From Oceanidesulfovibrio marinus (GTDB lineage Bacteria; Desulfobacterota; Desulfovibrionia; Desulfovibrionales; Desulfovibrionaceae): a DNA stretch of 64,000 nucleotides. Shown here piece by piece: positions 1-64,000 of the stretch; positions within the stretch are counted from its first letter, which is position 1, and every line of letters begins with the position of its first letter. The notes beneath the pieces are model-generated. The model saw nothing but the letters and a program-made list of their open reading frames with translations. It did not search any database and was not told where the DNA came from. The stretch covers positions 992,001 through 1,056,000 of the forward strand of contig NZ_CP039543.1 in assembly GCF_013085545.1 (NCBI RefSeq), given 5' to 3'. A program made the position numbers and the translations under genes.

Positions 1-26
1 TGCTCGATACGAGAAAGAAGACTCAT
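1..26 (-). CDS. GatB/YqeY-domain protein, first codons only (partial)
   Basis: Only the first eight codons plus two bases are in the window, running off the left edge. The ATG at 26-24 is preceded by a GGGGTGGA-like Shine-Dalgarno and the peptide begins MSLLSRIE. This resembles the N-terminus of YqeY-type proteins, which in Desulfovibrio relatives commonly follow rpsU. YqeY proteins share the tRNA-binding domain of the GatB subunit of aspartyl/glutamyl-tRNA amidotransferase. The assignment rests on eight residues plus context, so it is a guess. It lies downstream of rpsU on the same strand, with a roughly 108-base spacer that contains a GC-rich inverted repeat (CCGCCGG/CCGGCGG). Confidence 0.35.
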
Positions 27-134
27 GATCCACCCCGCTGTGGAACTGGTGGAAAGGTGTGCGAGGCAGGGCAATGCGCCCCGCCGGAGAGCCGAAATGC
101 GCCCCGGCGGAACGCCCATAGGTACAGTCGGATG

Positions 135-335
135 CTAGAGGAGGTTCATCTTCCGCATCTTCTTGAGCAGCCGTTTGCGCGCAGCGGCCTTTTTCTTCTT
201 CCGCATGACGCTGGGCTTCTCGTAATGCTGACGCTTCTTGAGCTCGGAAAGCACGCCGGCCTTCTCTACCTGCTTCTTGAAGCGGCGCAGAGCTACATCA
301 AAATGGTCGGAATCGTCCAGAAAGACTCCGGGCAA
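135..335 (-). CDS. rpsU: 30S ribosomal protein S21
   Basis: Small-subunit ribosomal protein S21, 66 residues, at the usual family length. The body ([16 protein letters not shown], then [15 protein letters not shown] and a very basic tail) is unmistakable. The start is read as TTG at 335-333, giving LPGVFLDD, which matches the family N-terminus MPGVxLxD. A strong GAGGAGGTG Shine-Dalgarno sits 6 bases before it. An ATG 33 bases upstream would place that Shine-Dalgarno inside the coding sequence and add a tail not seen in S21. S21 is needed for initiation of translation through base-pairing of mRNA with 16S rRNA. Confidence 0.96.
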
Positions 336-437
336 GGAAATCACCTCCTCAGTCGCGAAATGTCGCAATCATAGAAAGCGACAAAAATACCCGAACTCGC
401 CATGACTGGCAAGGGGTTTTTTGCCGCTTCTAACTTT

Positions 438-472
438 GTCCGTACCCGCTGCAGCCATGTGCGGGTACGGAC
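438..472. repeat. perfect 12-bp inverted repeat between the 64-aa gene and rpsU
   Basis: Positions 438-449 (GTCCGTACCCGC) are exactly complementary to 461-472, with an 11-base loop. No T-run follows on either strand, so it is not a classical intrinsic terminator. It lies between the stop of the 64-residue membrane protein and rpsU, both on minus. It could be an RNA hairpin in the rpsU leader, an mRNA 3'-end stabiliser, or a dyad protein-binding site. The rest of 369-512 holds no supported gene. Confidence 0.6.
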
Positions 473-512
473 CCTAAAATTTCGATCCGGCAGAACCGGA
501 ATCGCGCTCACT

Positions 513-707
513 CTAATGGTGTGCGCCGCCCTTCTTGCAGTACGTTTCCCAAACGGACTTCAGCACCACGATGCCCACGCCGGTTCCGATAAAGAACAGT
601 GCGAGGTACAGGACGCCGAAGAACACGAAATGATCGGGCATCCACCACGGGATATCCCAGGGAAGCGCGCTATGGATCGATTCTCCGTGCTGAACCATTT
701 GAAACAT
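513..707 (-). CDS. small single-pass membrane protein, unknown function
   Basis: A 64-residue protein with one clear transmembrane helix, roughly residues 27-49 (HFVFFGVLYLALFFIGTGVG...). The N-terminus is tryptophan/proline-rich (PWDIPWWMPDH) and the tail is short and basic, ending in His-His. The ATG is preceded by AAAGGATC, a usable Shine-Dalgarno. It starts 18 bases after the HU stop on the same strand and is probably co-transcribed with it. The WDIPWW-type segment near the membrane face suggests an accessory subunit of a membrane complex, but nothing identifies a partner. Function unknown. Confidence 0.75.
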   Translation of the reverse strand: MFQMVQHGESIHSALPWDIPWWMPDHFVFFGVLYLALFFIGTGVGIVVLKSVWETYCKKGGAHH

Positions 708-725
708 GGTTATGATCCTTTGGGT

Positions 726-998
726 TTACTTGACGGCGTCCTTGAGGAGCTTGCCGGGCCGGAACTTGACGACCTTGGAAGCGGGGATCGTGATTTCTTG
801 ACCGGTGCGCGGGTTGCGGCCCTTGCGCTCCTGACGAGTCTCGACAACAAACGTCCCGAAACCGGTCAGGGTCAGTTTACCTTCCTTCACCAGGGTGGAC
901 TCCACAGCCTCGAGAAAAGCGTTCAGGGCGCGCTCTGCGTCGGCCTTGGTCAAGTTCGCTTTCTCCGCCACCTTCACTACGAGGTCAGCCTTGGTCAT
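726..998 (-). CDS. hup: DNA-binding protein HU
   Basis: A 90-residue HU-family nucleoid protein. It begins [16 protein letters not shown]. The family signature GFGTF is near residue 47, followed by the basic beta-arm ([15 protein letters not shown]), the arm-tip proline and the [18 protein letters not shown] ending. HU binds DNA as a dimer without strong sequence preference and bends it. The length is normal and all core residues are present. The Shine-Dalgarno is AGAGGAGGAG, 8 bases before ATG. The 150-base upstream region to rsmA carries its promoter, but I see no clean -35/-10 pair. Confidence 0.97.
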
Positions 999-1150
999 CC
1001 GCCGTCTCCTCCTCTTCGTTCTTCATACATCGAATTGTCTTCCGTACGAACGCACTGTTCGCCGGAAGGTCCTATTTCCTATAGTCCGGGGAGTTGTCTG
1101 GTTCTCAACCCGGAAGCAATGACTCCATGAACAGAATTTTCCGGCCGAAG

Positions 1151-1957
1151 TCAAGGCCGAAAACAGATGATCAGTGCATTGGCAAGGGCTTGGAAGTCCT
1201 CGGGGCGCAGATTCTCGGGCCGCATGGTGGGGCTCAGTCCACGCTCCTCGAAAAGCCTGTCCAATTCCTCGCTCCAGTACTGTTTCAATATTGATCCTAA
1301 CTGCTTGCGCCTCTTCTGAAAGCATGTGGCCAGCACACTTCCCAGGGCCCGAGCATCCACGCCGGGAGCGTTCTTCCTGCTGAACACGACCACTGCCGAA
1401 TCAATTTTCGGGCGGGGTCGAAAAACTTGCGGGCCTACGGTGAATGCGAGCTTCACGTCCATGTACGACTGTACGAAAACGCCCAGTGCCCCATAGGTTT
1501 TGGAACCGGGAGGTGCGGCCAGACGCTGCGCCACCTCCTTTTGCACCATGAAAACGCAACGCGAGGCGGCAAGCGCCCTGTGTGCGATTTCCCACATGAT
1601 CGGCGAGGCCACGTTGTACGGCAGGTTGCCGATGATCTTCCACGACAGCGCCGGGGCCAGCCGCTCCCAGGCCACGTCCATGGCGTCGATGAGCGCCACG
1701 CGCAGGCCGGGATGCCGCGCCTTGAGCACGGGCGCCAGCTCCCGGTCCTTTTCCACGGCGTAGACGGCCGCCGCATCCGACGCCGTCAGAATATCCGTCA
1801 ACGCGCCGCGGCCCGGGCCGATCTCCACCACATGGTCATCCGGCCCGATATCCAGGGCCTGCACAATACGGCGCGAGGTGTTTGGATCCACAAGAAAGTT
1901 CTGGCCCAGGCTGCGCTTTGCCGGTCCGGGCCCATTTGCGACGCTCGATGCGCTCAT
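1151..1957 (-). CDS. rsmA: 16S rRNA (adenine(1518)-N6/adenine(1519)-N6)-dimethyltransferase
   Basis: RsmA/KsgA dimethylates two adjacent adenines in the 3'-terminal helix of 16S rRNA, using S-adenosylmethionine. The 268-residue protein shows the family opening KRSLGQNFLVDPN (residues 14-26). The SAM-binding motif VVEIGPGRGALTD follows near residue 45. The catalytic NLPYN is near residue 112, and the C-terminal domain carries RPRPKIDSAVV. Length is normal. Its start lies three bases after the otsA stop on the same strand, so the two are co-transcribed and its ribosome-binding site lies inside otsA. Confidence 0.96.
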   Translation of the reverse strand: MSASSVANGPGPAKRSLGQNFLVDPNTSRRIVQALDIGPDDHVVEIGPGRGALTDILTASDAAAVYAVEKDRELAPVLKARHPGLRVALIDAMDVAWERLAPALSWKIIGNLPYNVASPIMWEIAHRALAASRCVFMVQKEVAQRLAAPPGSKTYGALGVFVQSYMDVKLAFTVGPQVFRPRPKIDSAVVVFSRKNAPGVDARALGSVLATCFQKRRKQLGSILKQYWSEELDRLFEERGLSPTMRPENLRPEDFQALANALIICFRP

Positions 1958-1960
1958 CCG

Positions 1961-3475
1961 TCACATCCTGGACGAGTCGTCTTCGGACTCCTCGACCTCG
2001 CCCATCTCGAAGAACGCGGCGTAATCCACGCTCTCCTGCGGCGGGAAATCGCCCAACCCGCGCGAGAATCCGGCCTGGAGGAAGGAGTCCAGCCACCAGA
2101 AGATATCGTACTTGCGGATGATATCCTGCATTTTGCGCATGCGGAGGCGCTTGTCCTTGTCGTCCATGTAGTAGGCGTGGTGGATGGCCTTGGCCACGCC
2201 CTCCACGTCGTACGGGTTCACAAGCAGCGCGCCATTCTGCAGCTGCGCCGCTGCCCCGGCGAACTCCGAGAGAAAAAGCACGCCCTTCCTGTTGATGTTG
2301 CAGGCGCAGTACTCCTTGGCCACTAGGTTCATGCCGTCGCGCAGCGGCGTGACCAGGGCCATGTCCGCGGCGCGGTAGTAGGCCACAAGCTCCTCCCGGG
2401 AGAGGCTGCGGTACATGTACTGGACGGGTGTGTAGCCGGGCTGGGAGAACTTGCCGTTGATCTCGCCCACAAGGCGCTCGATCTCCTCCTTGAGCGCCAC
2501 GTACTCCGGCACCTTCTCGCGGCTGGGAACCAGCACCTGGGTGAAGATGATCTTGCCGTGCAGCTCCGGATAGTTCTCGATCGCCGTGCGTACCGCCTCC
2601 AGCCGTTGAGGCACGCCTTTGGTGTAGTCCAGGCGGTCCACACCGAGAATGATCATCCGGTCGTCGTCCGCCTCCTTGATGGTCTGGGCCAGCTTCTTTA
2701 CGGACGGCCGCCGGGCCATGTCGTTGAACTGCTTGTAGTCGATGCCGATGGAGAAGTAGCCGGCGTTGAAGGTGCCGCCGTCGTGGGTGATCCGCACGAC
2801 GGGGCCGCGGCCCTTGGCCTTCACGTCCGGGAAAAAGAGCTTGAGGCACTGGATGAAGTTCCGGCGGTCGCGGTAGGTCTGGAACCCCACGAGGTCGTAC
2901 TCCATGAGCGCCTGGAGAATCTTGGTGCGCCACGGCATCTTGAGGAAGATGTCCACGGGCGGGAAAGGGATGTGCAGATAGAAGCCGGTGCGCCGCGTAA
3001 CGCCCATCTCCTTGAGCCACCAGCCCACGTGCATGAGGTGGTAGTCGTGAATCCAGACATAGTCGTTCTCGCCGCTCCACTTGGCCACGGCTTCGGCGAA
3101 CTTGCGATTCACGTCCACATAGCGGTGCCAGTAGCGGGGTTTGAAGTTGCAGCGCGACTGGAAATCGTGAAACAGCGGCCAGACCACCTCGTTAGAAAAG
3201 CCGAAGTAGAAGTCGTTGACCTCCTCCGCGGTCAGGCCCACCGGCTTCAGCTCGTAACCGGCCTCCTTGGAAAAGGAGGCCAGCAGATCCATGACCTCCG
3301 CGCCGCCGGCCGTGCCAGACCAGCCTATCCAGGTGCCGCCGCGGTCCCGAAGCACCGGCGCCATGGCCGTAACCAGGCCGCCTGCGCCCGGCACGACCTT
3401 CCAGTCGCCCTGCTCATCCTTTTTCAGGGCGGCCGGCAGCCGGTTGGAGACGACGACGAGACGAGTCAAATCCAT
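1961..3475 (-). CDS. otsA: alpha,alpha-trehalose-phosphate synthase (UDP-forming)
   Basis: A family GT20 glycosyltransferase that makes trehalose-6-phosphate from UDP-glucose and glucose-6-phosphate, a cytoplasmic osmoprotectant route. The 504-residue protein opens with LVVVSNRLP and continues with [19 protein letters not shown] and [15 protein letters not shown]. The donor-site segment [14 protein letters not shown] and FLSEFAGAA follow. All are diagnostic of OtsA. An AGGGA Shine-Dalgarno precedes the ATG. The usual partner trehalose-6-phosphate phosphatase (OtsB) is not fused and is not in this window; the next gene is rsmA. The C-terminal tail is acidic ([12 protein letters not shown]). 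Confidence 0.95.
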
Positions 3476-3623
3476 GAAAATCCCTCACTTCCAAAGCGTT
3501 TGCAATCGCACACGGCCGGCTGCGCCGGACGTAACGGTGTGCTGAATATCTCAAAACACTACCTGATTGACGCCGCCTTGGCAAAGGACTCCAGCTCAAA
3601 AGCGGCCGTATGACGGTTGCGCG

Positions 3624-4379
3624 TCATTTTCCGAACAGCCACTCCACCGAAGAAGTATCGAACTTCGGCGAGCACCACTGGCACAGGCAGACGCCGTACG
3701 GCAGCGATTCGATGGCGTCCCGCACGGCATGGTGGTCCAGGTGGGCTATGGTCATGGCCTCTTCCATGGACGGATCGATCTCCACGGACTGGCACCAGGA
3801 CCAGGGGGTGTCCTCATTTTCGTCTTCAATGGCCGCGCACTCGGCCGTCATCAAACGGCCGTATCCGAACCGCCCCAGAGGCACGAAGAACTCGTCGTAT
3901 ACGTTCATGGGCCCGTGCGCATCAAAGGTGATGGCGCTCTCGCAAAAGATCGCGCCGTCCCTGCCCCGGCGGCACCACATGGAAAACCAGTGCGCTGCGG
4001 CCATGGCCGCGACCCTGGTCTGGCCGCCGCGGCTGGAGAAAAGAACCTCGGCGCGCCAGGTTGGCTCGGGGTTCCCGTCTCGCTCATATCCGCGCAGCTT
4101 CACGTCCATGACGCCACTGTCCAGATAGCTGATCAGAGCGCGGGTGGCGGCCCAGGGTTCGGGAAACCTTTTCTCAAGCGCATGGATGAACGCCTGCTCG
4201 ACCGGTTCGGCGTCGATACCGTGCAACTCGTAGACGATTTCGGAGCCGTTCCTGACCTTCGTGAGTCCGCTCGTCGGCGTGCGGCCCAGGACTTTGTCCA
4301 GGAGCGATCGTTTGACAGGTCCCGCGCCCAACCTGTCGGGCCGGACCCGAACGGGAACGAATACGCCTGTCCCCCCCAT
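3624..4379 (-). CDS. conserved-looking hypothetical protein, 251 aa
   Basis: I do not recognise this protein. It is soluble, with no signal peptide or membrane helix. It has a rather high aromatic and Cys content toward the C-terminus (WSWCQSVEIDPS..., YGVCLCQWC...). The two CxC/CxxC-like cysteines near residue 235 could bind metal, but the spacing is not a known motif. A central segment (AAAHWFSMWCRRGRDGAIFCES) alternates hydrophobic and charged residues. The start is the ATG in a run of G's. A GTG 21 codons in (VKRSLLDKVLG) is an alternative. It stands alone between otsA and a DUF2062 gene, same strand. Confidence 0.7.
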   Translation of the reverse strand: MGGTGVFVPVRVRPDRLGAGPVKRSLLDKVLGRTPTSGLTKVRNGSEIVYELHGIDAEPVEQAFIHALEKRFPEPWAATRALISYLDSGVMDVKLRGYERDGNPEPTWRAEVLFSSRGGQTRVAAMAAAHWFSMWCRRGRDGAIFCESAITFDAHGPMNVYDEFFVPLGRFGYGRLMTAECAAIEDENEDTPWSWCQSVEIDPSMEEAMTIAHLDHHAVRDAIESLPYGVCLCQWCSPKFDTSSVEWLFGK

Positions 4380-4406
4380 TGCATCCCCCCTGCTGTAGGT
4401 TGCTTC

Positions 4407-4982
4407 CTAAAGAAGATGATGCTGCCGTTTCTTGAGCAGGCGCATGGCCCGACGGCGGCGATACGTAAGCACCGCCCGTAGCGTCAGGAAGTACATGGCG
4501 ACGGCGCTGGGAATGCCCATCACAAGCCCCCCCGTGGACATCAGCACCGTCAGTCGCCAGCCCTCGGCGATCAACTCCTTGAGCTCCAAATGATGCGGAT
4601 CAAACTCCACCTGGAACGGCAGCACGTGGCTGCCCACCACATAAAGCATATAGTAAAATGGTATGACATTGAATGCGTTCGAAATCCAGGTGCAACTGAA
4701 GGCCGCGATCTTATTGGCGCGAAAGAGCAGCGCCAGGGCGATGACCGTGACACTCTGAAAGGGGATGATTGGCAGAAAGCCTACGAAGATGCCAAGCGCC
4801 GCCCCCAAGGCGATGGAATGGGCCGAGGCCTTGAGTCGCAGAATGCGCAGGTAGTTGAGCCGAAGCAGGCGGGAGAAGCTGGTCCACAGACCGCGCGGCG
4901 TCCAGTCCTGTTGGACCAGCGCTTTCAGGAAGTCCGGGCGTTTTTTGAACAATTTCATGGCAAAGCGACTGTCATGTCTCAT
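4407..4982 (-). CDS. DUF2062 membrane protein
   Basis: A 191-residue integral membrane protein matching the DUF2062 family. A basic N-terminus is followed by SAHSIALGAALGIFVGFLPIIPFQ (near residue 55), which is the family hallmark. Further helices include FQSVTVIALALLFRANK and NAFNVIPFYYMLYVVG, and a last helix near LMSTGGLVMGIPSAVAMYFLT precedes a basic tail. DUF2062 proteins are uncharacterised or fused to glycosyltransferases, and I make no functional claim. Two in-frame ATGs (4982 and 4958) are possible starts, and neither has a strong Shine-Dalgarno. It lies 27 bases upstream of the 251-residue hypothetical gene and may be co-transcribed with it. Confidence 0.85.
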   Translation of the reverse strand: MRHDSRFAMKLFKKRPDFLKALVQQDWTPRGLWTSFSRLLRLNYLRILRLKASAHSIALGAALGIFVGFLPIIPFQSVTVIALALLFRANKIAAFSCTWISNAFNVIPFYYMLYVVGSHVLPFQVEFDPHHLELKELIAEGWRLTVLMSTGGLVMGIPSAVAMYFLTLRAVLTYRRRRAMRLLKKRQHHLL

Positions 4983-5137
4983 TTATTGGACGACAGAAAC
5001 ACCGTTGCAGTCTCTTCCAGGCAGCGTGGAGAGCAACGGCGCAAGGCATGGTCGCAGCCGGGTTCGGGCATGTAAGAAATCCATGCTGATGTCCAGAATC
5101 GTAGACAGGCGGGACAGATTGATCATAGCCCCTGTCC

Positions 5138-7189
5138 TCACGTAGCAAGCGTGTCGAAGCGTGCGAAGGAGATGGACAATCCGGCGCGCCCCTGGGTTGC
5201 GGAACGCAGCGTGGTGGAGAAACCGAAAAGCGCGCGCATGGCTGCCAGGCCGCGCACGACCTTCATGCCTTTGCCGGCGTCGTCTATGTCCTCTACCCGG
5301 GCGTTCAGGCTGCCCAACAGGCCCACGGCCTCGCCCACGTACTCTTCCGGCACGGATATCTCCACGCGCATGATGGGCTCAAGCAAGGTGGGGCCGGCGC
5401 TGGTCAGCCCTTCTCGCACGGCTTGCGCTGCGGCCATGTGGTAACCGGCCGGGGTGGACTCCCCTTCCTTGCGCTCCATGCCGATGATGGTCACACGCAC
5501 GTCGTGCACGGCGTACCCTTTGATCACACCACTCTGCAGGGCGTCGGAGACGCCGTCCTCGGCCGCGGCAAGCCATTGTTCCGGCCAGTCCTCGCTACTC
5601 ACGCCCAGGCGCACCTGGCGGCCGGCCCCGCGCTCCAGCGGTTCCACACGCACCTGCACGCGTCCGAAGTGCATGATCTCGCCGAGCTCACGGTGGAACT
5701 CGCCCCAGGCTTCGGCCGTCCGGGTTACGGTCTCCTGATGCACGACCTGCGGCTTGCCCACCCGCGGCTCCACGCCGTACTCGCGGCGCAACCGGTCCAG
5801 CACCACCTCCAAGTGAAGCTCGCCCATGCCGGAGAGGATGCGCTGGCCCGTGTCCTCGTCCTGCACCAGGGTAAGAGTCGGGTCCTCGGCCAGGGATTTC
5901 TGCAGGACCTCGTCCAGCTTGTCCGCCTCCGAAGAGTTGCGCGGCTCGATAGCCACGGAGATGACCGGCTGATACGCCTCGATGGATTCGAGCACGATCT
6001 GCCTGCCCGCGGCGGTGAGCGTATCGCCGGTGCGCGCCAGTTTCATGCCGGCCAGCACCACGATGTCTCCTGCCGCGGCTTTCTCGATCTTCTCGCGGTG
6101 GTCGGCGTGCACGCGGAACAATCGCGCCACGCGCTCGTCCTGACCCTGGGTCACGTTGCGCACGATCTCGCCCACGGACAGAGTGCCGGCGTAGATGCGC
6201 AAAAAGGTCTGGCGCCGGCCGCCCACCATGGAGACCTTGAACACGAGGGCCACCATGGGATCGTCGAAGTTTGGCTCGATGACCCACTCCCTGCCGGTGT
6301 TGGGATCGCGGCCCACCGGCGGCACAGCCTCCATCGGGCTCGGCAGAAAGTCGCACACCCCGTCGAACACGGGCTGCACGCCGATGTTCTTGAGGGCCGA
6401 GCCACTATACACGGGCACCAGCTTGAGGCCGAGGGTCGCCCGCCGCACGGCGTGCTTGAGGGTCTCCAAGGGGACGGGGTCCCCGGAGAGGTACGCCTCC
6501 ATGACGGCCTCGTCCACGTCGGAGAGCGTCTCAAAGAAGCGCTCCCGCCACGGCTCGGCCAGCTCGCGCTCTTCGTCGGTCAGGGGATAGCGCCCCACCT
6601 GCTCGCCCATGGACTCCGTGTCGAACGCCAGGCGCTCCATGGTCATCACGTCGATGACGCCTTCGAAGTCCTGGCCGGAGCCGATGGGGATGGTGATGGG
6701 CAGGACGGTCGCGCCGAGCTTGGTGTGGATGGCGTCGAGCACGGCCTCGAAATCAGCGCCCAACCGGTCCATCTTGTTCACAAAGGCGAGCTTGGGCACG
6801 TGGAACCGCTCCGACTGGCGCCACACGGTTTCCGACTGGGGCTCCACCCCGCCCACGCCGCAGAACACGCCCACGGCGCCGTCCAGCACGCGCAGGGATC
6901 GCTCCACCTCGATGGTGAAATCCACGTGGCCGGGCGTGTCGATGAGGTTCAGGGTGTGGTCGTTCCAGAAGCTCGTGGTGCAGGCGGAGCTGATGGTGAT
7001 GCCCCGCTCCTGCTCCTCGGGCATGAAGTCCATGGTCGCGGTGCCTTCATGCACTTCGCCCATGCGATGTATCTTGTGGGAGTAGAAGAGAAATCGTTCC
7101 GTAAGGGTGGTCTTGCCGGCATCGATGTGCGCGATGATGCCGATATTGCGAAGCTTGTCGAGACGGCGTTTGGAGACGGTCGTTGCCAT
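5138..7189 (-). CDS. fusA: elongation factor G paralogue (translation GTPase)
   Basis: A complete 683-residue EF-G-type GTPase: AHIDAGKTT (G1), the RGITI switch I, DTPGHVDF (G3), NKMDRLG (G4) and GSALKN (G5). Domains II-V follow, including GMGELHLEVVLDRL (domain III) and the domain IV/V segments. EF-G moves tRNAs and mRNA after peptide bond formation. The gene is alone, with none of the str-operon partners (rpsL, rpsG, tuf) next to it. Many deltaproteobacteria have more than one EF-G, so this could be an EF-G2-type paralogue rather than the main factor. The sequence is slightly short of the usual 690-700 residues. Confidence 0.9.
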   Translation of the reverse strand: MATTVSKRRLDKLRNIGIIAHIDAGKTTLTERFLFYSHKIHRMGEVHEGTATMDFMPEEQERGITISSACTTSFWNDHTLNLIDTPGHVDFTIEVERSLRVLDGAVGVFCGVGGVEPQSETVWRQSERFHVPKLAFVNKMDRLGADFEAVLDAIHTKLGATVLPITIPIGSGQDFEGVIDVMTMERLAFDTESMGEQVGRYPLTDEERELAEPWRERFFETLSDVDEAVMEAYLSGDPVPLETLKHAVRRATLGLKLVPVYSGSALKNIGVQPVFDGVCDFLPSPMEAVPPVGRDPNTGREWVIEPNFDDPMVALVFKVSMVGGRRQTFLRIYAGTLSVGEIVRNVTQGQDERVARLFRVHADHREKIEKAAAGDIVVLAGMKLARTGDTLTAAGRQIVLESIEAYQPVISVAIEPRNSSEADKLDEVLQKSLAEDPTLTLVQDEDTGQRILSGMGELHLEVVLDRLRREYGVEPRVGKPQVVHQETVTRTAEAWGEFHRELGEIMHFGRVQVRVEPLERGAGRQVRLGVSSEDWPEQWLAAAEDGVSDALQSGVIKGYAVHDVRVTIIGMERKEGESTPAGYHMAAAQAVREGLTSAGPTLLEPIMRVEISVPEEYVGEAVGLLGSLNARVEDIDDAGKGMKVVRGLAAMRALFGFSTTLRSATQGRAGLSISFARFDTLAT

Positions 7190-7309
7190 GGAACGGTTTC
7201 CTTTCCGAGCAGGTGTCCAGTCGGCGTATGAGAAAGATGGTCCGCAACATCCGGCGCCACGTCCGGCCCAGTGTTCTGCCTGACCTCCCGGTGGTCGGAC
7301 GTACGCGGA

Positions 7310-8251
7310 TCAGCAGCCGCCCACGCCCTCGGGCCCCAGGGCCACAACGTGATGGAGAAAATAGCTGAGGTTCAGCTCCGGGTAAAGCCAGCTGCCCTCC
7401 TCTCCGGGTCCCAGGATGACGTCCACCGCGCCGTGCAGACCGGCCAGGTGATCGACCGGCACCAGCCAGGCGTCGTTGCGCTGCACCACGAACTCGTCCC
7501 AGGAGCCGTGCACGCAGTCCCAGCCGGGAGCCTCCACGTCGTCGTCCGTGACCCAACACGTCCGCACCGCGTTGGGATGCGCCCAGGCCGCGGCCTCGTA
7601 GTCAAAGGAGTGGTCGAACCAGGCGGCCAGGGAGGACGGCTCGGACAGGAAGCGGAACTCCATGTCGTGGTTGCATTGCGCAGCCAGGGCCGCAATGAGC
7701 TTCTGCGACCGCCGTCCGAGCAGCACCAGCCGGCAGGTAACGCCGGAGCCGCTCATGTCTGCGAGCAATGTGTGGAAGCTCTCCATGGTCACATCCACGG
7801 CCAGTTCCTGCCCGGCCAGCTCCATGGCGCACAACAGGGAGTCCGGCCACTGTTTGGCCTTCTTGCCCGCGATGCGCACCACCGCAACGTCCGGAACTCC
7901 GGCGAGCAAGGCCGGCATGAGCGCGGCGAGCAAGGCGGACGGCGATGCGAAATGCTCATCGATAACGATGAACGCGCAGTGGGCCGGGCGAACATGCCGG
8001 CTCAGCGTGAAGCCGTTGCTGTAGCCCTGGCTCTCGCTGCTGAAGGCGATGGCGCTCGTCCCGTACACGGTGGTGAGTCTGGCGATGGCGGTTTTCAGGA
8101 GCGCCCGGCGGCTGTCGCCCACGGCGTCGAAGGCTTCGGCAAAGGGCGTGTCCGAAAGCGCGGCGTCCAGAAACCACGACGGAAGAGCGCTCTGGTTCGC
8201 GTCGCACCCGCCTTTGGAGCGGTCTTCAGGATCTGAAGGGGCGCTGCTCAT
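7310..8251 (-). CDS. uncharacterised protein, 313 aa
   Basis: Not confidently recognised. The start taken is the ATG at 8251, giving MSSAPSDPEDRSKG; the frame stays open further upstream but there only mirrors bamD on the opposite reading. Segments such as AFIVIDEHFASPSALLAALMPALLAGVPDVAVVRI and HGAVDVILGPGEEG look like a Rossmann-type alpha/beta fold. They faintly recall histidinol-dehydrogenase/aldehyde-dehydrogenase-superfamily proteins, but no catalytic signature is convincing. No signal peptide or helix. It follows a strong terminator after bamD, so it needs its own promoter or read-through. The Shine-Dalgarno is weak. Confidence 0.65.
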   Translation of the reverse strand: MSSAPSDPEDRSKGGCDANQSALPSWFLDAALSDTPFAEAFDAVGDSRRALLKTAIARLTTVYGTSAIAFSSESQGYSNGFTLSRHVRPAHCAFIVIDEHFASPSALLAALMPALLAGVPDVAVVRIAGKKAKQWPDSLLCAMELAGQELAVDVTMESFHTLLADMSGSGVTCRLVLLGRRSQKLIAALAAQCNHDMEFRFLSEPSSLAAWFDHSFDYEAAAWAHPNAVRTCWVTDDDVEAPGWDCVHGSWDEFVVQRNDAWLVPVDHLAGLHGAVDVILGPGEEGSWLYPELNLSYFLHHVVALGPEGVGGC

Positions 8252-8276
8252 TGTGTTCTGAAAATAGGCCCGCCGT

Positions 8277-8318
8277 GAAGAAAGAACGCCGGACCGCTCG
8301 ATACAAGGCGGTCCGGCG
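8277..8318 (-). terminator. intrinsic terminator after bamD
   Basis: A perfect 11-bp stem (8287-8297 with 8308-8318) encloses a 10-base loop. On the minus strand it is followed by a T-rich tract (TTCTTTCTTC). It sits 15 bases past the bamD stop and would end the trxA-trxB-bamD transcript. Confidence 0.85.
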
Positions 8319-8333
8319 AAATCGCGTTCACGG

Positions 8334-9065
8334 TTAGAGCCAGTAGAAGTAGTCGCGCCAGGAGCCTTCCATCTGCCGCATGGCCATCTCTGAGGCCTGC
8401 TGCTGGAATCGCAGATAGGAGAGCTCTGCCTGGCGTTTTGCATACTCCTGATACTCAGGGAGATCCCCGAAATTCTCCGCAACGTACGTATAGCGATTCC
8501 AGGCGCCGCTGTATCGTTCCCGCTTCCAGTAGAAGTCGGCCACGAAGAGCTCGCGCTTGGCAAGAATCTCACGCGAGAGTTTGATGTACTCGCCGGCCTG
8601 CTGCGCGTACACGGACTGGGGATAGGTTTCCTGCAGGCGGCGCAGATACTCGATGCCCTGGGCCACCAGGGGCTGCGGCCTGTCGATGGTTGTGAACGAT
8701 TTATACCCCGAGACGCCGATCTGGTAGAGAACGTACGGCATTTCCTCGTGCCGTGGATGGAGCATCTCGAACTCGAGGTAGGCGTCCATTGCCTGCTCGT
8801 AGTCCCCGTTGAGGTACAGGGCGTCGCCAAGGGCGAGCTCGGCCTGCGCCGTGTAAGGGCTGAAGGGGTACCGGTCCCTGAGCTGGGTGAAGTAGCGCGC
8901 CGCCTTGTAGTAGTTGGTGGCGTTCATGTTGTCCACGCCGGCTTCCCACAGCTCCTGGGCGGTGTCTTCCGGAACGGGCAGGTACAGGTAGTCGATGATG
9001 CCGCATCCGCCGAGCATCGTGACGAGAAGCAAAAGAATACAGAGTCGCGCTCTAACGTGGTTCAT
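8334..9065 (-). CDS. bamD: outer membrane protein assembly lipoprotein BamD-like
   Basis: A 243-residue lipoprotein. The start is the ATG at 9065, giving a short basic N-terminus, a hydrophobic stretch (LCILLLLVTM) and the lipobox LGGC near residue 20. The mature part is made of TPR-like helical repeats (ATNYYKAARYFTQLRDRYPFSPYTAQAELALGDA..., then YEQAMDAYLEFEMLHP). The repeat containing RYPFSPY matches the BamD/YfiO family. BamD helps fold and insert beta-barrel outer membrane proteins with BamA. The start overlaps the trxB stop by four bases (ATGA), indicating translational coupling. A terminator follows. Confidence 0.9.
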   Translation of the reverse strand: MNHVRARLCILLLLVTMLGGCGIIDYLYLPVPEDTAQELWEAGVDNMNATNYYKAARYFTQLRDRYPFSPYTAQAELALGDALYLNGDYEQAMDAYLEFEMLHPRHEEMPYVLYQIGVSGYKSFTTIDRPQPLVAQGIEYLRRLQETYPQSVYAQQAGEYIKLSREILAKRELFVADFYWKRERYSGAWNRYTYVAENFGDLPEYQEYAKRQAELSYLRFQQQASEMAMRQMEGSWRDYFYWL

Positions 9066-9979
9066 AACTTGTCCAGATAGACGGATGCTGCATGAGCCGC
9101 GGTGGCGCCGTCTCCAACAGCCGTAACCACCTGCCGGCACAGCTTGGAGCGAGCGTCGCCCGCTGCATACACGCCCTCGATGTTGGTGTGCATCTCCGTG
9201 TCGGTGATGATGTAGCCGGCCTCGTCCGTGCGCAGTGCATCAGGCAGGAAGGTCGCCTGCGGCTTGAACCCGACAAAGACGAACAGGCCGTCCACCGCGA
9301 TGTCCTGCGATTCGTTGGTACGCACGTTGCGCACGCGCAAGCCGGTGACCTCGTTCTCACCCAGGATCTCATCCACAGTCGATTCGAGCATCATGGATAT
9401 CTTGGGAGCGGCGAAGCACTTGTCCTGGTAGCACATCATGCCCCGGAACTCCTTGCGCCGATGAATGAGGTAGAGCTTCTTGACAATCTTCGCCAGGTAC
9501 AAGGACTCTTCCAGGGCGGAGTTGCCACCGCCTACAACGGCCACGACCTTGTCGCGGTAGAAGTTGCCGTCGCACAGCGCGCAGTAGGACACGCCCCGTC
9601 CGGTCAGTTCCTCTTCACGCGGCAGGCCGAGATGGCGGTACTCGGAGCCGGTGGCGACGATGACCGTAGTGGCTTCCAGCCAGTCCTCGCCCACCCTGAC
9701 GCGATGCTTGCCGGGTTCGGGTTCGAAAACCCTGACCTCGTCCATGTACCTGTCGAACTCGTAGCCTTCCAGGTGGGAGGCGAAGAGGTCGGCAAGCTCG
9801 TACCCTTGGATGCCCTTGGGGTGGCCCGGGTAGTTGTCAATGGTTTCCGTGAGCAGAGTCTGTCCGCCGGGAGACAGCTTTTCCACCCACGCAATCCGTG
9901 CGCCTGCGCGTAAAAGATAGAGGGCGGCCGTCATTCCCGCCGGGCCGCCCCCTATGATAACGCAATCATAACGCTTCAT
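9062..9979 (-). CDS. trxB: thioredoxin reductase (NADPH type)
   Basis: A 305-residue flavoprotein that reduces thioredoxin. The FAD-binding GGGPAGMTAALYLLRAG opens the protein. The redox-active CALC(DG) disulfide lies near residue 133. The pyridine-nucleotide motif GGGNSALEESLYL is followed by HRRKEFRG, the arginine pair typical of NADPH preference. The final FAD motif is VYAAGDARSKLCRQVVTA. All key residues are present, in contrast to the second TrxB-like protein at 58020. It is three bases from trxA and overlaps bamD by four bases, so trxA-trxB-bamD is one operon. Confidence 0.95.
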   Translation of the reverse strand: MKRYDCVIIGGGPAGMTAALYLLRAGARIAWVEKLSPGGQTLLTETIDNYPGHPKGIQGYELADLFASHLEGYEFDRYMDEVRVFEPEPGKHRVRVGEDWLEATTVIVATGSEYRHLGLPREEELTGRGVSYCALCDGNFYRDKVVAVVGGGNSALEESLYLAKIVKKLYLIHRRKEFRGMMCYQDKCFAAPKISMMLESTVDEILGENEVTGLRVRNVRTNESQDIAVDGLFVFVGFKPQATFLPDALRTDEAGYIITDTEMHTNIEGVYAAGDARSKLCRQVVTAVGDGATAAHAASVYLDKL

Positions 9980-9982
9980 GGC

Positions 9983-10303
9983 TTACAGAGCTTTGGAGGT
10001 GATCATTTCCTTGATCGAGGACTTGGACACCGCTCCGGTGATCTGCTCCACCACCTCGCCGTCCTTGAAGAGGATCAGCGTGGGGATGGCGCGGATGCCG
10101 TACTTGCTGGGCGTAGAGGGATTCTCGTCCACATTCATCTTGGAGATCTTTACCTTGCCCTCATACTCGCTCGCCATTTCGTCGATAACCGGACCCATTG
10201 CGCGGCAGGGACCGCACCAGGGGGCCCAGAAATCCACGAGGACTGGAACGTCACTTTTCAGGACTTCTTCGTCAAAAGTACCATCGGTTACTTGAAGAGC
10301 CAT
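9983..10303 (-). CDS. trxA: thioredoxin
   Basis: Thioredoxin of 106 residues with the WCGPC active site near residue 31 in the context [18 protein letters not shown]. The cis-proline loop is [13 protein letters not shown] and the C-terminal helix closes the fold. It reduces protein disulfides in the cytoplasm and is re-reduced by the trxB product encoded immediately downstream. AAGGAG lies 8 bases before ATG. The 177-base upstream gap to tsaD includes a TTGACA hexamer (minus strand, 10449-10444), but no convincing -10 follows at the right spacing. Confidence 0.97.
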
Positions 10304-10480
10304 TCGGGATCTCCTTGTTTTGTGATTAGGCGTTGAAACGTCGTATCGGAATCACCCGAAAAACACCAATGCAAATCAGGGTGAAATTCTAGGTGAATAC
10401 CGCACGTACGACAACTATTACACTTATTGAGGCCCGCAAACCGTGTCAAGGATTATCCGCCGGGAGGCAGTCGCAACGCA

Positions 10481-11575
10481 TCACGCGCATGCGACATAAT
10501 CACGGGGAACCTTGCGTCCACGAGGCACGGCCTCCAACGTCAGATCGTGGCACAGGCCGGCTTCCGCAAGACGGCTTCCAGCATACGCCACCATCGCAGC
10601 ATTGTCCGTACATAACATAGGCGACGGCGCGATGAAAGCAAGACCTCGCGCATTCGCCTCTTCCTTGAGCAGCCGGCGCACCGTGGTGTTGGAGGCCACG
10701 CCGCCTGCGAGAATGATGGCCTGCGGCCTCTCGCCCATACGCTCCAGAGCGCGCGACGTCTTGATCCGCAGCGTGTCGGCTATGCTCCAGCCGTAGGAGG
10801 CGCAGATGTCCGCAATCTCCTGAAAGCTCTCGCCCAGAACGCGACGGGCGCCCTCCTCGCTCTGCAGCTCGGTCGCCTCCACCAGCCGTTCCGTGGCCAG
10901 CCCTTCGCGCGCGGCTATGTGCAGGGCAAAGGCGGTCTTCAATCCGCTGAAGCTGAAGTCGAGGTTCTGGTTGTCCAGATACGGGCGGGGGAACATCGCC
11001 GTATCCACCTGCCCGTAGGCGGCGAGGCGGTCCATGACCGCGCCTCCCGGATACGGCAGATTCAGCGCCTTGGCGGCCTTGTCAAAAGCCTCGCCTGCAG
11101 CGTCGTCCAGCGTTCTGCCCACCAGCTCCAGCTCCAGCTCGGAGCGCATAATGTAGAGGTTGGTATGGCCGCCGGAAATGAGCACGGCTACGGCCGGATA
11201 CGAAATCTCCGTCTCCAGCGCGGCGGCCAGGACATGGGCGTGCAGATGATCCACCCCGACCAGGCGCGCGCCCGTGCCCAAGGCCAGGCCCTTGGCAAAG
11301 GAGACGCCGGTGAGCAGGCTGCCCAAAAGGCCCGGACCGCGGGCCACAGCCACCACGTCCACATCGGATGGGGAAACGCCGGCGTCGGTCAGGCACGCCT
11401 GGTACAACGGCGCGAGAAGTCGGTAATGCTCCCGCGAGGCGATTTCCGGCACAACGCCGCCGAACACGGCGTGCAGGTCGGCCTGCGAGGCGGCGCGGTT
11501 GGCCAGCAGCCGCCGGCCGTCCACAAGCGCCACGCCGGTATCGTCACAAGAGGTCTCTATACCCAGACAGAGCAT
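10481..11575 (-). CDS. tsaD: tRNA N6-adenosine threonylcarbamoyltransferase
   Basis: TsaD transfers the threonylcarbamoyl group to A37 of ANN-decoding tRNAs, working with TsaB and TsaE (not seen here). The 364-residue protein opens with LCLGIETSCDDTGVAL. The metal-binding histidines are in VDHLHAHVLAA near residue 112, and LISGGHTNLY follows. The ASKH/actin-like second lobe contains IILAGGVASNTTVRRLL and MLCTDNAAMVAYAG. This is a normal family length and motif set. It runs toward trxA but is separated from it by a gap, so it is probably a separate unit. Confidence 0.95.
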   Translation of the reverse strand: MLCLGIETSCDDTGVALVDGRRLLANRAASQADLHAVFGGVVPEIASREHYRLLAPLYQACLTDAGVSPSDVDVVAVARGPGLLGSLLTGVSFAKGLALGTGARLVGVDHLHAHVLAAALETEISYPAVAVLISGGHTNLYIMRSELELELVGRTLDDAAGEAFDKAAKALNLPYPGGAVMDRLAAYGQVDTAMFPRPYLDNQNLDFSFSGLKTAFALHIAAREGLATERLVEATELQSEEGARRVLGESFQEIADICASYGWSIADTLRIKTSRALERMGERPQAIILAGGVASNTTVRRLLKEEANARGLAFIAPSPMLCTDNAAMVAYAGSRLAEAGLCHDLTLEAVPRGRKVPRDYVACA

Positions 11576-11602
11576 GGAACGCCTACGACTGCGAAAAAAC
11601 GG

Positions 11603-12628
11603 TTAGGCGCCGTCGTGCTGAAGATAGAGCTCGGTCACCTTGCGCACGTCGTACTCCGAGCCCATGAACAGCGGCACGCGCTGGTGGATCGCCGTGGGCT
11701 CGATGTCCAGAATGCGGTTGCGGCCGTCCGTTGCCAGGCCGCCGGCCTGCTCCGCCACGAAAGCCAGCGGGCTGGCCTCGCACATCAGCCGCAGCTTGCC
11801 CCTGGGCGCCTTGGGGTCGCGGTAATCCATGGGGTACATGAAGATGCCGCCGTACAGCAGGGTGCGGTGGAAGTCCGCCACAAGGGAACCGATGTAGCGC
11901 AGGCTGTGCGGTTTGCCGCGGGGGTTGTCGAAAGACTTGAAGTACCCGATCACGTCGCGCGTAGGGGCGTCCCAGTAAGCGTAGTAGCTCTCGTTCACGG
12001 AGTAGATCTTGCCCTGCTCCGGAATGCGTATGTCAGGATGGGAGAGCAGGAACTCGCCCACGCTGGGGTCGAGCGTAAAGCCGTGGACGCCACGGCCCGA
12101 GGTGTACACCAGCATGGTGGACGTGCCGTAAAGGAAGTAGCCGGCCGCGATCTGTTTGTAGCCGGGCTGGAGCACATCGGATTCGGTGGGCTCTGCGATG
12201 GGCGGGGAGATGCGTTTGTGAATCGAAAAAATGGTGCCCACGTTGACGTTGGCGTCGATGTTCGAGGAACCGTCAAGGGGATCGAAAATCAGAATGTAGT
12301 CGCCGCGCTGGAACTTGTCGGAAACAATGACCACATCGGCGTTTTCTTCCGAGACCATGGCGCAGATCGCGCCGGAGCGCTCCATGCGATGGATGATGAT
12401 GTCGTTGGCGTACTCGTCAAGCTTTTTGACGGCCTCGCCCTGGACATTGATGTCGCCGGTGAACCCCAGGATATCGACAAGCCCGGCCTTGTTCACTTCG
12501 CGGGAGACGATCTTGGCGGCCAGAATCAGATCGTTGAGCAGCGAGGTGAATCTGCCCGTGGCTTCGGGAGATTGTTTTTGATGATACAGTAAATGTTCTG
12601 TGACCGTTACCTGGCCAGTCGTAGGCAT
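11603..12628 (-). CDS. fbp: fructose-1,6-bisphosphatase class I
   Basis: Hydrolyses fructose-1,6-bisphosphate to fructose-6-phosphate, the committed step of gluconeogenesis. The 341-residue protein contains the metal-binding segment [10 protein letters not shown] and SEEN. It continues with [42 protein letters not shown] and [20 protein letters not shown]. These are class I FBPase signatures. The ATG at 12628 is chosen because GAGGAGG sits 5 bases before it; a TTG 27 bases upstream would place that Shine-Dalgarno inside the gene. It lies 27 bases upstream of tsaD, same strand, and may be co-transcribed with it. Confidence 0.95.
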
Positions 12629-12717
12629 GTGCGCCTCCTCATCGAGTATATTCAAGGCGGACGTCTCTGCGCCATCCGCTTGGTGCGCTATTGTTGCGTG
12701 CTGCTCCGTTCTTGTCG

Positions 12718-13752
12718 TTATTCACTTCTGGGCGCTTCCGGCTCCGTTGCGTTCAACGCCTCCGGCTTTTCCGACGTGGTCAAGACATCGTCCATTTCCT
12801 CGGTAGGCACGGCCGTGGCGTAGAGCATGTAGAACTCACCCATGTTCCGTCCCAGCCAGTAGAACTCCTGTCCTGCGGCCGTGGCCACGCCGTACACCCG
12901 GTCCTTGAGGATGTCGTTCCAGGGCAGCGAGGCAAGGTCCTGGGCGGCCTGGCCGTATCCGGCGGACCAGATCACGCCCTGGGCCGTAAGGATCATGAGC
13001 TGATCCGGCTCCGGGCAGTACTCCAGCAGATTCCGAGGATCAAAGTAGATTGTGGTGATGCCGCGGAAGTTGTTGTCCTCGTAGTACGGCTGCACCAGGT
13101 AAATCTCCGGTCCGAGGGTGGAGTTGCCGGCATAGCCGCGCAGGGAGTGGTCGGCCCAGCGCTTGCTTTTCCAGTCGTCCACTTCGAACTTCTCTTCCAC
13201 CGGGGGAACGACTTCCTCGATCACCCCTTCCTGCTGGTCTTCCGCCACTACGTCTTCTTTTTTCTCGTCCTTCGCATTGTCCGCGTCATCCGTTACAATG
13301 GGATCGCCGAGCGCCAGCAGGGCGTCCACATCCACCGACTTGTTGTAGTCCAGGGGATGCTGGAAGCGCGTGTTGCCATCTTCGTCAACGACCATCACGC
13401 CGCTGATCCACGAGAAGCGTTCGAAGAGTCGGCGGAACCAGTCCTCGGTCGGCAGCTTGTCCTCGCCGTCCACGAACTTGATGATCTCCCAGACCTTCTC
13501 GTCCACGGGCATGAGCAGGTAGGCGAGCTTGCGCTCCTCGGTTTCGCCGAACTCCTTGGGGTCGAGAACCACCTGGGGCTGCGGCTCCATATACTCCTTA
13601 TACAGACCCTTGATCGCCTTGCCGGTCGAGTCGAGGGTGGCGTCCAGGCTGGTGGAGCCGAAGGTTCCTTCAGAGCAGCCGGTGAGCAGAACGGCGGCTC
13701 CCAGGAAAAAGGTCCAGATTATGCGAGAGAAGCTATTCAAGTCACACTCCAT
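12718..13752 (-). CDS. acidic lipoprotein, unknown function
   Basis: A 344-residue predicted lipoprotein. The ATG at 13752 gives a signal peptide ([15 protein letters not shown]) ending in the lipobox LTGC near residue 26. The mature part is strongly acidic in the middle (a stretch rich in D/E/K between residues 140 and 185, likely disordered) with folded segments on both sides. The C-terminal half contains [26 protein letters not shown] and [11 protein letters not shown], which resemble a ligand-binding sensor-like (PDC-type) fold, though this is only a resemblance. An envelope role is inferred from the signal only. The Shine-Dalgarno is weak. Confidence 0.8.
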
Positions 13753-13951
13753 GAAATTCGATTTCTGGCAAACGCAAGCGCCCTTCCCGGCCCATGGGAC
13801 CATGCAGAGGGACGCGCGCCTGCAATGACCGGGCGTAGCCGCCCGAGCCGGAAAAACCTGTACGGCGAAACATCCGCGGGAACGACATCCCGACCTACAC
13901 CATTTTTTCCGATGCCGCCAGGGTAATTGCCTATGGCGTCACCGAACCGGT

Positions 13952-14812
13952 TTATTCCACAGCACGCGCTTCCAGCCGCTCGGCAAGGCTTTCCAGAGTG
14001 CTGAGCAGCTTGGTGCGGCTCTTCTTGGCCACAGCCGCTTCCTTGCTCTTCTCCGGAGCCTGCGGCTTCGCGCTCTTTTCGCCTTTTTTACGCTGGGTGG
14101 ATTCAATAAGTCCTTCCAGCTCGTCGCGCATGGGGCCAGACGGCGTGGAGGACAGAAGCTCCCTGTAAATTTCGATGGCGCCGTCAAAGTCGCCCTGCCG
14201 GGACAGGAGGTCCGCCATGGTCCGCGTGCGCAGGGAGAAGACCTCGGAGCGCTCGCTCTCCTCGATATAGTCGTACTCCTGCTCCTCCGCCGGTTCCGGA
14301 GATGGGCAGCGGGCCGGCTCCGGGGCCTGGACGCCGCGGCGCGGGCGACGCTGCGGCATGGGCTGACGCTTTTTGGCCCCAGCGGCCGGAGCGGTTTCGG
14401 CCTCGGCCCTGAGCGCCTTCAGACCGCGGGACAGCACCTCGACCCAGCTCACAGGCTCCTCGGCCAGGCGGGAAGCGACGAACTGCACGGCAAAGGAGAG
14501 CTCCATCTGCTCCGGATCGTCCTCCAGCCGGCGCGACCAGCAGCGCCAGAAGGCCGAGGCGTCCGAGAGCACCCGGGCGATAGCCTCGGCGTACTCCATG
14601 GCAGTCTCGTCTTCGCCCAGCTCGTCCAGCACCTCGATGAGAAAAAGCCGCGCCTCGAAATGCTCGGGATGGTGCAGGATGCCCTGCTCCAGCACAGTGC
14701 GGGCTTCCGTATCCCTGCCCGCCCGATGCAGCAGCTTGGCGAGCGGGAAGAATATCTTGGAGGTCGGGTCCAGCTCGAGGATTTCGCGCAGGGACTCAAT
14801 TTTGGCTGGCAT
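13952..14812 (-). CDS. TPR-repeat protein
   Basis: A 286-residue protein. The ATG at 14812 (MPAKIESLREILELDP) has AGGAG 7 bases upstream and overlaps the previous gene by 17 bases. Residues 10-100 form TPR-like helices (FFPLAKLLHRAGRDTEARTVLEQGILHHPEHFEARLFL). A basic/proline-rich linker lies near residue 145, followed by another TPR-like unit (MADLLSRQGDFDGAIEIYRELL) and a Lys/Ala-rich tail. It is predicted cytoplasmic with no catalytic motif, and probably mediates protein-protein contacts. It is coupled to the FtsB-like gene upstream, which hints at a role in envelope or division, but that is inference. Confidence 0.8.
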   Translation of the reverse strand: MPAKIESLREILELDPTSKIFFPLAKLLHRAGRDTEARTVLEQGILHHPEHFEARLFLIEVLDELGEDETAMEYAEAIARVLSDASAFWRCWSRRLEDDPEQMELSFAVQFVASRLAEEPVSWVEVLSRGLKALRAEAETAPAAGAKKRQPMPQRRPRRGVQAPEPARCPSPEPAEEQEYDYIEESERSEVFSLRTRTMADLLSRQGDFDGAIEIYRELLSSTPSGPMRDELEGLIESTQRKKGEKSAKPQAPEKSKEAAVAKKSRTKLLSTLESLAERLEARAVE

Positions 14813-15158
14813 TGCCGGCTCCTGGTGGCTGTTCGGCTGCGTCAGCCGGGGCTTCGGGCGTTGATTCTTCCGGGAAAACATACAGGATTTCATCGTCTTT
14901 GACAAAATTCATTTGCTGCCGGAGGATATTTTCCACGCTGAAGCGGTCCGACTTGAGCAGCCGGATCTCCTGGCTGAGCTCCAGGTTGCGTTGATCGAGC
15001 TCGGTGATTCGCTCTTCGAGCGACTCGTAGCGCCCCTTGAGCTCCAGGTAGGCGAAAACCCCCTGGTCGCTGACCAGGAGGCGATACACGAGGAAGCTGT
15101 TCAGGAGCAAAAGGACGACAAGCAGGATGCGGTTATAGAGCATGTGATCCTGTGTCAC
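14796..15158 (-). CDS. FtsB/DivIC-like septum formation initiator
   Basis: A 120-residue protein with one N-terminal transmembrane helix (ILLVVLLLLNSFLVYRLL), then a coiled coil (YESLEERITELDQRNLELSQEIRLLKSD). A short segment (VENILRQQMNFVKDDEILYVFPE) matches the conserved FtsB/DivIC region ending in the E-x-x-Y-x-F pattern. FtsB-family proteins link early and late divisome components with FtsL and FtsQ. The start is GTG at 15158, overlapping the preceding stop by four bases (GTGA). An ATG at 15143 with AGGAT before it is an alternative. Confidence 0.85.
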   Translation of the reverse strand: MTQDHMLYNRILLVVLLLLNSFLVYRLLVSDQGVFAYLELKGRYESLEERITELDQRNLELSQEIRLLKSDRFSVENILRQQMNFVKDDEILYVFPEESTPEAPADAAEQPPGAGNASQN

Positions 15159-15433
15159 TGCATGATGCGGCCCCGGGGACGGGGGTCGCGTGCGTTGCCA
15201 AGAGGGCTCTCCAGCTCTTCGAGAAAGCTCGATGTGGCTTCCTCGATGCGCCGCACCTCGCCTTCTTCGAGATGCACCGAATCCACCCGCTCCAGAAAAT
15301 CACGCAAGGTGGAGTACTCGTCGCGAAGGATATGCCCCAGTTCGAGGCGCTCCACATCCGGCTCCAGCTCGAGAATGGTCTGAATGCAGTTCTTCAGCCG
15401 TTCATGCAGCGTCGTGTCGTTCTGTTCAGTCAC
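15155..15433 (-). CDS. small acidic protein, unknown
   Basis: A 92-residue, Glu/Leu-rich, probably helical protein (HERLKNCIQTILELEPDVERLELGHILRDEYSTLRDFLERVD). It has no signal peptide, cysteine motif or recognisable domain. It overlaps the FtsB-like gene by four bases and is clearly translated with it, so a role alongside that gene is possible. The basic tail (RDPRPRGRIMQ) is unusual against the acidic body. I do not recognise the family. Confidence 0.7.
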   Translation of the reverse strand: MTEQNDTTLHERLKNCIQTILELEPDVERLELGHILRDEYSTLRDFLERVDSVHLEEGEVRRIEEATSSFLEELESPLGNARDPRPRGRIMQ

Positions 15434-15535
15434 GTCCGTCTATCCATTCTGCAGTGGCGCACGCACACTGCGCAAGACAACGTCGATGCCTCCTCATGGA
15501 ACGAGTCGACAACCGTCGCCGCACACCTCCGGACA

Positions 15536-16114
15536 TCATTGGGAGGGAGACCCATCGGAGTTGCGTTGCGCCTTGAAAAAGCTACGAAAATAGTTCGCAC
15601 CGGAAATTATCGTCAGCACCAGAGCTATGTAAAGGAAAAACTTGCCCAGCGGTTGCGGGTCCAGCCCGAACCACGGGTAGTGCAGCGTGAGCAGGCTGAT
15701 GGCGATGATCTGCGAGACCGTCTTGAACTTGCCCCAGCGATCCGCCGCCATCACCACGCCCTGTTCCATGGCCACGGCGCGCAGGCCTGTCACGGCCATC
15801 TCCCGGGCGATGATGATGATCACGATCCAGGCCGGAGCCCAGGACGCGCCGTTGATGGTCTGCAACTGAACCAGCATGACCAAAAGCGAGATGACCAGCA
15901 GCTTGTCCGCCAGCGGGTCCAGGAACTTGCCCAGCGAGGTGATCATGTTCCGCGAGCGGGCGATGTAGCCATCCAGGAAGTCCGTGAGCGCGCCGGCCAG
16001 GAAAAAGCACATGGCCAGCATGCAGCTCAGCTTGTTGGGGAAGTTGAGCAGGATGACGCACACCGGCACGGCGGCGAGGCGAGTCAGAGTGATGCGGTTT
16101 GCGAGATTGAGCAT
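15536..16114 (-). CDS. pgsA: CDP-diacylglycerol-glycerol-3-phosphate 3-phosphatidyltransferase
   Basis: A 192-residue integral membrane enzyme that makes phosphatidylglycerophosphate, the precursor of phosphatidylglycerol and cardiolipin. The CDP-alcohol phosphotransferase signature DG-x2-AR-x8-G-x3-D-x3-D is intact in the segment starting DGYIARSRN, near residue 53. Hydrophobic helices surround it. The start MLNLANRITLTRLAAVPV at 16114 is typical of PgsA; the longer frame upstream is not protein-like. It lies just after the lytic transglycosylase gene (7-base gap), same strand. Confidence 0.94.
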   Translation of the reverse strand: MLNLANRITLTRLAAVPVCVILLNFPNKLSCMLAMCFFLAGALTDFLDGYIARSRNMITSLGKFLDPLADKLLVISLLVMLVQLQTINGASWAPAWIVIIIIAREMAVTGLRAVAMEQGVVMAADRWGKFKTVSQIIAISLLTLHYPWFGLDPQPLGKFFLYIALVLTIISGANYFRSFFKAQRNSDGSPSQ

Positions 16115-16121
16115 GGGGTAC

Positions 16122-16733
16122 TCAGGAGCGCTTGTAGAGCGAAAGGACCTTGCGCACGTAGTTGCGGGTTTCCTTGAACGGCGGGATGCCGCCGTACTTG
16201 TCCACGTTGCCGGGGCCGGCGTTGTATGCGGCCAGGGCAAGGTCCACGCGGTTGTACCGGTCGAGCATCATGCGCAGATAGCGCACGCCGCCGGCGATGT
16301 TGTCCTCTGGATCGTACGGCTTGGTGACGCCGAGCTCGCGCTGGGTCTCGGGCATGATCTGCATGAGCCCTTCGGCGCCCTTGTTGGAGGTCACCTCGTT
16401 GCAGAAGCCGGACTCCACCTCGATGACCGCGGTGACGAGCTTGGGGTCCAGCCCGTATATCTTGGAGTAGCGCCGGGCAATGGCCTCCACCTGGGCCTTC
16501 TTCACGTTGGGGAAACGCCGCATGATGTCCCTGAATACCAGGTACACTCGGAATCCGACGGTCTTGCGGTCCGTCAGGCAGAGCACGCCTTCGTCGTCGG
16601 TCTTGGAGTAGATGACCTCATCCGACGAGGCGGCCGCTGGAGGCGTCCCACCGATAAACACAAAGCAGGCAAGGAGCACGGAAACGACCGCGGCGGGCAG
16701 GAGAGTGCGGGAGCAGGCAGCAGGAGTTTGCAT
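16122..16733 (-). CDS. lytic transglycosylase (SLT/MltE-like)
   Basis: A 203-residue secreted muramidase-like enzyme cleaving peptidoglycan between MurNAc and GlcNAc. It has an N-terminal signal sequence ([19 protein letters not shown]). The SLT domain is clear: [13 protein letters not shown] with the catalytic Glu, then [31 protein letters not shown] and [18 protein letters not shown]. Just after the signal peptide, an [19 protein letters not shown] stretch resembles the short DUF4124-like module often found before such domains. The ATG at 16733 has GGAAG before it. Confidence 0.92.
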
Positions 16734-17088
16734 GGGGTCTTCCGTCAGAATTGCGTATTGTGGTGTTGACCGAGAGGATGATGCCGATTCAGCACGCGCA
16801 ATTGCATATCTATCATACAGAAATTTTTCCCAAAAAGAAAGCCTGGCGGTCTGCGCGGAAGCATGCCGCCCTGCCGTTGCGCCGGTTTGGTGACGCGCCG
16901 CCCCTGCTGACCGTTCCAGCCTTTGATAACATATCCTAACACGCTCCCGGCGCAGCTTTTTCCGGAGGTTTGAGCCCCAGACGCACGAAAGGGGCAACGC
17001 CCGGCACGGGATGGAATGACCATCCGCACGTGCCTGCCCTGCCCCTCTGCAAGCATTGAGCCGCCGCAAGCGGCTTGGGACCATGCGT
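16734..17088. other. 355-base non-coding gap between the Mrp-type ATPase gene and the transglycosylase gene
   Basis: No credible gene on either strand; open frames here have no Shine-Dalgarno and resemble no protein. The minus strand near 16810 has a TATGAT hexamer in an AT-rich stretch that may be the -10 of the transglycosylase-pgsA promoter, without a good -35. A short inverted repeat (AGCCGC/GCGGCT) lies near 17060, just after the Mrp-type gene, without a T-run. Confidence 0.5.
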
Positions 17089-17973
17089 CTAGGTGTGGAT
17101 GGTGGAGGCGATCTCCAGGCTGCTCTCGGCGGCCTGCGCCGTCTTGCGCGCAATCTCCAGAAACGCTTCCTTGGCCGGGAAGTCCTCATCCATCAGCACC
17201 ACGGGCTTGCCCAGGTCGCCGGCCACCACTGTGGCCGGGTCCAGCGGCACGGCGCCCAGGAAGTTCAGGCCGTACTTCCGGGCCAGATCCTTACCGCCGC
17301 CCTTCTTGAACAGGGAGATCTCTTCCTTGCAGTGGGGACAGATAAGGCCGCTCATGTTCTCCACCACGCCGAGCACGTTGGCCTGGGCGTACTGCAGGAA
17401 GTTGATGGCCTTGCGTACGTCGGCCAGGGAGACCTCCTGCGGGGTGGTCACGATGACGCACAGCGCTTCCGGGATGGTCTTGAGCACGGTCATGTGCTCG
17501 TCGCCGGTTCCGGGAGGGGAATCGATGACCAGGTAGTCGAGCTCGCCCCACATGACGTCGGCGATGAACTGGCGGATAGCCGAGTGCTTCATGGGGCCGC
17601 GCCAGAGCACAGCCTGGTCGCGGTCCTTCAGGAGCGTGTCCATGGACACGGCCGAGAGGTTGTCGTTGAACTTCTTGGGCAGGAAGAGCTCGCCCTTGTG
17701 GACGTCCAGACCGCCCTCCAGACTCAGCAGATTGGCCACGCTGGGGCCGTGGATGTCCACGTCCATGAGGCCCACCTTCTTGCCGGAAGCGGCCAGGGCC
17801 GCAGCCAGGTTCACGGCCACGGAGCTCTTGCCCACGCCGCCTTTGCCGCTCATCACGAAGAGCTTGTAGCGAATTTTCGCCAGCGTGCTCCTGATAAGCT
17901 CGTCCTGCATGGAAACGGTGGCGTCCTGGGAGCCTTGCTCCTGGCCGCCGCAACTGCTGCACGAGGTACTCAT
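17089..17973 (-). CDS. Mrp/ApbC-type iron-sulfur carrier P-loop ATPase
   Basis: A 294-residue member of the Mrp/NBP35/ApbC family, which binds and transfers Fe-S clusters to target proteins. The deviant Walker A is in [21 protein letters not shown] near residue 43, followed by [13 protein letters not shown] and the [13 protein letters not shown] motif. The cluster-binding CPHC pair sits near residue 215 ([12 protein letters not shown]). A Cys-rich N-terminus (STSCSSCGG) matches the NBP35-like subgroup, which carries extra N-terminal cysteines. The ATG at 17973 follows a G-rich Shine-Dalgarno. Confidence 0.93.
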
Positions 17974-18130
17974 CGCACTTTCCCCCGGATACGTTTGTAT
18001 GGTCATGCACGGCACATCCGGCCCACGCCGCAGGCAGCGCCGCGAGCCGGGAGACACTTATCCATTGCGGAAACCAGAATATCGAGCCGGCTGGTCCAGT
18101 CAAGCCCGGACATCCGCCCTCTGATCCGCG

Positions 18131-18718
18131 TTACTTGAAGAATTTTATCGCGACAAACCCCAGCACCACAAGCACCATGAGCGCCGTGACCACGATGTTG
18201 AAACGGCGTTCGATGAAGTCGCGGACCTTCTCGCCAAAGAAATACAGCAGCGTGGCGATGCAGAAGAAGCGGAAGCCGCGCGCCAGGGTGGAGGCGATGA
18301 TGAAGGTCGTGAAGTCGATCTTGAACATGCCCGCCGTAAGCGTGCACACCTTGTACGGAATGGGCGTGAGCCCGGCCACGGCCACGGCCCAGGCGTTGTA
18401 CTTTTCGTACCACATCGCTATCTGCTGCACTTGGTCCTGGAAGCCGTAGAAGCGCACGATGGGCTCGCCGATGACCTGCATGAAGTAGTAGCCCACGAAA
18501 TACCCCACCACACCGCCCAGCAGGGAGAAGATGAGACAGGTGAGCGCGTAGCGGAAGGATTTTTCGCGGTTGCCCAGGCACATGGGCATGAGCAGCACGT
18601 CCGGCGGGATCGGGAAGAAGATGGACTCCGAGAAGGCCACCAGGGCCAGAACCCTGTGCGCGCCTTTCGTATCGGAAATGCGCCACATCTTCTCGATCCA
18701 CGATTGCATGAATTTCAT
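18131..18718 (-). CDS. YqaA/DedA-like (VTT/SNARE-associated) membrane protein
   Basis: A 195-residue polytopic membrane protein of the VTT/SNARE-associated family (YqaA subgroup). Helices cover ALVAFSESIFFPIPPDVLLMP, the family hallmark with its conserved E and P-P-D. Further helices include LTCLIFSLLGGVVGYFVGYY and AVAVAGLTPIPYKVCTLTAG, the second family motif. DedA-type proteins act as lipid scramblases or undecaprenyl-phosphate/phospholipid transporters; the YqaA subgroup is less studied. The ATG at 18718 is chosen because the frame upstream looks like linker sequence. Confidence 0.88.
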   Translation of the reverse strand: MKFMQSWIEKMWRISDTKGAHRVLALVAFSESIFFPIPPDVLLMPMCLGNREKSFRYALTCLIFSLLGGVVGYFVGYYFMQVIGEPIVRFYGFQDQVQQIAMWYEKYNAWAVAVAGLTPIPYKVCTLTAGMFKIDFTTFIIASTLARGFRFFCIATLLYFFGEKVRDFIERRFNIVVTALMVLVVLGFVAIKFFK

Positions 18719-18785
18719 AAAGATTGGTCCGGTTCGGGGTGTGTCTGAAAAGTGATGGGGAGAACTGGTGGAGGATGCCGGCGTC

Positions 18786-19433
18786 TTACCAGCCGTGCTC
18801 GCCCACGAGATCGACAAATGCGACGCCGCCGAAACGCTCCTCGGTGACGACGCCGTCCTTCTGGCGAAGCATGACGAGCTCCTGGCTGCGCCTGGACCTG
18901 CCCACGGGCATGATCAGGATGCCCGAGTCGGCGAGCTGATCCACCAGAGGCTCGGGCACGCTGGGGCCGCCGGCCGTAACAATGATCCTGTCGAAAGGCG
19001 CTTCCTCGGGCCAGCCCATGGTGCCGTCGTCCAGCTTGCAGCGGACCTTGAAGTAACGCATCTCCAGCAGCCGCTCCCGCGCCTTGGAGTACAGCGTACG
19101 CTGGCGCTCCACCGTGAAGACCTCGCAGCCCATCTCGGCGAGCACCGCCGCCTGGTAGCCGGAGCCCGTGCCGATCTCCAGGACCGTCATGCCCGGCTCC
19201 ACCTCCAGAAGCTCGGACATGAGCGCGACGATGTACGGCTGAGAAATGGTCTGGCCGCTGCCGATGGGCAAGGCATCGTCACTGTAGGCGTGGGAGGTCA
19301 TCGCCTCCTGTACGAAGAGGTGGCGCGGCACCTTGCGCATGGCGGCGAGCACGCGTTGGTCCTGCACGCCGCGCGCTTCTATCTGCTCGCGAACCATGCG
19401 TTCGCGCAGGCGTTTGAGGTCTGATCCTGCCAT
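18786..19433 (-). CDS. pcm: protein-L-isoaspartate O-methyltransferase
   Basis: A 215-residue enzyme that methylates isoaspartyl residues in damaged proteins using S-adenosylmethionine. Motifs: [38 protein letters not shown] and then the SAM-binding [19 protein letters not shown] near residue 84. [33 protein letters not shown] completes the set. Length and motifs are normal. Starts at 19463, 19433 and 19397 are all possible; 19433 ([13 protein letters not shown]) fits the family length best. It is divergent from the CBS-domain gene. Confidence 0.95.
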
Positions 19434-19593
19434 ATCTGCAATCCGGGGTCTTGTGCGGCGCATGACGCGCCGCCATCATTGCGTTTGGTACGCCGCCTGG
19501 ACGACTCGTCTGCTGCGGCTGTTGCAAACCATGTTTCCCATGCTGAGTCAACATGCAGCATGCCGGAAGCCGCCGTGGAGTTCCGGGAAATCC

Positions 19594-19622
19594 TTGACAG
19601 CCGCGCCCTGGTGAACGATTAT
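19594..19622 (+). promoter_or_regulatory. sigma-70-type promoter of the CBS-domain gene
   Basis: A perfect TTGACA (-35) at 19594-19599, a 17-base spacer, then GATTAT (-10, four of six matches to TATAAT) at 19617-19622. It is about 37 bases before the ATG at 19659, and a GGGGGAG Shine-Dalgarno follows. Confidence 0.6.
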
Positions 19623-19658
19623 CTTCTAAACAATTTCTAAATAGCCAGGGGGAGTTCC

Positions 19659-20120
19659 ATGTACCTCGTCAAGGATTTCATGACTCGCGAAGTGTTTACG
19701 CTGAAACGCACGGATTCCCTACGCGCAGCCCGCTCCATGATGTCCCTTGCACGGATCCGGCATATCCCCATTGTCAATGATCACCGGCACTTTCTCGGTC
19801 TGATCACGCACCGCGACCTTCTGGCTGCGACCATCTCCCGGTTCGCCGAGGTGGACAAGTCCGTACAGGACGAAATCGACTCCGGCATTCCCATCCACGA
19901 GATCATGCGCCGCGACGTGACCACCGTCACACCGGAAACCTCCATCCGCGAGACAGCGGAAATGTTGTTGAACCACAAGTACGGCTGCCTGCCCGTCGTT
20001 CAGGACGGCATCCTCAAGGGCATTATCACGGAAGCCGACTTCCTCAAACTCACCATCCGGCTCCTGGACTCCCTGGAGGCGCAGGACTCCGATGCGCCCC
20101 AGGCAACCCAGCCGGAGTAA
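19659..20120 (+). CDS. CBS-domain pair protein
   Basis: A 153-residue protein made of two CBS domains. The first covers about residues 1-65 (VKDFMTREVFTLKRTDSLRAARSMM...RHIPIVNDHRHFLGLITHRDLL). The second covers about residues 80-140 (IHEIMRRDVTTVTPETSIRETAEMLL...YGCLPVVQDGILKGIITEADFLKL). CBS pairs bind adenine nucleotides and usually regulate a partner. No catalytic domain is attached, so the partner is unknown. The next gene on plus, an M23 peptidase, begins 23 bases after the stop and is probably co-transcribed. Confidence 0.92.
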   Translation: MYLVKDFMTREVFTLKRTDSLRAARSMMSLARIRHIPIVNDHRHFLGLITHRDLLAATISRFAEVDKSVQDEIDSGIPIHEIMRRDVTTVTPETSIRETAEMLLNHKYGCLPVVQDGILKGIITEADFLKLTIRLLDSLEAQDSDAPQATQPE

Positions 20121-20142
20121 ACCCATAGCCGAGGTCGTTTCC

Positions 20143-21483
20143 ATGGCATCTTCCGGTCGCATCAGAGCGTTCCCGCTCTTGTTGCTCATTATTCTCATCG
20201 CTATCGGCGGCGGCGTGTTCATGCTCTTCCGGGACCGCACCGCCCCTGTTACGGAGCTCTCCCCTCTGACTGTCTACGTCTCCAAGAACATGCAGCTCAC
20301 CGCGCATGCCGAGGACGCCAAGTCCGGCATCCGCTCCATGGCCGTCCAGGTGACAGCCGGCGACAAGACGTGGGACATCGCCAGCGCGCAGTTCCCGGAC
20401 AAGCCCGCCTCCGCCAATCTCGCCTTCTCGCTCAAGGATCTACCCCTCAAGGACGGCGACATCGTCATCGACGTCTTTGCCGTGGACGGCTCCTACGCCA
20501 AGTTCGGCGGCGGCAACATGGCCCATCTTTCCCGCACCCACACTCTGGATACGCAACCCCCGCGCATCGCCATCACAAGCGGCGTCATCAACATCACTCG
20601 CGGCGGCGCCGGAGCCGTGAGCTACTCCGTCGACGAGGAGCTGGCCATGACAGGCGTGCGCGCAGGCGACTACTTCTTCCCGGCCTACAAGCAAGCCAAC
20701 GGCAACTGGAGCGCGCTCTTCGCCTTCCCGTACACCATGGACGTCCAGGACTACCAGCCGGTGCTCATGGCCACGGACGCCGCCGGCAACGAGGCCGCCG
20801 TCAACCTCAGCGTCAACGCCCGGCCCCGCGAGTTCCGCGAGGACACCATCAACCTGCCGCAGTCCTTCCTGGACCGGAAAATGCCCGAGTTCGCCCAGGC
20901 CTTCCCGGACAAAAAGAACAACCTGGACATCTTCCTCGCGGTCAACAGCATCATGCGCAAAAACAACCGTCAGGCCCTGCTGGAGATGGGGCAGCACAGC
21001 CGCCCCACGCCCCTGTGGCACGGCGCCTTCCTGCGCATGCCCGGCGCGACCATGGCGCAGTTCGCCGACCACCGCAGCTACATCTACAATGGCGAAAAGG
21101 TGGATGAACAGACCCACCTGGGCTTTGACCTCGCCTCAACCCAGCGCGCCGATGTTCCGGCCGCCAACGACGGCGTGGTGGCATACACCGGCAACATGGG
21201 CATCTACGGCAACTGCGTGGTCATCGACCACGGCATGGGCCTGATGACCCTGTATGCGCACATGTCAGAGATAGCCGTATCCACCGGCGATGAAGTGACC
21301 AAGGGCCAGTCCCTAGGCAAGACCGGTTCCACCGGCATGGCCGGCGGCGACCACCTCCACTTCGGCGTGCTTGTGTCGGGCCTGCCTGTCATGCCTGTGG
21401 AGTGGTGGGACGCTCACTGGATTCAGGACAACCTCAGCGAGAAGATTCCCGACGTCATGAGCGCCACGGCCAACGGCTCCTGA
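20143..21483 (+). CDS. M23-family membrane-anchored peptidase
   Basis: A 446-residue protein with an N-terminal membrane anchor (FPLLLLIILIAIGGGVFMLF). A long periplasmic region of about 280 residues with Ig-like beta strands follows (TAPVTELSPLTVYVSKNMQLTAHAEDAKSGIRSM). The C-terminal LytM/M23 domain carries the zinc-ligand motif HLGFD near residue 327 and GDHLHFGV near residue 405. M23 peptidases cut peptidoglycan cross-links or act as division/elongation activators. Both zinc motifs are intact, so it is likely active. The ATG at 20143 is chosen because the frame before it overlaps the CBS gene. A terminator follows. Confidence 0.9.
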   Translation: MASSGRIRAFPLLLLIILIAIGGGVFMLFRDRTAPVTELSPLTVYVSKNMQLTAHAEDAKSGIRSMAVQVTAGDKTWDIASAQFPDKPASANLAFSLKDLPLKDGDIVIDVFAVDGSYAKFGGGNMAHLSRTHTLDTQPPRIAITSGVINITRGGAGAVSYSVDEELAMTGVRAGDYFFPAYKQANGNWSALFAFPYTMDVQDYQPVLMATDAAGNEAAVNLSVNARPREFREDTINLPQSFLDRKMPEFAQAFPDKKNNLDIFLAVNSIMRKNNRQALLEMGQHSRPTPLWHGAFLRMPGATMAQFADHRSYIYNGEKVDEQTHLGFDLASTQRADVPAANDGVVAYTGNMGIYGNCVVIDHGMGLMTLYAHMSEIAVSTGDEVTKGQSLGKTGSTGMAGGDHLHFGVLVSGLPVMPVEWWDAHWIQDNLSEKIPDVMSATANGS

Positions 21484-21511
21484 GCTTTGTTATCCAGATA
21501 ATTGGACGGAC

Positions 21512-21551
21512 AAAAAAAGCCGGTCTCCCCTTTGCGGAGGCCGGCTTTTTT
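21512..21551. terminator. bidirectional-looking intrinsic terminator after the M23 gene
   Basis: The stem AAAAAAGCCGG (21513-21523) pairs with CCGGCTTTTTT (21541-21551). It is extended by five more pairs with one wobble and has a short loop near 21529-21535. A/T runs on both flanks allow it to act on either strand. Confidence 0.92.
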
Positions 21552-21680
21552 CGTCAATTAAATGAACAACCAATGCGGCCGCCCCCGTCTCCTACACCCA
21601 TCCCAAGAAGCTATTAACCAATTTCTCCCACTGCGTGCGGACTGGGAAACATCGTATGAATAAAGTTATGTTATGCACCC

Positions 21681-21995
21681 ATGTACCCCGGAAACACTAT
21701 GATGAACTGCAGTGGCTATGAATTCGAGGGGCCCTACACAGATATGGGCCAGCTCAAAAACGCTCCTGGCGTCTTTCTTGTTTTGACGGCGGTGAACGGT
21801 CTGGGCTGGTCGTTTATCGAAGTTGGGGAATCCGAGAATATCCGCAACGCCGTGGCGCAGGCGGATATACGGAAATGGAACCTGCAGAACCGCGGCATCA
21901 TAGGCATTGCTGTCCACTACAACGAAGATGGACCGCAATCGAGGCTGTCCATGCTGGAGCATATTTCAGCCAGCATGGACCTGCCCAAAGCCTGA
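21681..21995 (+). CDS. GIY-YIG-like small protein, uncharacterised
   Basis: A 104-residue protein. The pattern EGPYTDMGQLKNAPGVFLVL, then FIEVGESENIRNAV, then GIIGIAVHYN, fits the core strand-strand-helix of a GIY-YIG-like fold. Here GVF stands for the GIY/GVY strand and VGESENIR for the YIG-x-S-x-N/D-x-R strand and helix. These small stand-alone members are mostly uncharacterised. The usual catalytic Arg may be present (IR), but the downstream Glu/Asn is not obvious, so nuclease activity is unproven. Starts at 21681 or the ATG-ATG pair at 21699-21704 are both possible. It stands alone between two terminators. Confidence 0.6.
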   Translation: MYPGNTMMNCSGYEFEGPYTDMGQLKNAPGVFLVLTAVNGLGWSFIEVGESENIRNAVAQADIRKWNLQNRGIIGIAVHYNEDGPQSRLSMLEHISASMDLPKA

Positions 21996-22135
21996 GCAGC
22001 GTAGGGTCCCTCTTCTTTTCGAAAGCGCTTCGTTGTGCGTAGCGGAAGTCACTTCCCAGCAATGCCGGTTGTGGATCGCACTCCTGCCACCCGCCCTGCT
22101 TCTGTCCAACTTCTTGGACAGGCAGCGGCCGCATC

Positions 22136-23602
22136 TTACCAGAAGAAATGCTCGCGCTGGATGTTCTCCGCCGGCGCCTTCAGATCGTGGCGCAACGCAT
22201 AAGCCACGGCCTGCTGGAACGGCTCCGGCCCGCAGAGGTAGAAGCCCTCCTTGCCGCTGAACAGCTCCTGCAGCAGCCCCGGCCCCAGCCGGCCGTAGAC
22301 GAACCGCGTGGACGGCGACTCCGCCGGCAGGCCCTCGGGCTGCTCCCGCGTGAAGGCGAACACCAGCGAGAGCGGCAGCTCCCTGGTGTAGCCCACCAGC
22401 TCCTCCAGAGCGAAGGTGTCGGCCAGCGTCCTGTTGGACCAGACCAGCGTGGTGGGCGGGCAGTCGCCCCGCTGCGCAAAAGCCCGGACAAGGCTGAGGA
22501 ACGGCGTGATGCCTACGCCGCCGGCAATGAGCCCCACTCGGTCCCAGCGGCCAATGTCGGAGAGGAACACGCCGTACGGCCCTTCCACCAGAATGGGCGC
22601 GCCCAGAGGCATTTTGACGAAGGTTGCCGTGAAGTCTCCGGACACCTTGACCGTGAAGCGCAGGCGATCGTCCGCATGGTGTTTGTCCCCCAGCGGCTCG
22701 CCGGAAAATGTGAACGGATGCGGCTCGTTGAGATGGGGCACATACGGCGCGCGGATTACGGCGAACTGGCCGGGAAGCCGGCGCGCGAACTCGGCCGAGG
22801 CCTCCGGATGCTGCAGCGTGAATGTGGCCGTGTCGCTGGTTTCCTGCACGCGTTCGCTGACGAACCAGACATGGCCCCTGCCCCGTTTGAGTCGGTAGTG
22901 CGCCCGTCTGGCCAGGTCCGCGGCGGCGATAATGCCGAGCACAACGCCCGCTTCCCGGAACGGAGTATGCGGCATGTCGTTGCCGTGCGCATAAGCGTGC
23001 ACCAGCCCCATGAACAGGGCCGGATAAAGCAAGAAGTGCGGCCGCTTCCACACATGGTACTGCAGCACCAGGTACTTTTGCCCCAACAGCGCCAGCACCG
23101 TGCCGCCGATCATGATGAGCAGCGCGAGCCGCCCCAGCACCAGGTCCCACTCTGCCAGATCCATGGAGTAGAGAATGGAAAAGTCGTAGCTCACGCCGCG
23201 GCGGAGGGAGATGGACCAGGTGCGGAAGATGGCGTGGCCGATGAAGCAGCCCAGGGTGTACACGCCCAGGCGGCGGTGCAGAAGCAGCATCCTGTCCAGA
23301 CCGAAGGCGCGCTGCACTGTGGGGTTGCGCGAGCCGAGCAGGAGCATGATTACGAAAAAGACCACACCGTTGAAGGCGCAGAGGTTGGCGAAGTCGCCGA
23401 AGACGTGCTCCCATGACGGATGCCGGAAATGATCGAGCCTGGAAAAGATCCAACCGAGGTTCATCACCACCTGCATGAATATCCAGGCGGCCCAGAGCTG
23501 GTTGCGCAACGTGCGCCGTCTTTCCGGTGATGGCTGCTCACGCGGCGCGGAGTCTGGTCCCGTCAACAGCGGCGTCCTGGGCTCGTCTTCTTTCTGTTCC
23601 AT
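22136..23602 (-). CDS. ferric-reductase-type transmembrane flavoreductase
   Basis: A 488-residue membrane protein that combines an N-terminal ferric-reductase-like six-helix domain with a C-terminal FAD/NAD(P)H module. The membrane part has helices such as FNGVVFFVIMLLLG and LGVYTLGCFIGHAIFRTW, with heme-ligand-like histidines. The FAD site is PHPFTFSGEP near residue 289, the phosphate/ribose segment is LVEGPYGVF, and the nucleotide site is AGGVGITPFLSLVRAFA near residue 354. The ending FYLCGPEPFQQAV is typical. It moves electrons from NAD(P)H across the membrane to an outside acceptor such as ferric iron. The ATG at 23602 has AGGGG before it. Confidence 0.88.
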   Translation of the reverse strand: MEQKEDEPRTPLLTGPDSAPREQPSPERRRTLRNQLWAAWIFMQVVMNLGWIFSRLDHFRHPSWEHVFGDFANLCAFNGVVFFVIMLLLGSRNPTVQRAFGLDRMLLLHRRLGVYTLGCFIGHAIFRTWSISLRRGVSYDFSILYSMDLAEWDLVLGRLALLIMIGGTVLALLGQKYLVLQYHVWKRPHFLLYPALFMGLVHAYAHGNDMPHTPFREAGVVLGIIAAADLARRAHYRLKRGRGHVWFVSERVQETSDTATFTLQHPEASAEFARRLPGQFAVIRAPYVPHLNEPHPFTFSGEPLGDKHHADDRLRFTVKVSGDFTATFVKMPLGAPILVEGPYGVFLSDIGRWDRVGLIAGGVGITPFLSLVRAFAQRGDCPPTTLVWSNRTLADTFALEELVGYTRELPLSLVFAFTREQPEGLPAESPSTRFVYGRLGPGLLQELFSGKEGFYLCGPEPFQQAVAYALRHDLKAPAENIQREHFFW

Positions 23603-23754
23603 TGTCCCCCTGACCTCTTGCTTTGCCCATACGGATGCGCATGGCGCACGGATTGCCCCAAGCGCATATTGTACAGAATTGGCAATGAAAGGGAAGACGG
23701 CTTTGAAGGAAATAGATTCCGGCATGGAATCGAGCGACAGCGGCTGGCTTGCGC

Positions 23755-23790
23755 AAAAGAAAAGCGCCTCCCGGCATGACCGGAAGGCGC
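23755..23790 (-). terminator. intrinsic terminator after the PEP-synthase-like gene
   Basis: The GC-rich stem (23764-23774 with 23780-23790) is followed on minus by TTTTCTTTT. It lies about 30 bases past the PEP-synthase-like stop, so it ends that transcript before the flavoreductase gene. Confidence 0.88.
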
Positions 23791-23820
23791 TCATTGCGTC
23801 GTATTGACTGACCGCGAGGC

Positions 23821-26800
23821 TTACCAGCTCTTCTTGCGCTGGGCCTCCAGGGCCTCGGTCTGCTCCTCGAAGGATGCGAAACCGGCCTGATGGAGCGCGT
23901 CCTCCACGGTCCGTCCCCAATCCCAGTTGGCGTAGATCACGACCTTGTGGAAGTGCTTGCGGAAGGTTTCCATCTCGGAACGGTAGAAGGACTCCTTGCT
24001 GGTGTCCAGGTGCTCGCGAAGCTGCTCGTGGAGCCGCGCCAGCTCGCCCTCGTACCACTCCATGAAGTCGGTCGGCGTCTTGTACTTCTTGAGGATGTGC
24101 TCGTAGTTGTGCGCCTTGAGCACGTGGGTCAGACGGTCCAGGAAGCGCTCGCCGAGCCACTTGCCCAACCCGGACACGGCGATGTTCTCCTGCTCCACCT
24201 CGGCCATGTCGTGCTTGGTCTGCTCGTAGGTGTCCGGCACCACGGATGCGGAGACGATGCCGGCGATGCCCACCAGGCCGCGCAGGATGACGGAGTTGGA
24301 GACGCCCTGGCCGCAGAAGCCCACCTTCTTGCCGTACTTCTGGCCGGTGAAGATGGTGACCAGGATGGCCCAGATCACGCCCGGGTCCTCCTCGTCGTAG
24401 ATGTGGCTGAGACGCGCGTTGTCGCGGTCCGTGGCCAGCACCATCTGGGTCATGTCGTTGGAGCCGATGGAGAAGCCGTCGAACTCCTCGATGAACTGCT
24501 TGGCCAGGATGGCGTTGGAGGGGATCTCGCTCATGAGGATGATCTTGAGCCCGTCCTTGCCGCTCTTGAGGTTGTGCACCTGCTCCACGTAGCGCTTCAT
24601 GGAGCGCGCCTCTTCCAGCGTACGCACGAAGGGGAACATGAGCTGGAGGTTGGTGCCGCCGAACACGCCGCGAGCGAGCTTGAACGCTTCGAGCTCCCAG
24701 TCGTGGATGTTGCGGGAGACGCCGCGGTAGCCCAGCATCGGGTTGTCCTCGATCTCCTCGAAGAGCGCGCCGCCGATAAGGTTGCGGTACTCGTTCGATT
24801 TGAAGTCCGTGGTGCGGTAGACGATGGGCTTGCCGTAGAAGGCCATGGCGAAGAGCGCCAGTCCCTGGGCCAGGGTCTGGGTGTAGTGCTCGCGGCCGGT
24901 GCGGTAACCGCGGGTCATGATGATCTCGCGGATCTTCTGCGGCACGCTGCGCAGCTCGTCCATGGCGCTGAGCAGGCCCACCTTCTGCGCCACTTCGCGG
25001 CGCAGGTTCTTAATCTTCTGGATGGTCTCCTGGACCTCGGGCACGTCCTTGATCTTGTCCACCTGCTCGCGAATGGCGGACTCGATCTCCTGACGCCGCT
25101 TGAGGGTGTCGGGGTCCTTACCGGTCAGAACGACCAGCTCATCCTTGTAGCCCATGATCAGGGAGACGTGCTCGGCCAGGTCCACGGAGGTCTTGAGCTC
25201 ATCGATGCGCCGCGTGGCCAGGGAGACGTAGTCGTCCAGCTTGCGGTCCAGCTCGCGCAGCTCGCGATGGATGGCCAGCACCTCGTCCGTGGAGCGGGAA
25301 ATCTCACGCTCGGTGAGCGCCTCCAGCTCGCGGGTCAGACCCGTGACCAGCCCCACGTAGTGGCGCAGCTTCATGTCCAGGGTCACCACGCCGGCGGCCA
25401 TCTGCTCGCGGATGATCTTTGTGAGCTGCTGCTCCAGATCGTCCAGCCGCGCCTCCACGGCCTCTTCCAGGCGGCCGTTGTCGTAGGCTTCCAGGGCCAG
25501 CGGGTGCACGGCGATGTTGCCGAGCATGAACTCGGCGCGCAGCAGGCCCACCTCGAAGTCCGGCACCTCGCGCAGACGCGAAAGGAACATGGACTGGCCC
25601 ACGTCGGCCAGGATGAGGCCGACCTTGGTCTTGGTCTTGGGCAGCTCGGCCACGTTGATCTCGCCGCCGACCTCGGCCAGGGGCAGCAGGCCGCGATAGA
25701 CCTTGCCGCTGGAGCCGTCCACCGTGACCTCCTGGCCGTCCAGGGAGCGCAGAAGCTCCAGCCGGCCGATGCCGATGACGGCGGGGATGCCCAGCTCGCG
25801 GGAGGTGATGGCTGCGTGGGAGGTGTCGCCGCCCACGTTGGCCAGAATGGCGGAAGCGATGCGCATGCCGGGGACCATGTCCGGATCGGTGCGGTCCGCG
25901 GCAAGGATGTCGCCCTTGTTGATCTTGTTCAGCTCCAGGGCAGAGCGCAGGAACTTGACTTGGCCCTGGCCGGCGCCGCGGGAGGCACCGTTGCCTTCCA
26001 GCAGCGACTCGGCCGTCTTGGTGGCCTTTGCCTCCACTTCCAGACGACGCATGAAGATGGTGTCCGGATGGAGCTCGAACTCCTCGTTCCAGCGGGTCTC
26101 GGGCCGGGCCTGCACGAACCACAGCCTGTCGGCCGCGTCGATGCAGAACTCGGTGTCCATGATCATGCCGCCATAGGCCTTGGAGATGGCGCGCACGCCC
26201 TTGGCAACGTCCTCGGCCTGAGCCAGGGAGAGGGACCAGCGGAACATCTCGTTGTCCGCCACGGCCACGACCTTGGTGCCGCCCTTGGCGTCGTAGACGA
26301 TCTTCTTGTCCTTGTGGCCCATCTGGCGGATGACGACCTCGGAGCTGTCATCGCGCTGGAACACGTAAAACTTGTCCGGCGTAACCATGCCGCCGACCAC
26401 AGCCTCGCCCAGGCCGTAGCTCGCATCCATGGACACGAGCTCCTTGCGCGCGGTGCCGCGGCATCCCGTGGCAGTGTCGGCGCTGAATGCCGTGCCCGAG
26501 ATCAGCGGGTTGATCATGCGCATGATGCAGACCGAGAGCGAGGTGTTCTCGATGGCCCACTCGCGCTTGGCCTTCTCGGCGATGTCCTCCTCGCCGGTGG
26601 ACTCCGCCGTGGCGATGGCGTCGAGAATGGCCTCGCGGCGGTAGGTCATGGAGCGCAGGTTGTAGGCCGAGGCGCAGTCCCAGTGGTAGGCTTCCACGCA
26701 GTGCTGCTCGCCCACGATGTTCAGGTAGGTGTCCTGCAAGCCGGCAAAGGCCTTCTTGCGGCTGTCTTCGCCTGCGGCGGAGGAACGCACGGCCACGGGC

Positions 26801-27426
26801 TCGTCCTCCAGGCCGGCCTCCTTGCAGATGGAGGCGTAGGCGGAGCGCACGGCCGTGTCCACGTCCTTCGGCACATCAACGGAAAGGATGGCCACCTGCA
26901 CAAGGACGCTACGCTTGCGGAGCTGGTCTATGCCTTCCGGCGAAGTGGCGAAGCCTTCCACCACATTGTTGATGAAGGTGCGCATCTTGACCTGGGTGGA
27001 CTCCCCGGCCGAAGAGCTGGTGGTGGAGTTCACTTCGGCGCCCAGACGGCGCACGAACTTTTGCAGGAACTCCGGATCCTTGTTGATCTCGGGGTCCGCC
27101 CAGTTGATGCGGTTGTATTCCTTGTTCACCACCTGGCGTATGAGCGTGGCGTTGACCTTGGTTTCGTCCAGGAGCTTATGGAAAGCCTTGGAGGAAATCG
27201 CCCGGAACTGCGGAGCGCGAATGCCCTTGACCTGGCTGATGATCGCCGTGTTGTAGTTCTTGCCACCGACAAGAAGCTCGCCCTCTTCCCCAAGGGCTAC
27301 GATATCAGCACCGTTCAATACGAGTTGGTTCCGGATTGCCTCCAGCTTTGCCTCGTCTTTTCCGGCGGTCTGTTTACTCTCAGATTTATTAGAAGCTTTG
27401 GACTTGTCGTCCTTGCTTTTTGCCAT
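23821..27426 (-). CDS. large PEP synthase / PEP-utilising enzyme
   Basis: A 1201-residue protein, against about 790 for E. coli PpsA. A Lys/Ser-rich N-terminal tail precedes the ATP-grasp half: VAVRSSAAGEDSRKKAFAGLQDTYLNI near residue 211, and FVQARPETRW near residue 437. The swivelling phospho-histidine domain carries GGDTSHAAITSRELGIPAVIG with His537. The PEP/pyruvate TIM barrel has GLLRAEFMLGNIAVHPLAL and then FKSNEYRNLIGG (near residue 875). MSEIPSN, SIGSNDMTQMVLATDRD and KVGFCGQGVSN (Cys1038) complete it, so all catalytic centres are present. About 160 extra, mostly helical residues lie between roughly 655 and 835, and about 115 extra at the C-terminus. It probably interconverts pyruvate and PEP, and it is beside the pyruvate-carboxylase-like gene. 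Confidence 0.9.
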   Translation of the reverse strand: MAKSKDDKSKASNKSESKQTAGKDEAKLEAIRNQLVLNGADIVALGEEGELLVGGKNYNTAIISQVKGIRAPQFRAISSKAFHKLLDETKVNATLIRQVVNKEYNRINWADPEINKDPEFLQKFVRRLGAEVNSTTSSSAGESTQVKMRTFINNVVEGFATSPEGIDQLRKRSVLVQVAILSVDVPKDVDTAVRSAYASICKEAGLEDEPVAVRSSAAGEDSRKKAFAGLQDTYLNIVGEQHCVEAYHWDCASAYNLRSMTYRREAILDAIATAESTGEEDIAEKAKREWAIENTSLSVCIMRMINPLISGTAFSADTATGCRGTARKELVSMDASYGLGEAVVGGMVTPDKFYVFQRDDSSEVVIRQMGHKDKKIVYDAKGGTKVVAVADNEMFRWSLSLAQAEDVAKGVRAISKAYGGMIMDTEFCIDAADRLWFVQARPETRWNEEFELHPDTIFMRRLEVEAKATKTAESLLEGNGASRGAGQGQVKFLRSALELNKINKGDILAADRTDPDMVPGMRIASAILANVGGDTSHAAITSRELGIPAVIGIGRLELLRSLDGQEVTVDGSSGKVYRGLLPLAEVGGEINVAELPKTKTKVGLILADVGQSMFLSRLREVPDFEVGLLRAEFMLGNIAVHPLALEAYDNGRLEEAVEARLDDLEQQLTKIIREQMAAGVVTLDMKLRHYVGLVTGLTRELEALTEREISRSTDEVLAIHRELRELDRKLDDYVSLATRRIDELKTSVDLAEHVSLIMGYKDELVVLTGKDPDTLKRRQEIESAIREQVDKIKDVPEVQETIQKIKNLRREVAQKVGLLSAMDELRSVPQKIREIIMTRGYRTGREHYTQTLAQGLALFAMAFYGKPIVYRTTDFKSNEYRNLIGGALFEEIEDNPMLGYRGVSRNIHDWELEAFKLARGVFGGTNLQLMFPFVRTLEEARSMKRYVEQVHNLKSGKDGLKIILMSEIPSNAILAKQFIEEFDGFSIGSNDMTQMVLATDRDNARLSHIYDEEDPGVIWAILVTIFTGQKYGKKVGFCGQGVSNSVILRGLVGIAGIVSASVVPDTYEQTKHDMAEVEQENIAVSGLGKWLGERFLDRLTHVLKAHNYEHILKKYKTPTDFMEWYEGELARLHEQLREHLDTSKESFYRSEMETFRKHFHKVVIYANWDWGRTVEDALHQAGFASFEEQTEALEAQRKKSW

Positions 27427-27518
27427 GGGCGTCCTCCTCCTTGGGCGCGCTCATCGGAAACGGGAAACTGCCCTTTCCCGCCGCCGAGCATTGCAAAGTG
27501 ATCGAACGGGATACGGAA

Positions 27519-27545
27519 GGCCGATCCGGAAAGTCCGGACCGGCC
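27519..27545 (-). other. hairpin in the leader of the PEP-synthase-like gene
   Basis: An 11-bp stem (27519-27529 with 27535-27545, one wobble) and a 5-base loop lie between the pyruvate-carboxylase-like stop and the PEP-synthase-like start. On minus the following bases are TTCCGTATCCC, only weakly T-rich, so it is at best a leaky terminator or a leader structure. AAGGAGGAGG lies 6 bases before the ATG at 27426. A TTGACG hexamer nearby on minus could be a -35 element for an own promoter. Confidence 0.5.
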
Positions 27546-27618
27546 GCTTGAGTTCATGATATATTCATGTAGCTTTTTCGACTCGGGTTCGTCAATTCTC
27601 CGTCGAAATCGAATCGTA

Positions 27619-30600
27619 TCACAGAGCCGCTTCCTCGCCCAGTCTCTCGCCACAATGTGGGCAGTATCTGCAGGCCACATCCATCAACGGCTTCTCGCAG
27701 GTGGGACACGTCACCGGTGCGGCTTCCAGCTCCACGATGAGCTCGCCGCCCTTCACCGGCACCATCTGCCTGTCCTCCGAGTACTTTGCTGTCTTGAGCA
27801 CCCGTTTCACGTGCCCGTCCACGGGCGCCAACACGGCCTTCTCCTGCTTCATGATGGAGATATTGAATATCTCTTCGCCCTTCTTCACCATGTCGCCGGG
27901 GCTCACGTACATCACCCAGAGATCACCGGTGCCCGGAGAGCCCATGTGGTACGGGTTGTTGGGATCGGCCATCTCCAGGCCGCCCTCGACGTGGGACTCC
28001 ACCTCGCACACCTTGACCTCGTAGTCCAGGATCTCGCTGTCCAGGATGTAGCGCACGATGCTCATGCCGCGATCGTCCGGGCGCGTGATGCGCAGGACAG
28101 TCATGCTGTGCGGCTTGCCGGCCGAGTCGTTGAACTGCACTTCCTTGCTGATCTCGGCGCCCTCGAACCACACGTCCAGAGGCAGACAGTTCGGGTTGCC
28201 GAACTCGTTGTGGAAACGAATGGTGTTCAGCGCATCGCCCGGATGGTTCAGGTACATGACGAACTCTTCTTCGCTGGGCTCGCGCTGCAGATGGCCGCGC
28301 AATGCCTCGCGCTCCTCCGTGAGGTCCATGTCCTTGAGGAACTCCAGGGGCGAAACCTCGGTACGCTTGGCCAGGGCCTTCTTGTAGTCGCGGCCAAAGG
28401 CGCTGCGGTAGACCCAATCCGGCGGGAACCCCAGGGGCAGCCGGCCGTACTTGCCCAGAAGCAGATCGCGGAAGGCGTCGTTGGCGTCCTGGTAGATCAT
28501 CAGCGCAGGCGCCTTGCCGTCAGGGTCGATCTCCTGGGTCGGATTGTTCACCACGCCGTCCAGCACGTCCAGCAGGGTCAGCACCTCTTCCTCGCCGCCG
28601 CGCTGGTATGCGGATGTCACGGCCAGGAAGGCCGTGTTCCAGGTGACCTGGGAGCCGGGCGTTACGTCGTGGTAGCGCACGATCTTCCGCGTACCGGCCA
28701 AAAAGCGCAGCATGTACGGCAGCAGGTGGATGTAGCCCTGCTTCATGGCCCCTTCCTGGGACGAGGACGTAGCGCCGCCGGGCATGGCGTGCTCCACCAC
28801 ATCGTAGTCGATGCCCTGGAAGAACGGGGTGCAGTAGCGATCGTAGTACGGCATGATCTGCTTGAGCACGAAGTTGGCCTGGCGAATCATGCCCTTGTCC
28901 AGATTGGTCTTCAGGCCGAGCTCATCCTCTATATATGCGGCCGTAGAGAGCACGTCACCCTGGCCGTACCAGCGCACCGTGGAGCCGATGGCCGTGTCCA
29001 CGATATGCGCGCCGGCCTCTGCCGCGGCGCCCACCGCCGGCACGAACAGGCCGTCCGTGTAGTGGCGATGGTAGTGCAGCACCAGGTCGGGCCACCTCTT
29101 GCGCAGAGCCTCCACCAGGGCGCGGATGAACCGCGGCGGGCACATCCCGGCCATGTCTTTGAGGCCCAGGATGATGCGCTTGGACGCCTCGGTGGTGTTC
29201 ACGCCGGCCACGTCGCCCACCATGCGCAGGATCTCCTCGGTCACGCCGAGGTAGTGGTCCACATCGAAGCCGCGCGACCAGGACATGGAGAGCGCCGGCT
29301 CGAAGATGTTTGCCTTGGAGTCCAGCACGACCTCGGCGAATGAGCGCATGTTCTCGATGTGGTTGAGGAAGTCGAAGCAGCGGATGATGTCGTAGTGCTC
29401 GTTCACCATCTCGCCGGTCAGCCGCATGATGTTCTTGGGCTGTGGCTTGTAGCCGAGCACGTTGGTGGAGCGAATCAGGATCTGCTTCAGCGTCTTGGGC
29501 GCGAACTCGTTCCACTTCTTCCCCTCCGTGAAGGGGTAGGTCATATTCGCGAGCATGGCCACGTGGAAGTGGGCGCCGCCGCCATTCTCCAGAGAGAAGA
29601 AGCGGCAGTTGTCCAGGTACGGGCCCATGACCTCGTCTTCGGCCAAGCGGAAGCGGTTGCCGCTGTTGGACTGCGTGATGTCGCGCGCCGTGGTGTCCGT
29701 AAAGTGGGTGTAGCCGGAGTCGCGCACGAAATCGAGGATCGCCTTGCGGTCGCCGCGGGGATACGGCGTGGGATGATCCTTCACGTCGAATTTGGGCTGC
29801 ACGATCTCGTACTTGGGCATGCGCGGCGTATCGCGCGAGCGGTACTCCCCGTACTTGATGTGCGGGTTGTAGCCCTTGGCCGTGATCTCGGCGATGAGGC
29901 GCGAGAGGCGCGTGGATTCGGTCTCCACGTCCAGATAGTTGTAAATCTCCGGATGCTCCGCGATGAAGGCGGTGTTGTACTCGCCGGCGCGGAACACGGG
30001 ATGCTTGATGACCTGGCGATGGAACGGGATCGTGGTCTTGATGCCGCCGATGGTGTACTCGCGCAGGGCGCGGTTCATCACGGCCAGGGTCTTCTCCCAC
30101 GAGGAGCCCATACTGATGAGCAGCGATCCTGCCGAGTCGTACTGCGAGGGGAACTCGTAGCCGGCGGCGATGCACGAATCGAGGCGCACGCCGGGACCGC
30201 CCGCCGAGATATACCGGGTGATCAACCCGGAGTTGGGCGCGAAGTTCTGCTTGGGGTCCTCGCAGTTGATGCGCACCTGCATAGCGTGCAGCAGCGGTTT
30301 GGTCTCCTCCTCGTTGAAGCGCAGCTCGCCGTCAAAGGCGATGGCGATCTGCTCTTCCACCAGGTCGATGCCGTAGCGGCTTTCGGTAATACCGTGCTCC
30401 ACCTGCAGGCGGGTGTTGGCCTCGATGAGGTACGGCTCGCCCGTGGAGTCCACCAGGAACTCCACCGTGGCCAGGGAGTAGTAGTCCACGGCCTTGACCA
30501 GCCGGATGGAGTACTCCTTGAGCCGTTCGCGCAGCTCCTGGGTCATTCCCGGCCAGGGCGAAGGCGTGATCTCGATGAGCTTCTGGTGATTGCGCTGCAC

Positions 30601-31323
30601 GGAGCAGTCGCGTTCGTCAAAGGCGAAGACATTGCCGTACTTGTCGGCAATGACCTGAATCTCGATATGCCGGATGTCCGTGAGCATCTTTTCCACGAAC
30701 AGCCGGGGGTTGCCAAAGGAGGCCTTGGCCATGACCGAGGCTTTCTCGAAGGCGCTCTCAAGCTCTTTCTCGCTGTGCACGGCAAAGATGCCGCGGCCTC
30801 CGCCGCCGCCTTCCGCCTTGAGCATGATGGGGAAGCCGATCTCCTGGGCAAGGCGGCGCGCCTCGGGAATGTCCACGGCGCCGTTGGAGCCGGGCACCAC
30901 AGGAACGCCGAGCTCCTGGGCAAGCTGCCGCAGGGCGACTTTGTTGCCCAGCTTGCGCATGGGCTCGGCCCATGCACCGATAAAGCGGATGCCCGCCTCG
31001 TCGCAGAGCTTTGGAAAGGCCTCATCCTCGGAGGCGAAGCCCCAGCCGGGGTGGATGGCCACCACGCCGCGCGCCTTGGCTTTGCGAATGATGAGCTCGA
31101 TATCCAGATAGGCGCGGGGATCTTTGCCCAGCAGCAAAAGCTCCTGAGCGCCGGAAGTGGAGGGCGAGGTTTTGTCCACCTGGGTGGCGGTCATAATCGG
31201 GATGGCGTCGAATCGCTCGTAAATAGAGCGCAGGATGCGGCGTGCCGGGATGCCCCGGTTGGCAACCAGAATGGGCTTGCCCTTGATCTCTTCCTGGACT
31301 TTCTGGAAAGACTTGATTGACAC
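27619..31323 (-). CDS. pyc: divergent pyruvate carboxylase with C-terminal zinc ribbon
   Basis: A 1234-residue biotin enzyme. The biotin carboxylase half shows ILVANRGIPARRILRSI, AIHPGWGFASEDEAF, KAEGGGGGRGIF, DERDCSVQRNHQKLIEI and EANTRLQVEH, so the catalytic E/N/R are kept. The carboxyltransferase half has TTARDITQS, QILIRSTNVLGY, FDFLNHIENM, GLKDMAGMCPP (carboxylated Lys) and HYHRHYTDG (metal histidines). The biotin acceptor is Lys1159 in IMKQE, in place of the usual AMKM. Unusually, the protein ends in a zinc-ribbon-like CPTC...C..CPHC tail (Cys1206, 1209, 1218, 1221, 1224), not present in ordinary pyruvate carboxylases. Where standard enzymes have MSGMTSQP this one has TVRWYGQG. Likely product is oxaloacetate from pyruvate, but the substrate is not proven. 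Confidence 0.88.
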   Translation of the reverse strand: MSIKSFQKVQEEIKGKPILVANRGIPARRILRSIYERFDAIPIMTATQVDKTSPSTSGAQELLLLGKDPRAYLDIELIIRKAKARGVVAIHPGWGFASEDEAFPKLCDEAGIRFIGAWAEPMRKLGNKVALRQLAQELGVPVVPGSNGAVDIPEARRLAQEIGFPIMLKAEGGGGGRGIFAVHSEKELESAFEKASVMAKASFGNPRLFVEKMLTDIRHIEIQVIADKYGNVFAFDERDCSVQRNHQKLIEITPSPWPGMTQELRERLKEYSIRLVKAVDYYSLATVEFLVDSTGEPYLIEANTRLQVEHGITESRYGIDLVEEQIAIAFDGELRFNEEETKPLLHAMQVRINCEDPKQNFAPNSGLITRYISAGGPGVRLDSCIAAGYEFPSQYDSAGSLLISMGSSWEKTLAVMNRALREYTIGGIKTTIPFHRQVIKHPVFRAGEYNTAFIAEHPEIYNYLDVETESTRLSRLIAEITAKGYNPHIKYGEYRSRDTPRMPKYEIVQPKFDVKDHPTPYPRGDRKAILDFVRDSGYTHFTDTTARDITQSNSGNRFRLAEDEVMGPYLDNCRFFSLENGGGAHFHVAMLANMTYPFTEGKKWNEFAPKTLKQILIRSTNVLGYKPQPKNIMRLTGEMVNEHYDIIRCFDFLNHIENMRSFAEVVLDSKANIFEPALSMSWSRGFDVDHYLGVTEEILRMVGDVAGVNTTEASKRIILGLKDMAGMCPPRFIRALVEALRKRWPDLVLHYHRHYTDGLFVPAVGAAAEAGAHIVDTAIGSTVRWYGQGDVLSTAAYIEDELGLKTNLDKGMIRQANFVLKQIMPYYDRYCTPFFQGIDYDVVEHAMPGGATSSSQEGAMKQGYIHLLPYMLRFLAGTRKIVRYHDVTPGSQVTWNTAFLAVTSAYQRGGEEEVLTLLDVLDGVVNNPTQEIDPDGKAPALMIYQDANDAFRDLLLGKYGRLPLGFPPDWVYRSAFGRDYKKALAKRTEVSPLEFLKDMDLTEEREALRGHLQREPSEEEFVMYLNHPGDALNTIRFHNEFGNPNCLPLDVWFEGAEISKEVQFNDSAGKPHSMTVLRITRPDDRGMSIVRYILDSEILDYEVKVCEVESHVEGGLEMADPNNPYHMGSPGTGDLWVMYVSPGDMVKKGEEIFNISIMKQEKAVLAPVDGHVKRVLKTAKYSEDRQMVPVKGGELIVELEAAPVTCPTCEKPLMDVACRYCPHCGERLGEEAAL

Positions 31324-31466
31324 TGTCTTCTGTCTCCTTGGCGGGGTATGACATAGCGCTCAATTGGCGCACCTGTCGGGCGGCGCGGTGCGCACCATAC
31401 GACGGCTCCTTCCCGTGGAGCCGGTCTGTTGGGGTTCTCGTCAGGGGCGCGCTGCACAGGGGTGCG

Positions 31467-32456
31467 TCAGGATTCGAGGGGGGTCAGCTGCGCCGATGAG
31501 AAAGTCTTCTCACCGTCATCAAATGCGATGCGGATAGCCCCGTGAACAGTGAGCCCTACTATTGTTCCTGCACGTTTGTCAAAATCCAAGTGCTCTTTTG
31601 GCGATGATTCGTGCCATACGGAAACTGGCCGCCCTTTCCAGGCCAGACGCGCCTCGGCGCGCTCCACCACCTCGGCAGCGCTCCATTTCGCGAGCTCCTC
31701 GTAATGCCTGCGCGCCGCCGGAGCCACGGCCTGCCACAGCGCCAGCGGTCCGGCGCGGCGCTTGGTGGGGTCCGGGTCCTGCACCAGACATCCAGCAGGC
31801 ACGGCGTGGCCGTCCCGCAGCGTCTCGGCCGGGGGTGTCTCGTTCAGATTCACGCCGATACCAGCGATGAGCACGCCACCGCGCTCTTCCAGTAAGATGC
31901 CGCCCACCTTGAGGCCCCAGCCCCTTTCGCCCACCGGCCGGCCCTCGCACTGCATGAGCACCAGGTCATTGGGCCACTTGAGCTCCAGCTCGATGCCCAG
32001 CTCGGAAAACGCCTCGGCCAGGGCCACGCCCGTGACGATGGATGCCAGCTCATCCCCCGGCCCTGCAGGCGAGGGAATCCGCCACCCCACGTACATGTTG
32101 CCCTCCGGCGAATGCCAGCCGCGGCGAAGCTGCCCACGGCCCGCCCACTGGCTGCCTACGATGACGGAGTCCCACTCCTGCAGGCCGCCGGACGCGCCCA
32201 GCTCCCGGCCGATATCCAGGGCGGAGGAGGCGGCGGAAAAGAAAAGAATCGCCGGACCGCCGTCGTCCTTGTTCACCTCGCTGACCATGCAGCTACCCGG
32301 AACGCCGGGAGGGCACGGCGCGTCGTCCCACATGGCCAGCTCCACCAGATCGTGGCCCCAGCCGTCCGGCGGAGCGGTCCAGTCCAGGGGCTTCGCAATA
32401 TCCTTGATCGGTCCGGCCGCCTCGGGCGTTTCTGCCTGCCAAATGTATACGGGCAT
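31467..32456 (-). CDS. birA: biotin--[biotin carboxyl-carrier] ligase
   Basis: A 329-residue ligase that activates biotin with ATP and attaches it to the acceptor lysine of carboxylases. The signature GRGQLRRGWHSPEGNMYVGW (near residue 106), LKWPNDLVL and LKVGGILLEERGGVLIAGIGVNLN are clear. There is no N-terminal helix-turn-helix domain, so it is the non-repressor type. It is 143 bases upstream of the pyruvate-carboxylase-like gene, same strand, and that carboxylase is its obvious substrate. An N-terminal region of about 85 residues before the catalytic core is not typical and is unassigned. It is divergent from cca. Confidence 0.9.
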   Translation of the reverse strand: MPVYIWQAETPEAAGPIKDIAKPLDWTAPPDGWGHDLVELAMWDDAPCPPGVPGSCMVSEVNKDDGGPAILFFSAASSALDIGRELGASGGLQEWDSVIVGSQWAGRGQLRRGWHSPEGNMYVGWRIPSPAGPGDELASIVTGVALAEAFSELGIELELKWPNDLVLMQCEGRPVGERGWGLKVGGILLEERGGVLIAGIGVNLNETPPAETLRDGHAVPAGCLVQDPDPTKRRAGPLALWQAVAPAARRHYEELAKWSAAEVVERAEARLAWKGRPVSVWHESSPKEHLDFDKRAGTIVGLTVHGAIRIAFDDGEKTFSSAQLTPLES

Positions 32457-32547
32457 TGTCTCGTCGCTTTACCTTGAATGTTGTCCTGGCCTCCCAAAGG
32501 AGGAATTTGGCCCTTCCGGGACCGCCGCGCGCATGCTAGGGGAGCGC

Positions 32548-33699
32548 ATGCGACTCTATCTTGCAGGCGGCGCCGTCCGCGACATGCTCCTGGGCAGACC
32601 GGCAGCCGACCGCGATTTCGTCTACTTCGGCGAGGAGGCCGAGCTGCTCCAACGCTTCCCCGACGCCAAGCGCGCCGGCAAATCCTTTTCCATCTTCATC
32701 CACCGCGGCATGGAGTTCGCCCCGCCGCGCGGCGCCACCATACACGAGGATCTTCTGCGCCGCGACCTTACCGTGAACGCCCTGGCCATGGACGAAGACG
32801 GCAGGCTCTACCTGCATCCCCGCGCCGCCGAGGACCTCGCGAACCAAGTGCTCCGGCCGGCTTCGGACCGCTCCTTCACCGACGATCCCCTGCGCGTGTT
32901 CCGCGGCCCACGTTTTCTGGCCAAGCATCCGGACTTCTCGGCCCATCCGGAGCTCGTATCGGCCATGCGCCAGGCGGCGGAGGACGGCCTGCTGGACGGC
33001 CTGGACGCCGAGCGCGTGGGCGCCGAGGTCATCAAGACCCTGAACGCACCCAGACCCGGCAACTTCCTGCGGCTGCTGGCAAAGGCGCATTGCCTGGAAC
33101 CATGGTTCCCGGAGCTTGCCGGCACGGACGACATCCCGGCAGGCCCCCTGCCCTTCCATGACGAGTCGGTGCTGGAGCACACGGCCCAGTGCATGGACCG
33201 CGCCGCGTCGCTCTGCGCCTTTTTCCCGCAGGCCGAGGTCCCCACCGCGGTGTGGATGTCGCTCTGCCACGATCTGGGCAAGGCGTCCACCGATCCGGAG
33301 CTCTGGCCCAAACACTACGGCCACGAAGGCCGCGGCGAGGAGTCGGCAGCGGCTCTGGCCGACCGTCTGCGCCTCTCCAACCGGCTGCGCAAGGCCGGAA
33401 CCGTGGCCTCGGCCAGGCACATGACCATGGCCCGCTACGCCTCCCTGCGGCCCGGAACCCGCGTAGACATGCTCGACGCGCTGCACAGGGACCGCCTCGT
33501 GGAGGAGATGCTCGTCACCGCCGCGGCCGACGGCGACATTCCGCCGGACGCCGCGCTGTTCACCGCCGTCCGCCAGGACCTTTCGCGAATGCTTGCGGTG
33601 CATCTGCCGTCGGAAGATCAGGGTAAGGGCCCGGAGAGCGGAGAAAAGCTGCGGAGCCTGCGCTGCCAGGCGCTGGCGGAGTCGGACTCGTCCCTCTGA
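32548..33699 (+). CDS. cca: tRNA nucleotidyltransferase / poly(A) polymerase family
   Basis: A 383-residue nucleotidyltransferase that adds or repairs the 3'-CCA of tRNAs. The opening RLYLAGGAVRDMLLGRPAADRDFVYFG holds the GG...D-x-D catalytic motif. DLLRRDLTVNALAMDEDGRLY and the neck TDDPLRVFRGPRFLAKHP follow. The C-terminal HD-type hydrolase domain has HDESVLEHTAQCM, LCHDLGK and HYGHEGRG. The ATG at 32548 is preceded by AGGGGAG; an ATG 15 bases earlier would place that inside the gene. It is divergent from birA with about 90 bases between starts. Confidence 0.92.
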   Translation: MRLYLAGGAVRDMLLGRPAADRDFVYFGEEAELLQRFPDAKRAGKSFSIFIHRGMEFAPPRGATIHEDLLRRDLTVNALAMDEDGRLYLHPRAAEDLANQVLRPASDRSFTDDPLRVFRGPRFLAKHPDFSAHPELVSAMRQAAEDGLLDGLDAERVGAEVIKTLNAPRPGNFLRLLAKAHCLEPWFPELAGTDDIPAGPLPFHDESVLEHTAQCMDRAASLCAFFPQAEVPTAVWMSLCHDLGKASTDPELWPKHYGHEGRGEESAAALADRLRLSNRLRKAGTVASARHMTMARYASLRPGTRVDMLDALHRDRLVEEMLVTAAADGDIPPDAALFTAVRQDLSRMLAVHLPSEDQGKGPESGEKLRSLRCQALAESDSSL

Positions 33700-33747
33700 A
33701 AATAAGCACACCAGGCAATAAATCAACGAGCCCGGCCAGAATTTTCC

Positions 33748-34590
33748 CTACCGCGGTATGCTTTCCAGAAACCGCTCCACTGCCACGGCGTAGTCATCGC
33801 CCATGACCAGAAAGAAATCGTTGTGGCCGCCGGCCAGCTCCAGGAACGTCTTGGGCTCGTGGGCCGCCTCGAACAGGGTCCGCCCCATGTCATAGGGCAC
33901 GGTTTCGTCGGCCGTGCCATGGGCGATGAGCACGGGCACGCGCACCCGGCGCAGGTGCTCCAGGGTGGCCATCCTGGTCGATGCCAGCAGCCGCACCGGC
34001 AGGAAGGGGTACATCCGCTGACCCATGTCCGGGATGGAGGTGAAGGCGGTCTCCAGCACGAGGGCGGCCACGGTCTGCTCGTCGGCCAGGCGCGCGGCCA
34101 CGGCTCCGCCCAGGGAGCGGCCCCAGGCTACCACCCGATCCGGCTTCGCGCCCTTCTCCAGCGTCAGCCAGCGGTAGGCGGCGCGGGCGTCCATGGCCGT
34201 GCCCTCCTCCGTGGGCTTGCCGCCGCTTCTGCCGTAGCCGCGGTAGTCGAAGTAAAGCATGTCGATGCCCAGACCGCGCAGGATCTTCATGGTGTCCAAC
34301 CGATGGGAGAGGTTGCCGGCGTTGCCGTGGCAGAACACCCCGGAAAGGCCGGCGCCGCCGCCCTCGCCTTCTCCGGGAATGAACCAGGCGTGGATGGACG
34401 TGCCATCCTCGGCGGTCAGGGTCAGATCCTCGAAGGGTAAGCCAGCGTCCGTGGGATCGGCTTCGAGCTCGGCATGGGGATGGAACACGAGCCGCGGCTG
34501 CATGAAATGGACGAGCACGCAGACAGCGGCGTACAGTCCGATGAGTGCGAGAAGTATCTGCATGGGCATTTGAATGGCGCGACGCTTCAT
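33748..34590 (-). CDS. alpha/beta hydrolase, membrane-anchored
   Basis: A 280-residue hydrolase of the BEM46/ABHD13-like type. An N-terminal transmembrane helix (ILLALIGLYAAVCVLVHFM) is followed by the fold core: GVFCHGNAGNLSHR (oxyanion loop), YFDYRGYGRSGG, AWGRSLGGAVAARLA (nucleophile Ser in G-x-S-x-G), PVLIAHGTADETVP (Asp) and AGGHNDFF (His). The catalytic triad is complete. Substrate unknown; family members are esterases or depalmitoylases. The ATG at 34590 has a poor Shine-Dalgarno. It is the only minus-strand gene between 32548 and 63838 and is convergent with cca. Confidence 0.88.
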   Translation of the reverse strand: MKRRAIQMPMQILLALIGLYAAVCVLVHFMQPRLVFHPHAELEADPTDAGLPFEDLTLTAEDGTSIHAWFIPGEGEGGGAGLSGVFCHGNAGNLSHRLDTMKILRGLGIDMLYFDYRGYGRSGGKPTEEGTAMDARAAYRWLTLEKGAKPDRVVAWGRSLGGAVAARLADEQTVAALVLETAFTSIPDMGQRMYPFLPVRLLASTRMATLEHLRRVRVPVLIAHGTADETVPYDMGRTLFEAAHEPKTFLELAGGHNDFFLVMGDDYAVAVERFLESIPR

Positions 34591-34798
34591 TCCGGGAGGT
34601 CGCCTTCCGGGCCAAAAGTATTCACAAGCCGCAAAAAAATCCCTAGGATGCAACTCCGTTCCGAGTTCGGAGCGGCTGGGGGCCTGTACATGAGATAGGG
34701 TCCTTGTCTGTAACTGTTCCGTGTACGCTGCTAGAGGAAAAACGCAGGAAAGAAAAGTGCGAAACGGGGCAAACGGCGCCTCGCACATGGGGGAAACC

Positions 34799-35719
34799 AT
34801 GCGACTGCTGACCCGCTCAGACTTCGACGGCCTGATCTGCGCCGTGCTTCTTAAGGAAGCAGGCATTATGACGGAATGGAAGTTCGTCCACCCAAAGGAC
34901 CTTCAGGACGGCGTCATCGAGGTCGGCCCCAACGACGTGCTGGCCAACGTGCCGTACGTGCCAGGCTGCGGTCTGTGGTTCGACCACCACACCAGCGAGC
35001 AGGAACGCCTGGACAAGAACATCACCTTCGAAGGCATGGCCGAGCCGCTGCCCTCCTGCGCCCGCGTGATCTGGAACTACTACGGCGGGGAGGAGACCTT
35101 TCCCAAGCGTTTCAACGACATGCTCGCCGCGGTGGACAAGTGCGATTCCGGGCAGCTGGACGAGAAAGACATCCTGGACCCCACCGGCTGGGTGCTGCTC
35201 AGCTTTGTGATGGACCCCCGCACCGGTCTGGGCCGCTACCGCGACTACACCATCTCCAACTACCAGCTCATGGAGCGGCTCATCGAGCACTGCCGCACCA
35301 TGGACATCGATGAGATTCTGAGCCTGATGGACGTGAAGGAGCGGCTGGAGCGCTACTTCGCCCACCAGGAGCCGTACAAGAAGATGCTGCGCGACAACGC
35401 CCTGGTGCGCGGATCGCTGGTGACCATCGACCTGCGCGAGCAGGAGGAGATATTTGTCGGCAACCGCTTCATGGTCTATGCCCTGTATCCCGAGTGCAAC
35501 CTCTCCCTGCGTATCATCTGGGGCCTGCGCAAGATGAACACGGTCTTCACCATGGGCCGGTCTATCCTTAACAGAACCGCCACCCTGGACGTGGGCCGGC
35601 TGATGCTGCGCTTTGGCGGCGGCGGCCACCGCGCCGTGGGAACCTGCCAGGTGCCCAACGAAGAGGCCAACACCGCCCTGGAAGAAATTCTTAAAGCGGT
35701 GGACAAAGAGAACGACTGA
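34799..35719 (+). CDS. DHH-family phosphoesterase
   Basis: A 306-residue protein of the DHH/DHHA1 superfamily (exopolyphosphatase, NrnA and RecJ relatives). The first metal-binding motif is RSDFDGLICAVLL and the namesake motif is WFDHHTSEQE near residue 60. AAVDKCDSGQL follows as a further ligand segment. The DHHA1-type ending GGGGHRAVGTCQVP closes the protein. Substrates could be oligonucleotides, cyclic dinucleotides or polyphosphate; this subgroup is not assigned. The start at 34799 follows GGGGAA. A GGG-run start 12 bases earlier (34787) is less likely. Confidence 0.9.
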   Translation: MRLLTRSDFDGLICAVLLKEAGIMTEWKFVHPKDLQDGVIEVGPNDVLANVPYVPGCGLWFDHHTSEQERLDKNITFEGMAEPLPSCARVIWNYYGGEETFPKRFNDMLAAVDKCDSGQLDEKDILDPTGWVLLSFVMDPRTGLGRYRDYTISNYQLMERLIEHCRTMDIDEILSLMDVKERLERYFAHQEPYKKMLRDNALVRGSLVTIDLREQEEIFVGNRFMVYALYPECNLSLRIIWGLRKMNTVFTMGRSILNRTATLDVGRLMLRFGGGGHRAVGTCQVPNEEANTALEEILKAVDKEND

Positions 35720-35824
35720 CGTATATGCGCCCCATGGGGCGACACGTCGTCCGTTTTCCCGTATTGTGATCCGAGCGCGCCACGAGCGCGCTCTCCTTCA
35801 TTGTCCTCAACCAACGAACACTAT

Positions 35825-37282
35825 ATGCGATTCTACAACTCCCTGACCCGGACCAAGGAAGAGTTCAAGCCCATTCACGAAAACCGTGTGAACATGTACG
35901 TCTGCGGCATCACGGCCTATGATTACTGCCACATCGGCCACGCCCGCTCGGCCGTGGTCTTCGACGTCATCGTGCGCTACCTGCGCGCCCGCGGCTACGA
36001 GGTGGTCTTTGCGCGCAACTTCACGGACGTGGACGACAAGATCATCAACCGGGCCAACGAGGTCGGCGCTTCCAGCCACGACATCGCCGAGAAGTTCATG
36101 GCCGCGTTCCACGAGGATATGGACGCGCTGGGCGTGCTGCGCGCCGATCTGGAGCCCAAGGCCACCGACCACATCGGCGACATGATCGAGCTGACTCAGA
36201 ACCTTATGAACAAGGGCTTTGCCTACACCACCCTGTCCGGCGACGTGTACTACCGCGTGCGCGCCTTCGCCGACTACGGCAAGCTCTCCAACCGCAATCT
36301 GGACGACCTGCGCGCCGGAGCGCGCATCGCCCCGGACGAGGGCAAGGAAGATCCCCTGGATTTCGCCCTGTGGAAGGCGGCCAAGCCCGGCGAGCCCTCC
36401 TGGGACAGCCCATGGGGCAAGGGCCGGCCCGGCTGGCACACCGAGTGCTCGGCCATGAGCGAGAACCTGCTGGAGCTGCCCCTGGACATCCACGGCGGCG
36501 GACAGGACCTCATCTTCCCCCACCACGAGAACGAGATCGCCCAGTCCGAGGCGGCCACGGGCAAGGATTTCGTCCACTTCTGGGTCCACAACGGCTTCGT
36601 GCAGATCGACTCCGAGAAGATGTCCAAGTCGCTGGGCAACTTCAAGACCATCCGCGACATCTACGAAAGCTACCTGCCGGAGACCCTGCGCTACTTCCTG
36701 CTTACCAAGCACTACCGCAGCCCCATTGACTTCACCTTCGACTCCATGGACGAGGCCGAGAAGAACCTGCGCCGCGTGTACACCGTGCTGGCCGACGTGG
36801 AGGAGGAGCTGACCCGCGAGAAGCGCAAGAAATCCCCCCTGCCCGAGGACTTCTCCCGCGAGCTGGAAGAAGCCGTGACCGGCTTTGCCGAGTCCATGGA
36901 GGACGACTGCAACACGGCCGGCGCCATCGGCCACGTGTTCGGCGCGGTCAAGGTGGTGGGACGCCTGCTGGACGACGCCAAGCTGCGCAAGACCGAGGAC
37001 GCCAAAGCGGTGTTCGAGCGGTTCAGCCAGATCATGCAGGAGATGGGCGGCGTGCTCGGCCTCTTCGGCCAGAACCCCCGCACCTTCCTGGAAGACCTCA
37101 AGGCCAAGCGGCTGACGCGCCGCAACGTAGACGTGGCCGAGGTGGAAAAGCTCGTGGCCCAGCGCACCGAAGCCAAGAAGTCCAAGGACTTCGAAACCGC
37201 GGACTCCATTCGCGACTCCCTCACCCAGATGGGCGTGGAGGTTCGCGACACCCCGCAGGGACCGGTCTGGGACATGCTCTGA
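35825..37282 (+). CDS. cysS: cysteinyl-tRNA synthetase
   Basis: A 485-residue class I aminoacyl-tRNA synthetase charging tRNA-Cys. It opens MRFYNSLTRTKEEF and has the zinc/HIGH region YVCGITAYDYCHIGHARS. WHTECSAMS and HGGGQDLIFPHHENEIAQSEA (zinc ligands) follow, then KMSKSLGN. The DALR-type anticodon domain and C-terminal tail complete the normal length. The start ATG at 35825 is preferred over an upstream TTG at 35801. It is followed 32 bases later by the M48 protease gene. Confidence 0.97.
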   Translation: MRFYNSLTRTKEEFKPIHENRVNMYVCGITAYDYCHIGHARSAVVFDVIVRYLRARGYEVVFARNFTDVDDKIINRANEVGASSHDIAEKFMAAFHEDMDALGVLRADLEPKATDHIGDMIELTQNLMNKGFAYTTLSGDVYYRVRAFADYGKLSNRNLDDLRAGARIAPDEGKEDPLDFALWKAAKPGEPSWDSPWGKGRPGWHTECSAMSENLLELPLDIHGGGQDLIFPHHENEIAQSEAATGKDFVHFWVHNGFVQIDSEKMSKSLGNFKTIRDIYESYLPETLRYFLLTKHYRSPIDFTFDSMDEAEKNLRRVYTVLADVEEELTREKRKKSPLPEDFSRELEEAVTGFAESMEDDCNTAGAIGHVFGAVKVVGRLLDDAKLRKTEDAKAVFERFSQIMQEMGGVLGLFGQNPRTFLEDLKAKRLTRRNVDVAEVEKLVAQRTEAKKSKDFETADSIRDSLTQMGVEVRDTPQGPVWDML

Positions 37283-37314
37283 TCGATCCAGCGTCCGCAA
37301 AGGTCGAGAAATAC

Positions 37315-38736
37315 ATGCCGTACCCGAGACCATTCGTATCCTGGCGGCGCATCCTTACGCTGACGCTGGCCGTGTTGATGTTCATCCAGCTCACGGCCGG
37401 CGCGGCTTTTGCGCAGTTCAATTTTGACTTCACCCTCAAGGACGAGAAGGAGCTTGGCCGTAAGCTGGCCGTGCTCATCAGAACGCGCGTCCCCCTGGTG
37501 GAGGACCCCTACATCGTCAATTACTGCCGCAAGGTGGTAAAGCGGTTGGTGGCTGTCATGCCGCCACAGCCGTTCGACATCGACGTCAACGTCATCCGGC
37601 ACAGCGCGGTAAACGCCTTTGCCGCACCGGCCGGCCACGTCTTCATCCACACGGGCCTCCTCCTCAACTTTGACAGCGAGTCCGAGGTGGCCGGCGTTCT
37701 GGCGCACGAGCTGGCCCACGTCTCACAACGGCACATCGCCCACAAGGTCGAGCGTACGCAGACGCTCTCCATCCTCTCGCTGCTGGGCGCCCTGGCCGGT
37801 ATGTTCGTGGGCGGCGAAGTGGGCGAGGGCATGATCATGGGCTCCCAGGCCGCATCGGCCAGCGCGCAGCTCAAGTACAGCCGCGAAGACGAAACCGAAG
37901 CCGACCGCATCGGCATGAACTATCTGATCAGCGCCGGCTACCCGGCGCAGGGGTTGCTCGATTCCTTCAAGAAGATCCAGAAGCTCTCCTGGCTGGGCGG
38001 GGGCAACACCATCCCCACCTACCTTTCCACCCACCCGGGCATTGACGTGCGCATCGGCTACATCGACTCCCTGCTGCACCGAATGAACAGGCAAACGCCG
38101 GAGAAGCAGGACAACACGGAGTTCTTGCGCGTGCAGGCGCTGCTACGGGCGGAGTACACCGACCCCAAGAGCGCGCTGCAATACTTCTCCCAGCAGAAGT
38201 CCGAGTTCCCCTGCCTGGACGCCATGGGCCGGGGCGTCGCCCTCTCGCGCATGAACCGCTTCAAGGAGGCGGAGGTGGCGTTCCGCGAGGCGCTCCAGTG
38301 CGGCAGCGACGACAGCCTGGTCTGCCGTGAGGCGGGCCGTTTCTACTTTGCCAAGGGCGATTTCAAGACGGCCGGCTACCTTCTGGACCGCGCCGCCGCC
38401 ATGGACCCCGACGACCTCATGGCGCTCTTCTTCCTGGCGCGCCTGCAGGGCGAGCAAGGCCACGCCGACACCTCGGCCAGACTCTACGAGCGTATTCTGC
38501 GCGCCATTCCGGAGGACCCGGAGGTCCACTTCTACTATGGTCGCATGCTGGGCTCCGCCGGGCACCTCTTCAAAGCCCACCTGCACCTGGCATACAGCGC
38601 GCTGTATAAGGAAAAACGCCGCCAGTACGAGATGTACAAGCAGAAGGCGTCCGGCTACCAGCGCACGCCGGAGGAAAAAGCCGAGCTGGAAGAGATGCAA
38701 AAGATCTTTGATGAACGTAGCGAGTATTGGCAGTAG
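37315..38736 (+). CDS. M48-family metalloprotease with TPR repeats (BepA-like)
   Basis: A 473-residue secreted protease. The signal peptide is in residues 10-33 (RRILTLTLAVLMFIQLTAGAAFA). The zinc motif HELAH is near residue 131, in VLAHELAHVSQRHIAH, and the third ligand is in the segment EDETEADRIGMNYL. The C-terminal half is TPR-like (FKEAEVAFREALQCG..., GDFKTAGYLLDRAAAMDPDDLMA). The arrangement matches BepA/YfgC, a periplasmic protease and chaperone for outer membrane protein assembly. It probably works in the periplasm in the same pathway as the BamD-like lipoprotein. Confidence 0.92.
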   Translation: MPYPRPFVSWRRILTLTLAVLMFIQLTAGAAFAQFNFDFTLKDEKELGRKLAVLIRTRVPLVEDPYIVNYCRKVVKRLVAVMPPQPFDIDVNVIRHSAVNAFAAPAGHVFIHTGLLLNFDSESEVAGVLAHELAHVSQRHIAHKVERTQTLSILSLLGALAGMFVGGEVGEGMIMGSQAASASAQLKYSREDETEADRIGMNYLISAGYPAQGLLDSFKKIQKLSWLGGGNTIPTYLSTHPGIDVRIGYIDSLLHRMNRQTPEKQDNTEFLRVQALLRAEYTDPKSALQYFSQQKSEFPCLDAMGRGVALSRMNRFKEAEVAFREALQCGSDDSLVCREAGRFYFAKGDFKTAGYLLDRAAAMDPDDLMALFFLARLQGEQGHADTSARLYERILRAIPEDPEVHFYYGRMLGSAGHLFKAHLHLAYSALYKEKRRQYEMYKQKASGYQRTPEEKAELEEMQKIFDERSEYWQ

Positions 38737-38791
38737 TCCAACCATTGATTGAGCCGGACCAGGCCTCGTGCCTGCCGCTCCGGAGACAGCC

Positions 38792-39364
38792 ATGAAGAAA
38801 TTCTGCTGGAACCTCGAAGGCGGCGCGTTGTGCCTTCTGCAGGGCGACATCACCGCCGCCCGCGTGGACGCCGTGGTCAACGCCGCGAACTCCTCTCTGG
38901 CCGGAGGCGGCGGCGTGGACGGCGCCATCCACCGCGCGGCCGGTCCCCAGCTTCTGGAAGCGTGCATGCGGATCGTGGCCGAACAGGGCAGGCTCCCGGC
39001 CGGCCAGGCCGTGACCACCCCCGGATTCAACATGCCGGCAAAGTACGTGATCCACACCGTGGGGCCTATCTGGCGCGGTGGCAACGCCGGCGAGCCGGAG
39101 ACTCTGCGCTCCGCCTGGCTGGAAAGTCTGCGGGAGGCCGAGGCCAACGGCGCGGCCGTTGTGGCCTTCCCGGCCATCAGCACCGGCGTGTACGGCTACC
39201 CGGTGGAGCTGGCTGCGCCCCTGGCCCTGAAGACGGCGGCGGAATCGCTGGCGTCCATGCGCGTGGAGGCGGTGCATGTCTACCTCCATGGCGAATCGTC
39301 CTGGCAGGCGTGGTCCGTTGCGGCCCGCGACCTGCTGGGTGAACCACACGAGACGGAGCAATAA
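38792..39364 (+). CDS. macrodomain (ADP-ribose-binding) protein
   Basis: A 190-residue single macrodomain. The ligand-binding loops are [27 protein letters not shown] (residues 26-52), [10 protein letters not shown] and [14 protein letters not shown]. Such proteins bind or hydrolyse ADP-ribose derivatives, including O-acetyl-ADP-ribose. The catalytic Asn-Asn and Gly-rich loops are intact. The ATG at 38792 is selected because a GGAG Shine-Dalgarno lies 8 bases before it. Its stop overlaps the hslV start by one base (TAATG), so the two are translationally coupled. Confidence 0.94.
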
Positions 39365-39924
39365 TGAATTCCAACGAGATACAGACGAACCTGCGCGGCA
39401 CCACCATTCTGGCGGTCAAGACAGCGACGGGCATGGCCATGGCCGGCGACGGCCAGGTGACCCTGGGCCAGTCCATCGCCGTGAAGCATTCCGCGCGCAA
39501 GGTGCGGCGCATATACAACGACAGGGTGCTGGCCGGATTCGCCGGCGCCACTGCCGACGCCTTCACCCTCTTCGAGCGGTTCGAGGGCAAGCTGGAGGAG
39601 TTCCGGGGCAACCTGGTGCGCTCCGCCGTGGAGCTGGCCAAGGACTGGCGCAAGGACAAGTACCTGCGCCGGCTGGAGGCCATGCTTCTGGTGGCGGACG
39701 CGGACTCCATCCTGCTCCTTTCCGGCACAGGCGACGTCATTGAGCCGGACGACGGCATCGCCTCCATCGGCTCTGGCAGCGCCTATGCCCTGGCCGCAGC
39801 CCGCGCCCTGGTGCGCAACACGGACCTGGACGCCGAGACCATCGCGCGCAAGTCCATGGAGATCGCGGCGGAGCTCTGCGTCTTCACCAACAACAACGTG
39901 GTTCTCGAAACCATCACCAAATAA
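39364..39924 (+). CDS. hslV: ATP-dependent protease subunit HslV (ClpQ)
   Basis: A 186-residue proteolytic core subunit of the HslUV (ClpYQ) protease. A propeptide of about 12 residues precedes the catalytic Thr in [12 protein letters not shown]. Then come [17 protein letters not shown]-type loops and the ending segment [15 protein letters not shown]. These are all standard for this Thr protease ring. The ATPase subunit gene hslU, usually adjacent, is not next to it nor elsewhere in this window. The next gene is ispE, 8 bases on. Confidence 0.95.
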
Positions 39925-39932
39925 ATACCCGA

Positions 39933-40838
39933 ATGGACACCGCCTCCGACCAGCCTCTGGCCGTTCTCACCCCGGGCTGCAAGGTGAACCTCCACCTGCG
40001 CATCGGGCCGAAGCGAGAGGACGGCTACCACGAGCTGGAGACGTTCTTCTACCCGCTGCCCGAGCCGCACGACGTGCTGACCATCCGGACGGGAACGGCT
40101 GGCGGAGGCTGCGTTTTTTCATGCGATCCCCTGCTGCCGGGTGACGGCCCCAACCTGGTGGAGCGGGCCTATGCCGAATATGCGAAAGCCTCTGGCTTTG
40201 CCCCGGACATCGCCGTGCATCTGGAAAAACGCATTCCAGCTGGAGCCGGCCTGGGCGGCGGCAGCTCGGACGCAGCGGCCATGCTCCGCTGGCTGGAGTA
40301 TGCGGCCGGGGACAAGGCCCTGGGCGAGACGCACCTGGCGCGCATTGCCGTGGGGCTGGGCGCGGACGTGCCCTTCTTCCTGCTCGGCGAGCCGGCCTGG
40401 GCCGGCGGCGTGGGCGACGAGCTCACCCCGGCGCAGATGGACTGGGGCTCCATGACTCTGCTGCTGCTCGATCCGCACGTCCATGTGTCCACCGGGTGGG
40501 CGTACGGCGCGTGGGACGGGTACGTGATGGAGAATCCAGCACAGCGTATCCCCTTGACAAGCAAAGCGGCGGAGCATAAGAAGACACTCTTTCCAGCGGG
40601 GACGGTCCTGGGCAACGATTTCGAACGTGTTGTCTTTTCAGGTTTTCCCGCGCTCCGGCGACTCAAGGAGTCGCTTTTGGCAGAGGGCGCGTCCGTCGCG
40701 CTTCTGAGCGGCAGCGGCGCCTGTCTTTTTGGTTTGTTCCGCAGTCCGGAACAGGCGAAGAAGGCCGGCCAGCGCATCTCGGCGACACCGCCGCCGGGAA
40801 TAGAACGCCTGGACATCCTCTGCATGTTGGAAGCATGA
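39933..40838 (+). CDS. ispE: 4-diphosphocytidyl-2-C-methyl-D-erythritol kinase
   Basis: A 301-residue GHMP kinase that phosphorylates CDP-ME in the MEP isoprenoid pathway. The opening LTPGCKVNLHLRIGPKREDGYHELETFF fits. The ATP-binding loop IPAGAGLGGGSSDAAAM lies near residue 91, GADVPFFLLGEPAW follows, and the third GHMP motif is LSGSGACLFGLF. Residues and length are normal. The other MEP genes ispD and ispF are fused further along (61756). The stop is only 6 bases from a tRNA-Gln gene, so both are likely on one primary transcript. Confidence 0.95.
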   Translation: MDTASDQPLAVLTPGCKVNLHLRIGPKREDGYHELETFFYPLPEPHDVLTIRTGTAGGGCVFSCDPLLPGDGPNLVERAYAEYAKASGFAPDIAVHLEKRIPAGAGLGGGSSDAAAMLRWLEYAAGDKALGETHLARIAVGLGADVPFFLLGEPAWAGGVGDELTPAQMDWGSMTLLLLDPHVHVSTGWAYGAWDGYVMENPAQRIPLTSKAAEHKKTLFPAGTVLGNDFERVVFSGFPALRRLKESLLAEGASVALLSGSGACLFGLFRSPEQAKKAGQRISATPPPGIERLDILCMLEA

Positions 40839-40844
40839 GCCTGC

Positions 40845-40920
40845 TGGGGCGTCGCCAAGTCGGTAAGGCAACGGGTTTTGGTCCCGTCATTCGAGGGTTC
40901 GAGTCCTTCCGCCCCAGCCA
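40845..40920 (+). tRNA. tRNA-Gln (anticodon TTG)
   Basis: A 76-base cloverleaf including the encoded CCA. The acceptor stem TGGGGCG pairs with CGCCCCA and the discriminator base is G. The anticodon stem ACGGG/CCCGT holds the loop TTTTGGT, with anticodon TTG. The T-arm GAGGG-TTCGAGT-CCTTC is present (the T-stem has one wobble pair). It lies 6 bases past the ispE stop and about 90 bases before prs. Confidence 0.95.
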
Positions 40921-41009
40921 CTTTTTTTTGGTAATCACAGTTGAATTCCCCCTGACGCCGGACACGCAGCGCTAACAACCGGCAAACCCGCACATGCGGT
41001 CCAAATGCC

Positions 41010-41948
<939 letters not shown>

Positions 41949-42010
41949 GCGTCATTAGAGAGTATTTTGGACGCCCAACGCAGGCGTCTTATCGAAAAGG
42001 AGCAATTTCC

Positions 42011-42667
42011 ATGGCCAAGAAGGAATACATCGTTCAGGTCACCGCGCGCGAGGAGCTGGGCAAGGGCTACAACCGCCGGCTGCGCGCCGGGGGCAAGGTC
42101 CCGGGCGTCTTCTATAACGGCAAGGGCGAAAACTTCGCCTTCACCATCGACGAAGCCGTTCTGAGCAAAACTCTGCGCGACATGGGCCGCACCCAGGTCT
42201 TCTCCCTGAAGGTGGAGTCGGACGGTGAGACCAAGTCCATGCCCGCCATCATCTGGCAGGTGGAGCACCATCCCTACAAGAAAAAGGTCAACCACGTGGA
42301 CATCTACGGCATCGACCCGCACAAGAAGCTGCGTGTGGACGTGCCGATCGAGCTGCAGGGAACCCCTCCCGGACGCAAGGAAGGCGGCATTCTCGAGATC
42401 TTCCACGATTCCGTCACGGTGGAATGCCTGCCCATGGACATCCCGCACACCATTCCGATCGACGTCAGCGGGCTCGAGGTCGGCATGCACGTTCACATGG
42501 AGGACCTCGTGTTTCCCGAGAACGTGGAGCCCTTCTACGAGGAAAACTTCACCATCCTTAACATGACCGCCAAGCGCGGCCTTGCCGCCACCGGCGAGAC
42601 CGGCGGCGAAGAAGGTGAAGAAGCAGAGGCCGCCGAAGGCGAAGCCGCCGAGGCCGAAGCCGAGTAG
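42011..42667 (+). CDS. rplY: 50S ribosomal protein L25/general stress protein Ctc
   Basis: A 218-residue long-form L25 (CTC type). The N-terminal L25 domain (REELGKGYNRRLRAGGKVPGVFY) binds 5S rRNA, and the TL5/CTC C-terminal domain follows. The protein ends in a very acidic low-complexity tail rich in Glu, Ala and Gly (residues 196-218). AAAAGGAG lies 8 bases before ATG. A GACGCC/GGCGTC hairpin near 41970-41988 sits in its leader. A strong GC hairpin follows the stop, just before pth. Confidence 0.96.
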   Translation: MAKKEYIVQVTAREELGKGYNRRLRAGGKVPGVFYNGKGENFAFTIDEAVLSKTLRDMGRTQVFSLKVESDGETKSMPAIIWQVEHHPYKKKVNHVDIYGIDPHKKLRVDVPIELQGTPPGRKEGGILEIFHDSVTVECLPMDIPHTIPIDVSGLEVGMHVHMEDLVFPENVEPFYEENFTILNMTAKRGLAATGETGGEEGEEAEAAEGEAAEAEAE

Positions 42668-42695
42668 CCTGTTTTCGCCTCACCGATGCACTTTT

Positions 42696-42733
42696 CCACG
42701 CCCCCCGCGCCGCATCAGGTTCGGGGGGCGTGG
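42696..42733 (+). terminator. strong GC hairpin between rplY and pth
   Basis: A perfect 12-bp stem (42696-42707 with 42722-42733) encloses a 14-base loop. The following bases (CTTTGAC) make only a short T-run, so it may be a partial terminator or an mRNA-processing/stability element. It ends 12 bases before the pth ATG, so it could also affect the pth leader. Confidence 0.65.
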
Positions 42734-42745
42734 CTTTGACCATCC

Positions 42746-43357
42746 ATGTCCTCCTTCTCCATGCTCCTGGCCGGTCTCGGCAACCCCGGCCCCAAATACG
42801 CCGCCACCCGCCACAACTTCGGCTTCCTGCTGGTGGACGCCCTGAGGGAAAAGCTCGAAGGCAGAGCATCGGCCGGCCTGGCGCCGGTGAGCGCTGCCAA
42901 GGGAAAAGGCGACATGTGGCAGGCCAGACCGGTGGCCAACAAGCCGGCGTGGCTGCTGCTCAAGCCCATGACCTTCATGAACCTGAGCGGCGACGCCGTG
43001 GCGCCTGTGCTGCGGTTCTACAAGATGCAGCCCGACCAGCTTTTGGTGATTCACGATGAGCTGGATCTGCCACTGGGACGCATGAAGATGAAGTTCGGCG
43101 GCGGCAATGCCGGCCACAACGGCCTCAAGTCCATTGCCGAGCGTTTGGGCACCAACGATTTTCACCGCCTGCGCCTGGGCGTAGGCCGCCCGCTGGTCGG
43201 CGAAACGGCCGATTACGTGCTCTCCCCATTCACGGCGGAGGAGCTGCCGACAGTGTCCAAGATTCTGGACGCCGCCCTGAAGGCCCTGGTGACATTTGCG
43301 CGTTTCGGATCGGAGCGCGCCACCGAACAGGTAAACTCCTTCCGCATTGCTTCATAA
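42746..43357 (+). CDS. pth: peptidyl-tRNA hydrolase
   Basis: A 203-residue hydrolase that frees tRNA from prematurely released peptidyl-tRNA. The catalytic His is in GLGNPGPKYAATRHNFGF and the next motifs are LLKPMTFMNLSGDAVAPVL and VIHDELDLPLGRMKMKFGGGNAGHNGLKSI. FHRLRLGVGRP and VLSPF complete the family set. Length is normal. It follows rplY, as in many bacteria, and its start lies right after a stable hairpin. Confidence 0.97.
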   Translation: MSSFSMLLAGLGNPGPKYAATRHNFGFLLVDALREKLEGRASAGLAPVSAAKGKGDMWQARPVANKPAWLLLKPMTFMNLSGDAVAPVLRFYKMQPDQLLVIHDELDLPLGRMKMKFGGGNAGHNGLKSIAERLGTNDFHRLRLGVGRPLVGETADYVLSPFTAEELPTVSKILDAALKALVTFARFGSERATEQVNSFRIAS

Positions 43358-43492
43358 GGGGTCCCGGCCCTGGCCTTCCATGGTGCTGGCATCAACTTTG
43401 CGGTGCTATGGACTAATTGAGTGGTTTCGGTTAAGTTAATCGAAATGACACATTCCCGCCGCGTTTAGTTTCTTCGCCAAGGAGCAAATTAG

Positions 43493-44005
43493 GTGTTCGC
43501 ACAGGAACAGCTTGTGGTCTATCCTGCCCAAGGAGTAGGCCGGGTTGATCGTATCGAGACTCAGGAAATTGGTGGATGCGAAGCCGAGTATTACATAGTG
43601 CGCATCCTTTCCAATAATGTGACGCTCATGGTCCCCGTGGAAAATGCCGACAACGTCGGCCTGCGTCCACTTTGCTCCGGCAACGAGGGTTCAGCCATCA
43701 TCGAGTCCCTCAAGGACCGTTCCGATTTTACCGGCTACTCTGGACAAAACTGGAATCGCCGTTATCGTGAATACTCAGAGAAGCTCAAGAGCGGCGACCT
43801 CACCGATGTCGCCTACGTGCTCAAGGAGCTTATGCTCATCGGCAAGGAAAAAGAGCTGTCGTTCGGCGAACGCCGCCTTCTGGAACAGGCCATGGGATTA
43901 CTGACCATGGAGCTGGCCCATGCTCTTGATAAAGAGCCGGATGACGTCAAGCATGACATCGAGGATCTCTTTCAGGATGTGCTTCAGACCGAGGAAAAGG
44001 ACTAG
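43493..44005 (+). CDS. CarD-family transcription regulator
   Basis: A 170-residue CarD/CdnL-type protein. The N-terminal RNA-polymerase-interacting domain (LVVYPAQGVGRVDRIETQEIGG..., YYIVRILSNNVTLMVPVENADNVGLRPL) precedes the helical DNA-binding domain (WNRRYREYSEKLKSGDLTDVAYVLKELMLI..., LSFGERRLLEQAMGLLTMEL). CarD-like proteins stabilise RNA polymerase open complexes. GTG start at 43493 with AAGGAG 9 bases before. It is 402 bases from rho, which is also a global transcription factor. Confidence 0.93.
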   Translation: MFAQEQLVVYPAQGVGRVDRIETQEIGGCEAEYYIVRILSNNVTLMVPVENADNVGLRPLCSGNEGSAIIESLKDRSDFTGYSGQNWNRRYREYSEKLKSGDLTDVAYVLKELMLIGKEKELSFGERRLLEQAMGLLTMELAHALDKEPDDVKHDIEDLFQDVLQTEEKD

Positions 44006-44407
44006 AAAACGCTTGCGCTTCGCTGTTCCTTGGGCTACAGAACCTCCGTCTTCGCCTAGTAATTTCGCCCATATTACCCAATCAGGGCGTACTTGACATA
44101 ACGCATCCCGCACCTAAGACGAAACAAGTGCACCATCATCGCTCCGCGAATTGATGTTTTGCGCCGCGTTTTGCGACGCTTTTGAATAAAATTCGGCCCT
44201 TGTCGTATATCCGGGTTTCATTTTCCCTGTGTCGAATCTTTTGTAGTGAGTCCCACGGGCTCCAACACGCATGTACAACCAAGTCTTTTGACCCAAGGGG
44301 CAACGTCGCATCGTCCCTTTGCCGCTCGAACCTCATCCAGCAACAGAATAGACTGTATGAGAAAAAATCGATCTAAAGCTCCCAAGCAGCAAAACACGGA
44401 GTCCATC
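44006..44407 (+). other. 402-base leader region of rho
   Basis: No gene is supported here. A TTGACA at 44093-44098, a 16-base spacer and TAAGAC at 44115-44120 is a weak candidate promoter; transcription from it would give an untranslated leader of about 280 bases. The stretch before the start is rich in C and T with few hairpins, as expected of a Rho-utilisation-like region. E. coli rho is known to be attenuated by Rho in its own leader. The open frame reaches upstream of 44408, but only the ATG at 44408 has a Shine-Dalgarno. Confidence 0.5.
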
Positions 44408-45655
44408 ATGAATCTCTCCGAGCTCAAAACCAAAAGCATGTCCGAGCTTATGGCGCTCTCCAAGGAGTTCAACGTCGAGAACGCTAGCTCCATGCGCAAA
44501 CAAGAGCTCATCTTCGCCCTCCTGCAAAGCTGCGCCTCCAACAACGGCGCCATCTACGGCGAAGGCGTCCTGGAAATACTGCCGGATGGTTTCGGCTTCC
44601 TGCGGTCACCCATGTACAGTTACATGCCCGGGCCGGACGACATCTACGTCTCCCCATCGCAGATACGCCGATTCGGTCTACGCAAGGGCGACATCATCTC
44701 CGGCCAGATTCGACCGCCCAAGGAAGGCGAACGCTACTTCGCCCTGCTGCGAGTCAGCGAAATCGGCCTCGATACCCCGGAAAAGTCCAAGCAACTCGTT
44801 CTTTTCGACAACCTCACCCCCATCTACCCCAATCGCCAGTACTCAATGGAGAGCGGCAAGGACAACTACTCCGGCCGCGTCATCGACCTGCTCTCCCCCA
44901 TCGGCTGCGGCCAGCGCGGCCTCATCGTCGCCCCGCCCCGCACCGGTAAGACCATGCTCCTCCAGAGCATCGCCAACTCCATCAACGCCAACCATCCCGA
45001 TGTCTACCTCATCGTCCTGCTCATCGACGAGCGGCCCGAGGAGGTAACCGACATGGAGCGCACCGTGAACGCCGAGGTGGTCAGCTCCACCTTCGACGAG
45101 CCGCCACAGCGCCACGTCCAGGTCGTGGAGATGGTCCTCGAAAAGGCCAAACGCCTGGTCGAGCGCAAGCGCGACGTGGTCATCCTGCTCGACTCCATCA
45201 CCCGTCTCGGCCGCGCCTACAACGCCGTGGCCCCCTCGTCCGGCCGCGTCCTCTCCGGCGGTCTGGACGCCAACGCCCTGCAGCGGCCCAAGCGCTTCTT
45301 CGGCGCCGCCCGCAACATCGAGGAAGGCGGCAGCCTGACCATCATCGCCACCGCGCTTATCGATACCGGCTCCCGCATGGACGAGGTCATCTTCGAGGAG
45401 TTCAAGGGCACCGGCAACATGGAGATCTATCTCGATCGTCACCTTGCCGAGAAACGCGTCTTCCCGGCCATCGACATCAACCGCTCCGGCACCCGCAAGG
45501 AAGAGCTGCTGCTCAAGGAGGACGTGCTCAACCGCGTCTGGATCCTGCGCAAGGTGCTCGCCCCCATGTCGTCCATCGACTCCATGGAGTTCCTCCTGGA
45601 TAAGATGCGCGGCACCAAGAACAACCGCGAGTTCCTCGACATCATGAATAAGTAG
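44408..45655 (+). CDS. rho: transcription termination factor Rho
   Basis: A 415-residue hexameric RNA-dependent ATPase. The N-terminal RNA-binding domain ([24 protein letters not shown], then the cold-shock-like fold with [11 protein letters not shown]) binds rut RNA. The helicase core has the Walker [15 protein letters not shown] near residue 179, [13 protein letters not shown] and the Walker [17 protein letters not shown]. The Q and R loops and the ending [25 protein letters not shown] are conserved. The ATG at 44408 (GGAG 7 bases before) gives the normal length. A terminator follows. Confidence 0.97.
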
Positions 45656-45694
45656 CGTCCGTTCCTATTGGGACGCCATGACGTTTTTGCTTTC

Positions 45695-45725
45695 GGCGGC
45701 GGGGGATTCCTCGCCGCCTTTTTTT
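45695..45725 (+). terminator. intrinsic terminator of rho
   Basis: The stem GGCGGCG (45695-45701) pairs with CGCCGCC (45712-45718), followed by seven T's (45719-45725). It starts 39 bases past the rho stop. Confidence 0.9.
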
Positions 45726-46274
45726 GCGCCCGCTTCTCAGGATATCCCCTCCTGCTCCGCGCCCTCCACGTCACTTACAGAACAAATTCATTCGGCCTTC
45801 TTCTCCCCGGCTCGGCTATATACAGCACCGATTTTGTCTTCGGCATGGCAAGCGGGTTGTTGATCGATTGAGTGTTACTGAAGTTTTTATTGTATTACGC
45901 AACCGCCATACGCCCTGAACGCGATAATCGAGTGGATATAAGTTGTTGTGGCGGTTCGTTTTCGCTTGCTCGAGAATGGGTACATATCGGCCCCAGAAGC
46001 CACCGATCCGGTGCAAAATCATGCCCTTCTAAAGAGGGATTCCCTATTGACCTTGTGTTTCTTTCGGCATAGATAGAGCATATAAATAATTGCTGTAATT
46101 TTACACAGGGTGTAACACGGGCGCATTGATATCTCGAATGACGCCCAAGTTTGGGAGGATAGGTTACAAGTCTCATCGGACCAGTCGTTCAAGATTTTCC
46201 CGGCTCAGCCGGGCGTTCCCTGGCAGGAGCGTGTCCTCTCAGGACGATAACCACTAGCGGACGGAGGTAGCCTG
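45726..46274 (+). promoter_or_regulatory. 549-base regulatory region before the hydrogenase genes
   Basis: No gene is supported, although short open frames exist. This is the leader and promoter region of hynBA. It is AT-richer than its surroundings, which may itself indicate regulatory DNA. Near 46199-46244 lie two short perfect hairpins (CCCGGC TCA GCCGGG and GTCCT CTC AGGAC). GGACGGAGG lies 6-14 bases before the ATG at 46275. A TGGCA...TTG sequence at 45846-45859 resembles a sigma-54 promoter but lacks the invariant GC at -12, so I do not call it. Confidence 0.5.
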
Positions 46275-47219
46275 ATGAAATTGTACGTTGGTCTCGGACG
46301 AGATGGTGCAGAGGAACGCCTCGAGCAAAGAGGTGTCACTCGCCGTGACTTCATGAAGTTCTGCACGGCGGTTGCAGCGGCCATGGGTATGGGCCCCGCC
46401 TTTGCGCCCAAGGTCGCCGAAGCCCTTACATCCAAAAAGAGGCCGTCCGTGGTCTACTTGCACAACGCCGAGTGCACCGGTTGTTCGGAAGCCGTTCTCC
46501 GGACCACGGATCCGTTTATCGACGAACTGATTCTCGACACCATCTCCATGGACTACCATGAGACTCTCATGGCCGGCGCCGGCGAGGCTGTCGAGGAAGC
46601 CCTGCACGAAGCCATCAAGCACGACTTCGTCTGCGTTATCGAGGGCGGTCTCCCCACCGGAGACGGTGGCGTTTACGGCAAGATCGCCGGCAAGACCATG
46701 CTGGAGATGTGCTCCGAAATCGCCCCCAAAGCTCAAGCTGTCATCGCCATCGGCAACTGCGCCTGCTTCGGCGGCGTCCAGGCTGCCGCTCCCAACCCGA
46801 CGGCCGCCAAGGGCGTCATGGACGCTCTCGGACCGCTGGGCGTCACCCCCATCAACATCGCAGGCTGCCCGCCAAACCCCATCAACTTCGTCGGCACCGT
46901 GGTTCACTACCTGACCAAGGGCCTGCCCGAGCTCGACGGCTTGAACCGCCCCGTGCTGTTCTACGGCGAGACCGTGCACGACAACTGTCCCCGCATTAAA
47001 CACTTTGAGGCCGGTGAGTTCGCCCCGTCTTTTGGCTCCGAAGAAGCCAAGAAGGGCTACTGCCTCTATGAACTGGGCTGCAAGGGTCCCATGACCTACA
47101 ACAACTGCCCCAAGGTCCTCTTCAACCAGACCAACTGGCCCGTGCAAGCAGGCCACCCCTGCATCGGCTGCTCCGAGCCCAACTTCTGGGATCAGAACTC
47201 TCCGTTCTACGAAATGTAG
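46275..47219 (+). CDS. hynB: periplasmic [NiFe] hydrogenase small subunit
   Basis: A 314-residue electron-transfer subunit with three Fe-S clusters. A twin-arginine signal ([17 protein letters not shown]) exports the folded complex to the periplasm. Mature-protein motifs are [15 protein letters not shown] (proximal cluster), [15 protein letters not shown] and [11 protein letters not shown]. The His/Cys set [17 protein letters not shown] leads to the ending [13 protein letters not shown] (medial and distal clusters). This is the D. gigas/D. vulgaris-type sequence. Gene order small-large-protease-HypC is complete. It follows a long structured leader. Confidence 0.97.
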
Positions 47220-47292
47220 TTCCGAGAGCTACTTGATCAGCAACGTGTGACCTTACTCGTTTCATTAGAGCAGACACTAAGGAGAAAGATAT

Positions 47293-48957
47293 ATGGCAGC
47301 CCCTCAAAGCGATTATAACGGGAAGGTGGTCATTGACCCGATCACCCGAATCGAGGGTCACCTCCGCATCGAAGTGGAGGTTGAGAATGGCAAAGTTAAG
47401 GATGCATGGTCCAGCTCCACGCTCTTCCGCGGTCTCGAGATCATCCTCAAAGGCCGTGACCCCCGCGACGCTCAGCACTTCACCCAGCGCTCCTGCGGTG
47501 TGTGCACGTACGTGCACGCCCTCGCCTCCACCCGCTGCGTGGACAACGCCATCGGCGTGAAGATCCCTGAGAACGCGACCATCATGCGCAACCTCGTGCT
47601 GGCTTCCCAGTTCCTGCACGACCATATCGTCCATTTCTATCACCTCCACGCCCTGGACTGGGTGGATGTCACCAACGCGCTGAACGCCGACCCGAAAAAG
47701 GCGGCCGAGATCGCCAACAGCATCTCCCCCCGTCCCACCAAGGCCGAAGACCTCAAGGCCGTTCAGGACAAGCTGAAAGCCTTCGTGGACAGCGGCCAGC
47801 TCGGCATCTTCACCAACGCCTACTTCCTGGGCGGACACCCGGCCTACGTTCTGCCGGCGGAAGTTGACCTCATCGCCACGGCCCACTACCTTGAGGCTCT
47901 GCGCCTCCAGGTCAAGGCGGCCCGCGCCATGGCCATCTTCGGCGCCAAGAACCCGCACACCCAGTTCACCGTGGCCGGCGGCTGTACCAACTACGATGCC
48001 CTGCGCCCCGAGCGCGTGGCCGAGTTCATGTCCCTGTTCAAGGAGACCAAGAAGTTCGTCGACGAGGTCTACATCCCCGACCTGCTCGCCGTGGCTTCCT
48101 ACTACAAGGACTGGGCCGGCATCGGCGGCACCACCAACTTCATGAGCTTCGGCGAGTTCCCCACCGACGAGTACGACCTCAACAGCCGGTACATCCCGCA
48201 GGGCGTCCTCTTCGACCGCGATCTCTCCAAGCCCATGGACTTCAACCCCGATGACATCAAAGAGCACGTCCGCTACAGCTGGTACGAAGGCTCCGAAGCC
48301 CGCCATCCCTACAATGGCGTGACCGAGCCCAAGTACACGGACATGCACGGTGACGGCCGCTACTCCTGGATGAAGGCTCCCCGCTACCAGGACAAGTCCA
48401 TCGAGGTCGGCCCCCTGGCTACCATGCTCGTGGGCTACGCCAAGGGCCAGCCCGAGATCAAGAAGACCGTGGACATGGTCCTCGCCCACCTGAACGTCGG
48501 CCCCGAGGCTCTGTTCTCCACCCTGGGCCGCACCGCTGGCCGCGGCATCGAGACCGTGGTCATCGCCAACCAGATCGAGTCCTGGGTCAACAAGCTGCAG
48601 GCGAACGTTTCCTCCGGCAACACCGACCTGTACACCGATTGGGAATGGCCCAAGGAGTCCGAGGGCGTGGGCTTTGTCAACGCTCCCCGCGGCGGCCTGA
48701 GCCACTGGATCAAGCAGAAGGACGGCGTGATCGAGAACTTCCAGCTCGTGGTGCCCTCCACCTGGAACCTCGGCCCGCGCGATGAAAGCGGCGCCCTCAG
48801 CCCGGTTGAGGAAGCCCTTGTCGGCACCCCCATCGCCGATCCTAAGCGCCCTGTGGAAGTGCTCCGCACCGTCCACTCCTACGATCCCTGCATCGCCTGC
48901 GGCGTGCACATCATCGACTCCGAGTCCAACGAGACCTACAAGTTCAAGGTCCTGTAG
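47293..48957 (+). CDS. hynA: periplasmic [NiFe] hydrogenase large subunit
   Basis: A 554-residue catalytic subunit carrying the Ni-Fe(CN)2CO centre. The N-terminal pair of nickel-binding cysteines is in QRSCGVCTYVHA. DPITRIEGHLRIE lies upstream and the C-terminal pair is DPCIACGVH, with the residues after His removed by the maturation protease (VHIIDSESN...KFKVL). No Sec residue is present: both C-terminal positions are Cys, so it is an Ni-Fe and not an Ni-Fe-Se enzyme. It lacks its own signal and is exported with HynB. A clear terminator follows, before the protease gene. Confidence 0.97.
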   Translation: MAAPQSDYNGKVVIDPITRIEGHLRIEVEVENGKVKDAWSSSTLFRGLEIILKGRDPRDAQHFTQRSCGVCTYVHALASTRCVDNAIGVKIPENATIMRNLVLASQFLHDHIVHFYHLHALDWVDVTNALNADPKKAAEIANSISPRPTKAEDLKAVQDKLKAFVDSGQLGIFTNAYFLGGHPAYVLPAEVDLIATAHYLEALRLQVKAARAMAIFGAKNPHTQFTVAGGCTNYDALRPERVAEFMSLFKETKKFVDEVYIPDLLAVASYYKDWAGIGGTTNFMSFGEFPTDEYDLNSRYIPQGVLFDRDLSKPMDFNPDDIKEHVRYSWYEGSEARHPYNGVTEPKYTDMHGDGRYSWMKAPRYQDKSIEVGPLATMLVGYAKGQPEIKKTVDMVLAHLNVGPEALFSTLGRTAGRGIETVVIANQIESWVNKLQANVSSGNTDLYTDWEWPKESEGVGFVNAPRGGLSHWIKQKDGVIENFQLVVPSTWNLGPRDESGALSPVEEALVGTPIADPKRPVEVLRTVHSYDPCIACGVHIIDSESNETYKFKVL

Positions 48958-48980
48958 CTCGGCCGGTTCAACCAACATAA

Positions 48981-49016
48981 AAGCGGGAGCCCGGTCCTCC
49001 GGGTTCCCGCTTTTTT
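48981..49016 (+). terminator. intrinsic terminator after hynA
   Basis: A 14-bp near-perfect stem (48981-48994 with 48999-49012), a 4-base loop, and a run of T's. It separates the two structural genes from the protease and HypC genes, so those must depend on read-through or a further promoter. Confidence 0.93.
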
Positions 49017-49034
49017 ACACCACACATATTTTTT

Positions 49035-49544
49035 ATGTTCGACGATACCAACAGCAGCGATACCAAAATTCTCGTTCTCGGCGTGGGCAACATTCTCTAC
49101 ACCGACGAAGGCATCGGCGTGCGGCTCGTCGAAAAGCTCGAAGCCGAGTACCAGCCTTCGCCCAATGTCGAGCTCCTGGACGGCGGCACCCTCGGCACCA
49201 AGCTCATGGACTTCATCATGCGCTGCGACCAGCTCATCGTGGTCGACGCCGTTCTGGGCAACGACAAGCCCGGCTCCATCTACCACTTCGACGGCGAAGA
49301 GCTGCGCAAATCCCTTGCCTTCAAAAACTCCTTGCACCAGACAGATCTCCTGGATACGCTCGTCATGTGCGACCTTGCCGGCCACCGGCCCAATGCCGTA
49401 ATCGTCGGCATGGAGCCTGAAGACTACCAGAGCATGGCGGTCGAAATTACCGAGACGTGCAAGGCGCGTCAGGACGCACTGGTCGAGGCTGTCATCAACG
49501 AGGTCCAAAAACACGGCGGGACCCTCACCCGCCGGAATGCATAG
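49035..49544 (+). CDS. hydrogenase maturation protease
   Basis: A 169-residue endopeptidase of the HyaD/HupD/HynC family. It removes the C-terminal peptide of the HynA precursor after nickel insertion. The opening ILVLGVGNILYTDEGIGVRLVEKL holds the nickel-sensing Glu, and the other ligands are an Asp near residue 71 (IVVDAV) and a His near residue 101 (NSLHQTDLLDTL). Each is in the family position. Placement just after hynA, with HypC following, fits. The ATG at 49035 is taken with no strong Shine-Dalgarno visible. Confidence 0.94.
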   Translation: MFDDTNSSDTKILVLGVGNILYTDEGIGVRLVEKLEAEYQPSPNVELLDGGTLGTKLMDFIMRCDQLIVVDAVLGNDKPGSIYHFDGEELRKSLAFKNSLHQTDLLDTLVMCDLAGHRPNAVIVGMEPEDYQSMAVEITETCKARQDALVEAVINEVQKHGGTLTRRNA

Positions 49545-49555
49545 AGGCGTTTCTT

Positions 49556-49804
49556 ATGTGTCTGGCAATTCCTGCAAAGATCGTGGACATCGAGGAAGGC
49601 GTGGCCAACTGCCGCGTCGGCGACAGCGACACCTTTATTAAGGTATCCCTCATGCTTATGGATGGCGCCGTAGAGCCAGGCGAGTACCTCATCGTCCACG
49701 CCGGTTTTGCATTGCGAAAGCTCGACGAGAAGGAAGCGCTGGAAACGCTGCAAATCCTGCGCGATATGGCCGAGCTGCAATCCGGCGAGCAGGCCGGGTT
49801 CTGA
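49556..49804 (+). CDS. hypC: HypC/HybG/HupF hydrogenase chaperone
   Basis: An 82-residue accessory protein that carries the Fe(CN)2CO unit with HypD and delivers it to the hydrogenase precursor. The diagnostic start MCLAIPAKIVDIE has the essential Cys2, and the later HAGFALRKLDEKEAL is the family ending. The ATG at 49556 is 12 bases after the protease stop, so the two are co-transcribed. HypA, B, D, E and F are not in this window. Confidence 0.95.
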   Translation: MCLAIPAKIVDIEEGVANCRVGDSDTFIKVSLMLMDGAVEPGEYLIVHAGFALRKLDEKEALETLQILRDMAELQSGEQAGF

Positions 49805-49849
49805 CCCTCTGAATATTCCGGCGCCGCAACCGGCGCTTGGTGTTTCGCC

Positions 49850-50353
49850 ATGTCCGACCCCCTGCCGACGACCGGCCCCTTTCTGCGGGTCTTCGTCTAC
49901 GGGACCCTGAAATGCGGGTATAACAACCACGCCAGCCTTTGTCACGGCTATGCCAGCCGCTCCACGGGAGTTGTGCGCGGACGCGTGTTTGATAGACCCG
50001 AAGGCTGCCCCACGCTATTTATCCCCATGGAGGACGTGCTCGCCCCCGGCGGCGCGGACCTCGCAGCCGATTGCCGGCTCCCGGAGAACGCCCTCCCGCC
50101 CCTCGACACGAACGCCGCGCTCACGCCCCCGCCCACCCCATGGCGGCACGTGGCCGGCGAGATATTCACCTTTCACGACGGTCCGGACCGTCTGCGCCGC
50201 CTGGACATCCTGGAGGATTTCTATCCCGGCGAGCCGTCCGAGTACTGCCGCGTCGTTCTTCCCGTTCGCACCAGCCATGGAAGTGTTCCCTGCTGGGCGT
50301 ACATTTCACCCCACTCGGCCCGTTTCCAGGCCGAATACTCGGAATCGACATGA
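49850..50353 (+). CDS. gamma-glutamylcyclotransferase-like (AIG2) protein
   Basis: A 167-residue protein. The family signature VYGTLKCGYNN (YGSLK-like) near residue 17 binds substrate. The catalytic Glu is likely in DILEDFYPGEPSEY, the usual E-x-Y region. GGCT/AIG2 proteins form 5-oxoproline from gamma-glutamyl amines. A 40-residue stretch in the middle (residues 60-100) is Pro/Ala-rich and atypical, perhaps a loop. Its stop overlaps the aminotransferase start by four bases (ATGA). Confidence 0.85.
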   Translation: MSDPLPTTGPFLRVFVYGTLKCGYNNHASLCHGYASRSTGVVRGRVFDRPEGCPTLFIPMEDVLAPGGADLAADCRLPENALPPLDTNAALTPPPTPWRHVAGEIFTFHDGPDRLRRLDILEDFYPGEPSEYCRVVLPVRTSHGSVPCWAYISPHSARFQAEYSEST

Positions 50354-51552
50354 CTACATCCCACACCACCCCATGGGCAGCGTCCAGGCTCGCCGCCGTG
50401 CGGCCTTCCTTTATCCGCGAAATCCTCAAGGTCACGGAAGACCCGACCGTTATTTCCTTTGCCGGCGGCCTGCCCAACCCCGATCTCTTTCCCCTGCAGG
50501 CCATTGAGGAAGCCGCTGCCCGCGTACTCCGGGACGAAGGTACGCAGGCCCTCCAGTACTCCACCACCGAGGGCTTTCTGCCCCTGCGCGAATGGATCGC
50601 GGCGCGTTACGCCAGGCGCGGCGTCACGGTCCATCCGGACGATATTCTCATCACCACCGGCTCCCAGCAGGGCCTCGACCTCATCGGCAAGTGCTTCATC
50701 GACACCGGCGAGGCCGTGATGCTGGAGCGGCCCGGCTACCTCGGCGCCATCCAGGCCTTTGCGTTCATGGAGCCGCGCTTCTGCACCGTGCCGCTGGAGG
50801 ACGACGGCCCGGATATCGACGCCATGGCTGCGACGCTCGGAAGCGACGCCCCCACGGTGTTCTATGCGGTGCCCAACTTCCAGAACCCCTCGGGCGTAAC
50901 CTGGTCCGGCGAGAAACGCGCCGCAGCAGCCAAGCTGCTGGAAGGTTCGCAGACCCTGTTTGTGGAGGACGATCCCTACGGCGAGCTCCGCTTCTCCGGC
51001 ACCTCGCACCCCCCTGTAGGCTCGATGCTCGCCCCGGACCGGCGTATCATGCTCGGCTCGTTCTCCAAGGTCGCCTCGCCCGGCATGCGCGTGGGCTGGC
51101 TCGTGGCCGGTCCTGCGCTGCGCGGCCACCTGGTCACGGCCAAGCAGGCCGCGGACCTGCACACCTCCACGCTCACGCAGCGCATCCTGGCCCGGTTCCT
51201 GGCGGACAACGACCTGGACTCGCACATCGCCAAAATTCGCGAGGCATACGGCCATCACGCCAAGGTCATGATCCAGGCCATGGAGCAGTACTTTCCGGAT
51301 GACGTGAAGTTCACCCGGCCCGAAGGTGGCATGTTCCTCTGGGTCACGCTGCCCCAGGGCTGCTCGTCCATGGACCTGTTCGAGAAGGCCATCGAGGCCA
51401 AGGTCGCCTTTGTGCCCGGCGCGCCCTTCTACGTGGACGGCAGCGGCGGGAACACCCTGCGCGTCAACTTCTCCAACGCCAACGAGGCCATGATCGAGGA
51501 AGGCGTGCGCCGCCTGGCCGGCTGCCTGGAATCGTATCTCGCCGCATGTTGA
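50350..51552 (+). CDS. PLP-dependent aminotransferase (class I/II, 2-aminoadipate type)
   Basis: A 400-residue fold-type I aminotransferase. ISFAGGLPNPDLFP opens the substrate-binding region, ILITTGSQQGLDLIGKCFIDTGE places PLP, and NFQNPSGVTW contains the Asn/Asp segment. VEDDPYGELRF precedes the Schiff-base Lys in MLGSFSKVASPGMRVGW. The Arg ligand for the substrate carboxylate is in NTLRVNFSN. It resembles LysN/2-aminoadipate-type and aromatic aminotransferases, and the substrate is not fixed by sequence. It is coupled to the preceding gene. Confidence 0.9.
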   Translation: MTTSHTTPWAASRLAAVRPSFIREILKVTEDPTVISFAGGLPNPDLFPLQAIEEAAARVLRDEGTQALQYSTTEGFLPLREWIAARYARRGVTVHPDDILITTGSQQGLDLIGKCFIDTGEAVMLERPGYLGAIQAFAFMEPRFCTVPLEDDGPDIDAMAATLGSDAPTVFYAVPNFQNPSGVTWSGEKRAAAAKLLEGSQTLFVEDDPYGELRFSGTSHPPVGSMLAPDRRIMLGSFSKVASPGMRVGWLVAGPALRGHLVTAKQAADLHTSTLTQRILARFLADNDLDSHIAKIREAYGHHAKVMIQAMEQYFPDDVKFTRPEGGMFLWVTLPQGCSSMDLFEKAIEAKVAFVPGAPFYVDGSGGNTLRVNFSNANEAMIEEGVRRLAGCLESYLAAC

Positions 51553-51560
51553 GTGTGTTC

Positions 51561-51588
51561 TTGACTTTACGGCGTGCTTGCATAATCT
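51561..51588 (+). promoter_or_regulatory. probable promoter of ileS
   Basis: TTGACT (-35, five of six) at 51561-51566, a 16-base spacer and TAATCT at 51583-51588. The weak -10 hexamer lowers confidence. It leads into the gap before the ileS ATG at 51667. Confidence 0.4.
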
Positions 51589-51666
51589 TTTTTGTTTTGT
51601 CCCGCTGAAGGGATTTTTCCATCAGTTTCCACCCACGGACCCCCATTCTCCGGGAGCCGAATTTAC

Positions 51667-54516
51667 ATGAGCGATTATAAAAAAACACTGCACCTTCCCA
51701 AGACAAGCTTCCCCATGAAGGCCAACCTCAAGCAGCGCGAGCCCGAGATGCTCAAGCGCTGGGAGGAGGCGAACGCCTACGAGGCCATGGTTCAGGCCTC
51801 CGGCGCAGAAGGCGAATATGTGCTGCACGACGGCCCGCCCTACGCCAACGGCCATATCCACCTCGGCACCGCCCTGAACAAGGTGCTCAAGGACATTATC
51901 GTCAAGAGCCGCAACATGATGGGCTATGCCTCGCAGTACGTCCCTGGCTGGGACTGCCACGGCCTGCCCATCGAGCATAAGGTTGCCCTGGAGCTCAAGG
52001 AAAAGGGCAAGGTGCTGCCGCCCCTGGCCGTACGCAAGCGCTGCCGCGACTACGCCTCCAAGTTCCTGGACATCCAGCGCAAGGAGTTCAAGCGCCTGGG
52101 CGTGATGGGCGTGTGGGACAATCCCTACCAGACCATGAACCCCAGCTACGAGGCCGCCACGGCCGGCGAGTTGGCCAAGTTCATGGGCCAGGGCTCCGTG
52201 GCCCGCAACAAGAAGCCCATCCACTGGTGCCTCTCCTGCCAGACCGCCCTGGCCGAAGCCGAGGTGGAGTACGCGCCGCACAAGTCGCCCTCCATCTACG
52301 TGGCCTTCCCCATGGATACGGACAGCGAGAACAGCGAAAAGTTCAACGCCCTGTTCCCGGGCGCGGATATCGAGAAAACCTCGGCCGTCATCTGGACCAC
52401 CACGCCGTGGACCATTCCGGACAACATGGCCGTGGCTGCGCATCCGGAGTTCGAGTACGTCCTGGTATCCGCCGACGGCGCCAACTACATCGTTGCCAAG
52501 GAGCTGGTGGAGGACCTGGCCGGCACCTTTGGCTGGAAAGACTGGTCCGTCCAGGCCGAGGCCATCGGCGAGAAGCTGGAAGGTCTGGTGGCGCGCCATC
52601 CGTTCTTCGACCGCCTCTCGCCCATCGTCCTGGGCCTGCACGTAACGCTTGAGGCCGGCACCGGCCTGGTTCACACCGCGCCCGGTCACGGCCGCGAAGA
52701 CTACGACACAGGCCTGGCCTACGGTCTGGAAATCCTTTCGCCCATGGACGACTGCGGCCGCTTCCTGGAAAGCGTGGAGCACTTTGCCGGGCTCAACGTC
52801 TGGGAGGCCAACCCCAAGGTCATCGAGCTCTTGGAGTCCAAGGGCCGGCTGCTGGCCCAGTCCAGAGTGGAGCACTCCTACCCCCACTGCTGGCGCTGCA
52901 AGGAGCCGGTCATCTTCCGAGCCACCACCCAGTGGTTCATCACCATGGAGACCAACGACCTCAGAAAGAAGGCGCTCAACGCCATCGACAACGATGTGCG
53001 CTGGATTCCCTCCTGGGGCCGCGAACGCATCCATAATATGGTCGCCAACCGGCCGGACTGGTGCATCTCCCGCCAGCGCACCTGGGGCGTGCCCATCGTG
53101 GCCCTGCTCTGCGAGGCGTGCGACGAGGCGTTCTTCGACCAGGCATGGGTGGAAGCGGTTGTTTCCCACTTCGAAACCCACGAGCGCGGCTGCGACTACT
53201 GGTTCGAGGCCGAGATCGAGGAGCTGCTCAAGCTGCCCGGCGCGCCCAAGGCGTGTCCCCACTGCGGCGCATCCAAATGGAAGAAGGAAACCGACATCCT
53301 GGACGTCTGGTTCGACTCCGGCACCAGCTTCGCCGCCGTGGTGGAGAAGCGTCCGGAGTGCCGCTACCCGGCCGACCTCTATCTGGAAGGCTCGGACCAA
53401 CACCGCGGCTGGTTCCACTCCTCGCTGCTGGCCTCCGTGGGCAACCGCGGCCAGGCCCCGTACAAGGCCGTGCTCACTCACGGCTACGTGGTGGACGGCG
53501 AAGGCAAGAAGCAGTCCAAGTCCGTGGGCAACGTGGTGGCCCCGCAGGAGATCATCGACCAGTACGGCGCCGAGATCCTGCGCATGTGGGTGGCCAGCGT
53601 GGATTACACCGAGGACGTGCGCATCTCCGAGGAGATCATGAGCCGCCTGGTGGACGCCTACCGCCGCATCCGCAACACCACACGCTATCTGCTGGGCAAC
53701 CTGCAGGACTTCACTCCCGAGGACGCCGTGGCGGACGCAGACCTTCTGCCGCTGGACCGCTACGCCCTGGAGCTGGCGGCCCGCAGCCGCCGCAGGAACC
53801 GCGCCGGGTACGAGAACTACGAGTTCCACCGCGTGTTCCACAACATCCACAACGCCTGCGTCACGGACCTCTCGGCCTTCTATCTGGACTGCGTCAAGGA
53901 TCGCCTCTACGCCTCCAGGGCCGACTCCAAGGAGCGCCGCTCCGCGCAGACCGTGCTCTGGAAGACGCTGCTGTGGCTGCTGGCGGACATGGCTCCCATC
54001 CTCAGCTTTACTGCGGAAGAGGCCTTTGGCCATCTGCCGGACGCCTTACGGCCGGATATCTCCACGGTCTTCGCTCTGCAGGCGCCCGAGCTGCCCGAGC
54101 CACTGGACGGCCCGGAATTGGAAGCCTTCGAGACCCTGGCCGCCGTGCGCGCCGAGGTGACCAAGGCCATCGAGCCGCACCGCAAGTCCGGCCACATCGG
54201 CCATTCTCTCTCCGCCGTGGTCACGCTGTACGCTTCGGACGAGCTGCGCTCGACCCTGGAGTCCACCGGCGCGGACCTGACCGAGGTGTTCATCGTCTCG
54301 GGCGCTAAGCTTGCGCCCCTTGCCGATGCGCCCGCTGACGCCACCGAGGCCGAGGATGTGGAAGGGCTGAAGATCGCCGTGGAGCAGGCTTCCGGCGAGA
54401 AGTGCGAGCGCTGCTGGAAAACGGCTCCGGACGTTGCAAAGCGCGAGGCCGTGGGCGAAGAGGTGCCGGAAGGCTCCATGTGCTCCCGCTGTGCCACGGC
54501 TGTGGGCACGAAGTAG
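51667..54516 (+). CDS. ileS: isoleucyl-tRNA synthetase
   Basis: A 949-residue class I synthetase. [18 protein letters not shown] is the HIGH-type motif. The editing (CP1) domain contains TTPWTIPDN, and [14 protein letters not shown] lies before the KMSKS-type loop. That loop reads KKQSKSVGN, a variant with Gln in place of Met. The C-terminal zinc segment CERCWK...CSRC is present. The ATG at 51667 ([17 protein letters not shown]) matches the family start. lspA follows at 15 bases, a common gene order. Confidence 0.97.
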
Positions 54517-54531
54517 CTGTAATTACGAACC

Positions 54532-55062
54532 ATGAACCGCCGTCTTGCATACGCCGTTCTGCCCGCCGCGGCCGTGGTGCTTGTTGATCAGCTCAGCAAG
54601 CAGATCATCGCCGCGACGGTGCAGCCGTATGCGGAGCGAATCGCCGTGATTCCGGGGTTCTTCGATATCGTCCACGTGCACAACACCGGGGCGGCGTTCA
54701 GCTTCCTGGCGCAGGGCTCCGGCTGGCAGCGCTGGTTCTTCGTGGCGGCGTCTGTTCTGGCGATAATCATCCTGGCCGGAATGATCGCGCGAACCGCGCT
54801 CGGCCAGAAGCTCACCCTGCTCACCCTGGGCCTGATCCTGGGCGGTGCGGCAGGCAACCTCGTGGACCGGCTCTTCATCGGCCACGTCATCGACTTTATC
54901 GATGTCTACGTGGGCTCGTACCACTGGCCGGCTTTCAATGTCGCGGACAGCGCCATCTCCGTCGGCGTTTTCGGGCTGCTTCTGCTCATCATCACGGGCA
55001 AGGAACGCCGTTTCGCCCCTCCAGAGACCGGACCCAATCTCCGCAAGGAGCGGAATCAATGA
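54532..55062 (+). CDS. lspA: lipoprotein signal peptidase (signal peptidase II)
   Basis: A 176-residue four-helix inner-membrane aspartyl protease that cuts lipoprotein signal peptides. Motifs are VDQLSKQII, HVHNTGAAFSFL, the catalytic region GGAAGNLVDRLFIGHVIDFID and AFNVADSAISVG with the two Asp residues. Length is normal. It is directly after ileS and overlaps the next gene by four bases (ATGA). It would process the lipoproteins in this window (bamD, the 344-residue protein, cpoB-like). Confidence 0.96.
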   Translation: MNRRLAYAVLPAAAVVLVDQLSKQIIAATVQPYAERIAVIPGFFDIVHVHNTGAAFSFLAQGSGWQRWFFVAASVLAIIILAGMIARTALGQKLTLLTLGLILGGAAGNLVDRLFIGHVIDFIDVYVGSYHWPAFNVADSAISVGVFGLLLLIITGKERRFAPPETGPNLRKERNQ

Positions 55063-55262
55063 CGAACAGCTGGATTCTGACGGCCCTTATCCTGGCCCTT
55101 CCCATCATTCCGAATCTGTGGTCTATTTGGCACATATTCTACAGGGATTTTCCCTCGCCCACGGAAAAGCTCGCCTGGCTCGGTGTCGCCGTGTTCATTC
55201 CCGTTCTCGGCGGCATCATTTACATTCTGGTGGGACGGCGGCGCGCTCGCAAGCCCGCCTGA
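55059..55262 (+). CDS. small two-helix membrane protein (PLDc_N-like)
   Basis: A 67-residue protein with two transmembrane helices (ILTALILALPIIPNLWSIWHIF and LAWLGVAVFIPVLGGIIYILVG), ending in a basic tail. The helix-loop-helix with a G-G-x-x-Y-x-x-x-GR pattern resembles the PLDc_N family, the N-terminal membrane part of cardiolipin synthase. As a stand-alone unit its role is unknown. It is translationally coupled to lspA. Confidence 0.75.
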   Translation: MTNSWILTALILALPIIPNLWSIWHIFYRDFPSPTEKLAWLGVAVFIPVLGGIIYILVGRRRARKPA

Positions 55263-55340
55263 GCCCCAAAGCAAGGTGCGACAACTTCCGTGCGGCACTG
55301 TCTCATTCCGATTGACGCCAATTTCATCGAGAGGACCCTC

Positions 55341-56156
55341 ATGAAACGCATATGCACACGCTTCATTCCCCTCGCTCTTCTCGGCCTTGGGGCGACGGCC
55401 TGCGTCTCGCAGCAGAACTTCAGCAATCTGCAGCAGCAGGTGAACTCGAACCAACAGCGCTTAGAGAGCGTTGAACAGATCCGTCCCAACCAGGCGAACC
55501 TGAGCGCGGAGCTGGACTCCATCCGCACGCAGATCGCCAGCCTCCGCGGCCGGATGGACGAGCTGGAGCGGCGCTTCATGCGCCCTTCCGCCTCATCCGT
55601 CGCGCCCTACTCCGACACCATGTCCCAGCCTGCGCAGCCGGAGCCGCAGCTCCATCCTGCAATGCAGCAATCCCAGCCGCAGCAACAGCAGCAGACGACA
55701 GATCAGGCCCTGGCCAGCCTTGGCATGTCCAACTCCCAGGCGGCCGAGCTGGGCGCCGAGGAGACGCAGGCCCAGCCCGCCGATCCGAGCCGTCAGCTCT
55801 ATGACGAGGCCCTGGCCCAGTTCAAAGCGCGCAACTACGAGACTGCGCAGGTCATGTGGGCGGATTACGTAAAGGAAAATCCCAAGAGCGACCTGGTGCC
55901 CAACGCGCTCTTCTGGCAGGGCGAGGCGTACTACCAGATGCGCCAGTATCCGCAGGCCATCCTGTCCTACCAGGAAGTCATCGCCAAGCACGCCAAAAGC
56001 AACAAGTACCCGGCCGCGCTGCTCAAGCAGGGCATTTCCTTCATCACCATCGGCAAGGAGAAGGCCGGCAAGCTCCAGCTCAACGAGCTGATCAAGAAGT
56101 TCCCGGACTCCCAGGAAGCACAGCGCGCCCGCGACTTCCTGAAGAACCCCGGCTAG
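55341..56156 (+). CDS. CpoB/YbgF-like lipoprotein
   Basis: A 271-residue envelope protein. The signal peptide RFIPLALLGLGATAC has a lipobox-like A-T-A-C, somewhat weak at -3. A coiled coil (QNFSNLQQQVNSNQQRLESVEQ..., ELDSIRTQIASLRGRMDELERRF) is followed by a Gln/Pro-rich linker. Three TPR units follow (LYDEALAQFKARNYETAQVMWADYVKENPKSDLVPNALFWQGEAYY...). This is the CpoB/YbgF arrangement of the Tol-Pal system, which coordinates outer membrane constriction. tolA/tolB/pal are absent here. The ATG at 55341 has GAGAGGA before it. Confidence 0.9.
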   Translation: MKRICTRFIPLALLGLGATACVSQQNFSNLQQQVNSNQQRLESVEQIRPNQANLSAELDSIRTQIASLRGRMDELERRFMRPSASSVAPYSDTMSQPAQPEPQLHPAMQQSQPQQQQQTTDQALASLGMSNSQAAELGAEETQAQPADPSRQLYDEALAQFKARNYETAQVMWADYVKENPKSDLVPNALFWQGEAYYQMRQYPQAILSYQEVIAKHAKSNKYPAALLKQGISFITIGKEKAGKLQLNELIKKFPDSQEAQRARDFLKNPG

Positions 56157-56183
56157 GCCGCACCATATCATCCAAACCCGACC

Positions 56184-56215
56184 GGGGCGGCGTTGCTCGC
56201 GCCGCCCCGTTTGCA
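56184..56215 (+). terminator. intrinsic-type terminator after the cpoB-like gene
   Basis: The stem GGGGCGGCG (56184-56192) pairs with CGCCGCCCC (56200-56208) across a 7-base loop, followed by GTTTGCATCTTT. The T-run is interrupted, so termination may be partial. Confidence 0.7.
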
Positions 56216-56231
56216 TCTTTATGGACGCTGC

Positions 56232-56693
56232 ATGAACAACATCGCCTCCAAAACCATCGATCCTTCGGCCCCGCGCAAGGCGTACCGCAAGATCATCATG
56301 CTGACCTTCCCCTCGGAGGTCTCCGGCTCGCCCATGGTCTGCAACCTCACCCGGCTGTTTGACCTGAGCGTGAACATACTGCGCGCGCAGATCACTCCGC
56401 GCCGGGACGGCTTCATGACCGTGGAGCTCTTCGGCGAAGAGGAGATGTTCCACGAGGCCATCTCCTACCTCAAGGGCCTGGGCATCAAGATCAGCACGCC
56501 GGAGCAGACCATCTTCCGCGACGAGGATTCGTGTATGCAGTGCGGCGTGTGCGTGGCCATCTGCCATACCGAGGCGCTCAGCTTGGACAAAAATACGCGG
56601 CGTGTGGTATTCGACATGGAGCGTTGCGCCACGTGCGGCCAGTGCACCCGGGTCTGTCCGGTCAAGGCCATGCGCATCGAGGTGGATCAGTAA
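56232..56693 (+). CDS. NIL-domain ferredoxin
   Basis: A 153-residue protein fusing an NIL domain (residues 18-95, IIMLTFPSEVSGSPMVCNLTRLFDLSVNILRAQITPRRDGFM) to two 4Fe-4S clusters. The two cluster motifs, CMQCGVCVAICH and CATCGQCTRVCP, are both complete. NIL domains occur in ABC methionine transport. A fusion with a ferredoxin is known in sulfate reducers and methanogens, where it is needed with a DUF39 protein for homocysteine formation. DUF39 is not in this window. The ATG at 56232 is chosen as the only start with the NIL region intact. Confidence 0.85.
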   Translation: MNNIASKTIDPSAPRKAYRKIIMLTFPSEVSGSPMVCNLTRLFDLSVNILRAQITPRRDGFMTVELFGEEEMFHEAISYLKGLGIKISTPEQTIFRDEDSCMQCGVCVAICHTEALSLDKNTRRVVFDMERCATCGQCTRVCPVKAMRIEVDQ

Positions 56694-56706
56694 CCGCGAG
56701 CCATTC

Positions 56707-57258
56707 ATGAAGGAACACGAGGAAGACAGACGTACCTTCTCACGCGTATCGACGCGGATCGACGCGCTCATGCGGCGGATCGAATCCCCGGATGCGCCGC
56801 AGCTTTTTCACGAGACGCTGCTCCTGCCCGATGCCCGCAACATCTTCGTGGGCTCCAACGTTCCCAAGGAAATCGGTGAGTTCCTGCTGGCGCTCGACGC
56901 CAAGCTCGACACCCTCGTGTCCATGGCCAGCCGCGACCGGCTGGAGCAGGACTTCCCCATTCCCGCGGATGTCTACGAGGTCTCCGGCAACGGCATCCGC
57001 TTCCACACCACGCACGACTTCCGCCCCGGCGACCATGTCGAGGTCGTGCTCTTTCTTTCCCGCATGCCCCTGCGCCTGACAAGCGCCGTGGGCGTTGTGC
57101 TGGACAAACGCGCCGCCTCCTCCCGCGACGAACTGAGCCCCCAGTGGGCGCTCAAGTTCACCCGCATCCGGGAGCAGGATCTCGAGGCCGTGGTCCAGTT
57201 CGTTTTCCAGCAGGAACGCCGCACTATCCGCGAACGCCGTCTCTACCACGAAGAGTAA
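56707..57258 (+). CDS. PilZ-domain protein
   Basis: A 183-residue protein. An N-terminal helical region is followed by a PilZ-like domain with the segment VYEVSGNGIRFHTTHDFRPGDHVEVVLFLSRMPLRLTSAVG. The canonical RxxxR (c-di-GMP Arg pair) is not clear at the expected place, and D/N-x-S-x-x-G is represented by SGNGIR, so c-di-GMP binding is possible but unproven. It lies 21 bases before cheZ, same strand, which points to motility control. The ATG at 56707 gives a normal start. Confidence 0.75.
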   Translation: MKEHEEDRRTFSRVSTRIDALMRRIESPDAPQLFHETLLLPDARNIFVGSNVPKEIGEFLLALDAKLDTLVSMASRDRLEQDFPIPADVYEVSGNGIRFHTTHDFRPGDHVEVVLFLSRMPLRLTSAVGVVLDKRAASSRDELSPQWALKFTRIREQDLEAVVQFVFQQERRTIRERRLYHEE

Positions 57259-57279
57259 ACCACCAGCAGGAGCACGCGC

Positions 57280-58008
57280 ATGTTTTCTCAGAACACGGTC
57301 ATGGAGCGTCTCGTGGAGAAAATCTCGTCCCGTGTGGTCGAGAACATCTCCCAGACCATTACGCACACCGTGGAAAGGGAGTTGCAGGAGAGTCTCTCCA
57401 GAGCGCTCATCGAAGGCGAGTTCTACCGTGAAATGAACGAGGAAATGCGCAACGGCCTCCAGACCATCTACAAGGAAATCCGCAACGCCTCGCAACCGGA
57501 CGAGATGCGCAGCTCCGAGCTGTCCACGGAGGAGCTCTTCAGCGAGGCCTCCCAACAGCTCGACGACATCCTCTCCACCACCGAGGAGGCCACGGTCTCC
57601 ATCATGGATGTGGTGGAAAAGCACCTGGAACTGCAGAACAAGTCAACAGAGCTTCTTGCCGGCCTGCGGCGTACACGCAAATCCAACCTAGCCATCCGCG
57701 AGCTCATCGACATCAACGACGAGCTCGGCCAGAACCTCGTGCAGATAATGACCTCGCTCAGCTTTCAGGATCTGACTGGCCAGCGCATCAAGAAGATCAT
57801 CAATGCGCTCAAAGCCATAGAAACCACGGTGTTCGAGCTCTACCTCTCCACCGGGCTCACCCTGAAGGCGCGCGAAGAAGCCCCGGACAAGGACATCAAG
57901 TCCATCCGGGAAGAATCGAAAGCTCGGGTCTCGCAGCTCAAGGGGCCGCAGCGGGAGTCCTCGCAACAAGACGTGGACGACCTGCTCGGCCAGCTGGGAC
58001 TCGAATAA
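57280..58008 (+). CDS. cheZ: CheZ-like chemotaxis phosphatase
   Basis: A 242-residue protein that dephosphorylates CheY-P. A long helical hairpin (ELFSEASQQLDDILSTTEEATVSIMDVVEKHLELQ...) precedes the active-site segment LSFQDLTGQRIKKIINAL with Asp164 and Gln168. The conserved C-terminal CheY-binding tail, QQDVDDLLGQLGLE, ends the protein just as in E. coli CheZ. No cheY or cheA is in this window. It is flanked by a PilZ gene and a TrxB-like gene. Confidence 0.88.
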   Translation: MFSQNTVMERLVEKISSRVVENISQTITHTVERELQESLSRALIEGEFYREMNEEMRNGLQTIYKEIRNASQPDEMRSSELSTEELFSEASQQLDDILSTTEEATVSIMDVVEKHLELQNKSTELLAGLRRTRKSNLAIRELIDINDELGQNLVQIMTSLSFQDLTGQRIKKIINALKAIETTVFELYLSTGLTLKAREEAPDKDIKSIREESKARVSQLKGPQRESSQQDVDDLLGQLGLE

Positions 58009-58019
58009 CGGAGATATTC

Positions 58020-58928
58020 ATGGAAACGAAACAGATCACAATTATCGGCGCCGGCCCGGCAGGGCTCTCCGCCGCTATTTACGCCGCCCGCGCCGGCCTT
58101 TCCACGCTGGTTCTCGGCTGCCAGCCCAAGATTGCTGGCGACTACGAGATCGACAACTACTTCGGCTTTCCGGAGACCATCTCCGGCAAGGAGCTCATCG
58201 AGCGCGGCCGCGCCCAGGCGGAGCGGTTCGGCGCCGAGATCCGTTGCGATCGCGTCCTGTCCATCCACATGGACGAGGATATGCGCTTTACCGTCAAGAC
58301 CAAGGACACCGAGATAAAGACCTGCGCCGTCATCCTGGCCACGGGCGTCTCCCGTGTGAAGCCGGGCATTGATAACCTGGGTGACTACGAGGGCAAGGGC
58401 GTCTCCTACTGCGTGAGCTGTGACGGCTTTTTCTTCCGCGGCAAGAAGGTCGTGGTCATCGGCGAGGCGTTCTTCGCAGCCAACCAGGCCCTGGAGCTGA
58501 CCAACTACACCCCGGACATCACCATCATCACCCAGGGCAAGGCCCCGACCATGAACGGCGACTACCGCACGATGCTGGACGAGGCGTCCATTCCGGTGCT
58601 GGAAAAGAAGGTGACGCGTCTTGAGGGCGAAAACGGCCTGGAGCGCATTGTCTTCGAGGATGGCGAGACCATGGACGCGGACGGCCTGTTCGTGGCCATC
58701 GGCGAAGCCTCATCCTCCGACTTCGCCTACACCCTGGGCATCGAGCGCAAGGGCGTTTTCCTGGTGGCGGACGACAAAAAGGCCACCAACATCCCGGGCG
58801 TGTTCGCTGCCGGCGACTGCCTGGGCGGTTTCCTGCAGATCAGTGTGGCCGTGGGCGAAGGCGCCGTGGCCGCCAAGTCCGCCATAGGCTACGTCAAGAA
58901 GGAATGCGCCGACATGGAGACGACCTGA
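58020..58928 (+). CDS. atypical thioredoxin-reductase-like flavoprotein
   Basis: A 302-residue TrxB-family protein with a full FAD site (GAGPAGLSAAIYAARAG) and the redox pair CVSC (Cys131, Cys134), followed by the second FAD motif VFAAGDCLGGFLQISVAVGEG. The nucleotide-binding site is altered: GEAFFAANQALEL replaces GGGNSALEEALYL, and TQGKAP stands where NADPH enzymes have HRR-x-x-x-R. This pattern matches ferredoxin-dependent or NAD(P)H-independent TrxR relatives. The true NADPH enzyme is at 9062. It is 11 bases after cheZ. Confidence 0.8.
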   Translation: METKQITIIGAGPAGLSAAIYAARAGLSTLVLGCQPKIAGDYEIDNYFGFPETISGKELIERGRAQAERFGAEIRCDRVLSIHMDEDMRFTVKTKDTEIKTCAVILATGVSRVKPGIDNLGDYEGKGVSYCVSCDGFFFRGKKVVVIGEAFFAANQALELTNYTPDITIITQGKAPTMNGDYRTMLDEASIPVLEKKVTRLEGENGLERIVFEDGETMDADGLFVAIGEASSSDFAYTLGIERKGVFLVADDKKATNIPGVFAAGDCLGGFLQISVAVGEGAVAAKSAIGYVKKECADMETT

Positions 58929-58958
58929 GCATAAGCTTCGGATTCTATAGAAGGTCTG

Positions 58959-58987
58959 TTGACAGCCCCGCCGAATTGGGCTATGTA
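58959..58987 (+). promoter_or_regulatory. promoter of tRNA-Met
   Basis: A perfect TTGACA at 58959-58964, a 17-base spacer and TATGTA at 58982-58987 (three of six at -10). It lies 25 bases before the tRNA 5' end. Confidence 0.55.
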
Positions 58988-59011
58988 TCTCTGCTCTTTT
59001 AATGATTAAAA

Positions 59012-59087
59012 GGGCCTATAGCTCAGTTGGCAGAGCCACCGGCTCATAACCGGCAGGTCCCAGGTTCGAATCCTGGTAGGCCCACCA
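59012..59087 (+). tRNA. tRNA-Met-like (anticodon CAT)
   Basis: A 76-base cloverleaf with encoded CCA. The acceptor stem GGGCCTA pairs with TAGGCCC, the D-arm is GCTC/GAGC and the anticodon loop CTCATAA carries CAT. The T-arm is CCAGG-TTCGAAT-CCTGG. The 1-72 pair is G-C, so it is not the initiator type. It may be elongator Met or an Ile tRNA whose C34 is modified to lysidine; the sequence alone does not decide. Pair 27-43 is a mismatch (A-C). Confidence 0.9.
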
Positions 59088-59158
59088 GAAGGATGAATCA
59101 TTGCAAGGGTTCGAAAAACCTTCGCTCCAATCCGCCGCCTGGCGGTTAGACTATTGTT

Positions 59159-59197
59159 GATGCTCCTTGGGAGACTTCCCTGAGGAGCATCTTCTTT
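59159..59197 (+). terminator. strong hairpin with T-run between tRNA-Met and the Nif3-like gene
   Basis: Nine bases (GATGCTCCT, 59159-59167) pair with AGGAGCATC (59183-59191), extended by inner pairs with two wobbles around a short loop. A tract TTCTTTT follows at once. It probably ends the tRNA transcript. It is only 9-15 bases before the Nif3-like ATG (59206) and so may also control that gene. Confidence 0.85.
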
Positions 59198-59205
59198 TGG
59201 GTGCC

Positions 59206-60255
59206 ATGAAACTGAATGAAATTATCCGCGTTATCGAGGAAACTGCGCCACTTTCCGCGCAGGCCCCGTGGGACAAGTCCGGCGTCCAGATCCCCGGCTC
59301 GGCCGAACGATCCAGGGACACACGCACCGTGGCCGTCACCCTGGACCCCACGCCGGCTGCCATAGCCCGCTGCATTGATGAAAACGCCGACCTCATTCTC
59401 ACCCACCACCCCCTGGCCATCGAGCCCAAATTTCTGAGTGAAGCCGGACCGTACCTCGAAACCGTCCGCCTCGTGCTCGGCTCCGGGGCCGCACTCTACG
59501 CCTCGCACACCTCCCTGGACGCCAACCTCAACGGCCCGGCCGGATGGCTGGCGCGGGAGCTCTCCCTGCAGAACGTCCAGCCCCTGGAAACCACCCGCCG
59601 CGTGCACACCCGCGGGGCAGTCTTTCCGGTCAGCCCGGAGGACGAGCCCAACATGGAGCGCTGGCAGCGCCTGCCCGGCGTGGTAGACGTCCAGTTCCTC
59701 GACGACGGTGCCGGTTCCGGCGAGTGCTTCCTGCTGCATGAGGAGGACGCCTGGAACGAGATCCGCGCCGTAGTCGCCGCGGACCTTGCCGACATGTCTG
59801 CCTTCAACATGGTGGATACGGCCTTCGAGGACGCCGTCTACGGCATCGGCCAGGTGGGCGACCTGCCCCAGCCCCTGGCCTGGAACGAATTTTCCGAGCG
59901 CATCGCCGGCCATGTCGGCAGCGCCGTGATGGTGGGCATGGTTCCACCCCACCATCCTATTCCCGACACGGTGTCCCGGGTGGCCATCTGTCCCGGCTCC
60001 GGATCGTCGCTCGCCCAGGCGGCGCGATCCCGCAACGCGGACATTCTGATCACCGGGGATGTCAAATACCACGTGGCCCTGGAAGCCCCCCTGCCCATGG
60101 TGGATGTGGGGCACTTCTGTCTGGAGGAGGAGATGATGCGCCGATTCGCCTCCCTTCTGGCGGAAGGCCTGGCCGCTTTGAATCCCAAGGTCCGGGTCGT
60201 ATTCGTCCCGGGATATGAGCCGCGCACGCTGCTCGGCTCCGCGTCCGGCGCATAA
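59206..60255 (+). CDS. Nif3-like dinuclear metal-centre protein
   Basis: A 349-residue member of the Nif3/DUF34 family. Its metal-binding segments include LILTHHPLAI, ASHTSLDANLNGP and, at the C-terminal end, GDVKYHVALE and MVDVGHFCLEEEMM. A CutA-like insertion of about 100 residues (roughly 125-225) between the two halves fits the long Nif3 form. Members are conserved but of unclear function; GTP cyclohydrolase-type hydrolase roles were proposed. The ATG at 59206 starts MKLNEIIRVIEETAPL, typical of the family. It sits directly behind a terminator-like hairpin. Confidence 0.9.
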   Translation: MKLNEIIRVIEETAPLSAQAPWDKSGVQIPGSAERSRDTRTVAVTLDPTPAAIARCIDENADLILTHHPLAIEPKFLSEAGPYLETVRLVLGSGAALYASHTSLDANLNGPAGWLARELSLQNVQPLETTRRVHTRGAVFPVSPEDEPNMERWQRLPGVVDVQFLDDGAGSGECFLLHEEDAWNEIRAVVAADLADMSAFNMVDTAFEDAVYGIGQVGDLPQPLAWNEFSERIAGHVGSAVMVGMVPPHHPIPDTVSRVAICPGSGSSLAQAARSRNADILITGDVKYHVALEAPLPMVDVGHFCLEEEMMRRFASLLAEGLAALNPKVRVVFVPGYEPRTLLGSASGA

Positions 60256-60325
60256 CCCGCGCTGGCCGCGCAACCTGGAGCGACCCCGCTCCGGCACTTT
60301 TTCGTGTGACCGAGGAGGCAACACA

Positions 60326-61123
60326 GTGAGTATCTACCTGAAGCAAATTGAACAGCTCGTCGCCCTGCAGCGGGTGGACAGTGAGATCATACTCCTCAAA
60401 GAGGAGCTGGAGAGCGCACCCAAGGAAGTGGAGCAGTTGGAGCAGGACTACTCCCAGTTCCGCGAGCGCAAGGAGCAGATCCTCGAGAAGATCGACTACC
60501 TGCAGTCGCAGCAGAAGCGGCTCGATGGCGAGATCTCCGACGACGACCTGAAGATCAAGAAGTCCAAGAACAAGCTCATGATGGCGTCCAACACCAAAGA
60601 GTACCACGCCATGATGCGCGAGATGGACAACATCGAAAAGCTCAACCGCATGCGCGAAGAAGAGCGCATGGCCCTGGTGGAAGAGCTGGAGCGCCAGCGC
60701 GCCGCCCTGGAAGAGGTGGAATCCGAGTCCTCCTCGCTCAAGGAGAATCTGGACGAGAAACAGTCCACCCTGGAGCAGCGCGTGGAAGAGATCGAGGCGC
60801 GCCTGGCCGTGCTGGACAAGCAGCGCAAGGCCGCCGGTCAGCACGTGCCCGCGCCGGTCCTGGGCCGCTACGAGTTCATCCGCTCCCGCCTGGCCGCGCC
60901 GGTCATTGTCCCGGTCATGGAAGGCGTCTGCTCGGGCTGCAACATCGCCATCCCGCCGCAGAGCTTCATCGAGCTGCAAAAGGGCCAGCAGATCCTCAAC
61001 TGCCCCAACTGCCAGCGCCTCATCTACTGGTGCGAGCACTTCGAGGAAAGCCACGAGCCTGTTCCCGGCAAGCCCCAGGCCGCGCCAAAGACGCACAAGG
61101 AAGCCGCCGAGGAAGCCGAGTAG
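60326..61123 (+). CDS. coiled-coil zinc-ribbon protein (DUF164 type)
   Basis: A 265-residue protein. About 180 residues of continuous coiled coil (LVALQRVDSEIILLKEELESAPKEVEQLEQDYSQFRERKEQILEK... then LKENLDEKQSTLEQRVEEIEARL) precede a C4 zinc ribbon. The ribbon reads GVCSGCNIAIPP...ILNCPNCQRLIYW. This is the C4-type zinc-ribbon/DUF164 arrangement, with proposed roles in nucleic acid or protein binding. GTG start at 60326 with a strong GAGGAGG before it. It is co-directional with the Nif3-like gene, a common pairing. Confidence 0.92.
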   Translation: MSIYLKQIEQLVALQRVDSEIILLKEELESAPKEVEQLEQDYSQFRERKEQILEKIDYLQSQQKRLDGEISDDDLKIKKSKNKLMMASNTKEYHAMMREMDNIEKLNRMREEERMALVEELERQRAALEEVESESSSLKENLDEKQSTLEQRVEEIEARLAVLDKQRKAAGQHVPAPVLGRYEFIRSRLAAPVIVPVMEGVCSGCNIAIPPQSFIELQKGQQILNCPNCQRLIYWCEHFEESHEPVPGKPQAAPKTHKEAAEEAE

Positions 61124-61148
61124 AGTTTTATAAAAAGATTAACGTCTT

Positions 61149-61187
61149 GCGAGAGGGACACCCTTTAAAAAGGGTTCTCCCTCTCGC
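61149..61187 (+). repeat. REP-like long hairpin
   Basis: The outer stem GCGAGAGGGA (61149-61158) pairs with TCCCTCTCGC (61178-61187), and the inner stem pairs CCCTTT with AAAGGG. No T-run follows directly. The stem-within-stem form with AT-rich centre recalls dispersed intergenic repeats of Desulfovibrio-like genomes. The rest of 61124-61324 holds nothing else I can support. Confidence 0.5.
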
Positions 61188-61324
61188 GCTCTCCCTTCCT
61201 AAACTTTTTGATGGGCTCTCTGTCAGGTCTTCAATTTCCAATTAAAAATCTTTGGAAATGTAGGGCCAATGTTGCGCATCCCTTTCTTCCAGAAAGGTTT
61301 GCCCCAGCCCCATTGTAAAAGTCT

Positions 61325-61353
61325 TTGACGTGCATTTGATCAGGCCTTATCTG
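61325..61353 (+). promoter_or_regulatory. promoter of the RNase P RNA gene
   Basis: TTGACG (five of six) at 61325-61330, a 17-base spacer and TATCTG (four of six) at 61348-61353. The predicted RNA 5' end is 8 bases downstream, as expected for a strong stable-RNA promoter. Confidence 0.7.
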
Positions 61354-61360
61354 CTTGATC

Positions 61361-61732
61361 GGGAGTCGGACGGGTCGTCGCTTTGGGCGCTTGCGCCCCG
61401 AGAGGAAAGTCCGGGCTCCGCAGGGCAGGACGCTGGGTAACGCCCAGGGGGAGTGATCCCCGGACAGTGCCACAGAAAACAGACCGCCTGGGCGGCACAC
61501 AGCCGCGCAGGTAAGGGTGAAACGGTGGGGTAAGAGCCCACCAGTTGTCGTGGCGACACGGCAAGCTTGGTAAACCCCGTCCGGAGCAAGACCAAATAGG
61601 GGGGCGTTCGAGGTCGGCCCGGCCGAAGCCCCCGGGTAGGTTGCTAGAGACCCGGAGTAATCCGGGCCCCAGAGGAATGGCGGCCACCCGCCCTTGCGGC
61701 GGGTACAGAACCCGGCTTACAGTCCGGCTCCC
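61361..61732 (+). ncRNA. rnpB: RNase P RNA (bacterial type A)
   Basis: The catalytic RNA that cuts tRNA 5' leaders. The strongly conserved signatures are GAGGAAAGTCCGGGC near 61400, CAGAAAACAGACCGCC near 61472, AGGTAAGGGTGAAACGG and GGTAAGAGCCCACC near 61530, and AGAACCCGGCTTACAG near 61708. The ends pair into helix P1 (GGGAGTCGGAC with GTCCGGCTCCC). About 372 bases is the normal size. The ends are set from the P1 pairing and may be off by a few bases. ispDF begins 23 bases later, with no clear terminator between. Confidence 0.96.
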
Positions 61733-61755
61733 ATCTTTTCTTCGAGATCCAAAGC

Positions 61756-62940
61756 ATGACAGCACGAGCGTCCACAACATGGGCCGTGATCCTGGCCGCA
61801 GGCAGCGGCACCCGCATGGGTGGCGATCGGCCCAAGCAGTTCCTCACCCTGGACGGCGCGCCCCTGTTCTGGCGCTCTGCCGAGACCTTCTCGCATATCC
61901 CGGACCTGGCTGGCATTGTCTTTGTTTTTCCCCCGGCCATGCTGGACGAAAGCGCGCGCATGGTGGAGGAGCTGACGGCGTCGCGTCCCCTGGGCCTGCC
62001 GTGGCTGACCACGGCCGGCGGTGAACGCCGCCAGGACTCCGTGGCCAACGGGCTTGCCGCCCTGCCCAAGGAGTGCGGCCGGGTGCTGATCCACGACTCG
62101 GCGCGGCCCTTCTTCTCGGCCGGGCTCGCAACGCGGCTCATCGACGCTTTGGATGAGGAAACCCCAGCGGCCATCCCGGCCGTGGCCGTGACCGACACCA
62201 TCAAGGAATGCGAGTCCGGATGTGTGACGCGCACCCTGGACCGCAGCCGCCTCGTAAGCGTGCAGACGCCGCAGGCCTTTTTGCGCGACGTTCTGGAAGC
62301 GGCGCACGCCCTGGCCGTGGAAAAGAGTCTGCAAGCCACGGACGACGCCTCCCTGGTGGAGGCCTTGGGCAGGCCCGTGGCCATCGTGGACGGCGAGCAG
62401 GCCAACGTGAAGATCACCAACCCCGAGGACGTGAGGCTCCTGCAAAAGGAGGCGGCCATGATTCCGGTCACCGGATTCGGCTACGATGTGCACAAGTACG
62501 GCTCCGGCCGGCCCATGGTGCTGGGCGGCGTGCCCATCCAGGGCGGGCCCGAGGTGGTGGCCCACTCCGACGGCGACGTGGTGCTCCACGCCCTGACCGA
62601 CGCCCTGCTCGGCTGCATGGGCGGCGGCGACATCGGCCAGCGCTTCCCGGATAACGATCCCCGCTTCGAAGGCATGGAGTCCTCCTTCTTCCTGCGCGAG
62701 GTGCTGGAGGACGTCCGCCGCACCGGTATCGAGATTGTCCATGCGGACTTGACGATCATCGCGCAAATCCCCAAAGTGGGACCGCACCGCGAACGAATCG
62801 CCAAGAACATTGCCGCACTGCTCGCCCTGCCCCCGGAGCGTGTGGCCGTGAAGGCCACTACGGAGGAGGGCCTCGGCTTCACCGGCCAGAAGCTCGGGAT
62901 CAAGAGTGTGGCCGTGGTCAGCGCCATACGGCGTAGTTGA
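61756..62940 (+). CDS. ispDF: bifunctional IspD/IspF
   Basis: A 394-residue fusion of two MEP-pathway enzymes. The N-terminal IspD domain (residues about 1-230) has AVILAAGSGTRMGGDRPKQFLTLDG, TAGGERRQDSVANGL and VLIHDSARPFF. The C-terminal IspF domain (residues about 235-394) has GFGYDVHKYG, LGGVPIQGGPEVVAHSDGDVVLHALTDALLGCMGGGDIGQRFPD, DLTIIAQIPKV and VKATTEEGLGFTG. Both sets are intact. Such fusions are common in deltaproteobacteria. It adds to ispE in the same pathway. Confidence 0.96.
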   Translation: MTARASTTWAVILAAGSGTRMGGDRPKQFLTLDGAPLFWRSAETFSHIPDLAGIVFVFPPAMLDESARMVEELTASRPLGLPWLTTAGGERRQDSVANGLAALPKECGRVLIHDSARPFFSAGLATRLIDALDEETPAAIPAVAVTDTIKECESGCVTRTLDRSRLVSVQTPQAFLRDVLEAAHALAVEKSLQATDDASLVEALGRPVAIVDGEQANVKITNPEDVRLLQKEAAMIPVTGFGYDVHKYGSGRPMVLGGVPIQGGPEVVAHSDGDVVLHALTDALLGCMGGGDIGQRFPDNDPRFEGMESSFFLREVLEDVRRTGIEIVHADLTIIAQIPKVGPHRERIAKNIAALLALPPERVAVKATTEEGLGFTGQKLGIKSVAVVSAIRRS

Positions 62941-62989
62941 GCTCCAGGCGACTCGTCCCCATTACGAGTACGAGGCTACGAGGCTTGCC

Positions 62990-63199
62990 ATGTCCCACTT
63001 TTTTTCTTCCCGCCGTACAGTAACCACAACCATTCCCTGCAAGCACTGCGGAACACCGCTGGTGGCGCACCGAGGCTGCCGCGAAGTGACGCTGCGTTGC
63101 GAAAAGTGCCGCAAGAGCTATGACATCAAGGAGTACATCCACCTCATGGATGACGCTCTGGAGTCGTTCCTGGACCAGGCTTTCTGCGACCGCATTTGA
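62990..63199 (+). CDS. small dual-CxxC zinc-binding protein
   Basis: A 69-residue protein with two CxxC pairs (IPCKHCGTPLVAHRGC and TLRCEKCRKSYDI), a likely zinc-finger-like fold with no other domain. Similar short dual-CxxC proteins occur in sulfate reducers, some with selenocysteine; here all positions are ordinary Cys codons and no in-frame TGA is seen. Function unknown. The ATG at 62990 is selected because the frame upstream overlaps ispDF. The Shine-Dalgarno is weak (GAGGCTT). Confidence 0.8.
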   Translation: MSHFFSSRRTVTTTIPCKHCGTPLVAHRGCREVTLRCEKCRKSYDIKEYIHLMDDALESFLDQAFCDRI

Positions 63200-63302
63200 G
63201 CGCATATTTCCGGCGGGCCGTCTTGTCAGGCGCTCCGCCTGGTGCTACCAATATGGAATCAAACCCGATTCCAATGCCCATTGAATAAGGAGCCCAGCGA
63301 CC

Positions 63303-63734
63303 ATGAAAGTCGAACAGATTTCCATCTTCCTGGAGAACAAAGCGGGCCGTCTGGCCGAGGTCACCCGCATTCTTGCGGAGAACAAGATTAATATCCGCGC
63401 ACTCTCCCTGGCGGACACCTCTGATTTCGGCATCCTGCGCCTCATTGTTTCCGATACGCAGAAAGCCCGAGAGGCCCTGAAGGAGAACGGCTTCACCGTG
63501 GGGCGCACCACCGTGGTCGCCGTGGAAGTGCCCGACCACCCCGGCGGACTCGCTCACATCCTGGAAGTTCTCTCCACCCAGGGCGTCAACGTGGAGTACA
63601 TGTACGCCTTCGTGAATCAGAGCGGCAAGAACGCCATCCTCATCTTCCGCTTTGATCGCACCGACCAGGCCATCGAGACGCTTGAGCAGAACAACATCAA
63701 GGTCGTGCCCGGCGACACCGTGTACAGCCTGTAG
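63303..63734 (+). CDS. ACT-domain regulatory protein
   Basis: A 143-residue protein made of two ACT domains. The first, residues about 3-65, is [47 protein letters not shown]. The second, residues about 70-140, is [36 protein letters not shown] domains bind amino acids and regulate enzymes. A tandem stand-alone form often accompanies a phenylacetate-CoA ligase gene in related bacteria, but none is in this window. AAGGAG lies 11 bases before ATG. A terminator follows. Confidence 0.92.
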
Positions 63735-63757
63735 CCACGGACCTGACTAACAATGAG

Positions 63758-63789
63758 AAAGGCCGCTCCCGGATGGGGGCGGCCTTTTT
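63758..63789 (+). terminator. intrinsic terminator after the ACT-domain gene
   Basis: AAAGGCCGC (63758-63766) pairs with GCGGCCTTT (63779-63787), plus inner TCCC/GGGG pairs, followed by a T-run. Confidence 0.9.
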
Positions 63790-63837
63790 AGTGTGGTATG
63801 GATATCGTGGAGTAACAGGCTGGCGCGCCGTCCGCCC

Positions 63838-64000
63838 TCAGGCCATATTTTGCGACGGCTTCCGCATCCTGGCCGGGTTGCCCATCACCGTGGCGCCGTC
63901 CGGCACATCACGTGTGACCACGCTGCCGGCTCCCACAATGGCGTCGTCGCCTATGGTCACGCCGGGCAGAATGATGGCTCCCGATCCGATCCAGACGTTT
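63838..64000 (-). CDS. hexapeptide-repeat sugar/maltose O-acetyltransferase, C-terminal part only
   Basis: An open frame running off the right edge, about 53 residues to the stop at 63838-63840. It reads [43 protein letters not shown], a left-handed parallel beta-helix segment with the VPDG...GNPAR ending typical of maltose/galactoside O-acetyltransferases. The upstream part, including the active-site His, lies outside the window. It is convergent with the ACT-domain gene, with the terminator between. Confidence 0.85.

Follow-up and report, generated by a model that had tools for sequence, protein, structure and literature searches.

A textbook enzyme, pyruvate carboxylase (PC) is generally regarded, in its single-chain form, as a single lineage activated by acetyl-CoA. 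One published phylogeny recognized two types of carboxyltransferase (CT), polypeptide and archaeal/decarboxylase, and left out of them certain bacterial homologues that are very divergent (PMC3199775). In the Desulfovibrio group, the PC of D. vulgaris Hildenborough, DVU_1834, has been detected in the proteome and assigned, along with DVU_1833, to gluconeogenesis (PMC10920352), and oxaloacetate labelling in D. desulfuricans has been explained via PC (PMC7547702). We found no biochemical study of DVU_1834, nor any enzymatic assay of the PC clade described here, in the literature searched.

The gene analysed here lies at 27619..31323 of a 64,000-nucleotide stretch of the Oceanidesulfovibrio marinus genome (the window), on the minus strand like every other feature whose coordinates are given below, and encodes 1234 aa from a GTG start at 31323. 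Judged by its translation and its Pfam and NCBIfam (PRK12999) matches, the ORF 31323-27619 is a single-chain pyruvate carboxylase in the broad sense (EC 6.4.1.1). By neighbourhood and size it is orthologous to DVU_1834, which has the same size (136 kDa) and the same gene order with the phosphoenolpyruvate (PEP) synthase DVU_1833. The chain runs, from the N-terminus, through a biotin carboxylase (BC) domain (residues 16-456, 29956..31278; PF00289, PF02786, PF02785), a linker (residues 457-535, 29719..29955), the CT region (residues 536-905, 28609..29718), the PYC_OADA/PT domain, the biotin carrier domain (BCCP; residues 1125-1200, 27724..27951; PF00364, with a predicted fold matching human PC BCCP at Z 15.6) and a Cys4 tail. 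The gene coordinates and the features given in an earlier sequence-only reading hold. Pfam finds BC, then CT/PYC_OADA, then the biotin carrier domain on one chain (matches at 16-455, 842-1073 and 1128-1178), with the CT covered by HMGL-like and NCBIfam models. The protein passes the PRK12999 equivalog cut-off (1262 bits vs 965) and misses that of TIGR01235, the canonical PC model (651 bits vs 1114.45), and the best structure matches listed for a CT-PT-BCCP model are all PC (e.g., 8j7o, TM 0.76/0.84).

Domain order, predicted fold and catalytic residues are those of canonical single-chain PC (R. etli 2qf7, S. aureus 3bg5, L. lactis 5vyw, human), from which the protein differs in having a CT of another lineage (25-28% identity) with the TSQP loop replaced, in lacking the acetyl-CoA arginines, and in carrying an MKQE biotin site and an extra Cys4 tail. 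We consider it likely that the gene encodes a functional, biotin-dependent single-chain PC that is acetyl-CoA independent, was separately fused and bears a zinc-ribbon tail. What is unusual about it would then be its ancestry and control, not its substrate.

The proposal of a lineage-specific carboxylase is supported, as the protein belongs to a single clade found in Desulfovibrionales and some other Desulfobacterota. Its odd features are fixed in that lineage: none of 80 homologues departs from the altered loop, the MKQEK biotin site or the four tail cysteines, bar one tail clipped by a contig end. The nearest CT relatives (36-39% identity) are two-subunit PC-like enzymes of Desulfobacterota, comprising a 690-aa CT-BCCP and a 480-aa BC protein, which share the motifs RDxxQSxxxNR, HRHxTDG, R(F/W)YG(Q/H) and VTPGSQITW with the single 1234-aa chain but are encoded by two genes, lack the tail and have MKM or MKT at the biotin site. 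On the CT tree our protein groups with this 690-aa class (support 100/99), set apart from canonical PC and OadA-type enzymes (support 100/100); the split stays at SH-aLRT 99-100 with any one of the three groups left out, and a single clade of all single-chain PCs is rejected on CT (AU test, p-AU 0.00065). OadA, two-subunit PycB and transcarboxylase 5S (5ks8, 2nx9, 1rqb) have the same CT fold, metal site and Gln for Lys886, but the OadA-type rows retain a loop of the TSQP type and group with canonical PC on the CT tree. Searches of plasmid collections returned nothing nearer than ordinary PCs at ~32%, and a two-subunit CT query of the same collections found no nearer relative either.

We suggest that the protein probably arose when BC and CT proteins of the two-subunit type were fused, separately from canonical PC. 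Because the BC tree, a star that cannot date the fusion, leaves the shared BC/CT history unsettled, fission of an ancestral single chain is possible, if rather doubtful; canonical PC and the Desulfovibrio type would both be old, and the two-subunit enzymes would have arisen by repeated fission. One single-chain clade is not rejected on the BC tree (p-AU 0.355), and the linker aligns to its canonical counterpart, but weakly (score 58), so that we rejected this match as proof of a shared origin. The C-terminus of the BC domain is far closer to two-subunit BC subunits (score 106 vs 66 and 58), by profile comparison the first part of the linker (RLIAEI..GYNP) looks like the C-terminal end of BC proteins from two-subunit enzymes, and the CT tree would need about three fissions as against two fusions.

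Changed regulation, also proposed in the sequence-only reading, gains independent support from the activator site. We take Arg427, Arg429 and Arg472 of R. etli to be part of the acetyl-CoA site of canonical PC. These arginines are kept in 10/10 canonical PCs and in 0/10 members of this clade, being replaced in all members examined; here the columns of Arg427 and Arg429 fall on T424-I425-G426 (30046..30054) and that of Arg472 on E469 (29917..29919), giving T, G and E. The open-access literature searched yielded no text on acetyl-CoA-site arginines of PC. Because the activator-site arginines are missing, the enzyme is probably acetyl-CoA independent. A changed assembly, likewise suggested in that reading, would be plausible given the separate fusion and the extra tail.

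Downstream of the carrier domain lies the tail, C1206-x2-C1209 ... C1221-x2-C1224-G1225 (27649..27708). Its pattern, far from accidental, is present in 79/80 homologues, the 80th being the sequence clipped at a contig end, and in 0/36 other PC-type carboxyltransferases, split and canonical alike, which agrees with the description of the tail as foreign to ordinary PCs. The two CxxC knuckles are invariant, although a few members carry two extra residues inside the first. Of the five cysteines originally listed, C1206, C1209, C1221 and C1224 are conserved, together with G1225; Cys1218 is not. The tail is predicted with moderate confidence (pLDDT 62-76), and fold searches covering it returned match lists filled by the carrier domain. 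From its residue pattern we regard it as probably a zinc ribbon, with a predicted role for zinc that is most likely structural, serving assembly or helping the carrier domain or a partner to dock. No paper on a zinc ribbon joined with PC was found in the literature searched. AccD, the beta subunit of acetyl-CoA carboxylase, has a zinc ribbon that likewise attaches a Cys4 zinc site to a biotin-carboxylase system, but this ribbon precedes an unrelated CT fold instead of following a biotin carrier domain. A disulfide redox switch in place of a zinc site seems unlikely. In favour of a switch, the hosts are strict anaerobes, and pyruvate:ferredoxin oxidoreductase of D. africanus is protected by a C-terminal extension that contains Cys; two CxxC knuckles, with four invariant cysteines and a following glycine, are nevertheless typical of zinc ribbons, and the fifth cysteine varies.

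The biotin-accepting lysine, Lys1159 (27847..27849), stands in IMKQEK, confirming the IMKQE noted earlier, and MKQEK is invariant among the 80 homologues. Directly upstream of PC is a gene for a 329-aa biotin protein ligase (BPL; 31467..32456, PF03099), in which Gln109 (32130..32132) replaces the arginine of the P. horikoshii Arg48 / E. coli BirA Arg118 type; no second PF03099 protein was found in the genome. The BirA arginine is the residue mutated in proximity-labelling enzymes, making the linked BPL a testable natural variant. A broader scenario, which we advance tentatively, is that single-chain PC arose on at least two occasions, the Desulfovibrio type being an independent assembly on a third CT lineage, released from acetyl-CoA control, held or steered by the zinc ribbon and modified by a co-adapted BPL that has a natural change at the BirA-Arg118 position and recognizes a shifted acceptor motif, MK[QR]E as against MKM, in both biotin proteins of these cells. 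If true, a third CT lineage that arrived at the single-chain layout with a zinc tail but no activator site would offer a natural test of the parts needed for carrier movement and regulation.

The most conspicuous change in the CT is the loop V783-R-W-Y-G-Q-G789 (28957..28977), which occupies the place of the canonical TSQP-type loop, T-S/A-Q-P. In the multiple alignment T-V-R-W-Y-G-Q-G falls on M-S-G-x-T-S-Q-P with Tyr786 in the column of the TSQP Thr; no TSQP was found at a shifted position nearby, and the tyrosine is the true partner of that threonine. R784, Y786, G787, Q788 and G789 are invariant among the 80 homologues, and a whole clade of two-subunit carboxyltransferases also has the altered loop. 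The substitution of Tyr for Thr is as first described, but the threonine concerned is not the catalytic one. The catalytic Thr of PC is Thr882 in R. etli and Thr867 in L. lactis (PMC5895798, PMC9581989). It sits in V-T-P-S-S-K, and its counterpart here is T888 (28660..28662); loss of the catalytic Thr, which we had considered, is accordingly rejected. K722 (29158..29160), at the position of the carboxylated lysine (R. etli K718), is invariant in the 80 homologues, and R547, D548, Q551, Ala584, L616, R618, Y625, H752, H754 and S891 are also kept as in PC. The single exception among the mapped metal, pyruvate and biotin contacts is a Lys-to-Gln change (Lys886), as in OadA-type enzymes.

We infer that the reaction is pyruvate carboxylation. 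With ATP and bicarbonate, the BC domain would carboxylate the biotin attached to Lys1159, and the carrier domain would swing the carboxylated biotin over to the CT domain; there D548, carboxylated K722, H752 and H754 would hold the metal, which together with R618 would position pyruvate, and T888 would pass a proton as the carboxyl group is transferred to pyruvate. The residues of this proposed mechanism are all present and invariant. The best reading of its physiology is anaplerotic, supplying oxaloacetate for biosynthesis. PC is the sole PYC_OADA protein in the genome, where neither PEP carboxylase (either type) nor GTP-PEPCK was found; a divergent PEPCK(ATP)-like protein is present and could be a further source of oxaloacetate.

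A changed substrate had also been proposed; on such a reading YGQG would reshape the pocket for another 2-oxoacid (e.g., 2-oxoglutarate or 2-oxobutyrate) under the same chemistry. Tyr and Gly do replace Thr and Ser in the barrel-end loop, here and in the two-subunit relatives, at a CT identity to canonical PC of merely 25-28%, and since there are differences in loop residues that should lie where the CT barrel opens, specificity for 2-oxoacids may be broader or shifted. A changed substrate is nonetheless improbable, as Arg618, which contacts the pyruvate carboxylate, is conserved with Tyr625, Leu616, Gln551, Ala584 and the residues that bind the metal or shuttle the proton, the loop is shared with the two-subunit clade, and the genome context points to pyruvate carboxylation: no other PC-type protein or PEP carboxylase accompanies this one, a phylum survey found no second PC-type CT (E<=1e-20) in 15/16 sampled genomes of this type, and the adjoining gene encodes a pyruvate enzyme. 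This gene, directly downstream (23821..27426), specifies a 1201-aa PEP synthase by Pfam and PRK06464 (600.5 bits vs a cut-off of 598) and is the counterpart of DVU_1833.

That mis-assembly, a frameshift or a chance extension produced the tail and the odd loop is refuted for practical purposes by alignments of relatives, both recurring in 25 intact order-level relatives (a count from which rows L012 and L019, wrong-frame ORFs, were left out) and at 80 loci from independent assemblies. Long plus-strand ORFs lie opposite both PC and PEP synthase, the one opposite PEP synthase (1203 aa) having no Pfam match, and are read as shadows on the antisense strand of GC-rich DNA.

The divergent single-chain pyruvate carboxylase (PC) of O. 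marinus, encoded on the minus strand at 31323-27619 from a GTG start, comprises 1234 residues with three biotin-carboxylase (BC) domains, a PYC_OADA domain and a biotin domain in Pfam; no other PYC_OADA protein is encoded in the 4.76-Mb genome. It passes the NCBIfam single-chain PC model PRK12999 (1262 bits, cut-off 965) and widely fails the canonical PC model TIGR01235 (651 vs a cut-off of 1114). A predicted structure of residues 471-1234 (mean pLDDT 79.5, pTM 0.76) matched PC structures only among the matches listed, for example human PC (8j7o; TM 0.76/0.84). Long plus-strand open frames of 1203, 595 and 653 aa (23890-27501 and 27556-31320), antisense to PEP synthase and PC, are probably shadows of GC-rich coding DNA; a Pfam search of the 1203-aa frame gave no match.

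Relatives of the carboxyltransferase (CT) domain recovered in a survey of the phylum comprise the 1234-aa type, two-subunit proteins of ∼690, 650 and 560 aa, OadA-type proteins and canonical PCs; beyond the phylum, sampling covered plasmid records only. In the CT tree, the closest group to the 1234-aa type is the 690-aa two-subunit class (100/99), followed by the 650- and 560-aa classes, while canonical PCs and OadA-type proteins fall together across a long branch (100/100). A constraint keeping all single-chain PCs as one was rejected (p-AU 0.00065), and when the tree was rebuilt without each major group in turn, following a long-branch warning from the program, the separation retained 99-100 SH-aLRT. 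The junction at the end of the BC region scored 106 against the C-terminus of two-subunit BC proteins (RLIAEI..GYNP), 66 against the 690-class BC and 58 against the canonical linker. We infer that the single-chain PC of this clade had a separate fusion origin. The main rival explanation is fission of an old single chain; on the BC tree, keeping all single-chain PCs together is not rejected (p-AU 0.355). A published phylogeny recognized only two CT types and set very divergent homologs aside (PMC3199775). At two loci (L160 and L161, on G217:C6 and G167:C6), a two-subunit-type CT lies within open frames of 1221 and 1289 aa; these could be additional fusions, or frames that stay open far upstream.

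The sequence-only reading had proposed that the substrate-side Thr of the CT pocket is replaced by Tyr. Its ungapped comparison was correct in that multiple alignment places Tyr786 in the Thr column of TSQP, but this is not the activity-critical Thr, which is present as T888. The latter aligns with R. etli Thr882, loss of which abolishes activity (PMC5895798), and L. lactis Thr867, which touches pyruvate and biotin (PMC9581989); R. etli numbering was derived by adding 2 to positions in L162, a close R. leguminosarum protein, placing the Thr of VTPSSK at 882, as published. Members of this clade equal the canonical enzymes at R547, D548, Q551, A584, L616, R618, Y625, K722, H752, H754, T888 and S891, and these twelve residues are canonical in every class examined, apart from occasional departures in the 560-aa class. 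The sole change among the mapped residues is Lys886 to Gln, and OadA-type enzymes likewise have Gln. Because the two-subunit relatives all share a Tyr/Phe loop, the loop is a marker of lineage, not a change peculiar to this enzyme. An altered substrate, as previously suggested, is therefore not the best reading, given the conserved pocket residues and the lineage-wide loop.

The unusual loop, biotin site and tail cysteines are fixed across 80 loci of the genome collection and, apart from two loop variants, across 25 intact order-level relatives. No variation was seen in the 80 loci at R784, Y786, G787, Q788 and G789, at the biotin site (M1158-K-Q-E-K1162), or at C1206, C1209, C1221, C1224 and G1225; the exceptions among order-level relatives are SYGQG in one and WYGHG in another. 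The tail pattern occurs in 79/80 loci, the 80th ending early at a contig end. It was absent, as had been claimed, from ordinary PCs (0/10 canonical enzymes), and also from 14 distinct two-subunit 690-aa CT proteins, eight shorter split proteins and four OadA/456-aa proteins. In L127, a more distant member at 53% identity, the tail is retained, whereas the biotin site reads MKVE and the loop YGQT. When the C-terminal 130 residues were modeled, the prediction matched PC carrier domains (Z 15.6, 81 residues, 1.2 Å), with structure matches on the carrier domain and none on the tail. The putative zinc binding of the tail is read from its Cys4 pattern. PCs 68-69% identical occur in records named Oxalobacter, Bacillota and Alistipes (L053, L059, L091, L098), of which the names or bins are probably wrong.

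A biotin protein ligase gene (31467-32456, minus strand) lies upstream of PC; no other PF03099 protein was found in the genome. The biotin loop of the ligase has the sequence GRGQLRRGW, in which Gln109 (32130-32132) falls at the position of P. horikoshii Arg48, mutated in the R48A entries. Other ligases carry Arg there; Gln occupies this position in 63/68 ligases of related loci. We take Arg48 to be the counterpart of E. coli BirA Arg118, and R118G is the change behind promiscuous labeling enzymes. A second likely biotin carrier (L176, G000:C1:1225284-1225928, minus strand) is encoded beside the acetyl-CoA carboxylase genes; its motif, SRMKRE, is the same in 22/22 genomes (L176, L177-L197). 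With MKQE in PC and SRMKRE in the carrier, neither biotin acceptor of this order has the Met that usually follows the lysine. An acyl-CoA carboxyltransferase-like ORF of ∼764 aa or more adjoins accC (L168, G000:C1:1226000-1231500) and, like AccD, contains a Cys-rich segment resembling a zinc ribbon (CPNAATHGC...CSYC).

Downstream of PC, on the same strand, is a PEP synthase gene (23821-27426). The order ligase-PC-PEP synthase is found in most Desulfovibrionales loci; Desulfobacterales-named loci usually keep the ligase, and no adjacent PEP synthase was seen in them. The PEP synthase exceeds the usual 800-aa length by ∼400 residues and only just clears its NCBI model (600.5 vs 598 bits). In D. 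vulgaris Hildenborough, DVU_1833 is PEP synthase and DVU_1834 is PC, both detected in the proteome (PMC10920352); orthology of DVU_1834 to this PC rests on neighborhood and size.

Neither type of PEP carboxylase nor a GTP-PEPCK was found in the genome. PC appears to be the main oxaloacetate source, although perhaps not the sole one, because a 581-aa protein (L169, G000:C1:1275500-1278500) shows weak, partial similarity to PEPCK(ATP) (∼30 bits, cut-off 26.5) and is possibly a divergent PEPCK. A second PC-type CT (E<=1e-20) was not found in 15/16 sampled genomes of the phylum with the 1234-aa type, and labeling work in D. desulfuricans assumed PC as the anaplerotic step (PMC7547702). This PC type is not universal, being absent from several complete genomes of the family.

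The open literature searched yielded no enzyme assay for this clade. At the alignment positions of R. etli Arg427, Arg429 and Arg472, residues that bind acetyl-CoA, 10/10 canonical PCs and 0/10 enzymes of this clade have Arg. Judged by sequence, we predict that the enzyme needs no acetyl-CoA, which would suit cells continuously turning lactate into acetyl-CoA.
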